DNA of 64,000 nt from assembly GCF_000725345.1 (NCBI RefSeq), contig NZ_CP008852.1:186001-250000 (forward strand). Reading direction: 5' to 3'. The stretch's first letter is position 1. Each line of letters starts with the position of its first letter. The stretch comes from Pelosinus sp. UFO1 (GTDB taxonomy: Bacteria; Bacillota; Negativicutes; DSM-13327). The position numbers and the translations under genes are program-made. The notes beneath the pieces are model-generated. The model worked only from the letters and a program-made list of their open reading frames with translations. It was not told the origin of the DNA and made no database searches. Shown piece by piece: positions 1 through 64,000 of the stretch.

Positions 1-1525
1 TTAAGAAGAATTGAGCTAGTAATTTAATATCTTCTTTTCGATTCCGCAAGGGAGGAATTCTAAGTTGTAAGACATTGAGGCGATAATATAAATCCGCTCT
101 AAATTTATTTTCATTTACGAGATTTTTTAGGTTTTTATTCGTGGCAGCAATAACGCGAACGTCAATTGGAATAACACGGTCACTGCCAAGTCTCATCACT
201 TTTTTCTCTTGTACAATACGTAGTAGCTTACCTTGTGTCACATACTCCATCTCGGCAATTTCATCTAGAAAGATGGTACCGCCATGGGCGACTTCGAATA
301 ATCCTGGTTTCCCTTTTGGATTAGCACCAGTAAACGCTCCTCCTACATAGCCAAATAGTTCACTCTCTAGTATTTGACTAGGGAGGGCAGCGCAGTTAAT
401 AGCGACAAAGGGACCTTGGTGGCGTTCACTGTAGTTGTGAATACTTTGGGCAAATACCTCTTTACCCGTACCTGTTTCACCAATAATTAAAATAGAGGAA
501 TGAGTTAAGGCGAAATCTTTTGCCATTTCAATGGTTGGTATTAGTTCTGTACTTGTACTCTCAATATTTTTGAAAGAATAATTTGTAATATGCCCGAAAT
601 CATAAATACGGTGTCTTACCCGAGCTTCCATTTGTTGAATTTGAGTTACATCTTGAAACGTGACAACAGCCCCTACCGTAGTATTGTTGACGACAATGGC
701 GATTTTGTTGCAAAGAACGTCAACCTCATTAATTTTTAGAATGTGTGCTAAATCATCTTTTCCCGTATGCATGACTTGTTTCAGGTTAAGTTCAGGCCAA
801 ACCTCAGCAATGTTCTTGCCTGTAGCCTTAATGCTGTTAATGCCTGTAATCTGCTCTGCAATGGGGTTGAAAAAAGTGATACGATACTGGCTGTCAACAG
901 AGATGATCCCTTCATAGGCATAATTAAGGACTGCTCGGAATAGGCTGGTCTTTTCTTTTTCTAAATTACGTGCATGGGCAATTCGTTTTGCTTCTTGTGC
1001 TGCCTGTAGAATTCCTTCCGCACCACTTTCAATTAATTCGAAGGGGTAGTCCCGTTTTTGCGTGACCTGTTTTGTAATAAATCCGCCAATAACGACGTCC
1101 ACGCCATCTTGGAAAGCCTGAGACACTTGGGTATCTGCCTCTTCTTCAGCATCAATCGGATAAAGTCTAATGTCTACTCCTAAGATTGGACTCAAACAAT
1201 CGGCTTCTTGGAGTAAAGAAGAAAAGGTAACAGCTCCGATAGTGCGTCCGTGTAACTTGGCCTTCTCAACGGTACGAATAATATCAAACCCTGTGATGGG
1301 AATTTCGACAACCGTAATTTCCAGTCCCGCATTTCTAATAGCAGTAGCAGTACCGCCGCGGGAGATGATAATTTCCGTACCTTTGGAACAAAGAGCAGTG
1401 GCAATAGCAACGCCCTCGTGGAGTAGACCTTTCACGATATGTATATCGCTGTGATGAGTCTTAAATAATTGACGAGCGCTTTCAAACAAGCTCATGTCTG
1501 GAGCGATAAATGCGATAAGGGACAT
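1..1525 (-). CDS. Sigma-54-dependent transcriptional activator with PrpR-type sensor domain (3' end cut by window)
   Basis: This is an enhancer-binding activator of RNA polymerase-sigma54. About 508 codons are visible and the C-terminal DNA-binding part lies beyond the window edge. Residues 5-190 read like the PrpR N-terminal ligand-sensing domain, a PAS domain follows at about 220-320, and the AAA+ domain begins near 340 with Walker A GETGTGKE and the sigma54-contact loop GAFTGA near 395. The ATG at 1525 is preceded by AGGAGG. The gene is divergent from the DASS/LeuCD-like operon, whose upstream region carries a perfect inverted repeat and a -24/-12 promoter, so it probably activates that operon in response to its substrate. 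The family is clear; the effector is unknown. Confidence 0.9.
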   Translation of the reverse strand, partial: MSLIAFIAPDMSLFESARQLFKTHHSDIHIVKGLLHEGVAIATALCSKGTEIIISRGGTATAIRNAGLEITVVEIPITGFDIIRTVEKAKLHGRTIGAVTFSSLLQEADCLSPILGVDIRLYPIDAEEEADTQVSQAFQDGVDVVIGGFITKQVTQKRDYPFELIESGAEGILQAAQEAKRIAHARNLEKEKTSLFRAVLNYAYEGIISVDSQYRITFFNPIAEQITGINSIKATGKNIAEVWPELNLKQVMHTGKDDLAHILKINEVDVLCNKIAIVVNNTTVGAVVTFQDVTQIQQMEARVRHRIYDFGHITNYSFKNIESTSTELIPTIEMAKDFALTHSSILIIGETGTGKEVFAQSIHNYSERHQGPFVAINCAALPSQILESELFGYVGGAFTGANPKGKPGLFEVAHGGTIFLDEIAEMEYVTQGKLLRIVQEKKVMRLGSDRVIPIDVRVIAATNKNLKNLVNENKFRADLYYRLNVLQLRIPPLRNRKEDIKLLAQFFL

Positions 1526-1721
1526 AATTTGCCTCCTGTGAAACAAAATGCAACGATTTTCTCCTATTATAAAAGGTTGGCGGCTAGCTTGCAACACAAT
1601 TAATTGATCTGAATGTAGCTCTAAGATACTATTAGGTGGATTATAATAGAAAATTAATCTCACAAAGAATACGAGGTGAAACTAAGTGAGACGAACGTTG
1701 CGGTATGAAACGTTTTTCTGA

Positions 1722-1756
1722 GTGTTGTTTTACAGCAGATGTTGCTAAAACAACAC
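1722..1756. promoter_or_regulatory. Inverted repeat, probable upstream activator site
   Basis: GTGTTGTTTTA at 1722-1732 is repeated as its exact reverse complement TAAAACAACAC at 1746-1756, with a 13-nt spacer. It sits 22 nt upstream of the -24 element and no T-tract follows. The position and symmetry suit a binding site for the divergent sigma54 activator, which is inference. Confidence 0.7.
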
Positions 1757-1777
1757 TATTGCTTGAAAAATCCGATG

Positions 1778-1793
1778 TGGCACGGCTTTTGCA
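1778..1793 (+). promoter_or_regulatory. Sigma-54 promoter (-24/-12)
   Basis: TGGCAC-GGCTT-TTGCA matches the sigma54 consensus TGGCAC-N5-TTGCA at every conserved position. It lies 47 nt before the TTG start of the transporter gene at 1840. Confidence 0.9.
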
Positions 1794-1839
1794 TTAGTTA
1801 TGGAAGAAGCTTATCAATATAAACAAGGAGGTTGGTTAC

Positions 1840-3243
1840 TTGGACAATTTGAAGCGTGGGCTTACGGTTCTTGCTATCGGTGCTGCTATTTGGTTTTTCC
1901 CCATACCGGCAGGTCTAAAGCCTGAAGCATGGAGGTTATTTGCCATCTTTGTGGCAACCATTGCAGGGTTTATTATGCAGCCGTTACCCATAGGTTCTAT
2001 TGCATTTATTAGCATAACATTTACCGTACTGACGGGAGTTTTGAAATCTGCAGAAGTGTTATCTGGTTTTAGTAGTAGTACAATATGGCTTATTGTATCC
2101 GCATTCTTATTTTCTAGAGGGTTTATAAAAACGGGTTTAGGACGAAGAATTGCCTACATGCTTATAAAAAAGTTTGGCGATCGTACGCTGAAACTAGGTT
2201 ATATTCTGGCTTTTAGTGAATTTATCCTGGCTCCAGCTACGCCTTCTAACACCGCGCGCGGGGGAGGGATTATTTATCCAATTGCACGCAGTCTTTCGGC
2301 TGCATTTAATTCAGAACCTGGTGGGGTATCTTCACAGCGGATGGGTGCATACTTGATGCAGATAGGCTATCAAGCAAATTGCATTACGTCAGCAATGTTT
2401 ATGACAGCCATGTCAGCCAATCCGATGATAGCGTTACTGGCAGCTAAAACGTTAAACATCAGTATTAGTTGGGGATTATGGGTCGCTGCTAGTATTGTTC
2501 CTGGTATTCTGTCACTGCTGATTATTCCTTATTTTTTATACAAAGCTTGTCCACCAGAAGTGACTCATACGCCTGAGGCAAAAACCTTGGCAGACAAGGA
2601 GCTGTTGTCGATGGGAGCGATGAGTTTAGGTGAAAAAATCGTAGGCTGTGTTTTTGTGGGAGCCCTTCTGTTATGGAGTACTTACCAATTTACAAAACTT
2701 GATGCAACAGTTGTTGCGATGCTTGCTGTTTCCGTTATGTTAGTGACAAAAGTGCTTGAATGGCAGAATGTTCTTGAGGAAAAAGGTGCTTGGGATACAT
2801 TTATTTGGATGGGAAGTTTAGTTGGAATGGCCGATTATCTATCAAAGCTTGGTTTTATTCCGTGGATTGCAAAGGTTGTTAGTGCCAATATGGTAGGAAT
2901 TCCTTGGATACCCGCATTCTTGCTTGTGGTGATCATTTATATGTATACTCACTATGGCTTTGCTAGTATGGTGGCCCATGTTGTCGCCATGTATTCAGCT
3001 TTTATCGCTGTGGCGGTTGCTACAGGAGTACCACCCTATTTGGCAGCACTGTCTCTGGCCTATACATCAAGTCTATGTGGGTCTCTAACCCACTACGCTG
3101 CAGGTCCTGCGCCAATCTACTTTGGAGCAGGATATGTTGATCAAAAGGTTTGGTGGAAACAAGGGTTTAATATTTCAATTATTAATCTAGTCATTTGGAT
3201 TGGAATCGGTTCTTGCTGGTGGAAGATTCTTGGGCTATGGTAG
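1840..3243 (+). CDS. DASS/SLC13-family anion:Na+ symporter
   Basis: This is a membrane carrier of 467 residues with about twelve hydrophobic segments. It belongs to the divalent anion:sodium symporter group, which takes up di- and tricarboxylates. The conserved region with PSNTARGGGIIYPIARS (about 130-150) and the later segment near 380-410 are typical of bacterial DASS carriers. The TTG start is chosen because AAGGAGG lies 8 nt upstream. It is the first gene of a sigma54-dependent operon with a two-subunit hydro-lyase, so it probably imports the substrate of that enzyme, perhaps a branched or methylated di- or tricarboxylate. The substrate cannot be read from the sequence. Confidence 0.85.
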   Translation: MDNLKRGLTVLAIGAAIWFFPIPAGLKPEAWRLFAIFVATIAGFIMQPLPIGSIAFISITFTVLTGVLKSAEVLSGFSSSTIWLIVSAFLFSRGFIKTGLGRRIAYMLIKKFGDRTLKLGYILAFSEFILAPATPSNTARGGGIIYPIARSLSAAFNSEPGGVSSQRMGAYLMQIGYQANCITSAMFMTAMSANPMIALLAAKTLNISISWGLWVAASIVPGILSLLIIPYFLYKACPPEVTHTPEAKTLADKELLSMGAMSLGEKIVGCVFVGALLLWSTYQFTKLDATVVAMLAVSVMLVTKVLEWQNVLEEKGAWDTFIWMGSLVGMADYLSKLGFIPWIAKVVSANMVGIPWIPAFLLVVIIYMYTHYGFASMVAHVVAMYSAFIAVAVATGVPPYLAALSLAYTSSLCGSLTHYAAGPAPIYFGAGYVDQKVWWKQGFNISIINLVIWIGIGSCWWKILGLW

Positions 3244-3320
3244 TGAACTCTACTGTAAGTAAGAAAACTAAATAAATCAGTAAGCTGAAAAAGATAAAAC
3301 ACAAAACATGGAGGATTATT

Positions 3321-4574
3321 ATGCACGCAATTGAAAAACTTCTAGCCCAAAAAGCGGGAAAAGAATCTGTTTCTACAGGCGAAATTGTAAACTGTAGTGT
3401 CGACCTTGCTGGTATCAATGATTTATATCTGCAAACAGTACGTTCATTTTTTGAGATGGGTGGCAAAAAAGTATATGACCCAAGTAAAATTATCATGTTT
3501 TTCGATCATTATTCGCCACCGTCTACTATCGTACAAGCGGACAATCAAAAGCAGTTTCGTGAATTTTGCTGGGATCAGGGCATTGATTTATTAATGGACA
3601 TTGATCAAGGAGTATGTCATCAGGTTTTGGCGGATAAGGGACTAGTGTATCCTGGGGAGATTGTTGTTGTAACGGATTCCCATACAACAACCCACGGTGC
3701 CTTTGGTGCTTTCGGAACAGGGGTAGGTGCCACTGATTTGGCTATTATTATGCTTACTGGGAAGCTTTGGTTTAGAGTCCCTGAGATCATTCGCATTAAC
3801 CTTGATGGGACGGTGCCCAAGGGAGTCTATGCCAAAGATATTATCTTGCATGTAATTGGTGAACTAGGAGCTGATTATGGAGTATACAAGGCGGTAGAAT
3901 TTACAGGCCCTGTACTTTCGCAGTTAAGCATTTCCGAGCGGATGGCTTTGTGTAACATGTCTACCGAGATGGGGGCCAAAACAAGCTATATTCAACCGGA
4001 TGAAATAACCATGGAATATCTGAAAGAAAAAGTGACAGGCAATTACGAAATTTACACGACGGATACAGGGTATCAGTATGCCGCAGATCATACCTTTAAT
4101 GTATCGAGTCTAAAACCACAATTAGCAGCGCCTTTCAGTGTTGATAATGTAGCAGATATTACGGATTTTATTGGTAGAAAGGTAGATCAAGCGTATTTAG
4201 GATCATGCACTGGTGGACGTGTACCCGATTTGGCGGTGGCGGCGAAAATTTTAGCTGGTAAAAAGATTCATCCACGCACTCGTTTTGTTGTCGTTCCAGC
4301 ATCCAAGGGCGTTTTTCTGGAAGCTATGAAACTAGGCTATATTCAGACTCTTGTTGAAGCCGGTGCTACTTTCGTCACTCCTGGATGTGCGTGTTGTTTA
4401 GGTACTCATGAAGGTATGATTGCTTCAGGTGAAACCTGCATTACCTCCACGAATCGAAATTTTCCAGGGCGGATGGGCCACACCAAAGGAGAAATCTTTC
4501 TCGGATCACCAGCCGCAGTAGCCGCTGCTGCATTAGAAGGTAAAATTGTTGATCCTTCCCAATATATTGACTAA
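3321..4574 (+). CDS. Aconitase/3-isopropylmalate dehydratase family hydro-lyase, large subunit
   Basis: This is the 4Fe-4S catalytic subunit of a LeuC-like hydro-lyase, 417 residues. The three cluster ligands are visible: the Cys in GSCTGGR (about 295) and the CxxC in PGCACCLGTHEG (about 356 and 359). The DSHTTTHGAFGAFGTGVGATD block is diagnostic of the family. It follows the transporter by 77 nt and precedes the small subunit by 13 nt. The setting with an anion transporter and a PrpR-type activator, and the absence of other leu genes, argues for a catabolic dehydratase (2,3-dimethylmalate, citramalate or homologues) rather than leucine synthesis. That reading is inference. Confidence 0.88.
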   Translation: MHAIEKLLAQKAGKESVSTGEIVNCSVDLAGINDLYLQTVRSFFEMGGKKVYDPSKIIMFFDHYSPPSTIVQADNQKQFREFCWDQGIDLLMDIDQGVCHQVLADKGLVYPGEIVVVTDSHTTTHGAFGAFGTGVGATDLAIIMLTGKLWFRVPEIIRINLDGTVPKGVYAKDIILHVIGELGADYGVYKAVEFTGPVLSQLSISERMALCNMSTEMGAKTSYIQPDEITMEYLKEKVTGNYEIYTTDTGYQYAADHTFNVSSLKPQLAAPFSVDNVADITDFIGRKVDQAYLGSCTGGRVPDLAVAAKILAGKKIHPRTRFVVVPASKGVFLEAMKLGYIQTLVEAGATFVTPGCACCLGTHEGMIASGETCITSTNRNFPGRMGHTKGEIFLGSPAAVAAAALEGKIVDPSQYID

Positions 4575-4587
4575 GGAGTGTTGCATA

Positions 4588-5106
4588 ATGGAAACAGTAG
4601 TTAAGGGTAAAGCTTTTGTCTTTGGTAAGAATGTTGATACAGATCAAATATATCCAGGGCGTTTCGTAGAATTGACAGATGTACAAGATGTGGCAAAGCA
4701 TGCGATGGAGGGAGCAGATCCTAACCTAGTTAAGGAATTTAAGCAAGGTGATATCATTGTGGCTGGTACAAATTTTGGTTGTGGATCAAGTCGTGAACAT
4801 GCTGCCATTACATTAAAAGCAATAGGTGTCGGCGTAATTCTTGCGGAATCTTTTGGACGGATTTTTTACCGGAATGCAATTAACTTAGGCGTACCAGTAT
4901 TGGTTTGTCCTGAGATCAGTAGCATGGTCAAAAAAGGCGATAGTGTATCTGTTGATATAAGGTCTGGGCAGATTAGGAATGAAAGAACAGGTCTCAGCGT
5001 AAAAGCCCAGCCCATGTCTGAATATGTAATGGACATCATCAACAGTGGTGGCATAAAGCCTCTGATCAAAAAACAAATGGAAAATCAGAACTCCGAGGTT
5101 TGTTGA
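4588..5106 (+). CDS. Aconitase/3-isopropylmalate dehydratase family hydro-lyase, small subunit
   Basis: This is the LeuD-like swivelling subunit, 172 residues, which completes the active site of the large subunit encoded just upstream. It shows the DTDQIYPGRF start block and the NFGCGSSREHA motif (about residue 62) followed by AESFGRIFYRNAINLGVPV. A longer in-frame start upstream overlaps the large-subunit stop, but ATG 4588 with AAGGAG nearby fits the family N-terminus. A strong hairpin about 85 nt downstream ends the operon. Confidence 0.88.
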   Translation: METVVKGKAFVFGKNVDTDQIYPGRFVELTDVQDVAKHAMEGADPNLVKEFKQGDIIVAGTNFGCGSSREHAAITLKAIGVGVILAESFGRIFYRNAINLGVPVLVCPEISSMVKKGDSVSVDIRSGQIRNERTGLSVKAQPMSEYVMDIINSGGIKPLIKKQMENQNSEVC

Positions 5107-5453
5107 AAGTTCGGAGTAAGTATAGTAACATCTCTTTGATTTCTTGAATTGTATAAGACGATACGTAAAGTGTATTATATGTAATGGTGTAAAAGCCTCT
5201 ACCAAATTTTTGTGGAAATTTGGTAGAGGCTTTGTTTATAGGAAAGATTACGAAGATGGATTAAGAATAGTAGATCGATTCTATAGATCAAAACTTGCCA
5301 TTTATTATAGGTGTTTACCATAGTAATTTGCAATAATAGCAATATGAAAAAAATGATTAGCAATTTACAAGTATCTAAGAATAAAAAGAACCCATTCACT
5401 GACATAATATTAAGAAGACAATTGACAATAGAAAGAAGTATGGGGGGGTTAAT
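5107..5453. other. Intergenic region between hydro-lyase genes and lutABC
   Basis: Besides the terminator at 5192-5233 this holds AT-rich sequence with an isolated TTGACA at 5422-5427 that lacks a convincing -10 box. No second -24/-12 element was seen, so lutABC is probably not driven by the same sigma54 promoter. Confidence 0.5.
5192..5233 (+). terminator. Intrinsic terminator after the DASS/LeuCD-like operon
   Basis: An 18-bp perfect stem pairs 5192-5209 with 5216-5233 around the loop TTGTGG, followed by a T-rich tail. Confidence 0.85.
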
Positions 5454-6191
5454 TTGAAAGCATCGTTATTCGTAACTTGCATTGCCGACATGATGTACGC
5501 AGACGTTGGCAAAAGTGTAGTTCAGGTATTGAGACGTAACGGGGTAGAGTTAGACTTTCCAGAAGGACAAACCTGTTGTGGCCAACCTGCCTTCTCGAGT
5601 GGATATTATAAAGAAACTGCGATTGTAGCAAAAAAGATGATTGAGGTTTTCGAAAATAGTGAGAAGGTGGTTATTCCCTCTGGATCCTGCGCGGCAATGA
5701 TACATCATGGTTATCCAATTCTATTTGAAAATGATCCAAAGTGGAAAAAACGGGCAGAAGAATTTGTCGCTAAAACCTATGAGTTTTCAGAATTCATCGT
5801 TGATATCCTTGGCATAACCGATGTAGGGGCCACTTTCAACAAGAAAGTAACGTATCACTCTAGCTGTCATATGAGTCGTATACTAGGTGTAGAAGAACAA
5901 CCTAAAATACTGCTTAAAAACGTGAAAGGAATTGATTTTGTTGAACTACCTTTTGCCTATGATTGCTGCGGGTTCGGAGGAACTTTTTCCATGAAAATGG
6001 CGGACATTTCGGGTGCGATTGTCGAGGAAAAAGTTGATAACATCATTTCGACTGGTGCTGAGGTATTGGCTGGCTCTGATTTGACCTGTCTAATGAATAT
6101 AGGCGGTCGTCTAAGTCGCCGGGGTGTTCCGATTAAAGTCATGCATCTAGCACAAGTACTGGATCAGGGAGGTGGTAAAAATGCATATTGA
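5454..6191 (+). CDS. lutA: LutA-like lactate utilisation protein, CCG-domain Fe-S protein
   Basis: This is a subunit of the LutABC L-lactate dehydrogenase complex, which oxidises lactate to pyruvate. The 245 residues contain two cysteine-rich CCG domains: TCCGQPA near residue 39, and HSSCHMSR near 135 followed by YDCCGFGGTF near 169. The TTG start follows a G-rich ribosome site (GGGGGG, 6 nt away). It overlaps lutB by 11 nt, and lutB and lutC follow in the canonical order. Confidence 0.92.
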   Translation: MKASLFVTCIADMMYADVGKSVVQVLRRNGVELDFPEGQTCCGQPAFSSGYYKETAIVAKKMIEVFENSEKVVIPSGSCAAMIHHGYPILFENDPKWKKRAEEFVAKTYEFSEFIVDILGITDVGATFNKKVTYHSSCHMSRILGVEEQPKILLKNVKGIDFVELPFAYDCCGFGGTFSMKMADISGAIVEEKVDNIISTGAEVLAGSDLTCLMNIGGRLSRRGVPIKVMHLAQVLDQGGGKNAY

Positions 6192-7602
6192 ACCGAGTTT
6201 TCGCAAGCGTTACCACAAAGCATTAAGTGATACGGCAATGTTAAAGGCAGTGAAAAATGGTACAGGACGTCTAAGAGGACAGCGGGCTACGGCAATTGAA
6301 GCGGTAGGGGCAGAGCGCTGGATGGAGTTTCGCAATCGAGCAGAGGCTATTCGTATGCATGTAATCCAGCACCTGGATCAATACTTAGATCAGCTAATTG
6401 ATAATGTACTTAAAAAAGGTGGTCATGTGTGTCTTGCTAAAACTGGTGAAGAGGCCGTCCAGTATATTTCCGAACTGGCTAAGAAGAAGAATGCGAAATC
6501 CATTCTAAAATCTAAGTCAATGGTGTCGGAAGAAATTCACCTCAATCCGGCACTAGAAAAGCAAGGGTGCAAAGTAATCGAATCTGACTTAGGAGAATGG
6601 ATTATTCAGCTGGCAGGTGAAACACCGTCCCATATCATAGCGCCGGCTATGCATAAAAATAGATTTCAGGTGGCAGATCTCTTCAATGCAGTTAGTGACG
6701 AAAAAATTCCTACCGAAATTGCCGATCTATGTGGATTCGCCAGGAAATATTTGCGGGAAAAGTTCTTGGGGATTGATATTGGGATTACTGGCTGTAATTT
6801 CGCTTTAGCGGATTCGGGTGCTATAACACTTTGTACGAATGAAGGCAATGCCCGTATTATCTCAGCGTTATCTCCGACATTGGTTACTATCATGGGAATG
6901 GAGCGGATTTTACCTGGATTAGAAGAACTTACAGTCATGCTCTCCTTATTAGCGCGCAGCGCTACTGGGCAGAAATTAACAGTTTATAATACACTTTCTA
7001 CGGGTGTGCGAAAAGCGGAAGAACTTGACGGTCCTCAGGAATTTCATCTGGTTATTGTCGACAATGGCCGTTCTAAACAGCTGGGAACGAAATATGAAAA
7101 GATTCTTAACTGTATTCGCTGCGGATCCTGTTTAAATGCTTGTCCAGTGTATCGAAATATTGGTGGACATGCTTATGGCTGGGTGTATCCAGGGCCAATT
7201 GGAGCGGTATTATCTCCTTTATATCAAGGGATGGATAAATATGGTGAATTGGCGTATGCTACAACACTTTGTGGTGCGTGTACCTTTGCCTGTCCGGTTA
7301 AAATTCCTTTACATGATATGCTCTACGCACTGCGGAACGACAAGGTGGAGCTTGAAAAGAAAGGAGAACTTGTCGAAGATATAGCCTACAAAGGCTGGAG
7401 TGCTACTTTTGCAAGTATGAGCCGCTATCGCTTCTCAATACGAATGGCTAGGCGGTTTCAATTCCCTCTAGTCAAGGCGGAGAAAATTGCCTTTGGTCCA
7501 CCGCCAATTTCTGATTGGTTAAAGCATCGTGATATGCCCGCTCTTCCGAATAAATTCTTCCATGAAATATGGCCGGAGATGAACAAAGACAGAAAGGAGT
7601 AG
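6181..7602 (+). CDS. lutB: LutB-like lactate utilisation Fe-S protein
   Basis: This is the central subunit of the lactate-oxidising LutABC complex, 473 residues. An LUD domain fills residues 60-290. Two 4Fe-4S motifs follow, CIRCGSCLNACP near 310 and CGACTFACPVKIPLH near 363, and a C-terminal domain completes it. The ATG at 6181 is preferred over the GTG 9 nt upstream because GGGAGG lies 8 nt before it. It overlaps lutA and is 4 nt from lutC, so the three are translationally coupled. Confidence 0.92.
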   Translation: MHIEPSFRKRYHKALSDTAMLKAVKNGTGRLRGQRATAIEAVGAERWMEFRNRAEAIRMHVIQHLDQYLDQLIDNVLKKGGHVCLAKTGEEAVQYISELAKKKNAKSILKSKSMVSEEIHLNPALEKQGCKVIESDLGEWIIQLAGETPSHIIAPAMHKNRFQVADLFNAVSDEKIPTEIADLCGFARKYLREKFLGIDIGITGCNFALADSGAITLCTNEGNARIISALSPTLVTIMGMERILPGLEELTVMLSLLARSATGQKLTVYNTLSTGVRKAEELDGPQEFHLVIVDNGRSKQLGTKYEKILNCIRCGSCLNACPVYRNIGGHAYGWVYPGPIGAVLSPLYQGMDKYGELAYATTLCGACTFACPVKIPLHDMLYALRNDKVELEKKGELVEDIAYKGWSATFASMSRYRFSIRMARRFQFPLVKAEKIAFGPPPISDWLKHRDMPALPNKFFHEIWPEMNKDRKE

Positions 7603-7606
7603 AAAA

Positions 7607-8329
7607 ATGGCACAAGGAGTATTAACAGGTAATCGCGAAGCGTTCTTTTCCACCATACGCCAGAATATAAAAACCCCACCTGGTGGGAAAGCCCCACGCG
7701 TAGAAAACCCAATGGATGGTTTATTTACTCAGCGCCAAACAAATGTTGAAGAACGCCGAGATCTACGGGAACGATTTATCCATGAGTGGACCACATTGGG
7801 CGGGAAAGCTTTTAGTATTAAAAATCAAACGGAACTTGGACAAGTTATTAAACAAATTATTCAAGAGAGACAGCTTCAAAGGGTAATGCGCTGGGATCAT
7901 CCTGAACTGGAAAAATTAAAATTAGAAGACATATTTTCAGATACGCAGGCTTCCTTATCACGGTGGCCGTTAGAAAAAAATTATAGTGACTGGATTGGCA
8001 AAGCAGCTGCCATGGAAGCCGGCATTGTTTGGGGTGATATGGTGATGGCCGAAACAGGTACCCTTGTATTACCAGCGGCATCTCCCGGTCAGCCTGCATC
8101 GATATCTGTATTACCACTTACCCTTATTGCCATCTTTACAACCGCTCAATTAGTGGATGGATTTGCCGGAGTGGTCAAAACCTTTAAAGAGCGGTACGGA
8201 ACCGATCTACCTACCACAACTACCTTTATTTCGGGCCCTAGCCGTACGACTGATATCGAAATGGTTTTAACCATCGGTGTTCATGGCTCAAGGTATGTTT
8301 ATGCTTTGATTCTAGATGAAGGAACGTAA
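7607..8329 (+). CDS. lutC: LutC-like lactate utilisation protein (LUD domain)
   Basis: This is the third subunit of the LutABC complex, 240 residues and cytoplasmic. The LUD domain shows GIVWGDMVMAETGTLVLPA and, near the end, FISGPSRTTDIEMVLTIGVHG, which is characteristic of LutC. AGAAAGGAG precedes the ATG. A terminator and a dispersed repeat lie directly downstream. Confidence 0.9.
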   Translation: MAQGVLTGNREAFFSTIRQNIKTPPGGKAPRVENPMDGLFTQRQTNVEERRDLRERFIHEWTTLGGKAFSIKNQTELGQVIKQIIQERQLQRVMRWDHPELEKLKLEDIFSDTQASLSRWPLEKNYSDWIGKAAAMEAGIVWGDMVMAETGTLVLPAASPGQPASISVLPLTLIAIFTTAQLVDGFAGVVKTFKERYGTDLPTTTTFISGPSRTTDIEMVLTIGVHGSRYVYALILDEGT

Positions 8330-8348
8330 ACTACATCATCTTTTACGA

Positions 8349-8396
8349 CAAAAATGGACTGATCCTTAGGAAATGCGAGGATTAGGCCATTTTTTT
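8349..8396 (+). terminator. Intrinsic terminator after lutC
   Basis: An imperfect stem (AAAAATGG, then CT and ATCCT, against AGGAT, AG and CCATTTTT) ends in seven T. Repeat A begins immediately after the T-run. Confidence 0.75.
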
Positions 8397-8494
8397 GCGG
8401 AATCAGAAAGTATAACACTTCCTTGATTCCAAGTAAGAGCGACTAAGGCTTCTGCCTGCGTCTGAGGACTTGGCCTAAGCCAAGTCTTTTCTTA
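8397..8494 (+). repeat. Dispersed structured repeat A, copy 1
   Basis: This is about 97 bp, nearly identical to 46030-46126 and 52583-52679, with a partial copy at 50426-50475. Three hairpins are visible: a GGAATCA/TGATTCC outer stem, AGGC-TTCT-GCCT, and GACTTGGC-CTAA-GCCAAGTC followed by TTTTCTT. The orientation matches the upstream gene. Confidence 0.85.
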
Positions 8495-8529
8495 TGGTAT
8501 CAGAAATTATAAGTTTCTAGTCAAAAAGA

Positions 8530-8628
8530 TTGAACCACAAAGACACAATGCCGCTATCGCGGCACACAAAAAAGATGGGAATGAAATGGATAGAACCCCT
8601 TTGTGACCTTTGTGTCTTTGTGGTTCAA
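8530..8628. repeat. Dispersed palindromic repeat B, copy 1
   Basis: This is a 99-bp element with 19-bp perfect terminal inverted repeats (8530-8548 and 8610-8628) and an inner GCCGC/GCGGC hairpin at 8550-8563. A second copy at 50492-50584 also lies next to repeat A. It resembles a non-coding MITE-like or REP-like element with no ORF. Confidence 0.85.
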
Positions 8629-8670
8629 AAAGGATAGAAAAAGAACTAGGAGAAAGCTTACAGGGAAGGT

Positions 8671-8699
8671 TTGTCAATATAAGAAAACTATGATAGTAT
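8671..8699 (+). promoter_or_regulatory. Sigma-A type promoter
   Basis: TTGTCA (8671-8676), a 17-nt spacer and TAGTAT (8694-8699) precede the small zinc-ribbon gene. A short ATTACA tandem repeat follows at about the start of transcription. Confidence 0.55.
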
Positions 8700-8741
8700 A
8701 TTACAATTACAATTACAATAACGAATGGAGAAAAATGAATT

Positions 8742-9083
8742 ATGAATGATTTGCCAAATTGTCCAAAATGTAATTCTGAATACACTTATGAAGATGGAAA
8801 TCTTCTTGTTTGTCCAGAGTGTGCTCATGAGTGGACTTTAAAATTAGAAAGCGAAAATAGTGAAGATAAACAAGTTATCAAAGATGCAAATGGAAATGTT
8901 TTAAACGATGGCGATTCCGTAACCATAATCAAAGACCTTAAAGTAAAAGGAAGTTCATCAGCCTTAAAGGTAGGTACAAAAGTAAAAAGTATACGGTTGG
9001 TTGATGGAGATCATAATATTGATTGCCATATTGATGGTTTTGGAGCAATGAAATTAAAATCTGAATTTGTTAAAAAGGTATAA
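8742..9083 (+). CDS. YjdM/PhnA-family zinc-ribbon protein
   Basis: The protein has 113 residues with an N-terminal zinc ribbon (CPKCNSEY then CPECAHEW, residues 7-30) and a C-terminal KOW-like domain beginning [14 protein letters not shown]. This is the architecture of YjdM, also called PhnA. The biochemical role of the family is not settled; despite the old name it is not needed for phosphonate breakdown in most genomes. It is monocistronic, with its own promoter and a strong terminator. Confidence 0.88.
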
Positions 9084-9106
9084 AGCTTCGTACCTGCTAC
9101 GGATTT

Positions 9107-9146
9107 AAGTCCAATTCCCTTCTCTTGATAGGAATTGGACTTTTTT
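9107..9146 (+). terminator. Intrinsic terminator
   Basis: AAGTCCAATTCC (9107-9118) pairs with GGAATTGGACTT (9131-9142), followed by T residues. Confidence 0.9.
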
Positions 9147-9211
9147 ACTATAATATTGCATTAAACATTTGCTAATAATTTATAGAATAATATCGAGTAA
9201 AGGAGCCAATC

Positions 9212-10426
9212 ATGCAAACTAAATCAACTCGTTCAGCCTGGACGCTAATGATAAGTTCTGCGGCAATTCTAGCAATCACTATGGGGGTCAGGCAGTCAAC
9301 TGGACTTTTCGTCTCACCGATAAATGCATCTACAGGATTAGGTATTGTTTCGATTAGCTTCGCGCTTGCTGTGGGGCAGTTTGTCTGGGGCTTAGCTCAG
9401 CCTATATTCGGAGCAATTGCTGATAAAAAGGGCTCCTATGGTGTTCTTATAGTGGGAGCTTTTATACTTGCAGGGGGATTGGCTTTGACACCTTTCGTAA
9501 ATTCGGAATGGTCGCTCATATTAACTATGGGCATTTTAAGTGCGGCAGGTGCAGGGGCGGGAAGTTTCTCAATATTGATTGGTGCCACTTCTCGGCAGCT
9601 GCCTCTCGAGAAACGTGCTTTTGCTGGCGGTTTTATAAATGCAGGAGGTTCTTTCGGTCAGTTTATTTTTGCACCTTTATTACAAGGAATTATTAGCGGA
9701 TTTGGCTGGGTCGCTGCCATGCTCACCATGGCGGTAACAACACTTCTTACGATACCCATTGCTTCACTATTGCGAGGTGACTTACCAACAGATAAGAGTG
9801 TTGCTTCTACTTCTGAACAGCCTACGGGAGGGTTAGTGCAGCAAGTTCGTCAAGCTATGAAGAATCCAAGCTACTTATGTCTGCATGCAGGATTTTTTAC
9901 ATGTGGCTTTCATATTGCATTCTTGGTAACCCACCTGCCTGGGGAAGTTGCTTTATGTGGGCATTCGGCAAGTGTATCTGCTGCTTCATTGGCTATCATC
10001 GGCTTGTTCAATATAGCAGGCAGCTTATTTGCCGGATCCCTTGGTTCACGATATCGGATGAAATACATACTTGCTGTGATGTACGGCAGTCGCGCTGTAA
10101 TGATCGGATTATATCTTATTGCACCCAAAACGCCTTTGACTTTCTATATTTTTGCTGCTTCTCTAGGGTTCACTTGGTTGGCGACAGTACCACCAACCGC
10201 TGGTCTTGTTGGGAAACTTTTCGGTACGAAATATTTGGCGACACTTTTCGGCCTAACACTTCTGACCCACCAAATTGGAGGTTTTTTGGGTGCATGGCTC
10301 GGGGGAATTGCTATGGCTCATGATGGCAACTATCTATGGATGTGGTACGCAGATATTATATTGGCATCCGCTGCAGCACTAGTTAACCTTCCAATTCGAG
10401 AGGAAAAACTAATTCAGTCTGCTTAA
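9212..10426 (+). CDS. Major facilitator superfamily transporter
   Basis: This is an inner-membrane carrier of 404 residues with twelve predicted helices in two halves joined by a hydrophilic loop near 195-215. The GAIADKKGSYG stretch after the second helix is the MFS A-motif region, and the pattern resembles the monocarboxylate/oxalate-formate type subfamily. It stands alone with an AAAGGAG ribosome site and its own terminator. The substrate is unknown. Confidence 0.82.
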   Translation: MQTKSTRSAWTLMISSAAILAITMGVRQSTGLFVSPINASTGLGIVSISFALAVGQFVWGLAQPIFGAIADKKGSYGVLIVGAFILAGGLALTPFVNSEWSLILTMGILSAAGAGAGSFSILIGATSRQLPLEKRAFAGGFINAGGSFGQFIFAPLLQGIISGFGWVAAMLTMAVTTLLTIPIASLLRGDLPTDKSVASTSEQPTGGLVQQVRQAMKNPSYLCLHAGFFTCGFHIAFLVTHLPGEVALCGHSASVSAASLAIIGLFNIAGSLFAGSLGSRYRMKYILAVMYGSRAVMIGLYLIAPKTPLTFYIFAASLGFTWLATVPPTAGLVGKLFGTKYLATLFGLTLLTHQIGGFLGAWLGGIAMAHDGNYLWMWYADIILASAAALVNLPIREEKLIQSA

Positions 10427-10468
10427 CAAGTTAGTTTTCACTTTTCCATTCAAATTAAATTGTATTAT

Positions 10469-10523
10469 AAAGAGTAAAGCAGTTATTTGCCAAATTGGAC
10501 AATAGCTGCTTTACTCTTTGTAG
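10469..10523 (+). terminator. Intrinsic terminator
   Basis: AAAGAGTAAAGCAG (10469-10482) pairs exactly with CTGCTTTACTCTTT (10506-10519). Confidence 0.85.
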
Positions 10524-10669
10524 AAGTCGTGGACGGAGCTTTCTTATTTAGGCACTAATGATTGTATTTGATAGAATGTACTGAGATTTTTACTGATAGG
10601 TATTAATACTTTCATTTTATTTTCAGAATCCTAGTTTATACTTAGGTGCTATGAAGGGAAAGTGATAGT

Positions 10670-12223
10670 ATGAAAGATAGAAAGTTATGGATAAATATCG
10701 CAATAATCTTATGTGTTTCCTGGTTAATTAGCTTTTTTTACTTGGGTAATTTACCGTTATTAGATCCGGATGAGCCGGTTTATGCCGAAACTGCACTAGA
10801 AATGATACAAAATCAAGACTTTATCTCTCCAAGGATTTATGGTGAGTTTTGGTATGATAAACCGCCAATGTACTATTGGCTCGTGGCGGGAGCATTCAAA
10901 GTATTTGGTGTTGGAGAATTTGCCGCACGGTTTCCGTCTGCGTTGTTGGCAGCATTAGGATCGGTTTTGCTATATCTAGCGGGTCGTAAACTTTTCAATG
11001 ATCGCGCCGGACTGCTCTCAGCATTAGTCCTTGCTACTAGTTTAGAATATTTCTACTTGAGTAAGGCCGCCGTTACAGATATTACTCTGACGTTTTTCCT
11101 TACAGGAGCATTGCTTGCTTTTCTTATTAGAAAGAACTACCTATTTTATGCTTGCGCCGCACTCGCTGTTGTTACCAAAGGACCTATTGGTGTTGTTTTC
11201 TGTGGGGCAATTGTAGGTCTGTACTTGTTGTTCACAGGTAACATTGGGTTGCTAAAACGTATGAAATTATTTAGTGGTGGAGTATTGTTTAGTGCGATTG
11301 CGGTACCTTGGTACTGGATCATGTATTATTACCACGGCATGGATTTTGTGGACACATTTCTAGGCTTCCATAATGTGACGCGATTTTTGCAACCTGAGCA
11401 TCAGTCAGGCGCTTTATGGTATTATTACATCCCCGTACTAATTGTTGGCTTTTTCCCCTGGACTGCATTTTTGACCCAGGCGTTTATTGGGGGATTGAGA
11501 AATAAGGGGCAAGAAAGGAATTACACCATATTTCTAGTCATCTGGGCTTCGGTTGTATTCTTATTCTTTAGCTTGTCACAAACGAAGCTGGTTTCTTATA
11601 TCTTACCAATGTATCCTCCTTTAGCATTATTGGTCGGTTGGTATTTTGATAAAGCTTGGAGGGAAAAACGTAGTAGCGTTTTGAAATGGTCTAGTATAAT
11701 TCTCGCAATCCTAGTCGTTGTTCTCGAAGCTGGGTTGTTTAAGGCAGGAGGGGTGTTAGCGGCTCAATTAGTTCCACTAGTAAAAGTAACGGCAATTATT
11801 CTTTTTCTGCTTGTTGCTTCTGTATGGTGGTTAAGTTATCGTATTAATTTTCGTAGTGTCTTTGTAGCCAATGTGATCGGCATGATATTTTTCACCGCAT
11901 TTCTAGTAACACAAATGCTTCCTGTTCTGGCACCTAGTCTCGCGGTAAAGGATCTTGTTAATGATTTTAAACAGTATTACGACGGACAGTCTCCCGTATA
12001 TGTCGCAAAATTTTACCGCCCGGGTTTTATGTTTTACAGTGGTATGCCGGGTATCGAATTGAAGTCAGATGAGTTACAGAAAGCAGTACAAGACAAGGCA
12101 GGTAAATCCTATTTCATTGCGCAAAAGAAATATTACGAGAATTTGCCACCGTCAATTCAGGGCAAGATAAAGTTGTTAACAATTGTTGAAGATAAAGCCC
12201 TTTTTGTCTACGAAGCTAATTAG
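10670..12223 (+). CDS. GT39-family (ArnT/PMT-like) membrane glycosyltransferase
   Basis: This is a polytopic membrane enzyme of 517 residues that transfers a sugar from a polyprenyl-phosphate donor. The first periplasmic loop carries LLDPDEPVYAE (about residue 30), with the acidic pair typical of the ArnT/PMT catalytic loop, then FWYDKPPMYYWL. A multi-helix membrane domain and a C-terminal soluble tail follow. The gene lies directly upstream of an OmpR/histidine-kinase pair. ArnT proteins add aminoarabinose to lipid A; whether this one modifies lipid A, another glycan or protein cannot be told. Confidence 0.85.
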   Translation: MKDRKLWINIAIILCVSWLISFFYLGNLPLLDPDEPVYAETALEMIQNQDFISPRIYGEFWYDKPPMYYWLVAGAFKVFGVGEFAARFPSALLAALGSVLLYLAGRKLFNDRAGLLSALVLATSLEYFYLSKAAVTDITLTFFLTGALLAFLIRKNYLFYACAALAVVTKGPIGVVFCGAIVGLYLLFTGNIGLLKRMKLFSGGVLFSAIAVPWYWIMYYYHGMDFVDTFLGFHNVTRFLQPEHQSGALWYYYIPVLIVGFFPWTAFLTQAFIGGLRNKGQERNYTIFLVIWASVVFLFFSLSQTKLVSYILPMYPPLALLVGWYFDKAWREKRSSVLKWSSIILAILVVVLEAGLFKAGGVLAAQLVPLVKVTAIILFLLVASVWWLSYRINFRSVFVANVIGMIFFTAFLVTQMLPVLAPSLAVKDLVNDFKQYYDGQSPVYVAKFYRPGFMFYSGMPGIELKSDELQKAVQDKAGKSYFIAQKKYYENLPPSIQGKIKLLTIVEDKALFVYEAN

Positions 12224-12232
12224 GAAATAGTG

Positions 12233-12261
12233 TTGACATTCGAATTGCTATCGCCTAGAAT
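12233..12261 (+). promoter_or_regulatory. Sigma-A type promoter of the two-component operon
   Basis: TTGACA (12233-12238), a 17-nt spacer and TAGAAT (12256-12261) lie just after the GT39 stop codon. The regulator pair can therefore be transcribed on its own. Confidence 0.75.
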
Positions 12262-12309
12262 ATATAAAAATAAATCCCTTGGGTAGTTATGGCAAAAGGA
12301 GAAGTTCAT

Positions 12310-12996
12310 ATGCGTGTATTACTTGCCGAAGATGATGCTAAGCTTGGAAGGTTAATTAAACATATGTTGGAGAAAGCGGTTGCGCAGGTCGACTGGGTTT
12401 TGCGTGGTGATATAGCTATCGATTATGCGCTTCACTCTCCCTATGATGTAATTATTATGGATTGGATGATGCCTGGTCAAACAGGACTCGAAGTATGTGA
12501 TCATCTGCGAAAACAAAACTATCATGGAGCTATATTAATGCTTACAGCCAAAGATGCCGTAAGCGATCGAGTTCTAGGATTGGATACAGGGGCGGACGAC
12601 TATCTTGTCAAACCTTTTGAATTCACAGAACTACTTGCCAGAGTCCGTGCCCTGTCTCGACGTAGTGGATTAAAAATAAAAGAAGAAATATTACAAGTAG
12701 GTAGTCTTGTCTTAAATCGTACCACTCGTAGTGTGCATCGTGGAGATACTGAAATACAACTTACTGCGAGGGAGTTTCAAGTACTGGATTTACTAATGCA
12801 CAATAGCGGACAGGTAGTACCTAGGGAAGTCATCTTAGATCGGATATGGGGGCTAGAGGCAAACGTATCATCAAATAATCTTGATGCCTATGTTCGGCTG
12901 CTCCGAAAAAAAATCAGTCTTGCCGAAGATGATGATGTAGAGTTACAAAACATTAGGGGTATCGGATTCAAATTGGAGGCTCATAATGTTTTCTGA
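12310..12996 (+). CDS. OmpR-family response regulator
   Basis: This is a DNA-binding response regulator of 228 residues. The receiver domain has the acidic pair in LLAEDDA, the phospho-acceptor Asp in IIMDWMMPG (about 51) and the Lys in VKPFEF. A winged-helix domain occupies about 125-225. The ATG at 12310 is chosen over one 21 nt upstream because AAAAGGAG lies 8 nt before it. It overlaps the partner kinase by 11 nt. Its target may include the adjacent GT39 gene, which is inference. Confidence 0.92.
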   Translation: MRVLLAEDDAKLGRLIKHMLEKAVAQVDWVLRGDIAIDYALHSPYDVIIMDWMMPGQTGLEVCDHLRKQNYHGAILMLTAKDAVSDRVLGLDTGADDYLVKPFEFTELLARVRALSRRSGLKIKEEILQVGSLVLNRTTRSVHRGDTEIQLTAREFQVLDLLMHNSGQVVPREVILDRIWGLEANVSSNNLDAYVRLLRKKISLAEDDDVELQNIRGIGFKLEAHNVF

Positions 12997-14278
12997 AATA
13001 CGTAATCGTTTAACGCTGCTTTATACGGTAGTTATGGCAGTCTTTCTTCTAGCATTTATTGCAGTAAGTGATGCTGGGGTTGTTTGGGTGCTTCATCATG
13101 AAGAACAACAAGATATACGGTCTTTTGCCGAAGAAGAAGCAAAAGAGCATATAACGATGCTCAAACAAAAAAAGAATAAAATAGAGTTAAAAGAAGAAAA
13201 CAATATCGATGCCATGGGTGGCAAAATTTTCTTTTATGTGTTTGATGATAAAGGACAACTCGTTGACACCAATGAACCAGCCGTGAAAATGCGCCCCAAA
13301 GTTCAGGAGATTATTAGCAACTGGAATGTAGCAGATGGCGAAGGAACAATTAGGAAATTCTATCTCCCAGAAGGGGAACGAGTCATCATAATTATGTGCA
13401 GTATGAAGATCTACGACGGAGAAGATTTTCTCGGCAACGTTTTTGTTGGTGAAGACATTACGGCCTATTATGCACTACTTAAGACATTACTGATTGTATT
13501 AATTGTGATTGCCATCTTATTTCTTCTTGTTGCCACTTTCATAGGACATTTATTAGCAGGGCGAGCAATCATTCCGATCAAGCAATCGTTTGTAAGGCAA
13601 CGTGAATTTGTCGCAGATGCTTCTCATGAATTACGTACTCCTCTTAGCATACTCTTGAGTTCCGTCGAGGTTGTCCAGACGGATGACAGTAGCCACCTTT
13701 CCTCCTTCTCTACTCAAGTGTTGGATGATATGAAAAGCGAAGTGAAGCGGATGTCAAAAATGGTTTCCGATTTACTGACCCTTGCACGAGCCGATGCAGG
13801 GGCAGCCAATATTATTAAAGAAAGATTCGATTTATATAGTGTTACTGAACAGGTTATTCGCTCATTTCAGCCAGTAGCCGATGAAAAAGGATTGGAGCTG
13901 GGATTGGACGGTGGTGAGGAAATGGTGATTTTCGCCGACAAGGAGAGAATCAACCAATTGCTATTAATTTTGCTTGATAATGCGATAAAATACACTCCAA
14001 CCAGAGGTCGGGTAGATGTGTTGCTAAGAAGGGTGGCAGGAGCAAAACCAGGTATTAGCATTACTGTGCGGGATCAGGGTGTAGGAATTTCCGATACACA
14101 CAAAAGCTTAATTTTCGATCGATTCTACAGGGTAGATAAAGTAAGATCGAGAGAAGAAGGCGGTACGGGGATTGGTTTGTCCATCGCTAAATGGATAGTG
14201 GATGCCCATGGTGGGACGATAAAAGTGGAAAGCGCGCCAGGGCATGGAAGTACGTTCATAGTGAATTTACCGAGTTAA
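12986..14278 (+). CDS. Sensor histidine kinase, partner of the OmpR regulator
   Basis: This is a membrane kinase of 430 residues. Two transmembrane helices (about 10-35 and 165-190) bracket an extracytoplasmic sensor of about 130 residues. The HisKA box is FVADASHELRTPLS with the phospho-His near 213. The HATPase domain has LLDNAIKYTP, DQGVGIS and GGTGIGLSIAKW. Its start overlaps the regulator gene. The signal is not evident; the setting next to an ArnT-like enzyme suggests envelope stress. Confidence 0.92.
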   Translation: MFSEIRNRLTLLYTVVMAVFLLAFIAVSDAGVVWVLHHEEQQDIRSFAEEEAKEHITMLKQKKNKIELKEENNIDAMGGKIFFYVFDDKGQLVDTNEPAVKMRPKVQEIISNWNVADGEGTIRKFYLPEGERVIIIMCSMKIYDGEDFLGNVFVGEDITAYYALLKTLLIVLIVIAILFLLVATFIGHLLAGRAIIPIKQSFVRQREFVADASHELRTPLSILLSSVEVVQTDDSSHLSSFSTQVLDDMKSEVKRMSKMVSDLLTLARADAGAANIIKERFDLYSVTEQVIRSFQPVADEKGLELGLDGGEEMVIFADKERINQLLLILLDNAIKYTPTRGRVDVLLRRVAGAKPGISITVRDQGVGISDTHKSLIFDRFYRVDKVRSREEGGTGIGLSIAKWIVDAHGGTIKVESAPGHGSTFIVNLPS

Positions 14279-14336
14279 TCAACAGCCTTATGTGACCATT
14301 TTTTAGATGTGAGTTAACCTAAAGTCCCAAGAATAA

Positions 14337-14377
14337 AAGAACTCAACCGCCGTTATAATGGGTTGAGTTCTTTTTAA
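14337..14377 (+). terminator. Intrinsic terminator after the two-component operon
   Basis: AAAGAACTCAACC pairs with GGTTGAGTTCTTT (stem 14338-14349 with 14362-14374) and is followed by T residues. Confidence 0.9.
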
Positions 14378-14485
14378 TTGCAGTAAATCTATATTCGATA
14401 TTCATTTACGATAAGAAGACTATAATAGTAGATGTATGTAATGAAAATAAGTGGAATAAAAAATTGAAAGATTTGTTCGGTAAGT

Positions 14486-14671
14486 TCAAGAATCCTGACT
14501 AGTAAAGCCCATATAACCATAGGTGTCTTTTACAGCCCCTACCGGTGAAGTATCCTTTACATCATCCATTTTATCTAAGTCTGTAGTAACTATACTAGGG
14601 TGCTTTCCAGCGGGTGATCTATTTGATAAAGATTTAATTTTTCGATAGGTTAATTTTTGCCTATAACTCAT
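14486..14671 (-). CDS. Small hypothetical protein, 61 residues
   Basis: This unrecognised small ORF is supported by AAAGGAAG about 8 nt before the ATG at 14671; a GTG 9 nt further upstream is less likely. The N-terminal third is basic (MSYRQKLTYRKIKSLSNR) and the rest is polar with several Asp, Thr and Gly. There is no signal peptide or membrane segment. It is isolated, and it faces the terminator of the two-component operon. Confidence 0.45.
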   Translation of the reverse strand: MSYRQKLTYRKIKSLSNRSPAGKHPSIVTTDLDKMDDVKDTSPVGAVKDTYGYMGFTSQDS

Positions 14672-15086
14672 ACTTATCACTTCCTTTATTGATTAGTTAA
14701 TGCATTCCTTTCTACTTCCTCTGCTTAGCTGTATCCAAAGTATCATCGTTCTATGTATGGTAAAGGAAGGAGCATTGAAACTGAGAGGGCATAAATTAGG
14801 ATATAGTTAAAAAAGTAGCATCACACATGAATAAGTATTGAATTTATTATTGAAATTTTTTCGGTAAGATAGAAACGAATAGAATTCTTGAATCCTCACG
14901 ATTGAGAAAATCTCTGTTCGAATCTCTTCAGATCAGTACTAGCTAGTGTTTTAAACCTCAAAAAAATGATGTTGAGTTATAGTAAAATTTGATTTATCTT
15001 TTATCCGATTCATAATAGGAAATTCCACAATTATAATACATATAACTGTGGAATTTTCTATTTGCGTTTAAGCTATATAGTTGTTA
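14672..15086. other. Intergenic region with terminator of the DcuC-like gene
   Basis: At 15016-15060 an inverted repeat around GGAAATTCCACA and TGTGGAATTTTC forms a hairpin just beyond the 3' end of the minus-strand DcuC-like gene, with T-rich flanks on both strands. The remainder is AT-rich and no gene was seen. Confidence 0.6.
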
Positions 15087-16349
15087 TTAAATTCCCATTA
15101 AAAACATACTCATTGTGATGATAAGAGCAAATATCATACCAGGTAAGTTGCGTTTTGTCATTTCCAGAGCGCTTACGTTAGCCATTCCGGCTACAATGAT
15201 TGTGGCTGCTGCCACTGGAGATAAAACACGTCCGATATTGCCGCTTATGAATGCCATCAAGCCAATCTGTGGGATAGTAAATCCTAACTGCTCTGCATGA
15301 GGCGTAATGGTATTGTTAAAGGCCAAAATCATTGAATCACTTGAACCAGACAAAGTTGCCATGAGGAAAGGTCCTAGGGATGCAGCTAGCTTAGCAATAT
15401 ATTGTGAGTGTTTCATACCTTCCACTAAACTGGTCGTTAAGCCAATTGAATTCATTCCCTCTACAAAAACGGTAGCACAAGCGATTAGACCAATGACGTT
15501 ACCATATGAAGTTCCTAATCCTTTAAAGAATTCTTTAGAAATTATTTCAGGTTTAGTCCAGGTAACAAAGAAGGACGCGATTGTACTTACAACCATAGCT
15601 TGCAATACAGAGATTGGTGGGAGGACTGCTACCAACGGACTTCCTAATATCAATAATACCAGTGGCAAAACTGGTACGGCTGCTTTTAGATAATTCACCT
15701 TTAACTGTTCAACTGTTTGTAAGGTTGCGGCTGTCTCAATCATACTACAATCTTCTTTACGAAGCCGAGCCACAATTGTTAGGACAATAGCTGAGACAAT
15801 TGCCCCTGTAATAGGAATTTTGGCCATTTTCATTACAACAACCATTACGTCTAGCCCACTGAGTTTTGCAATAACAATATTATGTACTACGCCCGGATTA
15901 TATACACCACCCCATGAACCAGCTAATAGTGCACTACCGGCGATTACGGGATGGACACCAGCACTAGTTAGTGCAGGAATTAAAATTGCCCCAACTGCTG
16001 CTACACAGCCTGAAGCGCTAGGTAGGGCTATATTAATAAAGAAAGTTATCATTACTGCACCAGGAATAAGTATCGACTTGTATTTAACTAACGCGCGTGA
16101 GAGCATATGGACAAGATGTTTATCACAACCAGTTACCCTCATAACTTCAGAAAATCCTAACACTGAACAAATTGTCGTCACTAGGACGCTATTAACCAAG
16201 GCCTTTCCGAAAGCATCAATGCTTGCTGCCGGATTTAGAGCCAACGAAGACATGGCTAATCCAGATAGAAATAATACAACTTTGTTTTCGTATCCCTTAG
16301 CAATTAAATAAAAAGTAATGATGACAATAATGAAGCCAAAAAAAATCAT
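15087..16349 (-). CDS. DcuC-family C4-dicarboxylate transporter
   Basis: This is an inner-membrane carrier of 420 residues with ten or more hydrophobic helices. It resembles anaerobic C4-dicarboxylate carriers of the DcuC group, with conserved stretches FINIALPSASGCVAAVGAI and LAGSWGGVYNPGVVHN in the first half and LSGSSDSMILAFNNTITPHA in the second. The ATG at 16349 is preferred to a TTG just upstream because AGGAGG is 8 nt away. It is divergent from pepT. The likely role is succinate, fumarate or malate exchange; the exact substrate is unproven. Confidence 0.8.
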   Translation of the reverse strand: MIFFGFIIVIITFYLIAKGYENKVVLFLSGLAMSSLALNPAASIDAFGKALVNSVLVTTICSVLGFSEVMRVTGCDKHLVHMLSRALVKYKSILIPGAVMITFFINIALPSASGCVAAVGAILIPALTSAGVHPVIAGSALLAGSWGGVYNPGVVHNIVIAKLSGLDVMVVVMKMAKIPITGAIVSAIVLTIVARLRKEDCSMIETAATLQTVEQLKVNYLKAAVPVLPLVLLILGSPLVAVLPPISVLQAMVVSTIASFFVTWTKPEIISKEFFKGLGTSYGNVIGLIACATVFVEGMNSIGLTTSLVEGMKHSQYIAKLAASLGPFLMATLSGSSDSMILAFNNTITPHAEQLGFTIPQIGLMAFISGNIGRVLSPVAAATIIVAGMANVSALEMTKRNLPGMIFALIITMSMFLMGI

Positions 16350-16607
16350 CAAAGTAGCCTCCTAAGCACAAAGTCCAAAAATAAACTCAGCCCATGTAGA
16401 TTTAAGATATATGGCCTAGTGTAATCAATCCCCCTTAATACAGTTGCAATCGATTATCTAATTGTAAAAAAAATTACTTTATTAATATATTTGATGATGA
16501 AAATTAATTTCCTGCTAATATTTTTAATATATGGAAGGAATTACTATGTATACAGACGAAGCTGATATAGTGTCTTTATGTTAGAGTTAATTCGAGGAGG
16601 GGAAAGA

Positions 16608-17852
16608 ATGGTATTAGATGCAAATCATTTAGTTGAACGCTTTTTTCGGTATGTCAAAATTGACACTCAAGCAGACAGTAGATCGGCTACTTGCCCAAGT
16701 ACTCCAGGACAGTTGGTACTTGGTAGCATAGTAGCTACAGAACTGCAAAATATTGGACTAAAGGAAGTCTCAATGGATGAGAATGGATATGTAATGGCAA
16801 CCTTGCCAGCCAACGGTTGCCATGATGCCCCAGTAATCGGATTTGTAATGCATATGGATACCGCAACGGACTTAACAGGGAAAAATGTCAAACCTCGCCT
16901 TGTTAGTAATTATGATGGCGGTGATATTATATTGAATGAAGAAGCCAGAATTATATTATCACCAAACGATTTTCCAGAGTTGTCTTCTTATAAGGGGCAG
17001 GATATTGTGGTAACCGATGGAACTACTTTATTGGGTGCCGATAACAAAGCAGGCATATGTGCGGCGTTTAGCGCGGTAGAGTATCTCATTAACCATCCAG
17101 AAATACCCCACGGTAAGATACGTATAGCATTGACACCAGACGAAGAAATTGGCCGTGGTGTAGATAGATTTGATGTAGCGGCATTTGGTGCTGATTTTGC
17201 CTATACAATTGATGGTGGTGGATTAGGAGAACTAATCTATGAAAGTTTTAACGCGGCTAACGCCATAGTCCATTTCAATGGTCGTGTTGTTCACCCAGGT
17301 TGGGCCAAAAATAAAATGATTAATGCAATGACTATGGCAGCCGAATGGCAAATGATGTTACCAGCTGGAGAAAAGCCAGAATATACAGAGGGCCATGAGG
17401 GCTTTTTTCACCCCAAACGCATTACGGGTGGCGTAGACTATGTAGTACTAGATATGTTAATTCGTGACCACAATCGTGCAAAGTTCGAGCAACGTAAAGT
17501 ATTTATCCAATCTTTAGCGGATTGTTTTAATGCAAAGTATGGATCAGATGCTATTCGCTTAGAAATGAAAGATCTTTATTATAATATGCGGGAAAAAATA
17601 GAAGAGGTTTTCTTCGTCGTAGAGGAAGCTCAGCACGCTATGGAAGCTGTGGGTGTAACACCGATAGTCGTACCTATCCGTGGGGGCACAGATGGGGCAC
17701 ACTTATCATACAAAGGCTTGCCCTGTCCTAATATATTTGCCGGTGGACATAACTATCACGGAAAGTATGAATATCTCCCCGTACCGTCTCTAATAAAAGC
17801 AACCGAAGTGATAATAGAGCTTATTAAAAGATGGGGTTATAAAAAATGCTGA
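16608..17852 (+). CDS. pepT: Peptidase T (tripeptide aminopeptidase, M20B)
   Basis: This cytoplasmic dizinc aminopeptidase removes the N-terminal residue of tripeptides. Its 414 residues match the usual PepT length. Zinc and catalytic motifs are present: VMHMDTATD, GADNKAGICAAFSAVE, PDEEIGRGVDRFD, the dimerisation-domain stretch VVHPGWAKNKMINA, and GGTDGAHLSYKG followed by GGHNYHGKYEY. The GAGGAGGGG ribosome site points to ATG 16608 rather than the upstream in-frame ATG at 16578. Confidence 0.95.
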   Translation: MVLDANHLVERFFRYVKIDTQADSRSATCPSTPGQLVLGSIVATELQNIGLKEVSMDENGYVMATLPANGCHDAPVIGFVMHMDTATDLTGKNVKPRLVSNYDGGDIILNEEARIILSPNDFPELSSYKGQDIVVTDGTTLLGADNKAGICAAFSAVEYLINHPEIPHGKIRIALTPDEEIGRGVDRFDVAAFGADFAYTIDGGGLGELIYESFNAANAIVHFNGRVVHPGWAKNKMINAMTMAAEWQMMLPAGEKPEYTEGHEGFFHPKRITGGVDYVVLDMLIRDHNRAKFEQRKVFIQSLADCFNAKYGSDAIRLEMKDLYYNMREKIEEVFFVVEEAQHAMEAVGVTPIVVPIRGGTDGAHLSYKGLPCPNIFAGGHNYHGKYEYLPVPSLIKATEVIIELIKRWGYKKC

Positions 17853-17913
17853 TATATCTTTAATAAGGAATGAAGAGCCTTTTGTAGTAGAGATACAATT
17901 AGTAAACGCCTAC

Positions 17914-17967
17914 AAAACAAAAACGTCCTACTAGATTCTATAGAATCTAGTAGGACGTTTTTGTTTT
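17914..17967. terminator. Perfect 54-bp palindrome, bidirectional terminator
   Basis: The 27 bases 17914-17940 are the exact reverse complement of 17941-17967, with no loop in the duplex. The inner part is GC-balanced and the outer part is A-rich on the left and T-rich on the right. It serves the convergent pepT and uxaC genes. Confidence 0.9.
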
Positions 17968-17977
17968 ATTCGATTTA

Positions 17978-19384
17978 TTATATTTTGATACCAAAGTATT
18001 CTTTGGCATTGTCAAAGCAAATATTTTGTACCATTGTGCCGAGAAGTTCAAAGTCATTAGGTGCTTCGCCAGACTCTACCCATTCCCCAATGATGTTACA
18101 AAGAATCCGTCTAAAATATTCATGTCTCGTATAGGAAAGGAAACTTCTTGAATCAGTAAGCATACCGACAAAGAGACTCAGAAGGCCTAGATTTGACAAG
18201 GAGATAATTTGTTTTGTCATGCCATCCTTTTGATCATTAAACCACCAGCCAGAACCAACTTGAATCTTGCCTGGAATCCCGCCGCCTTGGAAGCAGCCTA
18301 TGATTGTACCCAAGATTTCGTTATCGCGAGGATTTAAACAATATAAAATTGTCTTTGGCAGCTCATCGGTATCGTCTAATTTATCAAGAAATTTTGAAAG
18401 AGCTTCAGCGAACGTATAATCTGCAATTGCATCAAAACCAGTATCTGGTCCCAGTAGTCTCATCATTCGTTTGCTGTTATTTCTGATGGTACCAATATGG
18501 ATCTGCATGGTCCAATTCAAACGGGTATACTGTTTTCCAAGATAGACCATAACTTCAGTTTTATATTTCTTTATCTCAGATTCAGTAAGTTGTTCTCCTT
18601 TTAACGCTTTTTGCAGGATAGCGGTAATTTCCTCTTCAGTACCTTCTTCGAAAACAATTGGATCTAAGGCATGATCAGAAACTCTGCAACCAACTTCATG
18701 GAAGAAATCTAAGCGTTGTTTTAAAGCCTCTTTCAGACTAGTAAAAGTTTGAATATCTTGACCAACAACTTTACTAAGTCTTTCGATCCATTCTACGAAA
18801 CCTGCTTTATCGATATTAAAGCTCTTATCAGGTCTAAATGCAGGGAGTACCTTTACAGCAAAAGTTTTATCCTTAGCTAATGCAATATGGTCTTCGAGGG
18901 AATCTACAGGATCATCGGTAGTACAAATCACCTTTACATTCGAACGTTTGATAAGTTCTCGTGCAGTAAACTCGTCTTTTGCCAACATTTCATTACATTT
19001 TTCCCAGATTACTTCAGCAGTTTTGGATGAAAGTAGTTCATTTATACCAAAGAATCTTTTCAATTCTAGATGAGTCCAGTGATACAAAGGATTGCCAATG
19101 CATTTTGGCATTGTCTCGGCCCATTTCATAAACTTTTCTTTATCAGGTGCATCTCCTGTTATATACTTTTCGTCAACACCATTACTTCGCATAGCGCGCC
19201 ATTTGTAATGATCACCGCCAAGCCATATTTCCGTAATGTTTCGGTATCTCTTATTGTCTTTAATTTCTTTCGGATTTAGATGACAGTGGTAATCAAAAAT
19301 TGGCATATCCTTTGCGTAATCATGGTAAAGTTTTTCCGCAGTTTTATTGGTTAATAAAAAATCTTCGTCCATAAAAGGTTTCAT
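17978..19384 (-). CDS. uxaC: Glucuronate isomerase
   Basis: UxaC interconverts D-glucuronate and D-fructuronate (and galacturonate/tagaturonate), the first step of hexuronate catabolism. The 468 residues match the family length. The N-terminal metal site [13 protein letters not shown], the [13 protein letters not shown] block and [10 protein letters not shown] are clear, as is the C-terminal [21 protein letters not shown] precedes the ATG. No other hexuronate genes are in the window, so the rest of the pathway must lie elsewhere. Confidence 0.95.
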
Positions 19385-19700
19385 ACGTCTTCCTCCAATA
19401 TATTTTTTTCTAAAAGTTATATAATTCTTATTATTCTATATAATATTGAAAAATCCTTGTTACTTAATTAAATAAATTAACTAACGAATAATTAAAAAGA
19501 GATATCATTAAACGGATTAATATGGCTTAGGGGTTAAATATCTCTGATTTTACCGTTATATCTATTATAATTTAAACGAAGAAGATTTATTGGTAGTTTT
19601 TACTTGTCATATAAATGTCATATTTTTCTTGTATTATAACCAATATAAACTACTTATAGTGATTTTTATGCCACTATTGGTAAATTAGTTGGAGGTAGTT
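19385..19700. other. Divergent intergenic region
   Basis: It contains an 8-bp inverted repeat (AGAGATAT at 19498-19505 with ATATCTCT at 19538-19545) of unknown role and the Pho-box-like promoter at 19605-19637. No gene was found. Confidence 0.5.
19605..19637 (+). promoter_or_regulatory. Pho-box-like promoter, copy 1
   Basis: TGTCA at 19605 and TGTCA at 19616 form an 11-bp-spaced direct repeat, and the -10 box TATTAT starts at 19632, exactly 16 nt after the start of the second repeat. The same geometry occurs at three other places in the window. The repeat matches the classical PhoB box pattern CTGTCATA-N4-TGTCA. Confidence 0.7.
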
Positions 19701-19955
19701 ATGAATAGTACAATGTCTACGACTAAATATCGAAGTCCAATATTATCAACCTGCGATATTGGAAGGTACAAATATAGGATTGTTATGAATTCTGATCAAG
19801 AAAACACAGGAATGACAAGTAGGCGCATTAACGTTGAGAAGTGCCTTCTAGATATGAATGATGTATGGGAAAATGTTGAACGGGACACGGTAGAGCATAA
19901 AGCCGTAATACAATATGGATTGTTTAGTAAGATGAGAGCAGAATGTGGTTTGTAA
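19701..19955 (+). CDS. Small conserved protein, RYKYRIV family, paralogue 1
   Basis: The 84-residue protein has unknown function. Residues 8-65 align clearly with the 62-residue protein encoded at 41644: both share YR-P-L-T-DI-RYKYRIV-N, then QE-TG-T, I-VE-C, and VWE-V. A C-terminal extension of about 20 residues is absent from the paralogue. ATG 19701 follows GGAGG by 6 nt. There is no signal peptide or membrane helix. The upstream Pho-box-like promoter is also shared with the paralogue. Confidence 0.75.
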   Translation: MNSTMSTTKYRSPILSTCDIGRYKYRIVMNSDQENTGMTSRRINVEKCLLDMNDVWENVERDTVEHKAVIQYGLFSKMRAECGL

Positions 19956-19999
19956 ATCAAAACTCCTGCAAGGTAATTTTACCTTACAGGAGTTTTGAT
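19956..19999. terminator. Bidirectional intrinsic terminator
   Basis: Two arms of about 20 bp, around AAAACTCCTG and CAGGAGTTTT, pair with one mismatch between the convergent genes. Confidence 0.85.
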
Positions 20000-20005
20000 G
20001 CTACG

Positions 20006-20296
20006 TTAGGTTGATCCCCATTTCTCGTAGTTTGCGATTAAATTTGAAATATACGGTATTGTTGCTGATTCAATTTGTGTAGGAGGTATTGAATCAGCAT
20101 GTTGTTGTAAGGCATGTAAACCTTGGGAACTGATTTCAACAATATCTAAACTTTGCGGCTTAGTTCTTGAATAAAAACTGCGTTTATTTTTATTATATTT
20201 ATAATCTTTATATGCAATCATATTTTCATGATTTGCTACTTGAAGATATCGAGCATTAATTTGCTTTATGGGGGATACTTTATAGAAGCCTTGCAT
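20006..20296 (-). CDS. Hypothetical protein, 96 residues
   Basis: The protein is not recognised. It has a basic, Tyr/Lys-rich middle (residues 28-47) and a C-terminal part rich in polar residues that ends near NLIANYEKWG. AAAGGTGT lies about 7 nt before the ATG, and it ends at a shared bidirectional terminator, which supports a real gene. There is no signal peptide or transmembrane segment. It is convergent with the small RYKYRIV-family gene. Confidence 0.6.
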   Translation of the reverse strand: MQGFYKVSPIKQINARYLQVANHENMIAYKDYKYNKNKRSFYSRTKPQSLDIVEISSQGLHALQQHADSIPPTQIESATIPYISNLIANYEKWGST

Positions 20297-20384
20297 TATA
20301 CCACACCTTTCAAGGGATTACTTAAAATTACCAAGTCTAGAATAATATAAAAGTATGGCAAAACCATGACAATCTCTTTTAAAC

Positions 20385-20413
20385 TTGCTTAAAAAATATA
20401 GTTGTGGTGTAAT
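20385..20413 (+). promoter_or_regulatory. Sigma-A type promoter of the RHH gene
   Basis: TTGCTT (20385-20390), a 17-nt spacer and TGTAAT (20408-20413) lie 33 nt before the start codon. Confidence 0.5.
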
Positions 20414-20445
20414 ATATAAATATTAAGACATAGGAGTGAATTAAC

Positions 20446-20601
20446 ATGGCAGGTAAAGTTATGGTGTCCTACACTACTCGTATTGAACAATCTCTTTCAG
20501 ATAGACTTAAAGAACATAGTACTACGACGGATGTTTCAATTACAAAGATTATCAATAAGGCTTTAGAGGATTATCTCGATAAAGTTGAAACAACAAAGTA
20601 A
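20446..20601 (+). CDS. Ribbon-helix-helix (Arc/CopG-like) small regulator, 51 residues
   Basis: The ORF encodes 51 residues beginning MAGKVMVSYTTRIEQSLSDR. An N-terminal beta strand with alternating residues (VSYTTRI) is followed by two helices containing LKEHS and SITKIINKALEDYL, the usual ribbon-helix-helix plan of a dimeric DNA-binding protein. ATAGGAG precedes the ATG. It is monocistronic with its own terminator and there is no toxin gene next to it, so it is more likely a stand-alone regulator than an antitoxin. Confidence 0.75.
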   Translation: MAGKVMVSYTTRIEQSLSDRLKEHSTTTDVSITKIINKALEDYLDKVETTK

Positions 20602-20613
20602 ATTCGACTAATA

Positions 20614-20652
20614 AAGAAACTAGCAGACTTTAATAGATTGCTAGTTTCTTTG
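20614..20652 (+). terminator. Intrinsic terminator
   Basis: AAGAAACTAGCA (20614-20625) pairs with TGCTAGTTTCTT (20639-20650). Confidence 0.85.
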
Positions 20653-20796
20653 TTATTATTGAAATATCGACGGTTAATTTTTATAGAACCATTTTCAAGC
20701 AAATAAACAATAGTGCTGCCTTCTTACCCTTATATGGCTTGCATGTTGAGAATTACACTATAGCGGTCTTTACCTACAAGAGGAGGACATAATTTG

Positions 20797-21090
20797 ATGC
20801 ATTTATTTCTTAATTCTCGGATATGGTTCATTACATATGTTCTTTGGAACATAGTAACCTTTTTCTTGATTATGTTAGATAAGAAACGTGCGCGGCAACA
20901 AAATTGGCGCATCAGAGAACGTACTTTATTTCTTTGTGCCTTATTTTTTGGCGCAACAGGTATACTTATCGGTATGTATATGTTTCGCCACAAGACGCGT
21001 CATTGGAGTTTTATCATAGGTATACCCTTTCTATTGCTGATTAATGCCACCTGTTGTTACTTCATTTGGCGACAAGGCTGGCTTTTATGA
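20797..21090 (+). CDS. DUF1294 small membrane protein
   Basis: The 97-residue inner-membrane protein has three hydrophobic segments (about 10-28, 47-65, 74-92). The pattern LDKKRARQQNWRIRERTLFL-ALFFGA and MYMFRHKTRHWSF is typical of the DUF1294 family, whose function is unknown. AGGAGG is 10 nt before the ATG; a TTG directly in front of it is also possible. Confidence 0.85.
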   Translation: MHLFLNSRIWFITYVLWNIVTFFLIMLDKKRARQQNWRIRERTLFLCALFFGATGILIGMYMFRHKTRHWSFIIGIPFLLLINATCCYFIWRQGWLL

Positions 21091-21228
21091 GAGGGTGCTG
21101 GAGATTCAGTAGTATAAGATTAAAGATGAGTAAAGTGGTTATTATATTACCTTAGAGCGGTTTCTACAGTCTAACCATTAGCGCAATTTCATGTGTCCGA
21201 AAGTGCGCTATATAAGGGGGAGAGCTTA

Positions 21229-22314
21229 ATGCGTGGTTGTCCAATGCTTGAGATTGACCTAGAAAAAATCAGGTATAACTCCATTCAAGTAGTAGAAAAA
21301 TGTCACCAAAAAGGGATAGCCGTAATTGGTGTTACTAAAGGGTTCAGTGCTATGCACCAAATCGTCTCTGCCATGGTGGAAGGTGGCATTAACGGTTTGG
21401 CGGATTCCAGGATGGAGAACGTCATTGAACTTAGAGAAAGAGGCTTTACTCAACCGATTACTATGCTTAGGCTTCCAGGGTTAAGCAACGTTATAAATGT
21501 TGTTCAGCATACCAATACTAGTATTAATTCAGAAATAACTGTAATCAAGGCATTAGCGAAAGCGGCTAAGAAATTAAAAAAAATACACAAAGTGATTCTA
21601 ATGGTTGACGTCGGTGACCTTCGTGAAGGAATACTGCAGGAAAATGTACTTGATATTGCAAGGCAAATTTCTTTTTTAAAAGAAATAGAACTATCGGGAT
21701 TAGGAACAAATATGGGATGTTTTGGCGGCATTCTGCCCAGTTCTAAGAATTTAGGGACTTTAGTTGAAATGGGGCGTGCTGTGGAATCTCAATTAGGTCA
21801 TAAAATTGAGATTATCTCCGGGGGCGGGACGTCTAGTTTACTTCTGGTAGAAAATAATCAAATTCCTGCTGGAGTTAATCAATTGAGAATTGGTGAAGGT
21901 ATATTGTTAGGTACAGACACGACCAATAGTCGCAAAATACCATGGCTTCACCATGATGCTTTCCTTTTGCGAGCAGAGGTAATTGAGGTTAATTGCAAGC
22001 CAACTATACCTACGGGAATTATTGGTAGAGATGCTTTTGGTAATATCCCGGAATTTATCGACATCGGGATCAGAAAAAGAGCAATTGTATCTATGGGGAA
22101 ACAGGATGTCAATATTGATGGCATTAGGCCAATTGACAAAAAAATAATAGTATTAGGAGCGAGTAGCGATCATCTCATCGCTGATATTACAGACTCTGAA
22201 CAAACAATAAAGGTTGGGGACCAAATTGCATTTTCTCTAACCTATGCGGGGGTGCTTTCAGTCAGTGATTCAAAGTATGTGGGAAAGAAATTCAAAGGGG
22301 GAACCGATGATTGA
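21229..22314 (+). CDS. Alanine/ornithine racemase family PLP enzyme
   Basis: This is a fold-type III PLP-dependent racemase of 361 residues, closest by pattern to ornithine racemase-like enzymes. The PLP lysine is in AVIGVTKGFS (about 37). The phosphate-binding region IISGGGTSSLLL and the C-terminal beta domain are present. ATG 21229 follows GGGGGAG by 7 nt; the in-frame GTG 36 nt upstream lacks a ribosome site. It overlaps a GNAT gene by 8 nt. Substrate assignment (ornithine, alanine or another amino acid) is uncertain. Confidence 0.8.
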   Translation: MRGCPMLEIDLEKIRYNSIQVVEKCHQKGIAVIGVTKGFSAMHQIVSAMVEGGINGLADSRMENVIELRERGFTQPITMLRLPGLSNVINVVQHTNTSINSEITVIKALAKAAKKLKKIHKVILMVDVGDLREGILQENVLDIARQISFLKEIELSGLGTNMGCFGGILPSSKNLGTLVEMGRAVESQLGHKIEIISGGGTSSLLLVENNQIPAGVNQLRIGEGILLGTDTTNSRKIPWLHHDAFLLRAEVIEVNCKPTIPTGIIGRDAFGNIPEFIDIGIRKRAIVSMGKQDVNIDGIRPIDKKIIVLGASSDHLIADITDSEQTIKVGDQIAFSLTYAGVLSVSDSKYVGKKFKGGTDD

Positions 22315-22798
22315 ACTGGTGCGAGAAATTGAACCTAAACTGATTCAGCGTTTAGTTCAGTTAGAAAAAGAAGCTTTTGGCGAAGGTGGAATGAATGCGT
22401 GGCATCTTGTACCGCTAATTCGGCATGGTCGTGTCTATGTTTTTAAAAAAAATATAGAAATTATTGGACTAATTCAGTATATGCTGGATTGGGATAGTCC
22501 ACAAAAAGCCTATATGGTCGGAGTTTCAATATCCAAAGACTCTCAGGGGCTAGGTCTCGGGACTGAATTACTTAAGAAGAGCTTAAAAGCTTTATATAGG
22601 GAAAATATTGAAAAAGTAGAACTAACAGTGGATCGAAATAATGTTGCAGCAGTTAAAATTTATGAGAGCAAATTGGGATTCAAGGTTACGGATTGCCGGA
22701 AAGACGAGTATGGTGAAGGCGAAGATAGACTGGTAATGGTCCTATCGTTAGCTGACTTTGCAAATAACGACGAGTGCAGAGTCGATCAAACAAGGTGA
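22307..22798 (+). CDS. GNAT-family N-acetyltransferase
   Basis: This cytoplasmic acetyltransferase has 163 residues. The acetyl-CoA-binding motif A is visible as VSISKDSQGLGLGTELLKKS (about 70-90), followed by VDRNNVAAVKIYESKLGF. The ATG at 22307 overlaps the racemase stop and has GGGGGAACC upstream, so the two are coupled. Its substrate may be the product of the racemase, which is inference from position only. Confidence 0.85.
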   Translation: MIELVREIEPKLIQRLVQLEKEAFGEGGMNAWHLVPLIRHGRVYVFKKNIEIIGLIQYMLDWDSPQKAYMVGVSISKDSQGLGLGTELLKKSLKALYRENIEKVELTVDRNNVAAVKIYESKLGFKVTDCRKDEYGEGEDRLVMVLSLADFANNDECRVDQTR

Positions 22799-22861
22799 AG
22801 GTATAATAAGATAAATTTGTAGACCCCAAAATGGCAAGAAAAATTCAATAAATAGTTTTAA

Positions 22862-22900
22862 GGCTCAACATGCAATGGATAATTGCAAGTTGAGCCCTTT
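22862..22900 (+). terminator. Intrinsic terminator
   Basis: GGCTCAAC (22862-22869) pairs with GTTGAGCC (22889-22896), and an inner TGCAAT/ATTGCA stem adds to it. A TTTT tail follows. Confidence 0.85.
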
Positions 22901-23090
22901 TGACATACAAAATTTTCGATTGATTCTTGAACAAACCGTCACTTGATATCAGATACTAAATGTACATGAGGATCTGATAAATCATAATGAGTTAGAATTC
23001 GATATCTTAACACGGGTATACTATACAATGGAATAATCATCGAATTCGTTTACACTTTATGTTGATTCAATTAAAGGAGGACTTATTTTA

Positions 23091-23654
23091 GTGAAAAAAG
23101 TTAAGTTACCGAATAGGCCATTTGGCCCGTTTCCTACTATGCTTGTTGGCGTAGATGTCAATGGCAAACCTAATTACGTTACAATCGGTGCATGCGGAGT
23201 CGTGAGTCTTGAGAATGTACTATATATATCATTAAAAAATACCCATCACTCGACTTTGGGAGTCAAAGAAAATGGGTATTTCAGTGTTAATATACCTTCG
23301 GCAGATATGGTGCAAAAAACGGATTATTGCGGTGTGGTATCAGGAAAGACTGTAGACAAGTCAATGTTATTTACGTCTTTTTACGATGACCTAGGAAAGG
23401 CACCTATGATCAAAGAATGCCCGATGAACCTACTTTGCAAAGTTATTAATAGTGTGCCAATGTTTGGCTTCGAAATGTTCTTTGGGGAAATTGTGGCTGT
23501 GTATGGAAATGAGGAATGTCTGAGTGCAGGCAAACTAGATCCATTAAAGGTCAACCCGATGATTATGATGGGGTCGAGTTACTTTAGCCTGGGACAAGTA
23601 GTAGGTCAGGTTTTCAAAGAGGGAGTAGAATTTAAAAAAACACAAAATGAATAA
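23091..23654 (+). CDS. Flavin reductase-like domain protein
   Basis: The 187-residue FMN-binding split-barrel protein belongs to the flavin reductase/flavoredoxin family. The N-terminal stretch PFGPFPTMLVGVDVNGKPNYVT and the mid-region FSVNIPSADMVQKTDYCG are typical of the clostridial branch. The GTG start follows AAAGGAGG. It is monocistronic and convergent with the PBP2 gene. It probably reduces flavins or accepts electrons in redox metabolism; partners are not evident. Confidence 0.85.
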   Translation: MKKVKLPNRPFGPFPTMLVGVDVNGKPNYVTIGACGVVSLENVLYISLKNTHHSTLGVKENGYFSVNIPSADMVQKTDYCGVVSGKTVDKSMLFTSFYDDLGKAPMIKECPMNLLCKVINSVPMFGFEMFFGEIVAVYGNEECLSAGKLDPLKVNPMIMMGSSYFSLGQVVGQVFKEGVEFKKTQNE

Positions 23655-23677
23655 GGATTATATATATCTTATATTTT

Positions 23678-25546
23678 TTATTGTGAGGTAATCTTGTTGT
23701 TCTGCTTTGTCTGCCATTCTTCGGCATATATATCTGCTGCATCTCGGCTCGGTGGTAAATCAAAGGCGGCTTCCATTATTTTTCGTGCAATCGGTGCTGC
23801 TGAGTCGGATCCATAACCGCCTTGTTCTACGATAACGGCGATTGCTATGGTTGGATTGTCATAAGGGCCATATGCTACAAACCATCCGTGATCATCTCCA
23901 TGAGGATTTTCTGCGGTACTTGTTTTTCCGGCAATCGGGACAGGAAAGCCTTCGAATATGTATCCAGCAGTACCAGAGGGGGTAACAACATCACGCAGAC
24001 CTGTTCGAATGGCATTTAACGTAGAAGGCGACATGGGTACAGTACCTAGCTCTTCAGGTTCAAAAGTTTGTACAACTTGACCGCTCGGTGAAACCATTTT
24101 GCTTACCAGGTACGGACGATAGCGATGCCCACCATTGGCAGCTATACTGGTTACTACAGCCATCTGAAGCGGTGTTGCTAAATTAAATCCTTGTCCAATT
24201 GCGGCATCAAAGGTTTCGGAAATTACCCAATCTTCATCGTACACTTTTTTCTTATACCGCTGATTTGCAACGAGTCCGTCATCCTCATCAGGTAAATTGA
24301 TGCCAGTGACTGCTCCAAGGCCAAATTTACGAGCCCATTGCTCTAGCGTATCAATACCTAAGCGATTGCCTAATTCGTAGAAGTAGACGTTATCCGATTT
24401 GGCAAGAGCGACTCTAAAATCAATCCAACCCAGAGCGGCGTTGTGAGCATTACCTTTAGCAGGTGCCAGTCTATGCCTGCCAGAATCAAAAATCTTTTCT
24501 TCCGGAGTTACTTTCCCAGTCTCTAAGGCAGCAGTCCCAGTAACAATCTTGAATGCAGAGCCGGGGGGATATGATGCACCGATGGTTCTATTTTGCATTG
24601 GATTATTTGGATTATCATTAATCTCTTTCCAGTCCTTCGCAGAAATACCACCATTAAATTTATTTGGATCAAATGTAGGACGGCTTACGATAGCAAGAAT
24701 TTCTCCCGTTTGGGGATTCATTACGACGGCAGCAGCCGCTTTTGCTTCTGGATTCCCTAGTTTATCTTGAAGGTATTTTAAACGTTCGTCCATAGCTTTT
24801 TCAGCTGCTCGCTGGATTTTAGCATTAATAGTTAGAATAAGATCGTTTCCAGCGATAGGCTGTTTTTTGCCAAGCATTTGTACAGGCTTACCAGAAACAT
24901 TAACCTCTACTTGGGCTCCGCCATCGACACCGCGCAGCTCCTTATCCCATACTTGCTCTAGTCCCGTTTTTCCAAGCATGTCTCCCGATTTATAACCACT
25001 TACTTTTCCTTTTGCCAATTGAGAGTCACTAATTTCACCTACATATCCGAAGGTATGAGCGCCGAGTTCATTGTATATGTAGCTTCTTACTGCCTGGACT
25101 TCGATGACTACACCGGGAAGATCTTCTCGACGCTCTTCAATTTTAGTGATAATTTCAGGTCCGACATCGGATTTGATTCTTGTTGGTAGAAGAGGATTAC
25201 CTTGTTGGCTCATTTTCTTTTGAATGTCATCTGGATTCATTCCAAGTATTTCAGCCAGTCTTACAATGATTTCCTTAGGAATGGGTCCTTTGATTGGTAC
25301 GAGAGAGATAGAAAAACCAGGCCGATTATTTACCAGCGGTAATCCATTCCTGTCGTAAAAGGTTCCCCGGGGGGCTGTAATCGGTAACAATCGGATTCGG
25401 TTATTCTCTGCTTTCTGTTTGAATTCCTCGCCATGGAGAGCTTGTAGCCATACTAGTCTACTGAGAAGAGCGATAAAGATAGAAACGATAATAAATGTGA
25501 GTACGTTGAGGCGTTGACTAGTAGATCCTTTTGTCACGAGTACCAA
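23678..25546 (-). CDS. mrdA: Penicillin-binding protein 2 (transpeptidase)
   Basis: This is a class B PBP that cross-links peptidoglycan in the elongation machinery. Its 622 residues run from an N-terminal membrane anchor (about 15-33) through a dimerisation domain starting APRGTFYDRNG to the transpeptidase domain. The active-site Ser lies in PPGSAFKIVTG (about 328), with SDNVY and AGKTSTAE as the second and third motifs. The TTG at 25546 is the longest start, and a GTG at 25537 is also plausible. It stands alone here rather than in a mreBCD cluster. Confidence 0.92.
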   Translation of the reverse strand: MVLVTKGSTSQRLNVLTFIIVSIFIALLSRLVWLQALHGEEFKQKAENNRIRLLPITAPRGTFYDRNGLPLVNNRPGFSISLVPIKGPIPKEIIVRLAEILGMNPDDIQKKMSQQGNPLLPTRIKSDVGPEIITKIEERREDLPGVVIEVQAVRSYIYNELGAHTFGYVGEISDSQLAKGKVSGYKSGDMLGKTGLEQVWDKELRGVDGGAQVEVNVSGKPVQMLGKKQPIAGNDLILTINAKIQRAAEKAMDERLKYLQDKLGNPEAKAAAAVVMNPQTGEILAIVSRPTFDPNKFNGGISAKDWKEINDNPNNPMQNRTIGASYPPGSAFKIVTGTAALETGKVTPEEKIFDSGRHRLAPAKGNAHNAALGWIDFRVALAKSDNVYFYELGNRLGIDTLEQWARKFGLGAVTGINLPDEDDGLVANQRYKKKVYDEDWVISETFDAAIGQGFNLATPLQMAVVTSIAANGGHRYRPYLVSKMVSPSGQVVQTFEPEELGTVPMSPSTLNAIRTGLRDVVTPSGTAGYIFEGFPVPIAGKTSTAENPHGDDHGWFVAYGPYDNPTIAIAVIVEQGGYGSDSAAPIARKIMEAAFDLPPSRDAADIYAEEWQTKQNNKITSQ

Positions 25547-25719
25547 CCTTTCATTTAACCGAATAAATACAATCCGATACCTAAAAAAATGCGAGAATTT
25601 AAGGTGGTACTAGAAATAGTTGAGGGACTATTTCTGAGTGTTAGCAATATTAACTTAACATAATATATATAGTTTACCAAAGAATATCCCAGGCAGCAAT
25701 GTAGAACATATTGGTAATT

Positions 25720-27735
25720 TTAACGTTTTATCCAATTCAAGAAAAGTAGTCCTTTGGATGTAATGCGGCTACCCCTTCTACCTACTTGCGAATCAACTAG
25801 CCCCAGCTCACTAAGTACTGACAGCATCCGTCTGATTTCACTTTCCGTAGTATTTATCAAGGATGCGGCACATTGATTTTCCAAAGATTTTCTCCCGATA
25901 CCAAGGGTATGGTGAGAAAGGTTAGTAAGTATTTGATGGATTTTTTCACTGTCGCAGCGGCTAGTTAAGTACGTAAGTTCCTGATTAAAATCAGCTTGGG
26001 TATCGAAAATATATGCAGGTAAATTGTTAAGATCTACAATATCAGTGGTTATTAATGAAATATATGCCACGGTATTGGTTAACTCCCGAATATTGCCTGG
26101 CCACTTGTAATTCAGTAACATATTTGCAGCTTCCGCAGTCAGAGTAATATTTTTATTATGATAGTTTTTCATTAATAAATGAAATAAGTGGATGACATCC
26201 TCGGGGCGTTCCCTAAGCGGTGGGACGATGATGGGGAGGACATTCAGACGGTAAAATAAGTCCTGGCGAAAGGTGCCCTTTTGTATTTCGGCTTGTAGAT
26301 TTTTGTTAGTGGCCGCGATTACTCGGTGATCTACGTCGATTACCCTTTGGGATCCGACACGCATAATCTGACGTTCTTGGAGTACCCTCAGTAGACGTAC
26401 TTGCACCGATGGAGGCATGTCTCCTACCTCATCTAAAAAAATAGTGCCATTGTTAGCCTGCTCGAATAAACCTGATTTACCTTCTTTGATTGCACCAGTG
26501 AAAGAACCCGCCTCATAACCAAATAGTTCACTTTCTAGTAAGTTTTCTGGAAAGGAGGCGCAGTTGATCGCCACAAATGGATAGATCGATCGAGGGGAGG
26601 CATCATGAATAGCATGAGCCATAAGTTCTTTGCCGGTACCACTTTCTCCTGTAATAAGTACTGTTAAATTTGTTGGAGCGATTCGTTTGGCGAATTTGAT
26701 GCAGTCCTCCATCTTGGGCGACTTTGTTTGAATACTTGCAAAGGAATATCGGGTCACTAAACCTTTATCCCGTAACTTCTTTGAGAGACTTTTTTCCAAG
26801 TGGCGAATATGGGTTACTTCTTGAAAGTCATAGTATATTCCCGCTGGTTCGCCAAGGTGTTCGATTTTACTATTGCTTACAAGCAAGGAGCGTTCCTTGA
26901 ACTCAATTAATTCGTTAGTATAAATGCTTTGGTTTGAATTAGGGAGCAATGAATCGGGAATTACATGTGAGAGATGTTTCCCAATAATATTATCGTTGAT
27001 TTCGAATATTTGACTAAATTTTTTATTATATAGCAATATGAAATGATCCTTATCAGTTAGCAGAATCCCATCATGAGAAAGATTAACAATAGTGTCCAGC
27101 TGAATGTTTTTCATAAAAAGATCTTTATATTGATTTTGGACGCCGCTATCCATTGTAACAATTCTTTCTGAATATTTGATAAGGCGTCTCCTTGTTTCGT
27201 GTGAATCAATATTAAAATGGTTTAAAATTGTCAAAAATGTAGAGATATCAATGCAGCGGTGACCTACGTCGATTATTATTTTAACGTGAGGAGGAACTGT
27301 ACCAGCTTCTCCTAGGGTAATGGCAATATTGATATCAAGAAATTCTTTGGTACTATCATGAGGGACAAAATTTAGGTGAGTAATACCGATCTGATATAAA
27401 AAAGCCACTGCGTCACTGGTTGTTTCTAAAGAATCATTTACTACAAGTACGTTAGTACCTTTAGGAAGGGCAGTAATTTTATAAATTTCACTACTAGGAA
27501 GGGAACGACGTAGGACGATAATACGGCTATTGGCAGAAATATAATTTCGGGCTTTCATTGCGTGGCTCTGGGCTGTAACAACAACAATGTCATCATTAAT
27601 AATATCGCCAGGACTAAAATAGGATAAATAGTAATTATTTATTATTACATAGTCTTTCAAAACTTCTTCTAAATTGCTTTGGATAAATTCATTAAGGTCG
27701 GATGGAACTAGAGTAAGGATGCCAATGGTTTTCAT
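25720..27735 (-). CDS. Sigma-54-dependent activator with PrpR-like sensor, PAS and winged-helix C-terminus
   Basis: This enhancer-binding activator has about 671 residues. A PrpR-like sensor occupies 1-190 and a PAS domain about 210-320. The AAA+ domain has Walker A GESGTGKE and the loop GSFTGA in place of the usual GAFTGA. The C-terminus reads as a winged helix (SEIRRMLSVLSELGLVDS) rather than a Fis-type helix-turn-helix. ATG 27735 has GGGGAGG 12 nt upstream; an ATG at 27834 gives 33 more residues but no ribosome site. It is divergent from the amide/peptide operon and its sigma54 promoter. Confidence 0.88.
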   Translation of the reverse strand: MKTIGILTLVPSDLNEFIQSNLEEVLKDYVIINNYYLSYFSPGDIINDDIVVVTAQSHAMKARNYISANSRIIVLRRSLPSSEIYKITALPKGTNVLVVNDSLETTSDAVAFLYQIGITHLNFVPHDSTKEFLDINIAITLGEAGTVPPHVKIIIDVGHRCIDISTFLTILNHFNIDSHETRRRLIKYSERIVTMDSGVQNQYKDLFMKNIQLDTIVNLSHDGILLTDKDHFILLYNKKFSQIFEINDNIIGKHLSHVIPDSLLPNSNQSIYTNELIEFKERSLLVSNSKIEHLGEPAGIYYDFQEVTHIRHLEKSLSKKLRDKGLVTRYSFASIQTKSPKMEDCIKFAKRIAPTNLTVLITGESGTGKELMAHAIHDASPRSIYPFVAINCASFPENLLESELFGYEAGSFTGAIKEGKSGLFEQANNGTIFLDEVGDMPPSVQVRLLRVLQERQIMRVGSQRVIDVDHRVIAATNKNLQAEIQKGTFRQDLFYRLNVLPIIVPPLRERPEDVIHLFHLLMKNYHNKNITLTAEAANMLLNYKWPGNIRELTNTVAYISLITTDIVDLNNLPAYIFDTQADFNQELTYLTSRCDSEKIHQILTNLSHHTLGIGRKSLENQCAASLINTTESEIRRMLSVLSELGLVDSQVGRRGSRITSKGLLFLNWIKR

Positions 27736-27990
27736 TTTTAATTTAATCCTCCCCCGTCTATATGATAATTCCTCTAAAATTTCTATCTGCCCAGTGTTGG
27801 GGTTTAAAAGAGTTAGCTGGGAATCGGTTTTCATTTTATCACAATCACTTAGTTCTTGTACTGATAATTATCTAAAAATTATGAAAATAATTATCAAAAA
27901 TACCTAATAGGTTAATAAATGGGTGAGATTAAATGCCTATTACTCCTATTTAGCTGCAGTTTAGTTTAATAAATGGGATAACTCTTCTTG

Positions 27991-28029
27991 GACAGTTACC
28001 TAATCTTATGTTAGGCAACTGTCTCTTTT
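27991..28029 (+). terminator. Orphan terminator-like hairpin in a divergent promoter region
   Basis: GACAGTTACCTAA (27991-28003) pairs with TTAGGCAACTGTC (28011-28023) with one mismatch and is followed by TCTTTTT. No coding gene ends upstream on this strand, so it may close a short RNA or act as an activator site. Confidence 0.6.
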
Positions 28030-28124
28030 TATTTTAAGATCATCTGGTAATACCTGGATTGTATGGCATTTTTCTGGGTAAAAAGAGGGTATTCGAATAC
28101 ATAAATTAATTTGCATTTTCCTTT

Positions 28125-28140
28125 TGGCACAGTAGTTGCA
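28125..28140 (+). promoter_or_regulatory. Sigma-54 promoter (-24/-12)
   Basis: TGGCAC-AGTAG-TTGCA matches the consensus fully and lies upstream of the YjeM-like gene, opposite a sigma54 activator gene. Confidence 0.9.
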
Positions 28141-28278
28141 ATAAAAACAAATAACAGTCTATATTGAATATTCTAAAAATTATGCCCTGCATTCAAGGTA
28201 GACTCATTTTCGAAAGAGGGAGGATAGATTGTTTACTCGCAAAATAGCTACTCTAAAACTATTCTTGGAGGGATAAAC

Positions 28279-29790
28279 ATGTCCGAAATTACAAGGAAAA
28301 AATTAACATTAATTCCACTGGTTCTAATGATCTTTACATCGGTATTTGGCTTTACCAACATACCTCGATCCTTCTATCTCATGGGTTATAGCGCGATTCC
28401 ATGGTATGTTCTTTCCGCTTGTACTTTTTTCATTCCCTTCGCCTATATGATGGCCGAATATGGTGCCGCCTTTAAAAAAGAAAAGGGTGGGATTTATTCA
28501 TGGATGGAAAAATCAGTAGGAGCCAAGTATGCATTTGTGGGTACCTTTATGTGGTATGCATCTTATGTTGTCTGGATGGTTAACATTAGCTCCTCCATTT
28601 GGATTCCTTTCTCTAACTTTCTTTTCGGCTCTGATATGACATCTACTTGGACAATCTTCGGCTTAAAGGCAACACAAACACTGGGGATCTTAGGAATTAT
28701 GTGGATTTTATCAGTAACCTTTATTGCAACAAAAGGATTGGACAAAATCACCAAATTCACTTCCATAGGTGGTACTGCTGTTGCACTACTTAACGTTGTA
28801 TTGCTACTAGGAGCAGTTACTGTATTTATTGCAAATGGCGGACAGTTTGCCGAGGCAGTGAGCGCAGACGCCTTTACGAATTCCCCTAGTCCTAAATATC
28901 AATCATCTATCTCTATTCTCTCATTCTTAGTATTCGCTCTTTTCGCTTATGGTGGTATCGAAGCCGTTGGTGGTTTGGTCGATGAAACCGAAAAACCAGA
29001 AAAGAACTTTCCAAAAGGAATTATTTTTTCTGCCGGAATTATAGTAATTGGCTATTCTCTAGGAATTTTTCTTTGTGGGATATTTAGCAACTGGAATGAA
29101 GTTCTGTCTTCAAAAGATGTCCATATGGGGAATGTTGCCTATATACTTATGAAAAATCTTGGATATCAAATAGGCCATAGTTTGGGTTATGAAAATTCCA
29201 TTTCCCTGTCATTAGGGATGTGGATGGCCCGATTGGTAGGATTCTCTATGTTTTTAGCCCTTACTGGTGCCTTTTTTACATTGTGTTATGCACCCCTCAA
29301 ACAAATTATAGAAGGTACTCCAGCTAAATTATGGCCTGGGAAAATGGGCGAGGCCACAAATGGAATGCCAATTAACGCGATGTGGATTCAATGCTATATG
29401 ATAATTGCTTTTATTCTACTAATTACTTTTGGCGGTGAGGGTGCATCTAGATTCTTCAATAAATTAATACTTATGACTAACGTAGCCATGACGCTACCGT
29501 ACATGTTTTTGTCTGGCGCATTTGCTCCTTTTAAGAAAAAAACTCACATAGATAAACCTTTTGAAGTATTTAAAACTTACAATAGCGCCTTGATAGCTAG
29601 TGTTGTTGTTACTTTAACGGTTGGCTTTGCTAACATCTTCACCATCATTGAACCAGCAATAAATGGTGATGTTGAATCCACAATTTGGTGTATTGTTGGG
29701 CCTTTATTCTTTAGTATATTAGCAATGATTATGTATTCACGCTATGAGAAAAGAGAAGTATTGGAAGAGACAGTCTCACTCAAACAATAG
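28279..29790 (+). CDS. APC-family amino acid permease, YjeM-like (glutamate/GABA antiporter group)
   Basis: This inner-membrane carrier has 503 residues and about twelve helices. It belongs to the APC superfamily, close to YjeM and the glutamate/GABA antiporter family. The first helix contains FTSVFGFTNIPRSFYLMGY, and GGIEAVGGLVDETEKPEKNFPKG marks the conserved region after helix six. It is the first gene of the sigma54-controlled operon with asparaginase, a porin and two peptide/amide hydrolases, so it probably imports amino acids or their amides. TTGGAGGG precedes the ATG. Confidence 0.87.
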   Translation: MSEITRKKLTLIPLVLMIFTSVFGFTNIPRSFYLMGYSAIPWYVLSACTFFIPFAYMMAEYGAAFKKEKGGIYSWMEKSVGAKYAFVGTFMWYASYVVWMVNISSSIWIPFSNFLFGSDMTSTWTIFGLKATQTLGILGIMWILSVTFIATKGLDKITKFTSIGGTAVALLNVVLLLGAVTVFIANGGQFAEAVSADAFTNSPSPKYQSSISILSFLVFALFAYGGIEAVGGLVDETEKPEKNFPKGIIFSAGIIVIGYSLGIFLCGIFSNWNEVLSSKDVHMGNVAYILMKNLGYQIGHSLGYENSISLSLGMWMARLVGFSMFLALTGAFFTLCYAPLKQIIEGTPAKLWPGKMGEATNGMPINAMWIQCYMIIAFILLITFGGEGASRFFNKLILMTNVAMTLPYMFLSGAFAPFKKKTHIDKPFEVFKTYNSALIASVVVTLTVGFANIFTIIEPAINGDVESTIWCIVGPLFFSILAMIMYSRYEKREVLEETVSLKQ

Positions 29791-29886
29791 TTAGCTAATG
29801 TTTAATGCTCTAGTCTTCAGACCTCCTGAAAAGCAACAAATATCATTCAATTTTAGAGCTAAATTTACTTACAAGGGAGAATTTTC

Positions 29887-30879
29887 ATGAAAAAAAATAT
29901 TGTGATTATTGGTACAGGGGGTACTATTGCTGGCAAAGCATCCTGTTCAACAGAAACGCTTTGCTATACATCGGCGATGGTGTCCATTGACAACCTAATT
30001 CAGGAGGTTCCAGAAATACATAGTATCGCAAACGTAACTGGTGAACAAATATCTCAAGTCGACAGTGGTGATATGACATGTGATTTATGGCTGATGTTAG
30101 CTTTGCGTATTAATGAAATGCTTGCCACCAGTGACGTGGATGGAATCGTGATTACTCACGGGACTGATACACTTGAAGAAACTGCCTATTTATTACATTT
30201 GGTAATAAAAAGTGAAAAACCTGTCGTTCTGGTAGGAGCCATGCGTCCTTTTTCTGCCATGAGTGCCGATGGGCCAATGAATCTTTATAAAGCAGTGACT
30301 TTGGCAGCAAGCAATGCGGCAGTCGGGAAAGGTGTATTAGTTTCTTTGAACAATACGATTAACTGCGGCCGTGAGGTGACTAAGACAAACACATTATTGC
30401 AGGATAGTTTTCAATCCCCCGATGTCGGATATCTAGGTTATTTGCAGGGGGGCGAACCCCATTTTTATCGACTTCCAGCACGTAAACATACTATTTCTTC
30501 GGGTTTTGATGTAACAAAGCTGACAGCGTTACCTCAAGTTGAGATTATTTACGGTTACTTAAATAGCAGTCCATTGCTAGCGGAGGCTGCCGTAGCAACA
30601 GGAGCCAAAGGAATTGTTTATGCTGGTTTAGGGAATGGCAGTATGTCAAAAAACGTAAGAGATGCACTTTCAAACCTTGCAAAGCAAGGTATCGTGATTG
30701 TTAGGAGTACTCGCGTGGCGAGTGGAATTGTTACTCGTAACGGCGCAGTTGATGATGAACTTTATCATTTTGTTGCATCTGATACTTTAAGCCCTCAAAA
30801 AGCGAGAATCCTTCTTATGTTGGCTCTAACACAAACGAATAACTCTACGGAAATACAACGAATGTTTTGGGACTACTAA
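29887..30879 (+). CDS. ansB: L-asparaginase (type II-like fold, no export signal)
   Basis: This enzyme hydrolyses asparagine (possibly glutamine) to aspartate and ammonia. The 330-residue protein has both catalytic Thr motifs, GTGGTIAGKA (Thr near 13) and VITHGTDTLEET (near 92), and the AMRP-S-DGPMNLY block. Its length and sequence resemble the type II enzymes, but there is no signal peptide, so it should act in the cytoplasm after uptake by the adjacent permease. It lies 96 nt downstream of the permease gene. Confidence 0.92.
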   Translation: MKKNIVIIGTGGTIAGKASCSTETLCYTSAMVSIDNLIQEVPEIHSIANVTGEQISQVDSGDMTCDLWLMLALRINEMLATSDVDGIVITHGTDTLEETAYLLHLVIKSEKPVVLVGAMRPFSAMSADGPMNLYKAVTLAASNAAVGKGVLVSLNNTINCGREVTKTNTLLQDSFQSPDVGYLGYLQGGEPHFYRLPARKHTISSGFDVTKLTALPQVEIIYGYLNSSPLLAEAAVATGAKGIVYAGLGNGSMSKNVRDALSNLAKQGIVIVRSTRVASGIVTRNGAVDDELYHFVASDTLSPQKARILLMLALTQTNNSTEIQRMFWDY

Positions 30880-30908
30880 AAAATAGAGAGTAAAAGGGAG
30901 AGAATAAT

Positions 30909-32171
30909 ATGAGAAAAAAATTACTTAAGACCTTAATTTTGGGATCCTTACTGAGCGTGTCAGCCACGGCTTTTGCCGCCAATCCTTTCGAACTTGTGCC
31001 GACGAGTAACTGGACTTACGATGCAATCGACAAACTCGTTCAAGCTGGTGTTTATGAAGGATATAGGGACATGAATTTTAGTAAACAGCAAACTTTTACC
31101 CGTTATGAATTGGCTACCTTTGTAGGCAAGGCAATGGCGAATCAAAATAAGGCGGATACAGAGCAAAAAGCCACTATTAATAAATTAGCCACAGAATTTA
31201 AGGTTGAACTAGGCAATCTCGGAGTTTATTCTTTGGCAACAACACCAGCAACAACACCAGCTACCGCACCTGCCGTTGCCCGCGTTGATAAAGTTAAGAT
31301 TTCCGGTGATACTCGTTTTCGTTATGAGCATACAAAAAGCACTAAATTCTCGGATGATGTAAACTTTAGAACAAGATTTAACGTTGATGTGGATCTGGAC
31401 GACACCTGGAAGTTTCGTACTCGCTTCGTTAATAGTAACAATATTACTGCATATGATGGTAATGACGACAGTGGAAGTTCGACTACAAAAGTCGATTTAT
31501 CCTTTGTAAAAGGTACCGTTGGTGATGTTGGAGTATCCCTTGGCAGATTGCCGTTAGCATTGGGGAAAGGTATGTTAGTAGATACTGATAAAAATTGGAA
31601 TGGAGCTAAGTTTGATTTTGGCGATAAGATCAAAGCTCAGGTCGGTTATGCACGAGCAGGGGATAAGAAAAAAGCAAAGTACTTCTTTACCGATGTTACA
31701 ACCAATTTAACTAAAGATCTCGACGTTACCGCATCCTATTTAAAGGATTCTGGCACTAAAATAGATGCTGCCGAATATAAGGCTTGGACAGCTGGGTTTG
31801 GCTATAATGGGCTTAAGAATCTTGCGGTAGTTGGTGAGTATGGTAAAAACAGTGTTAAAAGTGCCAAAGCATGGATGACGGGGCTGACTTTCAGACAAGC
31901 TGATCGTAAAAAAGTAGGTTCTTGGAGTGCAAGTACTATTTACAGAAAGGCAGCGCCAGGATTTGATCCACAATATTGGAGTACAGTAGATGCCTCCTAT
32001 GCTGTGGAAAACAGTGCCATGGACGATATTCAAGGCATTGAATATGCTGTAGATTATGTTCCGATGAAAGGTGCAATACTTCATGTAAGTTATGGTGATA
32101 TGAAAAATTATGCTGGAGATAGCAGCGATAATCGCCAATATTTTATCAGTAACCTTAGCTATAAATTCTAG
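30909..32171 (+). CDS. SLH-domain outer-membrane porin (OmpM-like)
   Basis: This is a 420-residue outer-membrane channel. A signal peptide ends near SATAFAA (about 24). One SLH domain (about 28-75, WTYDAIDKLVQAGVYEGYRD and FTRYELATFVGKAM) anchors the protein to the peptidoglycan-linked polymer. A Thr/Pro/Ala linker (TTPATTPATAP) follows, then a beta barrel rich in alternating strands that ends in the aromatic SNLSYKF. This plan is typical of Negativicutes. Its place inside the asparaginase operon suggests a dedicated entry channel for peptides or amides. Confidence 0.9.
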   Translation: MRKKLLKTLILGSLLSVSATAFAANPFELVPTSNWTYDAIDKLVQAGVYEGYRDMNFSKQQTFTRYELATFVGKAMANQNKADTEQKATINKLATEFKVELGNLGVYSLATTPATTPATAPAVARVDKVKISGDTRFRYEHTKSTKFSDDVNFRTRFNVDVDLDDTWKFRTRFVNSNNITAYDGNDDSGSSTTKVDLSFVKGTVGDVGVSLGRLPLALGKGMLVDTDKNWNGAKFDFGDKIKAQVGYARAGDKKKAKYFFTDVTTNLTKDLDVTASYLKDSGTKIDAAEYKAWTAGFGYNGLKNLAVVGEYGKNSVKSAKAWMTGLTFRQADRKKVGSWSASTIYRKAAPGFDPQYWSTVDASYAVENSAMDDIQGIEYAVDYVPMKGAILHVSYGDMKNYAGDSSDNRQYFISNLSYKF

Positions 32172-32230
32172 TAAAAATCACGTTACATAAAGAGCCAGAT
32201 GCGCTTACGTAACGTAGAGGAGGAGTTATT

Positions 32231-33343
32231 TTGGACCAGAGAATTCGAGAGCTAGCCAAAAACTTAATTGGCTATTCGACCAATCTGCAAAAGGGCGAGA
32301 AAATTTTAATTGAAATGTTTGATGATGGATTACCATTAACAAAGGCCTTGGTAGAAGAGGTATACCGGGTAGGGGGAATTCCTTTTGTCACGGTAAAAAA
32401 CAATAAAGTGATCCGAGAACTATTAAAAGATGCCACCATTGATCAGTTGACGATGATTGCAGAATGGGAAGCAGCACGTATGAGCGGTATGGATGCGTAT
32501 ATCGGGATTAGAGCTGCAGAGAATAGCAGTGAGTTAGCTGATATTTCATCAGAAAAAATACAGCTTTATCAAAAATACTGGAACAAACCAGTGCACACAG
32601 ATATCCGTGTTCCCAAAACAAAATGGTGTGTTCTTCGTTACCCCAATAATGCTATGGCTCAGTTAGCAAATACTAGTCTAGAAACTTTTGAGGACTTTTA
32701 TTTCAATGTATGTAATTTGAACTATGGGAAAATGGCGAAAGCAATGGACCCTCTGATTGAATTAATCCATAAGACTGACAAAGTACGGATCATTGGCCCT
32801 GGTACCGACCTGAAATTTTCGATAAAAGGTATCCCAGCGATAAAATGTTCAGGTAGTAGGAATATTCCAGATGGTGAAGTATATACTGCGCCGATAAAGG
32901 ATTCAATAAATGGCTACCTTTCCTATAATACTCCTTCTATTCAAGGTGGTTTCACTTACGAGAATATCCGCTTTGAGTTTATCAACGGGAAAATTGAAAA
33001 AGCCACTGCAAATGATAACGAAAAAATTAATCAACTGCTGGATACGGATGAGGGAGCGCGCTATATCGGTGAATTTGCTTTAGGTGTAAATCCCTATATT
33101 ACAGATCCAATGAAAGATACACTGTTTGATGAAAAAATTAAAGGAAGCTTTCACTTCACTCCCGGAAATGCTTATGATAATGCCTTCAATGGCAACCGAT
33201 CCGCCATACACTGGGATATAGTATGTATCCAGACTCCCGAATACGGTGGTGGTGAAATATGGTTTGATGATCGGCTGATTCGTAAAGATGGAATCTTTGT
33301 TATTGCCGAACTAAAAGGCTTAAATCCAGAAAATTTGATATAA
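32231..33343 (+). CDS. M29-family (thermophilic type) metallo-aminopeptidase
   Basis: This cytoplasmic aminopeptidase has 370 residues. The family signature regions are present: GEKILIEMFDDG near the start, the Glu-containing IPDGEVYTAP (about 215-225), and the His/Asp residues of GNAYDNAFNGN and AIHWDIV near 315-330. The TTG start follows GAGGAGG. A 7-bp ACGTTAC/GTAACGT hairpin (32180-32215) separates it from the porin and may alter relative expression. It probably releases amino acids from imported peptides for the rest of the operon. Confidence 0.88.
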   Translation: MDQRIRELAKNLIGYSTNLQKGEKILIEMFDDGLPLTKALVEEVYRVGGIPFVTVKNNKVIRELLKDATIDQLTMIAEWEAARMSGMDAYIGIRAAENSSELADISSEKIQLYQKYWNKPVHTDIRVPKTKWCVLRYPNNAMAQLANTSLETFEDFYFNVCNLNYGKMAKAMDPLIELIHKTDKVRIIGPGTDLKFSIKGIPAIKCSGSRNIPDGEVYTAPIKDSINGYLSYNTPSIQGGFTYENIRFEFINGKIEKATANDNEKINQLLDTDEGARYIGEFALGVNPYITDPMKDTLFDEKIKGSFHFTPGNAYDNAFNGNRSAIHWDIVCIQTPEYGGGEIWFDDRLIRKDGIFVIAELKGLNPENLI

Positions 33344-33439
33344 GAGAAAATACCTCCCGATAGCACAGTGAAAAATCCTCGAATCTTTCTTGTGTTGATA
33401 TGTTACGAGAGGATATATATTTCAAGGAGGATTTTAGAT

Positions 33440-34174
33440 GTGGTTATCCCAGTAATCGGTATTTCTGCCAGTATGTTGGTTACAGAAGACGGATCTTGTC
33501 TTGGCAATGAACAAGCCTATGTCAATAAACATTATGTAAGGGCATTAACTTCTGTAGGAGCGGCACCTTTGTTACTGCCAATCGTTGAGATGAATGATTC
33601 CCTTATTAAAGTTCAATTACAACAGATTGATGGCCTGCTACTTTCTGGCGGTTATGATGTAAATCCACTTTTGTATGGGGAAGAACCATTACCTGAACTT
33701 GAGTACATTCTTCCAGAAAGAGATGAATATGAGATTAAATTGATTCATATGGCCCTTGCCATGAAGAAACCTGTTCTTGGTATTTGCCGAGGAATGCAAA
33801 TCATTAATGTTGCTTGCGGCGGCACCTTGTATCAAGACCTGAGCCAATATTCACTAAAACACTTTAAGCATCAACAAAAAAGCAAAACCGATACTGCCAG
33901 TCATACTGTAGAGTTTATTCCCAATACTAAGCTACGCAATATCATGAACGTAGATGCTACTAAAATTAATACCTTTCACCACCAGGCCATTAAAGATCTG
34001 GCTCCTGGTTTTGTTATCAATGCTAAGGCAAAGGATGGTATTATCGAAGGTTTTGAAAGAATAGGAGACGATTTTGTCATCGGATTGCAATGGCATCCTG
34101 AAATGATGATGGAAAGAGATGCTTCCATGCAGGAAATCTTTCGCAGCTTTATTGATTTTGCCAAATTAGCATGA
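33440..34174 (+). CDS. Gamma-glutamyl-gamma-aminobutyrate hydrolase family protein (peptidase C26)
   Basis: This is a class I glutamine amidotransferase-like hydrolase, 244 residues, of the PuuD group. The nucleophile Cys is in GICRGMQI (about 116), and the His/Glu partners are in QWHPEMM (about 217). GTG 33440 is chosen because CAAGGAGG lies 9 nt upstream; the longer frame upstream has no ribosome site. As the last gene of the operon it may free glutamate from gamma-glutamyl compounds. Confidence 0.88.
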   Translation: MVIPVIGISASMLVTEDGSCLGNEQAYVNKHYVRALTSVGAAPLLLPIVEMNDSLIKVQLQQIDGLLLSGGYDVNPLLYGEEPLPELEYILPERDEYEIKLIHMALAMKKPVLGICRGMQIINVACGGTLYQDLSQYSLKHFKHQQKSKTDTASHTVEFIPNTKLRNIMNVDATKINTFHHQAIKDLAPGFVINAKAKDGIIEGFERIGDDFVIGLQWHPEMMMERDASMQEIFRSFIDFAKLA

Positions 34175-34240
34175 GAAATAGTTCCAAATTAGTCCTTGCC
34201 CTTATTAAAACAGCAGCAACAATGAGAAAATAACTATAAT

Positions 34241-34290
34241 AAATTCCTGCAAAAGCTCAAATGAGAATTTGCAGGAATTCTTTATTTTTT
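34241..34290 (+). terminator. Intrinsic terminator of the amide/peptide operon
   Basis: AATTCCTGCAAA (34242-34253) pairs with TTTGCAGGAATT (34268-34279) and is followed by a T-rich tract. The rest of 34175-34480 holds no gene. Confidence 0.9.
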
Positions 34291-34480
34291 AAGCGTTAGA
34301 TGATGTTTCAGCCATTGTATAGAGAATAGATACTAAATCCTAATTTGCATATTCTTTCGAACTGTTATAAAATTAATAAATTAAGGAAGATATAAAATTG
34401 GTTTAGATTCGTTTATATTTCAGCGGATCAACTGAACCCTTTACATATGGGAAAACTATCAGTAAGATAGGAGTGATCTA

Positions 34481-35167
34481 GTGAGTAGCGAAGATTCTGA
34501 AAATAAATCCGGTTTTTACTTTGGAGCTCAGAATTCCAATAATAGTTCTTCTAGTAACGGTTTGGGATTAGAAATTTCAAATAGTACTTCTAGTAGCGGC
34601 TTTGGTGTAGAGACTCCCAGTAAGGATCCGAATAGCAATTACGGGGGAATTTCAAGAAACGAAGCTGGGGTAGATTCATTTTTAAATATGTTAAATATGA
34701 ATCATGGTAATACAAAAGGAATTGCTGGAGGAGAAGCTTATTTAGGAACTATTACTAGTTCTTATGATTATGATGATGATTCTATAGAAGATTTGTGTGA
34801 TGAAATTGAAATTGATAATGGTGAGAGCTGGATTGAGCGTGGGAGTATATTTGGATCGGCAATTAAAATAGTTACAGACTTTTATAATAAATTCTTCTCA
34901 GCAGAAACACAGAGTATTGGAAAAGTTATTGGAGATATAGATAAAACAATAGCATCGGCAATCGAAGAGGTTTCAAGTGGGGGTTGGGATAAGTCCTACA
35001 GAAACATTCAATTAGATGGTTGCATCGGGGCGAGTATAGCAGAGTCTTCTGATGAAACAGAGATACGTTTCATCGGAAAGGATACGAATGGAATTAAGCT
35101 TAATGGTTCGGTAGGGGAAATTTTAAGTGCTAGTGGTGACGGGGTAGATAAATCGGGTAGTGAATAG
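34481..35167 (+). CDS. Hypothetical Ser/Asn/Gly-rich acidic protein, candidate secreted substrate
   Basis: The 228-residue protein is not recognised. Residues 1-60 are low complexity (Ser, Asn, Gly), 95-110 are strongly acidic (YDYDDDSIEDLCDEIE), and the C-terminal end is Gly/Ser/Asp-rich. There is no signal peptide, membrane helix or RTX nonapeptide repeat. The GTG start follows ATAGGAG. It lies upstream of the type I secretion genes and convergent with the Imm74-like gene, so it may be a signal-peptide-less cargo of that exporter; this is inference from position and composition. Confidence 0.65.
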   Translation: MSSEDSENKSGFYFGAQNSNNSSSSNGLGLEISNSTSSSGFGVETPSKDPNSNYGGISRNEAGVDSFLNMLNMNHGNTKGIAGGEAYLGTITSSYDYDDDSIEDLCDEIEIDNGESWIERGSIFGSAIKIVTDFYNKFFSAETQSIGKVIGDIDKTIASAIEEVSSGGWDKSYRNIQLDGCIGASIAESSDETEIRFIGKDTNGIKLNGSVGEILSASGDGVDKSGSE

Positions 35168-35176
35168 ATAGTTTCA

Positions 35177-35404
35177 CTAATTAAATCTTATTTTAAAGTT
35201 GGAATTCTTAGTCTCCTTAATTAAACATCTGATTAGTTCAGCTTTTATCCTCTCTTCAATTTGGATTGATTCATAGGGTGGTTCCCAGTACTTCATTGTA
35301 TCTGTATAAGCAAGGAAGCCATCGATGAGCATTTCTCCTTGAATATTTGCTGCTCTACCTGCTATCTCCACCCTCAGGTTAGATGTTGTTGCTATTACTT
35401 CCAT
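35177..35404 (-). CDS. Small protein resembling immunity protein Imm74
   Basis: The 75-residue protein reads like the Imm74 immunity-protein family: NLRVEIAGRAANIQGEML, then GFLAYTDTMKYWEPPYE, then a charged helix IEERIKAELIRCLIK. The family call is from memory of its GR-IQGEM and WEPPY signatures and needs a profile search. It is cytoplasmic by appearance. Its ATG is about 45 nt downstream of a Pho-box-like promoter on the same strand, and it is convergent with the candidate exported protein, ending 9 nt from it. Confidence 0.65.
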   Translation of the reverse strand: MEVIATTSNLRVEIAGRAANIQGEMLIDGFLAYTDTMKYWEPPYESIQIEERIKAELIRCLIKETKNSNFKIRFN

Positions 35405-35445
35405 TTCATTTCACCTCATAAATACAATATTTTCTCTCTAGTAAT

Positions 35446-35478
35446 AAGATACAGGAAAAGTATGACACAATAATGACA
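35446..35478 (-). promoter_or_regulatory. Pho-box-like promoter, copy 2 (leftward)
   Basis: On the minus strand TGTCA starts at 35478 and again at 35467 (11-bp spacing), and TATCTT starts 16 nt after the second repeat at 35451. It faces the Imm74-like gene. Confidence 0.6.
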
Positions 35479-35527
35479 AATCAGTTTATTTGCTTGGTGA
35501 TTATAGATAAAACGGTAATTAAAAAAT

Positions 35528-35580
35528 AAATTGCTACCTTTCAGTAAATGTACTCAAAGATAGCAATTTCTTTTTTTTTA
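35528..35580. terminator. Intrinsic terminator between opposed transcription units
   Basis: AAATTGCTA (35528-35536) pairs with TAGCAATTT (35561-35569), with a further short CTTT/AAAG stem and a run of nine T. The opposite side is also A/T-rich, so it may work both ways. Confidence 0.7.
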
Positions 35581-35764
35581 TTTTTGTATATGAAGAAATG
35601 TCGTAAAATGTTGTTCGAAAAGTCTTGCTATAGCGCAAAATATGTGACAGAATCTATAATCATATGGAACTTATTTGAAATAACGACAAAAAATAACACA
35701 AGACTATGATGAATGATAGTTGAAAATACGATATATATGTAAGCGCAAAAGGAAAGGAATAGTG

Positions 35765-37915
35765 ATGGACGATATAACGATGGAAAAGAGAAAGTCAACA
35801 TATGCAAGCACTGCGAAAACCTGTTTAGCAGTAGTAGCAAAAGGATTTGGGATACCAATCGACGAGGAAGCTTTATCAAATAAATATGGAATTAATGAAG
35901 ATCTAGCCGATCCGAAGGATTTAATAAAAGCTGCAAAAAAGATTCAACTTAAGGCGAAAATGTTAAAACCAGGGAAGACGGGACTATCTGCGCTTCCTAT
36001 TCCTGCAATAGCGATTCGAAATGATGGAACTTATGTAGTTATTGGAGAAAACAATTCTAAAAAAATACTACTATTTGATCCTGAGCATGGACATTCCATT
36101 GTAATCCCATTAGAAGATTTTCTGAGTAATTGGACTGGAGAAGTTATCGTTTTTAAACGGTCTTTTAATTTAAAAGACATTAGTAGGCAATTCAATTTGA
36201 CATGGTTTATACCTGTTGTAGTTCGCTATAAAAGATATTTCCTAGAAATTTTAGGAGCAGCATTTCTTTTTCAGCTTTTTGGCTTGGTAGCACCTTTATG
36301 TACCCAAGTGATTATTGATAAAGTAATTGTAAATAAAGGGAACATCACTTTAAATGTGCTTGTAGTAGGGATGGTATTCGTTGTTTTATTTCAAACGGTA
36401 ATGAATTTGATAAGAACCTATCTATTTACGCATACCACAAATAAAATTGATGTAATTTTAGGCAATAGAATGTTTCGCCACTTGATGAATCTACCAATAC
36501 AATTTTTTGAAACAAGGCGGGTCGGAGATACTCTTATGAGAGTATCCGCTTTAAATAATATTCGTGAATTTTTAACAGGTACTGCAGTAACTGTGTTGAT
36601 TGACTTATGTTTTTCTATAGTATTTTTCGCTGTAATGTTTTATTATAGTGTACCTTTGACTTTAATTGCTATTGCTGCAATACCCCTTCAATTGCTAACC
36701 AATATTCTCGGCACGCCTATTTTTCAAAGAAGGCTGCAAGATTCTTGGAACGCTAGTGCAGAGAACAATGCTTTTCTTGTAGAGGCGATAACAGGTATTC
36801 ATACAGTAAAGTCTCTGGCAGTAGAGCCACAGTTTAAGTATAGATGGGAAAGAATGGTGGCAAGAAGTGTTAGTACCAATTTGGACAAAGCGCAGTTTAG
36901 TGTTGTATTAAATAATGGGGGAAGTTTTATACAGAAGTTATTTAGCTACCTAATTATTTGGTTTGGTGGTTTTATGGTGATTGATGGATCGGTAACAATT
37001 GGTCAATTTATCGCTTTTCAGATGATGGCAAATCAGGCTGGTGCACCTTTATTACGCTTGGTTGGGATGTGGCAATCCTTTCAACAAACAAAGTTGGCTG
37101 TTACAAGAATCGGAGATATATTAAATGCAGTACCAGAACCAACATGTTTACCGGATGCGATTCGATTGCCAGAAATAAAGGGAGAAATAAGGCTTGAAAA
37201 TATAACTTTTCGCTACTATATCGAGAGTGACAAGGTTTTGCGTCAAGTTAATTTACACGTAAAATCAGGCATGAAAGTAGGTATAGTAGGACGATCCGGT
37301 TCGGGAAAAAGTACCTTAACCAAAATTATTCAACGATTATACGCGCCTGAAGTTGGCAGAGTTTTAATTGATAATGTGGATATAGCGCAAGCTGATCCAG
37401 CTTGGTTAAGACCGCAAATTGGTGTAGTGTTACAAGATAACTACCTGTTCAATGGCAGTGTACGAGAAAATATAGCTCTTGCCCGCCAAGGTGTAAGTAT
37501 GAAAGAGATTAATGAGGCGGCTAGACTTGCCGGTGCTCATGAGTTTATTCTCGATCTTCCAGAAGGCTATGATACTCTTGTAGGGGAACGCGGTGCTACT
37601 TTATCTGGTGGTCAGCGTCAGCGGATTGCCATTGCCCGGGCACTGATTTCCGATCCGAAAATTGTTATATTTGATGAAGCTACAAGCGCATTAGATTATC
37701 AGTCTGAAAAGATAATCATGGGAAATATTGATCAGATTGCTGCTGGACGTACTATGTTCATCATTGCTCACCGTCTGGCAAATGTTAAAAATTGCGACCT
37801 AATTGTTGTTATGGAACGCGGTAAAATCATAGAACAAGGAACACATGATGAACTTATAGGTCTAAGAGGCATGTATTATAATCTCTATCAACAACAAGGA
37901 GACAGCCATGTTTAA
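35765..37915 (+). CDS. Type I secretion ABC transporter, HlyB/LapB-like (first copy)
   Basis: The 716-residue fused membrane/ATPase exporter has an N-terminal C39-like domain (about 10-130). It lacks the catalytic Cys of true C39 peptidases (KSTYASTAKTCLAVV), so it should bind cargo rather than cut a double-glycine leader. Six helices follow (about 155-440). The ATPase has GRSGSGKST (about 510), LSGGQRQRIAIARAL, IFDEATSALD and the H-loop IIAHR. ATG 35765 follows GGAAAGGA. It overlaps the HlyD gene by 8 nt. A second transporter lies on the other side of hlyD. Confidence 0.9.
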   Translation: MDDITMEKRKSTYASTAKTCLAVVAKGFGIPIDEEALSNKYGINEDLADPKDLIKAAKKIQLKAKMLKPGKTGLSALPIPAIAIRNDGTYVVIGENNSKKILLFDPEHGHSIVIPLEDFLSNWTGEVIVFKRSFNLKDISRQFNLTWFIPVVVRYKRYFLEILGAAFLFQLFGLVAPLCTQVIIDKVIVNKGNITLNVLVVGMVFVVLFQTVMNLIRTYLFTHTTNKIDVILGNRMFRHLMNLPIQFFETRRVGDTLMRVSALNNIREFLTGTAVTVLIDLCFSIVFFAVMFYYSVPLTLIAIAAIPLQLLTNILGTPIFQRRLQDSWNASAENNAFLVEAITGIHTVKSLAVEPQFKYRWERMVARSVSTNLDKAQFSVVLNNGGSFIQKLFSYLIIWFGGFMVIDGSVTIGQFIAFQMMANQAGAPLLRLVGMWQSFQQTKLAVTRIGDILNAVPEPTCLPDAIRLPEIKGEIRLENITFRYYIESDKVLRQVNLHVKSGMKVGIVGRSGSGKSTLTKIIQRLYAPEVGRVLIDNVDIAQADPAWLRPQIGVVLQDNYLFNGSVRENIALARQGVSMKEINEAARLAGAHEFILDLPEGYDTLVGERGATLSGGQRQRIAIARALISDPKIVIFDEATSALDYQSEKIIMGNIDQIAAGRTMFIIAHRLANVKNCDLIVVMERGKIIEQGTHDELIGLRGMYYNLYQQQGDSHV

Positions 37916-39326
37916 GAAAATAATCGGGTATATAACAAATAATAAAGTGATTGAGACTCTTCCAGAGAAAATAAAACAATTCTATGAAAAAGTGAAAATA
38001 AGAAACATAGAAAAGTATCAAAGTAAGGAAGCCGAATTTTTACCAGCGGCTTTAGAAATTGTAGAATCTCCGCCATCCTATGGCAGTCGAACTGTACTAT
38101 GGACATTTTTCAGTTTGGCAATCATTGGGTTGCTTTGGGTAGTATTTGGTAGTGTCGATGAAGTAGCTATAGCCCCAGGAAAGGTGATCCCAAATGGTTA
38201 TGTTAGAGTGCTTCAAGCTGAGGATAAGGGAATCATTAAGAAAATTCACGTTGTAGAAGGTCAAAAAGTAAATAAAGGTGATTTATTATTAGAATTAGAT
38301 ACTACATATTCTGCGGCGGATCTTGCTAAGCTGAAAAAAGAGACAGATAACGTTAAACTGGAAGTGGAGCGCTTAACCGCCGAAAAAGAAAATCGAAAAT
38401 TTCGGCCACAAAACGTAGCTGGAGCAAACGAAGAAGATATGTTAGCCCAAATTGGACTTTATAATAGCCGTAATTTTGAATATCAGACAAAAATCGAAGA
38501 AGCACGGCAAATGGTGCAGCAATATGAACAAAATTTGCGTAGTGCTCGTATCGAAAAAGATAAACAAACAAAGTTATATCAGCTTGCAGAAGAGAAAGAA
38601 AGAAAACTAGAGCAATTAGTAAATGAAAATGCTATATCGAAATTCACCTTGATTGATCAGCAAAGTAAAAGGACTGAGGCCGAGCAGAATCTGAAAGAAC
38701 AAGAATCAGTAATTTTGGCACAACAATCCTTACTGCTAAAAAGTCAAGCATCTTTAGGCCGGGTTATAGCAGAAAGAAATTTGGACGTAGATACAAAATT
38801 AGTTAATGCGAAGCAGAAACTTTACTATTGCAGTGAAGAGTTAAAAAAGGCCGAAGTAAAGAGTCGTTTATCAGAAATTGTAGCACCAGATGATGGTTAT
38901 GTAAGTAATTTATCAGTGCATACAATTGGTGGAATTGTAACACCGGCTCAAGTACTGTTAGAGGTAGTACCTAATATGGTAAATCTAGAAGTTGAGGCTT
39001 GGGTAGCAAATAAAGATATTGGTTTTATACAAGAAGGACAGACTGCCGAACTTAAGGTAGAGACATTTACCTTTCAAAAATATGGTACTGTGCCTGCGGT
39101 TATTAAAAATGTGAGCCAGAACGCAGTGGAAGATAGTGAAAAAGGTCGTGTATATAGAGTATTATTACAGATGGATAGGGATTATGTCGTTGTAAACAAT
39201 CGTGAAGTACGTTTAAATAGTGGCATGACGGTCAGTGCTGAAATTAAAATTAGGCAAAAGAAAATATATGAATTTTTCCTAGAACCATTTAAAAAGTACC
39301 AAAGCGAATCTTTGAGAGAGAGATAA
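37908..39326 (+). CDS. HlyD-family periplasmic adaptor of type I secretion
   Basis: This membrane-fusion protein of 472 residues links the inner-membrane ABC exporter to an outer-membrane TolC-like channel. It has a short cytoplasmic tail and one transmembrane helix (about 63-83), then a lipoyl half-motif (GIIKKIHVVEGQKVNKGDLLLELD). A long Gln/Glu/Lys-rich coiled coil (about 135-300) follows, then the second lipoyl half (IVAPDDGYVSNLSVHTIGGI) and a beta-barrel domain. It overlaps the upstream transporter and is 4 nt from the downstream one. No TolC gene is present in the window. Confidence 0.92.
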   Translation: MFKKIIGYITNNKVIETLPEKIKQFYEKVKIRNIEKYQSKEAEFLPAALEIVESPPSYGSRTVLWTFFSLAIIGLLWVVFGSVDEVAIAPGKVIPNGYVRVLQAEDKGIIKKIHVVEGQKVNKGDLLLELDTTYSAADLAKLKKETDNVKLEVERLTAEKENRKFRPQNVAGANEEDMLAQIGLYNSRNFEYQTKIEEARQMVQQYEQNLRSARIEKDKQTKLYQLAEEKERKLEQLVNENAISKFTLIDQQSKRTEAEQNLKEQESVILAQQSLLLKSQASLGRVIAERNLDVDTKLVNAKQKLYYCSEELKKAEVKSRLSEIVAPDDGYVSNLSVHTIGGIVTPAQVLLEVVPNMVNLEVEAWVANKDIGFIQEGQTAELKVETFTFQKYGTVPAVIKNVSQNAVEDSEKGRVYRVLLQMDRDYVVVNNREVRLNSGMTVSAEIKIRQKKIYEFFLEPFKKYQSESLRER

Positions 39327-39330
39327 CAGA

Positions 39331-41493
39331 ATGTCTAAACAAATAATGCAAGAAGAAAAAGAGGAAATACAAGAAACTGTTTTTGTTGATTCAGCCTTAC
39401 AATGTCTATTGAGGATTTCCCAAATAATTGGGGTCGCAGCTGATGAAAAACAAATACGGCGTGCTCATATTATCGGAAAAGCGGGTATGGATTTAGCAAC
39501 TCTCGTCCGAACTGCGAAAGAAATGGGGCTCAAGGCTCATTACGTTGATTACAGCAATAAAAAAGCCAAGGCAACTTTCCCACTGCCCGCAATTGGGATT
39601 TTGGAAAATGGTTGCTATATAGTAATACTGAGTCGAAATAGTGAAAACACGATTGTATTTGATCCATACAGAGATCATCAGGTGAGTCTTCCAGAAGAAA
39701 CTTTTATCGAGCAATGGAGTGGTAAAACAATTCTTATTGCGAAACGTCCTAGTTTGGTTGAAGAGGAAGAAACGAAATTTGGCTTAGCCTGGTTTATTCC
39801 TGTAATCATGCAGTATAAAAAGGCATTTGGAAAGATCTTATTATTTTCGTTGATTTTGCAGATTTTTGGTCTTGTCACTCCTTTGTTTACACAAGTAATC
39901 ATTAACAAGGTGCTTGTTCACCATAGCTTAAGTACTTTAAACATACTTATTGTAGGTGTAATAGCAATTTGCATATTTGAAGCATGGATTACTGGATTAA
40001 GAAGTTGTATGCTAAATCATCACATAAGTAAAGTCGATGTTACCCTTAGTGCAAAAATTTTTCATCATGTAATGGCCTTACCAATAAAATTTTTCGAGAA
40101 ATATAAGGTTGGCGAAATTGTATCTCGGATAAGAGAATTGGACAATATACGGGGATTTATTGTTGGATCAGCTTTTACAGTGATTCTCGATAGTGCCTTT
40201 TCATTGATGTATCTTGGTATAATGGTTATGTATAGCGGTTATCTCACTATAGTAACCTTAGTGGCTCTGGGGTTATATATCATACTTAATCTAATATTGA
40301 CTCCATTATTTCGGAGAAAATTAAAAGAAAAATCGAAACTAGATACTGCAAATCAAACGTTTATGATTGAAGCCATAACAGGAATACAAACGGTAAAATC
40401 CTTGGCGGTAGAAAAATATTTTATCCAAAAGTGGGATGAAATGTTGTCAAGATATATAAAGTCCGTCTTTGTTACTGCGAATATCAATAATGTAGGTAAT
40501 AATATAGCGGCCTTAATTCAACAACTCTCTATGATTGGGATACTATGGGTAGGTGTAAACCAAGTAATGGAGAATCAGCTATCAGTAGGTGAATTAATAG
40601 CCTTTCAGATGTACTCAAATTCTGTAGTATCTCCAGTACTGAGGTTAGTAGATATTTGGCAGAGATTTCAACAAACAAGAGTATCTGTTAACCGACTAGG
40701 TGATATTATGAGTGAAAAGTCGGAACCTGTTTTTGACCCGGATAGAACCACTCTTTCTACAATTCGTGGAGAAATAATCTTAGATCGGGTCACCTTTAGA
40801 TATAGAGAAGATACAAATGAGATACTCAATCAAATTAATCTAAAAATAGAAGCAAACACTAGTATTGGTATAGTTGGCAGGTCGGGATCGGGTAAAAGTA
40901 CACTAACTAAGATTATTCAGAGGCTGTATGTGCCGGAAACAGGCAGGATATTAATTGACGGCGTAGATATGGCCCAAGTTGAGCCAGCATGGCTTAGGAG
41001 GCAAATCGGGGTTGTGCTCCAAGAAACCTATCTGTTTAATGGGAGTATCAGAGATAACATTGCCTTAGCTAAATTAGATGCTAGTATGGATGAAATAATA
41101 AAGGTAGCACAAATTGCTGGGGTAGATGAATTTGCAAATGAATTGCCGAATGGATATAACACAATTGTAGGTGAGCGAGGTGCTACGTTATCGGGAGGTC
41201 AGAAACAGCGCATAGCGATTGCTCGGGCGCTGCTTATTGATCCAAGAATCCTTATTTTTGATGAAGCTACAAGTGCTTTAGATAATGAATCAGAAAATAT
41301 TATAAAAGAAAACCTTGGAAAGATGGCAGTCGGGCGAACACTAATCATGATAGCTCATCGTTTAACAACAATACGTGACTGTGATACCATTATTTTTATG
41401 GAACAGGGAAAAATTATAGAAAAGGGCACCCATGCTGAATTATTGGCATTAAAAGGTGCATATTATGATTTATATATGCTGCAAGAAAAGTAA
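39331..41493 (+). CDS. Type I secretion ABC transporter, HlyB/LapB-like (second copy)
   Basis: The 720-residue exporter is a paralogue of the first, with the same domain order. Its N-terminal domain starts VFVDSALQCLLRISQIIGV and lacks the DCG-type catalytic Cys, as in LapB/HlyB C39-like domains. The ATPase shows GRSGSGKST (about 517), LSGGQKQRIAIARALL, IFDEATSALD and MIAHRL, so both ATP sites should be active. It ends the three-gene operon, followed by a terminator. The two transporters could form a heterodimer or serve different cargo. Confidence 0.9.
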   Translation: MSKQIMQEEKEEIQETVFVDSALQCLLRISQIIGVAADEKQIRRAHIIGKAGMDLATLVRTAKEMGLKAHYVDYSNKKAKATFPLPAIGILENGCYIVILSRNSENTIVFDPYRDHQVSLPEETFIEQWSGKTILIAKRPSLVEEEETKFGLAWFIPVIMQYKKAFGKILLFSLILQIFGLVTPLFTQVIINKVLVHHSLSTLNILIVGVIAICIFEAWITGLRSCMLNHHISKVDVTLSAKIFHHVMALPIKFFEKYKVGEIVSRIRELDNIRGFIVGSAFTVILDSAFSLMYLGIMVMYSGYLTIVTLVALGLYIILNLILTPLFRRKLKEKSKLDTANQTFMIEAITGIQTVKSLAVEKYFIQKWDEMLSRYIKSVFVTANINNVGNNIAALIQQLSMIGILWVGVNQVMENQLSVGELIAFQMYSNSVVSPVLRLVDIWQRFQQTRVSVNRLGDIMSEKSEPVFDPDRTTLSTIRGEIILDRVTFRYREDTNEILNQINLKIEANTSIGIVGRSGSGKSTLTKIIQRLYVPETGRILIDGVDMAQVEPAWLRRQIGVVLQETYLFNGSIRDNIALAKLDASMDEIIKVAQIAGVDEFANELPNGYNTIVGERGATLSGGQKQRIAIARALLIDPRILIFDEATSALDNESENIIKENLGKMAVGRTLIMIAHRLTTIRDCDTIIFMEQGKIIEKGTHAELLALKGAYYDLYMLQEK

Positions 41494-41513
41494 AAAGAAA
41501 ATTTTCAATTTAG

Positions 41514-41540
41514 AAATCCCCGCCTATTGGGGATTTTTCT
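41514..41540 (+). terminator. Intrinsic terminator of the secretion operon
   Basis: AAATCCCC (41514-41521) pairs with GGGGATTT (41529-41536), followed by TTCT. Confidence 0.85.
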
Positions 41541-41561
41541 ATTTCCAAAATGTAAATGATT

Positions 41562-41594
41562 TGTCATATGGTTGTCACATATTTCCTGTATTAT
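41562..41594 (+). promoter_or_regulatory. Pho-box-like promoter, copy 3
   Basis: TGTCA starts at 41562 and at 41573 (11-bp spacing), and TATTAT starts at 41589, 16 nt after the second repeat. The geometry is identical to copy 1, which precedes the paralogous gene at 19701. Confidence 0.7.
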
Positions 41595-41643
41595 AAATAA
41601 AAAAATGTAAAGTGCTGATAGATACAATTTACTGGAGGCTATT

Positions 41644-41832
41644 ATGAGTGAAATTTCTACAAGTAGATACCGAAGACCGCTGTTAGCAACTTATGATATT
41701 AAAAGATACAAATACAGGATCGTAGCGAATTATAAGCAAGAAGGAACAGGAACAACAACTACAAACATTAAAGTTGAAAGATGTTTTTTAGGTCACAAAG
41801 GGGTATGGGAAGATGTACAGCCGGAAAGATAG
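41644..41832 (+). CDS. Small conserved protein, RYKYRIV family, paralogue 2
   Basis: The 62-residue protein of unknown function is a clear paralogue of the one at 19701, sharing YRRPLLATYDI-like and RYKYRIV segments, QE-TG-T and VWE-V. It is basic, with no signal peptide or membrane helix. ACTGGAGG precedes the ATG. It lies just after the type I secretion operon but has its own Pho-box-like promoter and a very strong terminator. Confidence 0.75.
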   Translation: MSEISTSRYRRPLLATYDIKRYKYRIVANYKQEGTGTTTTNIKVERCFLGHKGVWEDVQPER

Positions 41833-41917
41833 TAAAGAGCCAGATTAACAATCGTCGTTAGTTGTCACTTACGAGAGATACACAAAGCCTCAAGGTTGGT
41901 GTAATGATGTAGATAGA

Positions 41918-41976
41918 GATGCTCCCCTTTCGGTAGCAGGTTTATTATTTAACCTGTCTACCGAAAGGGGAGCATC
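41918..41976 (+). terminator. Very long intrinsic terminator hairpin
   Basis: The stem has about 25 bp with a single bulged T. It starts GATGCTCCCC at 41918 and ends GGGGAGCATC at 41976. It lies between the small gene and the convergent outer-membrane barrel gene. Confidence 0.85.
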
Positions 41977-42074
41977 TTATTTCTTTCATTATTGAGTTTT
42001 GTTATCCACGTAATAAATTTGATTAAATATCTGTTTATACTCGTAGTTGTTAGGTTGCAAGTCATCTATTACTA

Positions 42075-42701
42075 CTAAAACTTATGACTTACGCCATAAC
42101 TCATTCCTTTGGCGGAAACCCCAGTTCCATCACTTTGGTAATCACGATAGCCTACATCCACAGATGTATCCTTACCGAGGTTATAAGCCACACCTGCTTT
42201 CCAATCTTGTACATTAGAAGATTTTAAATAAGATGCGTATCCATTCATGTTTTTACTAAAGTTTTGTTTATAAGCAATACCGCCATATACTTCAGAGGAA
42301 GAATTGGAGTCCGAATCAGATTTAACACTTGATTTTACACTACCGCTTGAAATCGCAATATTATCATTTAATTTATATTGAAGACCAATCGTGGTTGCAT
42401 CAAATTTTAGACCATTAAAAGTACCTTGGTAAACACCATTATTATAAACATTGAAATTTTTCGAATTTGTGGCGAGGTGGTCGCCAGTAATTGCTAATTT
42501 ACTATTTAGGCCATAAGCAAATTGGTAACCATTCCCATGATACGTTCCAAGGTCTCCAATCCCATTCATACTGGTTTCTAAATTACTGAATGAATATCCA
42601 ATTTGAGCCTGACCGGCTCCTAAATCGATTGGGGGTGTTGCTGCTAGAGCAGTACTAGCAAATGCTAAAGAAATAAGTGTTGGCAGAATGATCTTTTTCA
42701 C
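42075..42701 (-). CDS. Small outer-membrane beta-barrel protein
   Basis: The 208-residue protein has a signal peptide ending near STALAATPP (about 20). The body alternates polar and hydrophobic residues in strand-length segments and closes with MSYGVSHKF, whose terminal Phe is the usual barrel-assembly signal. Length and pattern suit an eight-stranded barrel with porin-like sequence. The GTG start follows AGGAGG. It is monocistronic. An imperfect inverted repeat (AACTGCAAC at 42725, GTCGCAGTT at 42761) lies in its promoter region. Confidence 0.8.
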   Translation of the reverse strand: MKKIILPTLISLAFASTALAATPPIDLGAGQAQIGYSFSNLETSMNGIGDLGTYHGNGYQFAYGLNSKLAITGDHLATNSKNFNVYNNGVYQGTFNGLKFDATTIGLQYKLNDNIAISSGSVKSSVKSDSDSNSSSEVYGGIAYKQNFSKNMNGYASYLKSSNVQDWKAGVAYNLGKDTSVDVGYRDYQSDGTGVSAKGMSYGVSHKF

Positions 42702-43407
42702 TATAATTCCTCCTAAAAATTTTAAACTGCAACCAGATTTTATTTGTTTGTTTTCCTTGTGTCGCAGTTGCTATGATCAAAATATAATGGATTTATTTTT
42801 GAATATCATTAGAAAAAAGAAGAAATCTAAAGCTACTTGCCACCCACTTCCATTTAGATAAAAATGCTTATTCCAATATGCTGGGGATTCTTCTAAAGAA
42901 AAGTTAACGAGACATACGGAATAACAAAATCACAGCATAACGTACTTCTGCTTTTTTTCCAAGTTAATGGATCATAAGTATTTTGCAAATAGGAAAAAAT
43001 TTAAAAAATAATACAGCCAATAAAGAAGACTTGATTCAGATGGAGTTTTAATTCCATCTGAATCTTAGTCGCACTTATCCAGGGACTTAGCCGCTCTTAA
43101 CTCCCACTTATAAAGATAGGAGTCTTAGAGCGGTTTAGTCATCGGACAAAAGTAGAAGCGGTTATCAAAGCTGAAGAAAACGACATCATATTCTAAAAAA
43201 ATATAAAACATTTATTGATTCTACAAAATATTATTTAAGTTGAGCAAAAATTCAGTTTTAGAAGGATTTGGTAGATGAGACGTATAATTTTATAGGTAAC
43301 AAAACACTCTCGGTTTAATAAGAGTATGCGCATAAAATAGGCGGTCTGCGAAAAAAAGTTTATTGTTAATTAGGTAATTATCGTGACTAGATATAAGGAG
43401 TCAAGAT
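42702..43407. other. Long intergenic region with two hairpins
   Basis: About 700 nt without a recognisable gene. Two stems lie close together: GATTCAGATGGA/TCCATCTGAATC (43033-43064), and a longer imperfect one built on CCGCTCT/AGAGCGG and CTCC/GGAG (43091-43133). Neither has a T-tract. A short RNA or a leader of the GGDEF-EAL gene is possible; no known riboswitch was recognised. Confidence 0.5.
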
Positions 43408-46047
43408 ATGAATAAACAGACATTAGAGCGCCAATTCAGATTATGGACAGTTTTGGTTGTAGTTGTTCCCGGTCTTATAATTATGATGATTTACACAGTT
43501 GGACAAATTTCAGTAGCGAAGCGCCAAAACTTAGAACTAATCCAGCAGCAGGTTCATTTTCAAGAACGACTCATCAACTACTGGATAGAGGAGCGGGCTG
43601 GAAACATTCGCGAATTAAGCCAAATAGAGGCTTTTAGAAATTTGGACGAACAAAAGATGAAAAGTACTCTTTATCTAAAGCAACAAAGCGATACTAATTT
43701 TGATTCATTATCATACATCCACAAAGACGGTTTATTCAAGATGTCCACCCTCCCAGCGGGAATACAGTTCCCATCGGCAATTGGTAAGCCTTATTTTGAA
43801 GAGGCTCTGGTAGGGAAAGAATATATTTCAGATGTGGTTATTGGACGAAATAGCGGTTTACCCATTATTAATTTTTCTTGTCCTATTTATGATTACGCTG
43901 GTAATTTTCAAGGATTAATACTTGGATCAGTAAAAACGGCAACATTAGAAATGCTTTTACGTGAGAACTGGATCGGTCAAACGGGAGATATATTTCTCGT
44001 CAATCGTGAGGGAATATTCCTTGCTGAACCGCGATTTCTTAATTTGTTAATTGACAAAGGAATTGTCAAAGAAACAGCCATAATGAAGCTAAAATTATCT
44101 GACGATGCTCTTCAAAATATAAAGCTTGGCCAGTCTGGCACTGCTACTTGGACCTCTTACCTAGGCGATAAGATTCTGGGGGCTTATCATTACATGCCTG
44201 AGCGAGGATGGACGTTAATCGGCAAAATTAACAAAGATGAAGTACTTACTCCTATTTACAAACAACTGGTAATGATGGCCTGTGGCACCATTTTTTTAGT
44301 ATTATTGATTCTACCGCTAGCGACATTGATAACGAGCCGGATCAAGAGACCAATTGACTGGTTGATCAGGCAGTCAAATCGGGTGGCAACAGAAAACTAC
44401 CAAATGGTTGGTCGAGATATGCCTTTGGATAATATACCTTATGAGCTTAGAACCTTATGTGAAACTTTTGTTAAAATGAGCTATAAAATCAAAAATACCG
44501 TCGGTTTGCTCAGAGAGAATGAAGTTACGCTGGAGAATAAAATGCTACAAATTCAAGCAATGAATACTTATTTGGAAGAGGAAGTATTGGAGCGAGAAGC
44601 AACCCAGCAAGCCTTGGTAGACTTAAATGCCAAATTGGAAAGCAAAGTAACTGAGCGGACGTTAGATTTACAAAATATGAATGCCGCATTGGAAGAAGAG
44701 ATCATGGAACGCCAGATGGCACAAGAAGCATTGAGTCAGAAAACGGAAGTGATCCGGCAATTGGCTTACTCTGATAAGCTTACTGGTTTGTCTAACCGTA
44801 CCCATTTGAATGAAAGACTTGAGGAGGAGATGGAAAAGACCCGCCGAGATCAATCGGCAGGTGCCCTCTTTTTTATTGATTTAGATGATCTAAAGATGAT
44901 AAATGATACTTTTGGACATACGTATGGGGACGCTCTCATTAAGATGGCTGGAAATCGTATTGTAGAGGCGTTTGGTGATGGAGTTTTTATTGGGCGTATT
45001 GGTGGAGACGAGTTTATGGTTATCATGTCTGGCGACTACGATCAGAGAAGTATAGCTGATCGTGCCGATCAGATAATTGGAGCATTTAGTCAGGATATGG
45101 AAGCCCTTGGAATTGGATTTCATACTTCAGCCAGCGTTGGCATTGCTGTATATCCACAAGATGGCGATACGGTGGAGGAAATTTTCAAAAATGCGGATAA
45201 TGCTATGTATTCTGCCAAGAAGGCTGGTAAAAATTGTTGGCGCTTTTATCAACCAACTATGCAGGCGGAAGCATATGAGAAGATATTGCTGATCAACAGC
45301 TTACGGCATGCCATTGAAAATAACGAATTACTGCTACATTATCAGCCACAAGTGAGTACTAATGGTATTATCATTGGCTTTGAGGCTTTGCTTCGCTGGA
45401 ATAGCCCAGAACACGATTCAGTATCGCCCACCCGCTTTATTCCACTGGCCGAGCAAAGCGGGCTTATTCAATCGATTGGAGATTGGGTACTAAAAGAGGC
45501 TTGTCAATTTGCCCGGCGTTTAGCTGATATGGGCTGGGGGCATCTTCATGTTGCCGTCAACGTATCGCCATGCCAGTTATGTGCCAATAAGTTCATAGAT
45601 AGAGTTGGTGAAGTTCTCTCAGATTCTGGCATTGAGCCACAACAGCTGGAACTTGAAATCACAGAAAATGCGTTGATATCCTCACTCGAGGAAAGTACTC
45701 ACATACTCAAAAAGCTAAGAATGCTTGGAGTGAGATTGTCTCTAGATGATTTTGGTACAGGGTATTCATCTTTAACCTATCTTCAACGTTTGCCTGTCAG
45801 TACTTTGAAAATCGATAAAGCTTTTATAGACATGATCTTGACGGATGGAGCGCAGAAGGCAATCATTGCAACCATCATAGATATGGCTCATATTATGGAC
45901 ATGACTGTAGTAGCAGAAGGAGTAGAAACAGAAACGCAAATTGATTATTTGGCACAGTGCGGTTGTGACTCTCTTCAAGGGTTTATTATTAGTAAACCTG
46001 TGCCAGAAGAGAAAGCACTACTCTTTTTACGGAATCAGAAAGTATAA
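43408..46047 (+). CDS. Membrane GGDEF-EAL protein with dCache sensor
   Basis: The 879-residue protein can make and break cyclic di-GMP. Order: transmembrane helix (about 15-35), extracytoplasmic dCache domain (40-285), second helix (about 290-312), HAMP-like and coiled-coil linkers, GGDEF domain with intact RIGGDEF (about 531), and EAL domain with EALLRW (about 658), DDFGTGYSS and VAEGVETE. Both active sites look intact, so the net activity cannot be predicted. Its last few codons and stop lie inside a dispersed repeat A copy. Confidence 0.93.
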   Translation: MNKQTLERQFRLWTVLVVVVPGLIIMMIYTVGQISVAKRQNLELIQQQVHFQERLINYWIEERAGNIRELSQIEAFRNLDEQKMKSTLYLKQQSDTNFDSLSYIHKDGLFKMSTLPAGIQFPSAIGKPYFEEALVGKEYISDVVIGRNSGLPIINFSCPIYDYAGNFQGLILGSVKTATLEMLLRENWIGQTGDIFLVNREGIFLAEPRFLNLLIDKGIVKETAIMKLKLSDDALQNIKLGQSGTATWTSYLGDKILGAYHYMPERGWTLIGKINKDEVLTPIYKQLVMMACGTIFLVLLILPLATLITSRIKRPIDWLIRQSNRVATENYQMVGRDMPLDNIPYELRTLCETFVKMSYKIKNTVGLLRENEVTLENKMLQIQAMNTYLEEEVLEREATQQALVDLNAKLESKVTERTLDLQNMNAALEEEIMERQMAQEALSQKTEVIRQLAYSDKLTGLSNRTHLNERLEEEMEKTRRDQSAGALFFIDLDDLKMINDTFGHTYGDALIKMAGNRIVEAFGDGVFIGRIGGDEFMVIMSGDYDQRSIADRADQIIGAFSQDMEALGIGFHTSASVGIAVYPQDGDTVEEIFKNADNAMYSAKKAGKNCWRFYQPTMQAEAYEKILLINSLRHAIENNELLLHYQPQVSTNGIIIGFEALLRWNSPEHDSVSPTRFIPLAEQSGLIQSIGDWVLKEACQFARRLADMGWGHLHVAVNVSPCQLCANKFIDRVGEVLSDSGIEPQQLELEITENALISSLEESTHILKKLRMLGVRLSLDDFGTGYSSLTYLQRLPVSTLKIDKAFIDMILTDGAQKAIIATIIDMAHIMDMTVVAEGVETETQIDYLAQCGCDSLQGFIISKPVPEEKALLFLRNQKV

Positions 46048-46126
46048 CACTTTCTTGATTCCAAGTAAGAACGACTGAGGCTTCTGCCTGCGTCCGAGGA
46101 CTTGGCACAAGCCAAGCCTTTTCTTA
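46030..46126 (+). repeat. Dispersed structured repeat A, copy 2
   Basis: It is near identical to 8397-8494 and 52583-52679. The first 18 bases form the end of the GGDEF-EAL gene, including its TAA. Confidence 0.85.
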
Positions 46127-46248
46127 ACCAAAAGGGATAATTAGACTGTTGCCATGACAACAGAAATGGTTCTCCGGCAGTATTTAATATTTATTTAACT
46201 ACTATACCCTTTTACAGATGCCACATTAATTCATTAATGATATAGTTA

Positions 46249-46359
46249 ATGAAAACTACGTATTATGCTATGGAATTGACAGTGGCAGAGAATGGAAATA
46301 TACTTATAGTTAGAAATGAAACTGACATTAGGGCAGTAGTGAAATTTTTTCTCCCCTAG
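46249..46359 (+). CDS. Possible 36-residue ORF (doubtful)
   Basis: An ATG-started frame of 36 codons reads MKTTYYAMELTVAENGN and onward. It ends at a TAG inside the terminator at 46349-46388. No good ribosome site is visible. It might be a small gene, a remnant, or the body of a short RNA closed by that terminator. Confidence 0.25.
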   Translation: MKTTYYAMELTVAENGNILIVRNETDIRAVVKFFLP

Positions 46360-46388
46360 GATGCGTCTTGGGGGAGAATTTTTTTTTG
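46349..46388 (+). terminator. Intrinsic terminator
   Basis: TTCTCCCC (46349-46356) pairs with GGGGAGAA (46371-46378), followed by nine T. Confidence 0.9.
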
Positions 46389-46436
46389 CAAAGGAATTGT
46401 ATTTTATTACGTATATTGTAGGTTTGGAGGAACAAG

Positions 46437-47498
46437 ATGAAGTATGCAACGAAGCTAGTATTAATTATAATGATGGTCGCAATCTTAGGAAATGGATCGA
46501 ATGCTGCGGCTTATGAACCAATCCGAATGGATAATGTAGAGCAGCTGCCAGAGTGGGAAATGAAAAATAGTTCTCTTGGTGGTAAGCTTCTACTTTCGGA
46601 CAGCCCTGAAATGGTAGAAAATGATGGTATTTTGTATCAGGACAAGGTAGAAGGAAATGTCCGTCTCTTCTTTTATCATGTAAATGCAGCAAAAACTGCT
46701 AAGAAAATGGACGTAATCTTGGAGAATAAAGGTACTGAGGTTGCCCATGTTAAGGTAAGCAAATCTAGTTTAGGTGGACCGGGCTACGCTTGGCTCGTCG
46801 TAGGGAAAGAGACAATGACATCTTATCTTGGTAAAACAGCGTCATATCAAATCAATATCCCTCCAGGTGGAGCGCTGCCATTATCAACAAGCATCAGTGA
46901 GACCGCTGTTCTGCCCAATATGTTGATTAATGGTATCTATGACTTTACAGTAGATCACCCGATAAATGTTAAAGTGATGATGTTGCCTATACTTGAGGAT
47001 GCTATAAAATTTTCTCAAACAGCTAAGGTATTACCTACTGACGAGTGTCGTTTGCGTGGTACCTTTGAAGGGGCAAATCGAAAACTTTCTTCAGTAGATG
47101 CTTATGACCCAGTTCTTTATAAAGCAATAGGAATTACGTTGGCTGATAATGAGATTGATCATTACTTAACGGGAGTTGACGCTACGGATGGAACGAAAGT
47201 TGTCAACTATGGTAATTATGGTGTAGTCTATCAAATTGAACCTCCTGGGAGAAATAGTCGGAGAATTTCTTACTATCTGGTACCATTGGGCGGGTATTAT
47301 GCCGGTGCCATTGGGATACACCACCCGGAAGTAGACTGGAGTCCTATGGCAACACCGCGGGGAAAGGTATATTTCGGGGATAATAAGCAAGATTTTTCAT
47401 TTTTAGGTACTTATGACAAAAGTGAATCCCTATCCTTTACATTCAGCCCTCCAGGAGCATCCAACCTGCCGGTGAAACTCGTTATTTTATCACAGTAA
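46437..47498 (+). CDS. Secreted hypothetical protein, 353 residues
   Basis: The function is not recognised. A signal peptide (about 1-26, hydrophobic core LVLIIMMVAILG, likely cut near SNAAA) indicates export to the periplasm or surface. The mature part appears all-beta, with no cysteine-rich or catalytic motif except a single Cys near 203. GGAGG precedes the ATG. The gene lies 31 nt upstream of thiamine pyrophosphokinase and may be co-transcribed with it, although no functional link is evident. Confidence 0.7.
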   Translation: MKYATKLVLIIMMVAILGNGSNAAAYEPIRMDNVEQLPEWEMKNSSLGGKLLLSDSPEMVENDGILYQDKVEGNVRLFFYHVNAAKTAKKMDVILENKGTEVAHVKVSKSSLGGPGYAWLVVGKETMTSYLGKTASYQINIPPGGALPLSTSISETAVLPNMLINGIYDFTVDHPINVKVMMLPILEDAIKFSQTAKVLPTDECRLRGTFEGANRKLSSVDAYDPVLYKAIGITLADNEIDHYLTGVDATDGTKVVNYGNYGVVYQIEPPGRNSRRISYYLVPLGGYYAGAIGIHHPEVDWSPMATPRGKVYFGDNKQDFSFLGTYDKSESLSFTFSPPGASNLPVKLVILSQ

Positions 47499-47529
47499 GC
47501 TTAGGAAAAAGATTCGGGAGACTTATGGA

Positions 47530-48261
47530 ATGAAGAACCAATTGATACTACCACAACTACGATGTTCCTTTGAAAAAGAACTGCCAGATTCCGAGGTTTT
47601 ACTTGTTGCTGGTGGAAGGCAGCCTGCATCAAAATGGCTTGCTCAAGCGGCCACTCAATTTCCTGTTTGGTGTATAGATAGTGGCGTTGACATTTGCCGC
47701 ATGAATAATATTATCCCAGAACGGCTCATTGGTGACGGGGATAGTGCTACATCCCAGGGGTGGTCTTGGGGGAAGGAATTAGGGATTCCTGTGGAGGTCT
47801 ATCCGCCAGAGAAAAACTTGACTGATTTACAATTAGCATTACAAACAGTAGGGTCACTACATGGAGAAGCTATAGTCGTTGTAACTGGTGTGTGGGGAGG
47901 CCGTTTTGATCATGCTTTTAGTAACATCTATTCTTTAAAAGGTTGCGAAGCTTTTGGAATACGGGGTTGCTGTGCGGACGAAAAAGAAGTGCTTATACTA
48001 TTAAAAGGCAAAGATTCTGTAGTCATAGATACGGCAACCTGTCCAAAAGTTGTTTCTTTACTCCCGTTATCTTCGGAATGCTCCGGTGTTTGTATTGATG
48101 GTGTTCATTGGCCGTTGGTCGATGTTCAATTACATGATACCTTACCCTATGCTGTCAGCAATCGTCCCAGCCAATTGGGCACATCAATCACAGTGACTAT
48201 TGAAGCAGGTTGGTTAGGGATATATTTATGCTGGGATGAAAAAGGTCTGAATACTAAATAA
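47530..48261 (+). CDS. thiN: Thiamine pyrophosphokinase
   Basis: This enzyme transfers pyrophosphate from ATP to thiamine to make TPP. Its 243 residues carry the family motifs IDSGVD near 50, LIGDGDSAT near 70, PPEKNLTDLQLAL near 95, and GGRFDHAFSN near 127. It is followed by the ThiT thiamine transporter gene, so uptake and activation are neighbours, although a separate promoter lies between them. The start at 47530 is preceded by a GGGAG site. Confidence 0.9.
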   Translation: MKNQLILPQLRCSFEKELPDSEVLLVAGGRQPASKWLAQAATQFPVWCIDSGVDICRMNNIIPERLIGDGDSATSQGWSWGKELGIPVEVYPPEKNLTDLQLALQTVGSLHGEAIVVVTGVWGGRFDHAFSNIYSLKGCEAFGIRGCCADEKEVLILLKGKDSVVIDTATCPKVVSLLPLSSECSGVCIDGVHWPLVDVQLHDTLPYAVSNRPSQLGTSITVTIEAGWLGIYLCWDEKGLNTK

Positions 48262-48277
48262 GTAATATTAATTTTTA

Positions 48278-48306
48278 TTGACAAATATTGGATGCGGAAA
48301 TAGAAT
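48278..48306 (+). promoter_or_regulatory. Sigma-A type promoter of thiT
   Basis: TTGACA (48278-48283), a 17-nt spacer and TAGAAT (48301-48306). Confidence 0.75.
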
Positions 48307-48434
48307 ATATGCAATAACCTATAATCCTATACTTGGTGCGGAAAAACTGGATTAGGGAGCGAATCGGCAATTAACACCTCATTCCTAAGATAAGAATGTG
48401 GTGTTAAATTTCCCTATGCCTAGTAAAAAAAAGA
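48307..48434 (+). promoter_or_regulatory. Structured leader of thiT, unrecognised
   Basis: A leader of about 120 nt has a strong hairpin (TTAACACC and CATTC at 48371-48384, with GAATG and GGTGTTAA at 48394-48407) enclosed by TAGGGA/TCCCTA (48353-48358, 48411-48416). An alternative TAATCC/GGATTA pairing (48322-48327, 48349-48354) overlaps the closing stem. The TPP riboswitch consensus (CTGAGA, ACCTGA-GGATAATGC) is not present. Confidence 0.45.
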
Positions 48435-49103
48435 ATGGAGACGAGTGGTGTGGAAGCAAATTTTAGTAGTAAAGTAGCAATAATTTTAGATCAGCCAACC
48501 AGTATTTTCGCTCTAGTGGCACTGGTGACCTTGATTTCCGCTTTTGTATACATAAAAAAAATCAAACTAAACACGCGAATGATTACTCATATTGGTCTAA
48601 TGCTTGCATTAACTGTAATCCTGCATAATCTTCGCTTATACCATATGCCCCAAGGCGGTAGTGTAACGTTAGGAGGAATGATTCCCCTTCTGTTGATTGC
48701 TTTTCGTTATGGACCTGTTGTTGGATATCTGGCAGGTTTTATCTATGGATTGATGAATTTAATACAAGATCCTTATATCCTGCATCCGATTCAAGTTCTC
48801 TTTGATTACCCTCTGCCCTATATGGCAATTGGTATGGCAGGTTATTTTAAAGATCGATTTTTTTTGGGAGCTATAGTTGCCAGCTGTGGTCGGTTTCTTT
48901 GCCACTTTATATCGGGGGCAGTTTTCTTTGCTAGTTATGCACCCCCTGGAACATCACCTTATTGGTATTCCCTGGTATTTAATGCAACATATCTTGTACC
49001 TGAATTGTGTATTTGTCTTGTAATTCTACGCGTACTGCCAGTGAAACGTATACTGTTCCAAATGAAAAATCAAAATTATTACGGACTAATAACACTTAAT
49101 TGA
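48435..49103 (+). CDS. thiT: Energy-coupled thiamine transporter ThiT
   Basis: This is the substrate-binding S-component of an ECF thiamine transporter. The 222 residues include six membrane helices after an extra N-terminal helix (about 22-40). The family pattern is clear: GGSVTLGGMIPLLLIAFRYG and GFIYGLMNLIQDPYILHPIQVLFDYPLPY, then CHFISGAVFFA. It needs the shared EcfAAT module, which is not in the window. ATG 48435 has no obvious ribosome site; a GTG at 48450 with GGAG upstream is an alternative start. Confidence 0.92.
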   Translation: METSGVEANFSSKVAIILDQPTSIFALVALVTLISAFVYIKKIKLNTRMITHIGLMLALTVILHNLRLYHMPQGGSVTLGGMIPLLLIAFRYGPVVGYLAGFIYGLMNLIQDPYILHPIQVLFDYPLPYMAIGMAGYFKDRFFLGAIVASCGRFLCHFISGAVFFASYAPPGTSPYWYSLVFNATYLVPELCICLVILRVLPVKRILFQMKNQNYYGLITLN

Positions 49104-49190
49104 AGACTGCTCACCGACTTACCTCAGGTATCGTCTAGTGGTACATATTTTATAGTAATGGGTTTATATTAATATTATCCTTTAGATACT

Positions 49191-49236
49191 ATACTCTTGC
49201 CAAATTTCAATTTGAGGTTTGGCAGGAGTATCCTTT
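49191..49236 (+). terminator. Intrinsic terminator after thiT
   Basis: ATACTCTTGCCAAA (49191-49204) pairs with TTTGGCAGGAGTAT (49218-49231), with one mismatch and a T-rich tail. Confidence 0.8.
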
Positions 49237-49328
49237 TATATAGCTAATATCTTAATTATGAAAAATGAGGATCGTCCCCGCGGCTATCCAGTAAAGTCAA
49301 ATGATTTGAAGACTAGGAGATGAAATAA

Positions 49329-50408
49329 ATGAAAATTGGTGCACGTGTTCTCAAAACTGGTATAGCCGTTGCAATAACAATGTTTTTCTGTAAATTCCTT
49401 GGCCTAGAGCCTGCCTTCTTTGGTGCTGTTTCTGCTGTAATTAATATGCAGCCATCCATTTTTTTAACGCTAAGGGCAGCACGAGATCAGATTTTGGTCC
49501 ATCTTCTTGGCATTGCAGCAGGTTTCTTCTTTGGCTATTTTCTCGGTGTTAATCCATTTTCAGCAGGTTTAATTGTTATTTTGTTAATACCAATATACAT
49601 AAAATTAAGACTGCATAGTGGTATCACTATGGGGATCGTAGCGGCTCTCTTTGTCTTAAGTTCTAGTACGGAAGAGTTCATGATGCATGCTCTTGCTAGA
49701 TCAGGGGTGATTTTCGTTGGTCTTGGATCCGCCATGCTTGTCAACGTATTATTATGGCCACCGAGGTATACCAAACTACTGAAAGAGAAGCTAAGGCAGA
49801 GCAACGAGGCAGCGGTTCTTTACTTCTGCCGAGCAGTGCAGGATTATGTCGGTCTTGATAGCAGCAAAGAGCTTCACATTGATACGGAACAAAGAAAGAG
49901 AGTGTACAAACTAAATAAGGAAGCGCGAGTGATATTGGATCTACTTAGCAGTGAGCGTCCAGTAGTCGCGGAATCAACTGAGCCAAGAGAGTGGATTACT
50001 CTAGCAGAAAAGCTAATTGATTACAATGAATCGATTATAAAAAAAGGTGATCGTATTTTTGATCTTTTGCCGACGCGATTGGAGCGAAGGATGAAGTCGG
50101 ATGCTCCACCTGTCAGCGATGAATTCAAAGCAATTTTAGAAATATTGGAAAGTGGATGTACAATCGTTGTTCGCGTGAACGGGAAAATTAGGTCAGTCAT
50201 TGTTGATGGAGGTATAGTCAGTCCAGAAGAGATTAGTGAGGAGTATTGGGAAAGCCTTACTATGGCAATAGAGCAATGGCAGCAAAGACTTGCTGGTAGC
50301 TATTATTTGCATGGTTTACTTGAAATCGCTGTAACTGCAAATGAGATCAAGTGGGCTACGAGACAAGCCAAGATATTGCTGCAAGAAAGTGTAGAAAACA
50401 AAGAATAA
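49329..50408 (+). CDS. Aromatic acid exporter family protein (FUSC/DUF939-like)
   Basis: The 359-residue membrane protein has five to six helices in its first 145 residues (GAVSAVINMQPSIFLTLRAARDQI is typical) and a cytoplasmic C-terminal half with coiled-coil character. This is the half-size FUSC or ArAE_1 plan found in Firmicutes. The family is associated with export of aromatic acids or related compounds, but the substrate here is unknown. It is monocistronic and followed by repeats A (partial) and B. Confidence 0.85.
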   Translation: MKIGARVLKTGIAVAITMFFCKFLGLEPAFFGAVSAVINMQPSIFLTLRAARDQILVHLLGIAAGFFFGYFLGVNPFSAGLIVILLIPIYIKLRLHSGITMGIVAALFVLSSSTEEFMMHALARSGVIFVGLGSAMLVNVLLWPPRYTKLLKEKLRQSNEAAVLYFCRAVQDYVGLDSSKELHIDTEQRKRVYKLNKEARVILDLLSSERPVVAESTEPREWITLAEKLIDYNESIIKKGDRIFDLLPTRLERRMKSDAPPVSDEFKAILEILESGCTIVVRVNGKIRSVIVDGGIVSPEEISEEYWESLTMAIEQWQQRLAGSYYLHGLLEIAVTANEIKWATRQAKILLQESVENKE

Positions 50409-50425
50409 ACATTTTAAGAAAAGAT

Positions 50426-50475
50426 TTGGCTTCTGTCTGCGTCCGAGGACTTGGCACAAGCCAAGTCTTTTATTA
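50426..50475 (+). repeat. Dispersed structured repeat A, copy 4 (5'-truncated)
   Basis: Only the last 50 bases are kept, including GACTTGGC-ACAA-GCCAAGTC and its T-rich tail, which could serve as the terminator of the exporter gene. Confidence 0.8.
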
Positions 50476-50491
50476 AAATTTCAAGGTTTAC

Positions 50492-50584
50492 AAACCACAA
50501 AGACACAATGCCGCTAACACGGCACACAAAAGATAAACTATAAGTAGAACTTCTTGTGAACATCTCTTTGTGTCTTTGTGGTTT
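50492..50584. repeat. Dispersed palindromic repeat B, copy 2
   Basis: The 93-bp element has 17-bp perfect terminal inverted repeats (50492-50508, 50568-50584). The outermost pairs differ from copy 1 on both arms in a compensating way (GAACC/GGTTC against AAACC/GGTTT). Confidence 0.85.
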
Positions 50585-50658
50585 AAATATTTTGTGTATG
50601 TTTTGAAGGACACAAGCATTTTTCTTATCCCTTGTTATATTTACTTGCAAATATAGTT

Positions 50659-50700
50659 TTGACAATGTGAATGTTTTGGTGTACTATTTTACTAATACAC
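50659..50700 (+). promoter_or_regulatory. Promoter with overlapping GntR-type operator
   Basis: TTGACA (50659-50664), a 17-nt spacer and TACTAT (50682-50687) form the promoter. An inverted repeat GTGTA-C-TA/TA-A-TACAC (50679-50700) covers the -10 box, as expected for autoregulation by the YtrA-type repressor encoded next. Confidence 0.7.
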
Positions 50701-50734
50701 TCAATGGGCATATAGAAAACTAAGGAGTGAAGGC

Positions 50735-51112
50735 ATGGATTTGGAATTTGATGATAAGATGCCGATATATCTACAAATTATGGACAGGATAAAAATGGAT
50801 ATTGTTACCCAAAAGCTAAAAGCGAATGACAAATTACCATCAGTAAGGGAAATGTCTTCGATTTTGAAGGTAAATCCCAATACGTTGCAGAGAGCATACC
50901 AAGAACTTGAAAGACTTGGAATTGTATATACACAAAGGGGAATGGGAACATTTGTGGGGGAAAGGGATACTATGGTAGATGAATTAAAACAGGAAATGGC
51001 TAGGGAAGTTATGCATTCATTTATCCTACGAATGAAACGCTTAGGATTTAGTGAGCAAGAGATCATTGAGAGAATTTCTCAAAATATAATAGAGGTGAAA
51101 CAACATGGATAA
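50735..51112 (+). CDS. YtrA-subfamily GntR transcriptional regulator
   Basis: The short GntR repressor has 125 residues. The winged helix (about 10-75, with LPSVREMSSILKVNPNTLQRAYQELERLGIVYTQRGMGTFV) is followed by a small dimerisation helix region instead of a large effector domain, which is the YtrA plan. It starts an operon with an ABC ATPase and permease and overlaps the ATPase gene by 8 nt. It probably represses its own operon by binding the palindrome over the -10 box. Confidence 0.92.
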   Translation: MDLEFDDKMPIYLQIMDRIKMDIVTQKLKANDKLPSVREMSSILKVNPNTLQRAYQELERLGIVYTQRGMGTFVGERDTMVDELKQEMAREVMHSFILRMKRLGFSEQEIIERISQNIIEVKQHG

Positions 51113-51800
51113 TATATTGATGGCTGAAAACCTATGTAAGGCTTATTTTAATAAGAAAGCATTGCAAGGAATAAATCTAACGATACAACAAGGAAAAATA
51201 GTGGGGCTTCTCGGCCCGAACGGTAGCGGGAAAACTACATTTCTAAAAATAGCAGCGGGCATATTACATCCATCTTCAGGGCAGATACTTATAGATGGTC
51301 AAAAACCAGGAGTTTATACAAAATCCATCGTGTCCTATTTGCCCGACACAGAATACCTTTTCAAATGGATGAAAATAAAAGATGCCGTACAATATTTCAA
51401 GGATTTCTACTCTGACTTTGATGAAAAGAAAGCTTCCCAGTTGCTAGAATTTATGAAACTTGATGGTAATAGCAGTGTTAAAAGCCTATCAAAAGGCATG
51501 AAAGAAAAATTAAAGCTAACATTAGTGCTTTCGCGAAAAGCGAAACTTTATATACTTGATGAACCCCTTGGTGGTGTAGATCCTACTGCGCGAGAAAAAA
51601 TATTAGATGCAATTATCAATAACTTTAGTGAAGACAGCTCTATGATCATTACGACTCATCTTGTAAATGATATTGAACGGATTTTTGATGATGTAGCGTT
51701 TATATCTGAGGGAGAAATTGTACTACAGGGGAATGCGGAAGAATTAAGATTGAACAAGAACAAATCCATTGATGAATTGTATAGGGAGGTATTTCAATAA
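51105..51800 (+). CDS. ABC transporter ATP-binding protein (YtrB-like)
   Basis: The 231-residue ATPase powers the permease encoded downstream. It has Walker A GPNGSGKTTF (about 36), the signature SLSKGMKEKLKL, Walker B LYILDEPLGGVDP and the H-loop THL. It overlaps the regulator gene by 8 nt and the permease gene by 1 nt. This operon type often responds to cell-wall-active compounds, but the substrate here is unknown. Confidence 0.92.
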   Translation: MDNILMAENLCKAYFNKKALQGINLTIQQGKIVGLLGPNGSGKTTFLKIAAGILHPSSGQILIDGQKPGVYTKSIVSYLPDTEYLFKWMKIKDAVQYFKDFYSDFDEKKASQLLEFMKLDGNSSVKSLSKGMKEKLKLTLVLSRKAKLYILDEPLGGVDPTAREKILDAIINNFSEDSSMIITTHLVNDIERIFDDVAFISEGEIVLQGNAEELRLNKNKSIDELYREVFQ

Positions 51801-52504
51801 TGCTGAATCTTATAAAATATGAAGTAAGAGGAAAGTTTTTAACCATACTTGGCATTAGCCTTACGGTTATAATGGGAAATCTCCTCCTGATGACAAAGAT
51901 TGATTCCTGGCAAGTCGGAGCTTCTGTACTATCAGGAATTATAGGAATTGGTGCCCTAATCGTTATGTTTTTATCCTCACTAACACTGATGAGTGATTAC
52001 TTGTATAATGAGCAAGGTTATTTGTTATTTACCCTTCCGCAAACAGGCTTATCTATAATGGTTTCTAGATTAATAGCCGCTGTAATGCAAATAAGTATTG
52101 TTACTATTGTATCCTTACTTATGTTCTGCCTACTTGATCAAGGAAGAATGTTTAATATCATTATGCATAACAGTGAGGTATCTGAGCTACTGTATTCTTT
52201 ACTTATGTTTCTATGGTCCATTGTTTCAGCTTTAACATTTATCTATTTTTGTATGGTTGTTGGTAAAATAGCCTTGCGCGGGAAAAAAATAGGGAAAATC
52301 GGTTCCTTTATCATTTTCTTTGTATTTAGTATGATAAGAAATGGGCTAACATTGATGATTTCAAATTTCTTCCCACAAATAGTTCAATTACATTCCTTTA
52401 CTACCGTTACGGTTAATGTGGGGACGACTATCTTTGATATAGTTACCTTTGCCATATTATTAATGGCTACTTCCTATTTATTAGAGCACAAGGTAGATCT
52501 ATAA
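51800..52504 (+). CDS. ABC transporter permease of the GntR operon
   Basis: The 234-residue membrane protein has about six helices and is the third gene of the YtrA-type operon. It has the ABC-2-like layout (first helix near 15-35 preceded by LIKYEVRGKF). The TAATG junction with the ATPase gene indicates tight coupling. It is followed by a terminator and repeat A copy 3. The substrate is unknown. Confidence 0.85.
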   Translation: MLNLIKYEVRGKFLTILGISLTVIMGNLLLMTKIDSWQVGASVLSGIIGIGALIVMFLSSLTLMSDYLYNEQGYLLFTLPQTGLSIMVSRLIAAVMQISIVTIVSLLMFCLLDQGRMFNIIMHNSEVSELLYSLLMFLWSIVSALTFIYFCMVVGKIALRGKKIGKIGSFIIFFVFSMIRNGLTLMISNFFPQIVQLHSFTTVTVNVGTTIFDIVTFAILLMATSYLLEHKVDL

Positions 52505-52534
52505 AAAAGGTTACACATAAGAGTTAGTAAAAAG

Positions 52535-52581
52535 ACGCTGATCGATAGACAAAGGAATTGTTCTATCGATCAGCGTTTTTT
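52535..52581 (+). terminator. Intrinsic terminator of the GntR/ABC operon
   Basis: ACGCTGATCGATAGA (52535-52549) pairs exactly with TCTATCGATCAGCGT (52562-52576), followed by a T-run. Repeat A starts right after it. Confidence 0.9.
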
Positions 52582-52582
52582 A

Positions 52583-52679
52583 GCGGAATCAGAAAGTATA
52601 GCACTTTCTTGATTCCAAGTAAGAACGACTAAGGCTTCTGCCTGCGTCGAGGACTTGGAACAAACCAAGTCTTTTCTTA
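52583..52679 (+). repeat. Dispersed structured repeat A, copy 3
   Basis: Near identical to the copies at 8397 and 46030. It ends 10 nt before the 3' end of the convergent MBL-fold gene. Confidence 0.85.
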
Positions 52680-52688
52680 TCTATTGAT

Positions 52689-53597
52689 TTATTTCCACCA
52701 GAAGGTTTTAGGATATTCGGCAGCCGTAAAGTTGACGATTTCCCCAATTCGAGGTGTTGAAATGGTAACATTTCTATCGATGGCTGCTTTTGTTACACGC
52801 TCAATCGGTTCTATCCAGTCATGAAAGGCCAAACTAAAAGCGGCCCAGTGAATCGGAATCATCAATTTGCCTTTCAGATCAAGATGGGCTTGTACTGATT
52901 CTTCTGGCAACATATGAATAGCAGCCCAGCGTTTATCATATTGCCCGCACTCCATTAACGTCAAATCAAATGGTCCAAACTTTTCACCAATTTCTGCAAA
53001 GTGAGGGCCGTAACCACCATCCCCACTAAAAAAAACTCTTGTTTGTTTACCTACAATCGTCCAAGAACACCACAATGTTTTATTACGATCAAATAATCCT
53101 CTGCCTGAAAAATGCCTCGCGGGTGTACAAGTCAATGTTAGTCCAGCGAAGTCCACTTTATCCCACCAGTTAAATTCTCTGATCTTTTCTTGAGCAATTC
53201 CCCAGCTTTTTAAACGACTTCCGACCCCAGTAGGAACGCAGAATTGACTGGTTTTGTCCTTAAGTAGCATGATTGAGTGGTAATCCATATGGTCATAGTG
53301 ATCATGGGACAGAATAATAACATCAATAGGTGGCAGCAATTCTGGTTTGATAGGTAAGACTTTGCTAAAACGCTTACCTCCGACAAAGGGAAAAGGGGAA
53401 GGCGAATTTGCAAATGTAGGATCTAATAATAATCTCTTTCCTTCTATTTCTAATAACAAAGCAGAATGACCAAACCAGATAACTTTTGCTTGTTGATTAG
53501 AAGTTATGGCGTCAATAGTCAATGGTTCTACCGGAATTGCTTTATGTGGTTTTCTTCTTGGATTTGCTTTAAATAAGTCTCTAATTATCGTTAACAT
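52689..53597 (-). CDS. MBL-fold metallohydrolase (NAPE-PLD/UlaG-like)
   Basis: The 302-residue metallo-beta-lactamase-fold hydrolase has WFGHSALLLEIEGKRLLLDP at the start and the dimetal site LSHDHYDHMD (about 113). Further ligands lie in CTPARHFSGRG, FFSGDGGYGP and PIHWAAFSLAFH. This spacing suits the branch containing N-acylphosphatidylethanolamine-type phospholipase D and UlaG-like lactonases. The substrate cannot be assigned. There is no signal peptide. It is monocistronic and convergent with the ABC operon. Confidence 0.88.
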   Translation of the reverse strand: MLTIIRDLFKANPRRKPHKAIPVEPLTIDAITSNQQAKVIWFGHSALLLEIEGKRLLLDPTFANSPSPFPFVGGKRFSKVLPIKPELLPPIDVIILSHDHYDHMDYHSIMLLKDKTSQFCVPTGVGSRLKSWGIAQEKIREFNWWDKVDFAGLTLTCTPARHFSGRGLFDRNKTLWCSWTIVGKQTRVFFSGDGGYGPHFAEIGEKFGPFDLTLMECGQYDKRWAAIHMLPEESVQAHLDLKGKLMIPIHWAAFSLAFHDWIEPIERVTKAAIDRNVTISTPRIGEIVNFTAAEYPKTFWWK

Positions 53598-53904
53598 TTA
53601 CGTTATCTCCATCTCATTAGTGTAATTTGATACTTGGATAAATACTGAAATATATAATAGAACGACTTTAAAATGAGGTTCACCTATATTGTAGAATTAG
53701 TAGGATTTGATTTTACAGCCTAGTGTTATATTATATTTCGAAAAGTGTCGAATTGATGTTATTATATTTTATCTTCAATTTATTGTCAATAGTATAAACG
53801 GTAGCCCATTAAAGCCGTCTAATAGGAGAACAGGAGTATTATCCCCATCCTAGAGGAATAATATAATAGAGCTACTCCTTGTATAGTAGACGGTATATAT
53901 AAGG

Positions 53905-53930
53905 GTACTATAGTACAAATAAGTACATAC
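53905..53930. promoter_or_regulatory. Palindromic operator, HxlR-like pattern
   Basis: GTACTATAGTAC (53905-53916) is a perfect 12-bp palindrome, followed by AAGTACATACTT. Both lie just upstream of the -35 element. Such TACTAT/ATAGTA sites are typical for HxlR-family redox sensors. The regulator itself is not in the window. Confidence 0.5.
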
Positions 53931-53959
53931 TTGTTATTTATTCTTTCTGTATATATGAT
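53931..53959 (+). promoter_or_regulatory. Sigma-A type promoter of the OYE gene
   Basis: TTGTTA (53931-53936), a 17-nt spacer and TATGAT (53954-53959). Confidence 0.6.
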
Positions 53960-53989
53960 TACAACATAGAATAAAAAGGAGTGTGAAAC

Positions 53990-54979
53990 ATGGGGAAGTT
54001 ATCTGATGAGATAATCATAAGAGGGAAGAAAATAAAAAACAGAATTGTTATGCCTCCGATGATGTGCTTTTCCTTTAAAGGTGACAATGGAGGAATGTAC
54101 GGTGAGCAGTATGTTGATCATTATACACGAAGAGCCAAAGGCGGTACAGGTTTGATCATCGTACAAGCAACTTCTGCTCAGGGTGCAGCAAAGCAACTTG
54201 ATGTTTGGAGCGATGAACAGATGAAACCGCTGGAAAAAATCGCTCAAAACTGTCACAATTATGGAGCTGCTGTAATGATGCAACTTTCTTACGGCGATAT
54301 AAACATTAATGAATTATCGGTAGAAGAAATACATACTATGCAGTTAGACTGTATTGCTGCTGCTTCAAGAGCGAAACAGGCAGGGTTTGACGGTGTCGAA
54401 TACCACTTTGCTCATGGATATACGTTATGCAGATTTTTAGATCCAACTTCAAACACAAGAACGGATAGCTATGGTGGCATTTTAGAAAATCGAGTACGCT
54501 TTTTAACAGAAATACTTCCTCAGATTCGTGTGGACGTTGGTGAAGAATTTATTGTGAGTATCCGAATGGGTGGAAATATCCCTGATGTAGCAGGGGCAAT
54601 CGAAGTCGCCAAGGTCTTAGAAGAGACAGGAATAGACCTGCTTCATGTTTCATTTGGTATGAAAGAGCCTAACAATACTGTGCCAGATGATTTTATCTGT
54701 AGTACTATCGCATTTAATGGTAGCGAGATTAAAAAACATGTCAACATACCAGTAATTGCTGTGTCGGAAATATTTACGGCCGAGCAAGCAAGGTTTTTGG
54801 TAGAAAATGAATATGTGGATTTTGTCGCTATAGGCAGGGGTATATTTGCCGATGAAAATTGGGCAAATAAAGTTCTTGCAAATGAGTCGATTCAGCAATG
54901 CCGTAACTGTGGCGGTATTACAAGAAAATGTTTATGGTTCATAGATCATACCAAATGCCCTGCAAAAAAGAGTAGTTGA
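53990..54979 (+). CDS. Old yellow enzyme family NADH:flavin oxidoreductase
   Basis: The 329-residue FMN enzyme has a TIM-barrel OYE fold and should reduce activated double bonds or similar electrophiles. It shows IKNRIVMPPMMCFSF at the N-terminus, EYHFAHGYTLCRFLDPTSN-TRTDSYGG (about 138-165), and the FMN phosphate site DFVAIGRGIFADE near 283. It lacks the C-terminal Fe-S/FAD extension of 2,4-dienoyl-CoA reductase types, and ends with a short Cys-containing tail (CRNCGG). GGAG precedes the ATG. A flavodoxin-fold reductase gene follows. Confidence 0.88.
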   Translation: MGKLSDEIIIRGKKIKNRIVMPPMMCFSFKGDNGGMYGEQYVDHYTRRAKGGTGLIIVQATSAQGAAKQLDVWSDEQMKPLEKIAQNCHNYGAAVMMQLSYGDININELSVEEIHTMQLDCIAAASRAKQAGFDGVEYHFAHGYTLCRFLDPTSNTRTDSYGGILENRVRFLTEILPQIRVDVGEEFIVSIRMGGNIPDVAGAIEVAKVLEETGIDLLHVSFGMKEPNNTVPDDFICSTIAFNGSEIKKHVNIPVIAVSEIFTAEQARFLVENEYVDFVAIGRGIFADENWANKVLANESIQQCRNCGGITRKCLWFIDHTKCPAKKSS

Positions 54980-55016
54980 TGGGCTAATCAAATATAATAT
55001 GAAATGGAGGGCCTTT

Positions 55017-55667
55017 ATGAAAATAGTAGCAATTAACGGAAGCCCGAGGAAAACTTGGAATACTGCGACACTCTTAAATAAAGCATTGGAGGGTGCAGCA
55101 TCCCAAGGAGCTGAAACGGAACTGATTCATCTTTATGATCTGAATTACAAAGGCTGTATCAGCTGTTTTGCATGCAAAACAAAAGATGGCAAAAGTTATG
55201 GTAGATGTCCAATACCCGATGATCTAGCACAAGTTTTTCAAAAAGTGGAGGAATCGGATGCTGTTATATTAGGGTCTCCAATCTATTTAGGAAGGGTTAC
55301 TGGTGAAATGGCAGCATTTATGGACCGTTTTCTATTTCAATACTCGGCATATACCAATCCTCCCCAATCACTTTTCCCCAAGAAGATACACGCAGGGCTT
55401 ATTTATACAATGAATGTTACCGAAGAACAGGCGAAAGAATATGGTTATGGTCAACATTTTATGATTAATGAGAATATGATGCATCGTATATTTGGAAACG
55501 CAGAATCCCTTAGTAGCTTTGATACATATCAGTTTAATGATTATTCAAAAGTGGTTGCACCAAGGTTTGATCCTGAGAAAAAGGCTCTAAGACGCGAAGA
55601 AGTATTTCCTAAGGATTGCAAAACAGCGTTTGACATGGGTGTAAGATTTGCAACAGAGAGTGTTTAG
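55017..55667 (+). CDS. Flavodoxin-fold NAD(P)H-dependent oxidoreductase
   Basis: The 216-residue FMN-binding protein has the NADPH-dependent FMN reductase fold. The FMN phosphate loop is INGSPRKTWNTATLL (residues 6-20), followed by CISCFACKTKDGKSYGRCPIPDD, a Cys-rich insert typical of the iron-sulfur flavoprotein-like branch, and ILGSPIYLGRVTGEM. ATG 55017 follows TGGAGGG and is preferred to the ATG 18 nt upstream. It is 37 nt after the OYE gene and likely shares its redox-responsive promoter. Confidence 0.88.
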   Translation: MKIVAINGSPRKTWNTATLLNKALEGAASQGAETELIHLYDLNYKGCISCFACKTKDGKSYGRCPIPDDLAQVFQKVEESDAVILGSPIYLGRVTGEMAAFMDRFLFQYSAYTNPPQSLFPKKIHAGLIYTMNVTEEQAKEYGYGQHFMINENMMHRIFGNAESLSSFDTYQFNDYSKVVAPRFDPEKKALRREEVFPKDCKTAFDMGVRFATESV

Positions 55668-55704
55668 TTCCAAGATAGAGCACTGATCAAATAAAGCTAT
55701 CATG

Positions 55705-55749
55705 ATAAACTTCTGCAAAGTAGCTTAACATTGCAGGAGTTTATATTTT
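55705..55749 (+). terminator. Intrinsic terminator
   Basis: TAAACTTCTGCAA pairs with TTGCAGGAGTTTA (ending 55743) with one G-T pair; a T-rich tail follows. Confidence 0.8.
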
Positions 55750-55804
55750 AATGGTAAATAGAAGGGGAATATGAAATATTAATTACAGAAAGGTCGTGAA
55801 TGAA

Positions 55805-56182
55805 ATGTACAAAGTAGCACATGTTGGACTCGTCGTGAAAGACGCAGAGCAATCGAGCTTGTTTTATCAGCAGATTTTAAAATGTGAGTTGGTTAATTCC
55901 TATCAAGATGAGCGGATTAAGTTGGTTTTCCTCAATTCTGGTGGGCAAATTATTGAATTGGTACAGCGTTTACAAGAGACTACACCGGAGCAGCGTACAG
56001 CTGGAGCAGTAGACCACATTGCCTTTGAGGTAGAGGATGTTTCTGCAGAAATGGAAAGGCTGCGTGCTGCTGGAGTTACTCTCTTATCTGATAAGCCAAA
56101 TTCTTTGGGGAAAAGTTTGAAAAACTTCTTTTTCCTAGGGCCTGATGGAGAGAGACTGGAGTTCATTCAGGGAATGCTATAA
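55805..56182 (+). CDS. VOC-family protein (glyoxalase/methylmalonyl-CoA epimerase-like)
   Basis: The 125-residue metalloprotein has the vicinal oxygen chelate fold. The two beta-alpha-beta-beta-beta units begin VAHVGLVVKDAEQS and VDHIAFEVEDVSAE. Metal-ligand positions (His near 7 and 70, Glu near 52 and 121) are consistent with the family. ATG 55805 has AAAGG about 10 nt upstream; a GTG 9 nt earlier is less likely. The nitroreductase gene follows 18 nt later. The substrate is unknown. Confidence 0.85.
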   Translation: MYKVAHVGLVVKDAEQSSLFYQQILKCELVNSYQDERIKLVFLNSGGQIIELVQRLQETTPEQRTAGAVDHIAFEVEDVSAEMERLRAAGVTLLSDKPNSLGKSLKNFFFLGPDGERLEFIQGML

Positions 56183-56200
56183 ATAAGGGGGGAATAGTAA

Positions 56201-56785
56201 GTGAATGAAATTATAGAGAACCTTTTAACTCGTAGAAGTATTAGAACGTATACGAAGGAGCAAATTCTAGATACTGAGTTAGCGGCTATTATAGAAGCAG
56301 CTAAATATGCACCAAGTGGTGGTAATTCGCAGTCTTGGCATTTTACTATTGTACAGAACGAAGAAAAGCTTAATCAGCTAAATTCTCTTGTTCGCGAATC
56401 CTTTAAGGATTTGATAGTCGATGATAGAACGTATCGGTCAAAGATAGCAGGTAAAAAAGCAGCGGAAAATAGTAAGTATAATTTTTATTACCATGCTCCT
56501 ACTCTGATTATTGTGTCCAATGACCGGGAGTATTCCAATGCAATGGCCGATTCTTCAGTAGCGCTTCAAAATATCTTTTTAGCTGCCCATTCATTACAAA
56601 TTGGTTCCTGTTGGATTAACCAATTGACCTGGTTTGGTGATGAACCAGCAATGCGAGAAATGCTAACTTCACTTGGCATTCCGGAAAATTATAAAGTTTG
56701 CGGTGCAGCAGCTTTGGGATATGCAGCAGGCAATCAGCCGAAAGCGACCCCACGTAAAGAAGGTACTGTAACTATCATAAAATGA
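56201..56785 (+). CDS. Nitroreductase family protein
   Basis: This FMN-dependent oxidoreductase has 194 residues. The N-terminal RRSIRTYTKEQI and APSGGNSQSWHFTIVQ contact FMN, and AAHSLQIGSCWINQLTW and AALGYAAGNQPKATPRK complete the signature. The GTG start follows AAGGGGGG. It follows the VOC gene closely and ends at a strong terminator. It probably reduces nitro- or quinone-type compounds, in line with the other redox genes nearby. Confidence 0.9.
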   Translation: MNEIIENLLTRRSIRTYTKEQILDTELAAIIEAAKYAPSGGNSQSWHFTIVQNEEKLNQLNSLVRESFKDLIVDDRTYRSKIAGKKAAENSKYNFYYHAPTLIIVSNDREYSNAMADSSVALQNIFLAAHSLQIGSCWINQLTWFGDEPAMREMLTSLGIPENYKVCGAAALGYAAGNQPKATPRKEGTVTIIK

Positions 56786-56805
56786 TTTATTCATAAGGTT
56801 CGGAA

Positions 56806-56845
56806 AGAGACGAGGGGGCATTAGCTGATCCCCTCGTCTCTTCTA
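56806..56845 (+). terminator. Intrinsic terminator
   Basis: AGAGACGAGGGG (56806-56817) pairs with CCCCTCGTCTCT (56830-56841). Confidence 0.9.
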
Positions 56846-57001
56846 TAAAATTAAATCAATAGGGGAATTTTGTAAAATAACTAAAGGTATTCCATATTTT
56901 ATGCGATATTACTAATAGAAGGCGTGAGTCATTTCTACAATAAGGATGACATGTTTGTATTAGCCTTTAAACATAATTCACGAAGGGAATGATGGTTTGT
57001 T

Positions 57002-57400
57002 ATGAGTATAGACGCATTGGGGATTTCTATATCACCGCAAAGTAAGTCTACCGTTAATCAAAATGATAATAATGGTACGCAGGAAAACACTAAAAGTACT
57101 CAAAATCAATATGTTACGGAAACGGTAGGAAACTATGAATACACATATGTAATCATAGGAAACTTTAAGATATTGGTAAGTTCGGCTCCTAAGGATAAGG
57201 ATCAAGACAAGACTGAGTCAAAAACGCAAGAGGTGGGTAAGGACAATACACTTTTAAATAATGATCAAACATTAATGAGATATCAACAGTCAATAGCGGC
57301 GGCACTTCCGAAAAACAATCCACAGGAAAAAATACAAGCTATGGAAAAGTATGCTGAGAATTCTTATTATGACATTGCCAAAGTAAATGCTAAAGGATAG
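57002..57400 (+). CDS. Hypothetical polar protein, 132 residues
   Basis: The protein is not recognised. Residues 12-40 are Asn/Gln/Ser/Thr-rich and probably unstructured. A short beta-like segment (YEYTYVIIGNFKILVSS, about 46-62) is followed by a Lys/Asp-rich linker and a helical C-terminus (about 88-128). There is no signal peptide or membrane helix. The ribosome site is weak (GAAGGGAATG, 14 nt or more away). A terminator follows closely, supporting a real gene. Confidence 0.6.
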   Translation: MSIDALGISISPQSKSTVNQNDNNGTQENTKSTQNQYVTETVGNYEYTYVIIGNFKILVSSAPKDKDQDKTESKTQEVGKDNTLLNNDQTLMRYQQSIAAALPKNNPQEKIQAMEKYAENSYYDIAKVNAKG

Positions 57401-57435
57401 TTACCCTAATGAAAAGACAAAATATTTTTCACTAA

Positions 57436-57472
57436 AAAACATGGATCGGTTTTATAACTAGATCCATGTTTT
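57436..57472 (+). terminator. Intrinsic terminator
   Basis: AAAACATGGATC (57436-57447) pairs with GATCCATGTTTT (57461-57472). Confidence 0.85.
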
Positions 57473-57529
57473 CATTATGTCTTCCCCTTAGTTGCTGATT
57501 TAATAGAAACATTTATAGTAATTAAGGGC

Positions 57530-57552
57530 AAAAAAAAAGTGACGGATGTCAC
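57530..57552 (-). terminator. Intrinsic terminator of the 56-residue gene (leftward)
   Basis: On the minus strand GTGAC-ATCC-GTCAC is followed by nine T. It begins directly after the TAG stop of the small gene. Confidence 0.8.
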
Positions 57553-57723
57553 CTACTCGTTAATTGTTTTATTATCTTGTGGTTTCTTATGTAGTAATAC
57601 AGCGACCGGCTTCAAATTTTTCAATGCTTGTTGCTGCTTATCCCATTCGCTAGTACAATCAGGATATTTCCTTTTAGACCATTCAACAGCAGCCAATCGA
57701 ATAGTATGTTTAAAATGTCTCAA
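57553..57723 (-). CDS. Small protein, 56 residues, with own terminator
   Basis: The ORF starts with TTG and is preceded by GAGGCG 6 nt away. The product begins MRHFKHTIRLAAVEWSKRKY and continues PDCTSEWDKQQQALKNLKPV. It is basic and probably helical, with a single Cys and no membrane helix. It is not a known family to me. The stop codon abuts a hairpin with a nine-T tail, which strongly supports an expressed unit. Confidence 0.65.
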   Translation of the reverse strand: MRHFKHTIRLAAVEWSKRKYPDCTSEWDKQQQALKNLKPVAVLLHKKPQDNKTINE

Positions 57724-57834
57724 AATATCGCCTCATTTTTTCAAAAATAATTATTTTTAGTATAGCTTCTTTGAAGTTATAAAGTCTATTAGTAAAATAT
57801 GGTGGGATAAAAGCCAATTACCCTAGAACATTTT

Positions 57835-58023
57835 CTATTTTAAAAGTTCATTTGAACATCTGATAACATTAATCATTGCTACAATTACGATTAGTATACG
57901 GTACTTTATCTTTGAAAAAGATTTTAAAATACCTTTCGCTAAAAAAATAGGATTCGTTATCACCAATAATGCTAAATATGAAAATATAATAATTTCCATA
58001 AAATAGTAGATCCTTTCGACCAT
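57835..58023 (-). CDS. Small membrane protein, 62 residues
   Basis: The product starts MVERIYYFMEIIIFSYLALL and has two hydrophobic segments (about 7-28 and 42-56) separated by a basic loop (LKSFSKIKYR). ATG 58023 follows AAGGGAGA by 7 nt; an upstream ATG at 58041 lacks a ribosome site. Its likely promoter is the Pho-box-like element at 58188-58220, which would give an untranslated leader of about 155 nt. The function is unknown. Confidence 0.65.
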   Translation of the reverse strand: MVERIYYFMEIIIFSYLALLVITNPIFLAKGILKSFSKIKYRILIVIVAMINVIRCSNELLK

Positions 58024-58423
58024 ATAAAATTCTCCCTTCATGAGTCGTTCTCTTTATACTAGAAATATCAAGATTGATTATCTAATCTAAGAGTGAGATT
58101 AAGTACCTATTTTATCTCAAAGATCCAAAGGACGGCCTGGTGGTTTCCCTAAATGTACTCCTTGATTCACTATGCGTGTATATTGTTATTATATAACAAT
58201 ATTTTGACAGAAATATGACACAATAATGATCCATCTAATGATTAATCTGCATGCCGACAAATGAAATAAATATCCAGGGAGACAACATTAATTGGTGCTG
58301 AAAGGCAAGTCCATCTCGTAAAAAGAAATAAACAAGGAAAACAAAGACTAAAGGTGAAATATAAAAAGAAGTATCTTGAAATAGTGAATCAGTGCTTAAC
58401 GAATATTTATTCTGGAGGGTGTT
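58024..58423. other. Divergent intergenic region
   Basis: It contains the leftward Pho-box-like promoter at 58188-58220. The segment 58230-58423 upstream of the methyltransferase gene is A-rich and shows no clear promoter or gene. Confidence 0.5.
58188..58220 (-). promoter_or_regulatory. Pho-box-like promoter, copy 4 (leftward)
   Basis: On the minus strand TGTCA starts at 58220 and 58209 (11-bp spacing), and a consensus TATAAT starts at 58193, 16 nt after the second repeat. Confidence 0.7.
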
Positions 58424-59035
58424 ATGAAAACTATATTTCGGCAAACACAACTATATAAATTCTTGCAATATTGTGAAGAGTATGGAGCAGAAAAAGTCGT
58501 ATTAGACTGCGGCGCAGGAGGAGATTGCCCACCGCTGGCGATTTTTAGTGAACATGGATATAAAACTTTTGGTATTGAAATTGATGAAAGACAATTAGAC
58601 AAAGCAAATCGATTTGCAAAAGAGAAAGGAATTGTTCTCGATATAAGAAAAGGCGATATGCGAAACATTCCCTTTGAAGATGAATCGTTCGGCTGTATAT
58701 TCTCTTATGGTGCAATTTTTCATATGAAAAAAGAGGATATGCAGAGTGCTATTAAGGAAATCAAAAGAGTGTTAAAACCAGGGGGACTATGTTTTGTTAA
58801 CTTCCTTTCTATTCATGATTTTAGATATAACACAGGCGAAAAAATAGGAGAGGGAGAGTATTTACAGGAAGAAGAAGGCGAAACCGTCATACACTCCTAC
58901 TATCAACTGGATGAAGGTGATAAACACTTTGAAGATATGGAATTCGTCTATAAGGAAAATAGGGTTCTAGAGAGATTATACAAAGGTCATAAGATTCGCC
59001 AAGGCTATATTGATTACATAGTTAGGAAGAAATAA
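58424..59035 (+). CDS. Class I SAM-dependent methyltransferase
   Basis: The 203-residue Rossmann-fold methyltransferase of the Methyltransf_11 type has motif I VLDCGAGGDCPPL (about 25-37), the acidic residue of FGIEIDERQ (about 52), KGDMRNIPFEDESFG (motifs II and III) and IKRVLKPGG (about 118). A TGGAGGG ribosome site precedes the ATG. It is monocistronic as far as can be seen. The substrate is not predictable. Confidence 0.88.
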   Translation: MKTIFRQTQLYKFLQYCEEYGAEKVVLDCGAGGDCPPLAIFSEHGYKTFGIEIDERQLDKANRFAKEKGIVLDIRKGDMRNIPFEDESFGCIFSYGAIFHMKKEDMQSAIKEIKRVLKPGGLCFVNFLSIHDFRYNTGEKIGEGEYLQEEEGETVIHSYYQLDEGDKHFEDMEFVYKENRVLERLYKGHKIRQGYIDYIVRKK

Positions 59036-59116
59036 AGTAGACAAGATAAGGGACAGGAGTTTCATTCATGTAACAAGCAAATACGGGCATTGGGCAATGA
59101 TAGGGGAGAGAGTAGG

Positions 59117-60961
59117 ATGAGAAGATATTTCCCAAAAACGTTACGTTATCAAATGTTATTATTGATGCTAATTATTGTCAGTATACCTATTTTGCTTACG
59201 GGATACGTTGTTAAAATTCAAGCGAAGGAAGCTCTATTAGCAGAGAAGCAGACAAAATTATTTGGTATTGCTCGATTACTTGATGAGCATCTTGGTGCTG
59301 GTTTTAATAGGATACTATCAGAAAAGCATGTAATAAATGGGAATCGCGTAGAAAAAATAAAAGCGCTTAATGAGGAATTATCTCATTATACTGATGTTGT
59401 TGCAGGTGCAGATGTAGGAATTGGTGTAGGTTACTATAGTAAAGAACTAGATGCGATTATTACTTATGGTCCTAGCAGCAGCTATGCTGATAAGGTAGGT
59501 ATTTCCATTGAGGAGTTACATCCAGGACGAAAAGTCATGGAAACGGGTCATCGGATGGTTGAGTTTGGTCCCCTAGTACGGGGGAATATTATGAACGTCA
59601 TGATCCCAATTCAGAGGGATGGACAAATAGTAGGATATATATGGGCTAATGAATTAACTGATGATATTCAGGCGCAACTGGCAGTGATGGATAAAAATAT
59701 CTATTTGTCAGTTTTAATTGGGATTATTGTTGGTATCTTTTTAATTACAAGTTTAACAAATAATTTCTTGAAAGATGTAGAGAAAATAAAAACTGGACTG
59801 GAAATTATCAAGTTTGATTTGAATAAGAAAATTGGCCCGCTGCAAGGAGAAATGGGAGAAATTGCTGAAGCAATTCATCATATGGCCCAGTCATTAATTG
59901 ATGCCCGATCACTGACTGAAAATATTATGTACAGCATTGCTGATGGTGTTGTTACCGTGGATACGCAAGGTATTATCACAACAATGAACCAGGCGGCTAG
60001 ACAGATAACAGGTTTTACACTCGAAGAAGTGATTGGGAAGCCATACCGAGAAATATTTTGTGAAAATCATCAATTTAATAGTTTGTTATTAAACACCTTG
60101 GAAACAGGGGAGAATCACATTGGTATTGAAGTAAATTATCCAGTTAAGGACAAGAGTATTTATATTAGTGTCAGCACGAGTATATTACTGGATAGCCATA
60201 ATAAGAGCATTGGCGCAGTTGTTGTTTATAAAGATTTAACCCAGCAACATAGCCTTCAAGAACAAGTGTATCGGGCCGAACGCTTAGCTGCATTAGGTGA
60301 ACTGATGGCAAGCATTGCCCATGAAATACGTAATCCATTAACTTCAATTAAAGGTTTTGTACAGTATTTACAGAATGTGGATAGCATTGAAGAACGAGAA
60401 GAATATATGCCGATTATTATAAAGGAAGTAGACCGTGTTAATCGTGTAATTGAAGAATTATTATATTTTGCGAGACCTTCTGAAACCTATTATTCACTGG
60501 TGAATATAAATGAAATATTAGAAAAAACCTTAGTACTAGTTCAGAACAAAACAACGAGCCATAAGGTGGAATTTCGTTTAATTCTTGCCCCAGGTTTACC
60601 ACTAATAGAAGCTGATGCAGAACAGATTAAACAAGTATTGCTTAATTTACTGATTAATGCTATGCAGGCTATCCCTGATAAAGGTTCTGTAGTAATTGAT
60701 ACTTGGCAGCCTGACCCTTCTTGTGTTTGTGTTAGGGTTACAGATACGGGTATTGGTATTAAGGAAGAAGATAAACACAAAATCTTCGATCCCTTTTTTA
60801 CTACTAAGGCGGCTGGAACCGGACTAGGACTAGCAGTGGTCCAGCGTATTATCAGCGCTCATTATGGTCAGATACATATTGATAGCCAAGACAATGAATG
60901 GACAGCGGTGATCTTGAAACTGCCTGTAGTCCATCAAGGAGGTAGGCAAGTTGAAGGATAA
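59117..60961 (+). CDS. atoS: AtoS-like PAS sensor histidine kinase
   Basis: The 614-residue membrane kinase has an N-terminal helix (about 12-32), an extracytoplasmic sensor (35-190), a second helix (about 197-217), a HAMP-like linker and a PAS domain (about 275-385). HisKA follows with ASIAHEIRNPLTSIKG (His near 402), then HATPase with LLINAMQAIP, DTGIGIKEED and GTGLGLAVV. ATG 59117 follows GGGGAGAG. It overlaps the AtoC-like regulator gene. The downstream atoDAE genes suggest the signal is a short-chain fatty acid or acetoacetate. Confidence 0.85.
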   Translation: MRRYFPKTLRYQMLLLMLIIVSIPILLTGYVVKIQAKEALLAEKQTKLFGIARLLDEHLGAGFNRILSEKHVINGNRVEKIKALNEELSHYTDVVAGADVGIGVGYYSKELDAIITYGPSSSYADKVGISIEELHPGRKVMETGHRMVEFGPLVRGNIMNVMIPIQRDGQIVGYIWANELTDDIQAQLAVMDKNIYLSVLIGIIVGIFLITSLTNNFLKDVEKIKTGLEIIKFDLNKKIGPLQGEMGEIAEAIHHMAQSLIDARSLTENIMYSIADGVVTVDTQGIITTMNQAARQITGFTLEEVIGKPYREIFCENHQFNSLLLNTLETGENHIGIEVNYPVKDKSIYISVSTSILLDSHNKSIGAVVVYKDLTQQHSLQEQVYRAERLAALGELMASIAHEIRNPLTSIKGFVQYLQNVDSIEEREEYMPIIIKEVDRVNRVIEELLYFARPSETYYSLVNINEILEKTLVLVQNKTTSHKVEFRLILAPGLPLIEADAEQIKQVLLNLLINAMQAIPDKGSVVIDTWQPDPSCVCVRVTDTGIGIKEEDKHKIFDPFFTTKAAGTGLGLAVVQRIISAHYGQIHIDSQDNEWTAVILKLPVVHQGGRQVEG

Positions 60962-62327
60962 CTATACAATATTGATAGTTGATGATGAAGAGAGTGTGCG
61001 AAAATTATTAATGGCGGTACTTAAACGTGAGGGGTATCATGTAGAGAGTGCAGTTGATGGACAAGATGCTTTAGAAAAATATAGCACAGTTAAACCCCAT
61101 GTAGTATTAATGGATATTAGAATGCCTGCGATGAACGGCATTGCCGCTTTTACGGAAATGAAAAAAAAGCATTCCGATGTGACAGTCATTCTAATGACGG
61201 CCTTTGCTGCAGTTGAAACCGCGGTGGCTGCTATAAAACTTGGTGCCTTTGATTATCTCATTAAGCCCTTTGATATTGATGAAGTTACTTTATTAGTCAA
61301 TCGCGCTGTACAAATACAGCGTATGGAGAAAGAAATTACAGTGCTGCACCGTGAACTAAATGATTCTTATCGTTTAGATAAAGTATTGACCAATAGTAAA
61401 AAGGTGGAAAAGCTATATCAAGTAATTGATAAGGTCGCCAAAAGCAATGCAAGTGTTTTGATTATTGGGGAGAGCGGTACAGGTAAGGAGCTAATTGCCA
61501 ATGCAATTCACTATAATAGTCCTCGATGTAAGGGACCATTTATTAAAATTAATTGTAGTGCATTGCCTGAAGGGTTATTGGAGAGTGAGTTATTCGGTCA
61601 TGAAAAGGGTGCTTTTACTGGAGCTGTAATGCGCCGATCAGGCAGGTTTGAGCAAGCTGATAAAGGGACATTATTTTTGGATGAAATCGGAGAAATATCC
61701 ACGAACTTGCAGGTTAAGTTGCTGCGTGTGCTACAAGAACGAGAATTTGAACGAGTGGGCGGGAATGAAACCGTAAAGATAGATGTTCGTATCATTACGG
61801 CAACAAATCGAAATTTAGAACAAATGGTTCAAAATGGCCAATTTCGCCAGGACTTATATTATCGTATGAATGTAATCTGCCTCAATTCCATACCCCTGCG
61901 GGAGCGTAAAGAGGATATAAGGCTACTAGCCGATCACTTTTTGCAAAAATTTTCTGGGGAAAATGATCGAGGAATTGTTAGCTTCGATAATGACGCAATT
62001 GCTAAATTAGAAGAATATGATTGGCCAGGAAATGTGCGAGAGTTAGCTAATGTGATTGAACGTGCGGTAATTATGAGTACTGGTAGCGTGATATTTACAG
62101 AAGATTTACCGGATGCTTTACGTAAAAACAGTATGATTGGTGAAATTGAACCGGAAAAGAATAATTTCTTAGGGTCTACTCTTAAGGAAATGATTAAAGA
62201 ACAAGAATGTAAGCTTATTAAGCAGGCACTATTAAACAATCGTGGAAATAAAATGAAGACTGCTAAAGAGCTAGGAATTAGTCGACGTACCTTAATCTAT
62301 AAAACCCAAGAGTATGAAATCGAATAG
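60951..62327 (+). CDS. atoC: AtoC-like sigma-54-dependent response regulator
   Basis: The 458-residue regulator is activated by the kinase encoded upstream. The receiver domain has VDDEES and VLMDIRMPAMNG (Asp near 55). The AAA+ domain has GESGTGKE (about 173), an intact GAFTGA (about 221) and DEIGEI. The Fis-type helix-turn-helix is GNKMKTAKELGISRRTLIYK near the C-terminus. The TTG start follows GGAGG and overlaps the kinase gene by 11 nt. It should drive the -24/-12 promoter of atoDAE. Confidence 0.92.
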   Translation: MKDNYTILIVDDEESVRKLLMAVLKREGYHVESAVDGQDALEKYSTVKPHVVLMDIRMPAMNGIAAFTEMKKKHSDVTVILMTAFAAVETAVAAIKLGAFDYLIKPFDIDEVTLLVNRAVQIQRMEKEITVLHRELNDSYRLDKVLTNSKKVEKLYQVIDKVAKSNASVLIIGESGTGKELIANAIHYNSPRCKGPFIKINCSALPEGLLESELFGHEKGAFTGAVMRRSGRFEQADKGTLFLDEIGEISTNLQVKLLRVLQEREFERVGGNETVKIDVRIITATNRNLEQMVQNGQFRQDLYYRMNVICLNSIPLRERKEDIRLLADHFLQKFSGENDRGIVSFDNDAIAKLEEYDWPGNVRELANVIERAVIMSTGSVIFTEDLPDALRKNSMIGEIEPEKNNFLGSTLKEMIKEQECKLIKQALLNNRGNKMKTAKELGISRRTLIYKTQEYEIE

Positions 62328-62335
62328 TGTGAAAA

Positions 62336-62379
62336 TTGCCGCAAGGAGTGCGCAAGAAAATGCGCACTCCTTGCGGCAA
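62336..62379. promoter_or_regulatory. 19-bp perfect inverted repeat, candidate AtoC-like binding site
   Basis: Arms 62336-62354 and 62361-62379 are exact reverse complements with loop AGAAAA. No T-tract follows and a separate terminator comes later. The centre lies about 130 nt before the -24 element, a usual enhancer distance. Confidence 0.6.
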
Positions 62380-62444
62380 AGGAATAGAAAAAAGTAAGCG
62401 AATCATAATGAACTATGAGCTATAAACAGCATTTACAGTGCTTC

Positions 62445-62485
62445 AGCTGCCTTATCGAAAAAAGATAAGGCAGCTTTTATTTTTT
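62445..62485 (+). terminator. Intrinsic terminator abutting a sigma-54 promoter
   Basis: AGCTGCCTTATC (62445-62456) pairs with GATAAGGCAGCT (62464-62475). Its T-tract runs directly into the -24 element of the next promoter. Confidence 0.85.
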
Positions 62486-62500
62486 GGCGCGCATCTTGCA
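62485..62500 (+). promoter_or_regulatory. Sigma-54 promoter (-24/-12) of atoDAE
   Basis: TGGCGC-GCATC-TTGCA keeps the essential GG and GC pairs at the correct spacing (one departure from TGGCAC). Confidence 0.85.
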
Positions 62501-62544
62501 ATAGTTTATTTATAGAGACTAGGAATAAGGTTAGGAGGTTTATT

Positions 62545-63207
62545 ATGAGTAACAAACACGTGAGCGTTGAACAAGTAAGTCAATCCTTTAAAGATGGTAT
62601 GACAGTAATGGTTGGTGGTTTCTTGGGTGTGGGTGCACCTGAGTTATTAGTAAAAGCTATTTTGGACAAGGAGATTAAAGACATTACCTTGATTACAAGT
62701 GATACTGGCTTTGTTGATAAGGGGGTGGGACCATTAATCGTTAAGCATCAGGTAACGAAAGTGATTGCGTCCCATGTTGGTACCAATGCTGAGACGGGTA
62801 GGCAAATGATCGCTGGAGAAATGTTGGTAGAGTTAGTGCCCCAAGGAACCTTGGCAGAAAGAATACGTTGTGGGGGATCAGGTTTAGGCGGTGTACTGAC
62901 TCCAACGGGTGTGGGCACTATCGTGGAAGAAAATAAACAAAAATTGTGCGTTGATGGTGTGGAGTATCTTTTGGAGAAGGCCTTACGCGCAGATATAGCT
63001 TTATTAAAGGCGAAAAAGGCGGATCGAGCCGGCAACTTGATTTATGACAAGTCTGCTCGCAATTTTAACCCAGTTATGGCTTTGGCTGCTGATCTTGTCA
63101 TTGTAGAAGTTGATGAATTAGTAGAGAATGGGGAAATTGACCCTGATGAAGTGATGACGCCGGGCGTACTTGTGGATCAAATCATATGTATAGGAGGCTG
63201 CAAATAA
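62545..63207 (+). CDS. atoD: Acetate/acetoacetyl-CoA transferase, alpha subunit
   Basis: This is the subunit A of a 3-oxoacid/acyl-CoA transferase, 220 residues, which moves CoA between short-chain acyl groups. It shows [18 protein letters not shown] near the start and the CoA-binding [16 protein letters not shown] (about 110). TAGGAGG precedes the ATG. It joins the beta-subunit gene through a TAATG overlap. Confidence 0.92.
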
Positions 63208-63860
63208 TGAATGCAAAAGAAATAATTGCAAGAAGAGTAGCACTAGAAATGCAAGATGGAGATGTTGTAAATCTGGGGATTGGCTTACCTACAATGGTAG
63301 CAAATTATCTGCCTGAAGGCATCAGTGTGATTCTACAGTCGGAGAATGGTTTTGTTGGTCTGTGCAGCGTGGGGGCAACTCCTGACGATAATCTGGTTAA
63401 TGCAGGTGGACAACATTGTGGTATTCAGCTTGGTGGTGCTACCTTTGATAGTGCAATGTCCTTTTCTTTAATCCGTGGCGGACATGTTGATGTCACTGTA
63501 CTGGGTGGATTGCAGGTAGATCAACATGGTAATTTGGCGAACTGGATGGTGCCAGGAAAAATGGTTCCCGGTATGGGAGGGGCCATGGATTTAGTGACAG
63601 GCGCTAAAAAAGTTATTGTTGCTATGGAGCATTGTGCTAAAGATGGTACTGCTAAAATTTTAAAAGAGTGCACCTTGCCGCTAACTGGTAAGGGAAAAGT
63701 GAATGTTCTTGTGACGGAATTAGGTGTATTTCGCGTAGCGCCAGAAGGTCTTATATTGGAAGAAATTGCTCCCGGGGTAGAGGTAGAGAGTATTGTAGCC
63801 AAAACGGAAGCAACACTAATTATCAGTTCAGATCTTAAAACGATGCAGAACCTTACATAA
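63207..63860 (+). CDS. atoA: Acetate/acetoacetyl-CoA transferase, beta subunit
   Basis: This is the catalytic subunit of the transferase, 217 residues. The active-site Glu that forms the CoA thioester lies in LQSENGFVG (about 46). [17 protein letters not shown] and [18 protein letters not shown] complete the signature. ATG 63207 has TAGGAGG within the end of atoD and overlaps its stop by one base. It acts with the atoD product and the AtoE-like carrier encoded next. Confidence 0.92.
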
Positions 63861-63888
63861 AAAAAATGTGAAAAAGGGGGAAAAATAT

Positions 63889-64000
63889 ATGGTCAATGCA
63901 ATCGCAAGATTTTTTACGAATATAGTAAATCGCTTTTTACCGGATCCGTTGGTTTTCGCTATCTTATTAACGATTCTTGTTTTTTTCTTAGGTATTACTA
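63889..64000 (+). CDS. atoE: Short-chain fatty acid transporter AtoE-like (5' part only)
   Basis: Only 37 codons are visible before the window ends. The product begins MVNAIARFFTNIVNRFLPDP, then a hydrophobic helix (LVFAILLTILVFFLGIT). This start resembles AtoE short-chain fatty acid carriers, and the gene order atoD-atoA-atoE supports it. AAGGGGG precedes the ATG. The call rests mostly on context. Confidence 0.7.
   Translation, partial: MVNAIARFFTNIVNRFLPDPLVFAILLTILVFFLGIT

Follow-up and report, generated by a model that had tools for sequence, protein, structure and literature searches.

The leader of the thiamine transporter gene thiT in Pelosinus sp. UFO1 is very probably a vestigial TPP riboswitch, the eroded 3′ half of a standard element whose 5′ half has been deleted, and we give this reading a probability of roughly 0.88. 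The leader lies in a 64-kb stretch of DNA, the whole of which we refer to as the window. The window genome (complete, 5.1 Mb) is coded G000, and the compared genomes carry codes of the same kind (G002, G008, G010 and so on).

The thiT locus and its leader

The leader (48307-48434) separates two thiamine genes: the upstream open-reading frame is a thiamin pyrophosphokinase, tpk (Pfam TPK_catalytic, E 7.1e-18; TPK_B1_binding, E 1.5e-5), and the downstream gene is ThiT (Pfam Thia_YuaJ, E 2.3e-53). By comparison, thiT probably starts at GTG 48450 rather than at ATG 48435, the former aligning with ATG in the Pelosinus relatives and G010 and with TTG in G002. The original prediction described a clear promoter followed by a structured leader with competing pairings and a strong hairpin, in which the TPP riboswitch consensus was missing. 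The promoter is present as TTGACA-17-TAGAAT, with equivalent promoter-like sites at the matching place in G008 and G002, although the scan of the thiT region returned four sites against a shuffle mean of 6.6 and thus no excess; the scan of G010 gave no sense-strand site. The structure is real as well: the predicted fold of 48307-48450 has an energy of -34.7 kcal/mol (z -2.3), a stability reached by 2 of 200 shuffles, and TTAGGGA (48352-48358) pairs with TTCCTAA (48382-48388) in competition with the main hairpin.

Table 1. Coordinates of the thiT locus and of tandem TPP riboswitch pairs in same-genus genomes
Feature	Position	Strand	Basis or remark
tpk	47530..48261	+	upstream gene; same place at 11 non-Pelosinus thiT loci
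Sigma-70-type promoter, TTGACA-17-TAGAAT	48278..48306	+	11/12 matches; 25/29 columns identical to G008
Leader start; deletion scar (44-50 nt), exact break not fixed	48307..48321	+	alignment to G010 and G002; deletion scan
Decayed TPP aptamer 3′ half: former P2 3′ strand, P4/P5 arm, P4 and P1 3′ strands	48322..48363	+	alignments
Main leader hairpin, the former terminator hairpin	48371..48407	+	homologous hairpins in G008, G010 and G002
Former U-tract, now ATTTCCCTA	48408..48416	+	can pair with TAGGGA 48353-48358
Likely Shine-Dalgarno, GGAG	48437..48440	+	sequence; inference
thiT, thiamine-specific S component of ECF transporter	48450..49103	+	Pfam; likely GTG start by comparison
Tandem TPP riboswitch pairs	G003 C1:3328419-3328707; G004 C1:3274901-3275167; G005 C29:37500-37764
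Tandem TPP riboswitch pairs	G006 C32:4985-5280; G007 C146:48866-49149; G009 C128:527-806

The search with Rfam models that the original prediction had proposed returned no standard model anywhere in the window, where no family reached its cut-off. With the thresholds opened to E = 10, the leader matched neither the TPP riboswitch nor any other, confirming that the consensus is missing; it stays below the gathering cut-off of 54.3 bits for RF00059, and when cut out as a fragment it gave no match to the TPP model either. The HMP-PP riboswitch, or thiS motif, has its aptamer embedded in the terminator. No match to it appeared in the Rfam scans of the window and leader, a result that would bear on it only in so far as its model is among the families scanned.

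Homology to intact TPP riboswitches

Relatives carry the intact element at this locus. Both G010 (locus L053) and G002 (L010) have the order tpk-leader-thiT with a full TPP riboswitch (65.2 and 70.8 bits, respectively), followed in each by a hairpin and a U-rich tract. The window leader aligned to the 3′ half plus terminator hairpin of both. Its local score was 92 with the G010 leader, where none of 500 letter shuffles exceeded 34, and 55 with the G002 leader (letter-shuffle maximum 33; maximum of 1000 dinucleotide shuffles, 34). Against 17 intact leaders, its score lay above the 95th percentile of the shuffles in 16 and above every shuffle in five (L053, L010, L054, L055 and L058), or, G010 and G002 apart, in only three of 15 (L054, L055 and L058). 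The closest counterpart is the leader of G008 (score 130, shuffle maximum 38), which itself matches a profile of the 17 intact leaders over its 3′ part (nhmmer, E 4.3e-14); for the same part cut as a fragment, positions 52-105 of the TPP model were the best of 4227 Rfam families, a weak match at 13.6 bits (E 1.3). The intact-leader profile found no match at the window leader even at E 1000, its best place in the window being 45413-45385 (E 0.26), which is not the leader. As neither the profile nor the Rfam TPP model finds the window leader, its homology link rests on G010, G002 and G008, and it is through these that it can be traced to the same ancestor as the intact TPP riboswitches of this locus. 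The original prediction had left room for either a diverged TPP switch or another RNA switch; this homology favours a TPP origin and lends no support to the second.

Loss and decay of the aptamer

In a deletion scan, the G010 leader aligned better once 44-50 nt had been taken out, its score rising from 27 to 71 against G008 and from 11 to 55 against the window. The lost stretch, whose breakpoints are inexact, comprises the 5′ strands of P1 and P2 together with the GGCUGA segment. The 5′ half of the aptamer (GGGGUGCC..GGCUGAGA) carries the pyrimidine-binding site, and the part of RF00059 with GGGGUGCC and CUGAGA (the P2/P3 arm) is deleted relative to G010 and G002. Of the remaining 3′ half, the best-kept piece is TTAGGGAGCG at 48352-48361. 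Where RF00059 has a P4/P5 arm with a CCAGCGUAGGGA core, the window reads CTGGATTAGGG-AG and G008 reads CCAGCGTAGGGAAG; CUGG-UAAU-CCCAGCGUAGGGAAGCG is retained in G008 and altered to CUGGAUUAGGG-AGCG and neighbours in the window. The window aptamer is thus, by sequence comparison, decayed further than that of G008, in which the TPP 3′ half is still legible.

A still-working, extremely diverged TPP riboswitch would fit where the leader lies, the gene it precedes and its homologous 3′ half and hairpin, yet we find it scarcely credible, the 5′ half being absent in both genomes and the CCAGCGUAGGGA core of G008 being gone from the window.

Identity between G000 and G008 is uneven along the leader: 25/29 in the promoter, 27/43 in the aptamer remnant, 43/49 in the hairpin and 17/22 in the tail. 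At fourfold-degenerate sites the two genomes agree at 84/100 positions in thiT and 82/107 in tpk (together 166/207), so the remnant is less identical than the fourfold sites (Fisher P 0.017) and than the hairpin (P 0.007), whilst the hairpin does not differ from the fourfold sites (P 0.30). The sensing part therefore looks unconstrained, and the hairpin could be read either way. A new or replaced riboswitch, in which a different aptamer for thiamine, HMP or another ligand switches the retained hairpin, would fit the stability of the fold, the competing stems and the good preservation of the hairpin between G000 and G008. Against it, conservation is lowest in the region that would have to do the sensing (48322-48363), the window stem TAATCC (48322-48327)/GGATTA (48349-48354) has just three of its six pairs in G008, and the U-tract is broken in both genomes. 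Moreover, G008 is the only one of the ten family genomes to have the window's leader, which leaves two sequences for any covariation, and no Rfam riboswitch appeared up to E 10. We consider this explanation very improbable.

The expression platform

In place of the terminator U-tract of the standard element, both genomes have a broken tract behind a retained hairpin; in the window the tract reads TTAAATTTCCC. A hairpin-plus-U-tract score (custom script) ranged from -20.6 to 36.0 in the 17 intact leaders, with G008 at -29.3 and the window at -48.1, respectively the second lowest and the lowest of 19. As our terminator scan passed over the terminator of G010 too, its negative outcome in the window carries no weight. 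An antiterminator-like pairing is available between the UAGGGA core and UUCC of the hairpin 5′ arm. It exceeded 95% of shuffles in 11 of the 17 intact leaders, among which L055 and L058 are near copies, and fell short of this level in the other six, with the wrong AGGGA core picked in L071. It likewise fell short in the window, where 23% of shuffles were as good, and in G008 (57%). The mutually exclusive pairings of the leader are plausibly a relic of antiterminator and terminator.

The preservation of the hairpin, which shows no visible decay (43/49 to G008, P 0.30), runs against the decay reading and could suggest that a residual hairpin has another job, such as mRNA stability or weak constitutive attenuation. 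In both genomes the former U-tract, by pairing with TAGGGA, now lengthens the stem, and the TAGGGAG/TTCCCTA stem is complementary in all four aligned leaders, the window and G008 included. In intact leaders this complementarity arises because U-tracts pair loosely with purines. The hairpin is no more conserved than the fourfold sites, and only two sequences are compared; we regard such a role as unlikely. A more specific version, at longer odds still, is that the common ancestor of G000 and G008 put the fossil to new use, with the TAGGGA/TCCCTA pairing making a longer, ligand-free hairpin that would fix the level or stability of thiT mRNA, whilst the sister lineage deleted the whole leader and fused thiT to the tpk operon.

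Returning to the vestigial TPP riboswitch, the following course of events would fit the comparisons. In the ancestor, judging from the intact relatives, TPP bound to the tpk-thiT aptamer would have favoured the terminator; when TPP was lacking, UAGGGA(AGCG) would have paired with (CGC)..UUCCU of the terminator 5′ arm, and thiT would have been transcribed. Comparison of the leaders shows that, before G000 and G008 parted, a deletion of 44-50 nt took the aptamer 5′ half and the U-tract was broken; what was left of the aptamer would then have decayed in the window genome. Half-deletion and decay of the aptamer together with the broken U-tract suggest that thiT is most likely free of TPP control, and that it is now most likely transcribed from its own promoter with no TPP feedback.

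thiT loci in relatives

A search found thiT in eight of the ten family genomes and in 157 of 300 from the class; we took the best of these loci and scanned the 23 non-Pelosinus ones (L010, L053-L074) with Rfam. A TPP riboswitch lay just upstream of thiT in 17 of these (L010 included), in agreement with the original statement that thiT genes in Firmicutes are usually TPP-controlled, and none was found upstream at L061, L064, L069, L072, L073 and L074. Within the fetched stretches tpk was upstream at 11 of the 23 loci, ten of which had a TPP riboswitch, the exception being L064. In this locus (L064:1190-1500, genome G026) the tpk-thiT leader contains a promoter-like TTGACA site as well as a hairpin followed by a U-tract; it gave no Rfam match at E up to 10 and E 0.09 to the intact-leader profile, and may be another fossil or have had its sensor replaced. 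The idea that an insertion in this leader is a repeat was rejected, its middle part being single-copy in that genome.

None of the seven same-genus genomes with a thiT match had a TPP match in the fetched locus, and the eighth (G007) had no thiT match. In five of them (G003, G004, G005, G006 and G009) the end of tpk (..GCTGGAAT) is followed directly by GGAGATGA and thiT; with promoter, aptamer and terminator all lost, thiT overlaps tpk. A tree of tpk and thiT grouped these five leader-less genomes (100/100) and, separately, united G000 with G008 (100/100). It is compatible with more than one order of the two clades relative to G010, G002 and G026, so that the half deletion may have come before or after the full one. 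Separately, the thiT of G004 (L012, C1:334618-335264) matches in two overlapping reading frames, by a frameshift or by an error in the 2-contig assembly. G010, which has another family code, is closer to the window in both tpk (81%) and thiT (80%) than several same-genus genomes are, their tpk genes being at 72-76%; transfer or a mislabelled bin would each explain this.

The remaining TPP regulon

TPP riboswitches occur elsewhere in all ten family genomes, and the G000 genome has three others. One precedes thiW (NCBIfam, E 1.3e-40) and thiM (E 1.3e-39, a match below the NCBIfam cut-off because the reading is cut), another precedes thiD (HMP-P kinase, E 1.2e-106), and the third precedes a gene that we took for thiG on inspection by eye, its only NCBIfam matches being weak ones to other barrel enzymes. 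The regulon thus persists, and among these genes thiT alone has visibly left it. Six of the eight same-genus genomes also carry TPP riboswitches in tandem pairs, 61-92 nt apart on one strand (Table 1); G000 and G008 have none in tandem.

Comparison with known systems

The window shares with the TPP riboswitch (THI element, RF00059) and terminator before thiT its place, the aptamer 3′ half and the hairpin, and differs from RF00059 in having no 5′ half, a decayed core, a broken U-tract and no model match. In Lactococcus lactis, a TPP riboswitch directly upstream of thiT is reported to be thiamine-responsive in a reporter (PMC8862789); the gene and position are the same, whereas the window has no intact aptamer. 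Loss of such control has precedents: diatom TPP riboswitches have well-conserved aptamers that are not thiamine-regulated, and loss of function has been proposed for them (PMC9544697), Saccharomycetaceae are reported to have wholly lost TPP riboswitches (PMC5997356), and species with thiamin genes yet no TPP riboswitch are also reported (PMC3766115). Diatoms, Saccharomycetaceae and the window have in common that thiamine genes are out of riboswitch control in one lineage; unlike in the diatoms and yeasts of those accounts, a half-deleted intermediate is still legible here. Open-access PMC literature on vestigial, decayed or lost riboswitches, or on riboswitches of Pelosinus, gave nothing on this leader.

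Riboswitch loss is thus already known, and the window is a further case of that kind, with a series of intermediates. It also carries a caution, that a structured leader with no Rfam match can be a decayed known switch. The stages can be seen together: the switch is intact in relatives, half-deleted but legible in G008, nearly erased in the window, and entirely gone in five genomes whose thiT is joined to the tpk reading frame. Since these genomes retain TPP riboswitches at other loci, comparing strains could test whether one importer has lost its feedback.
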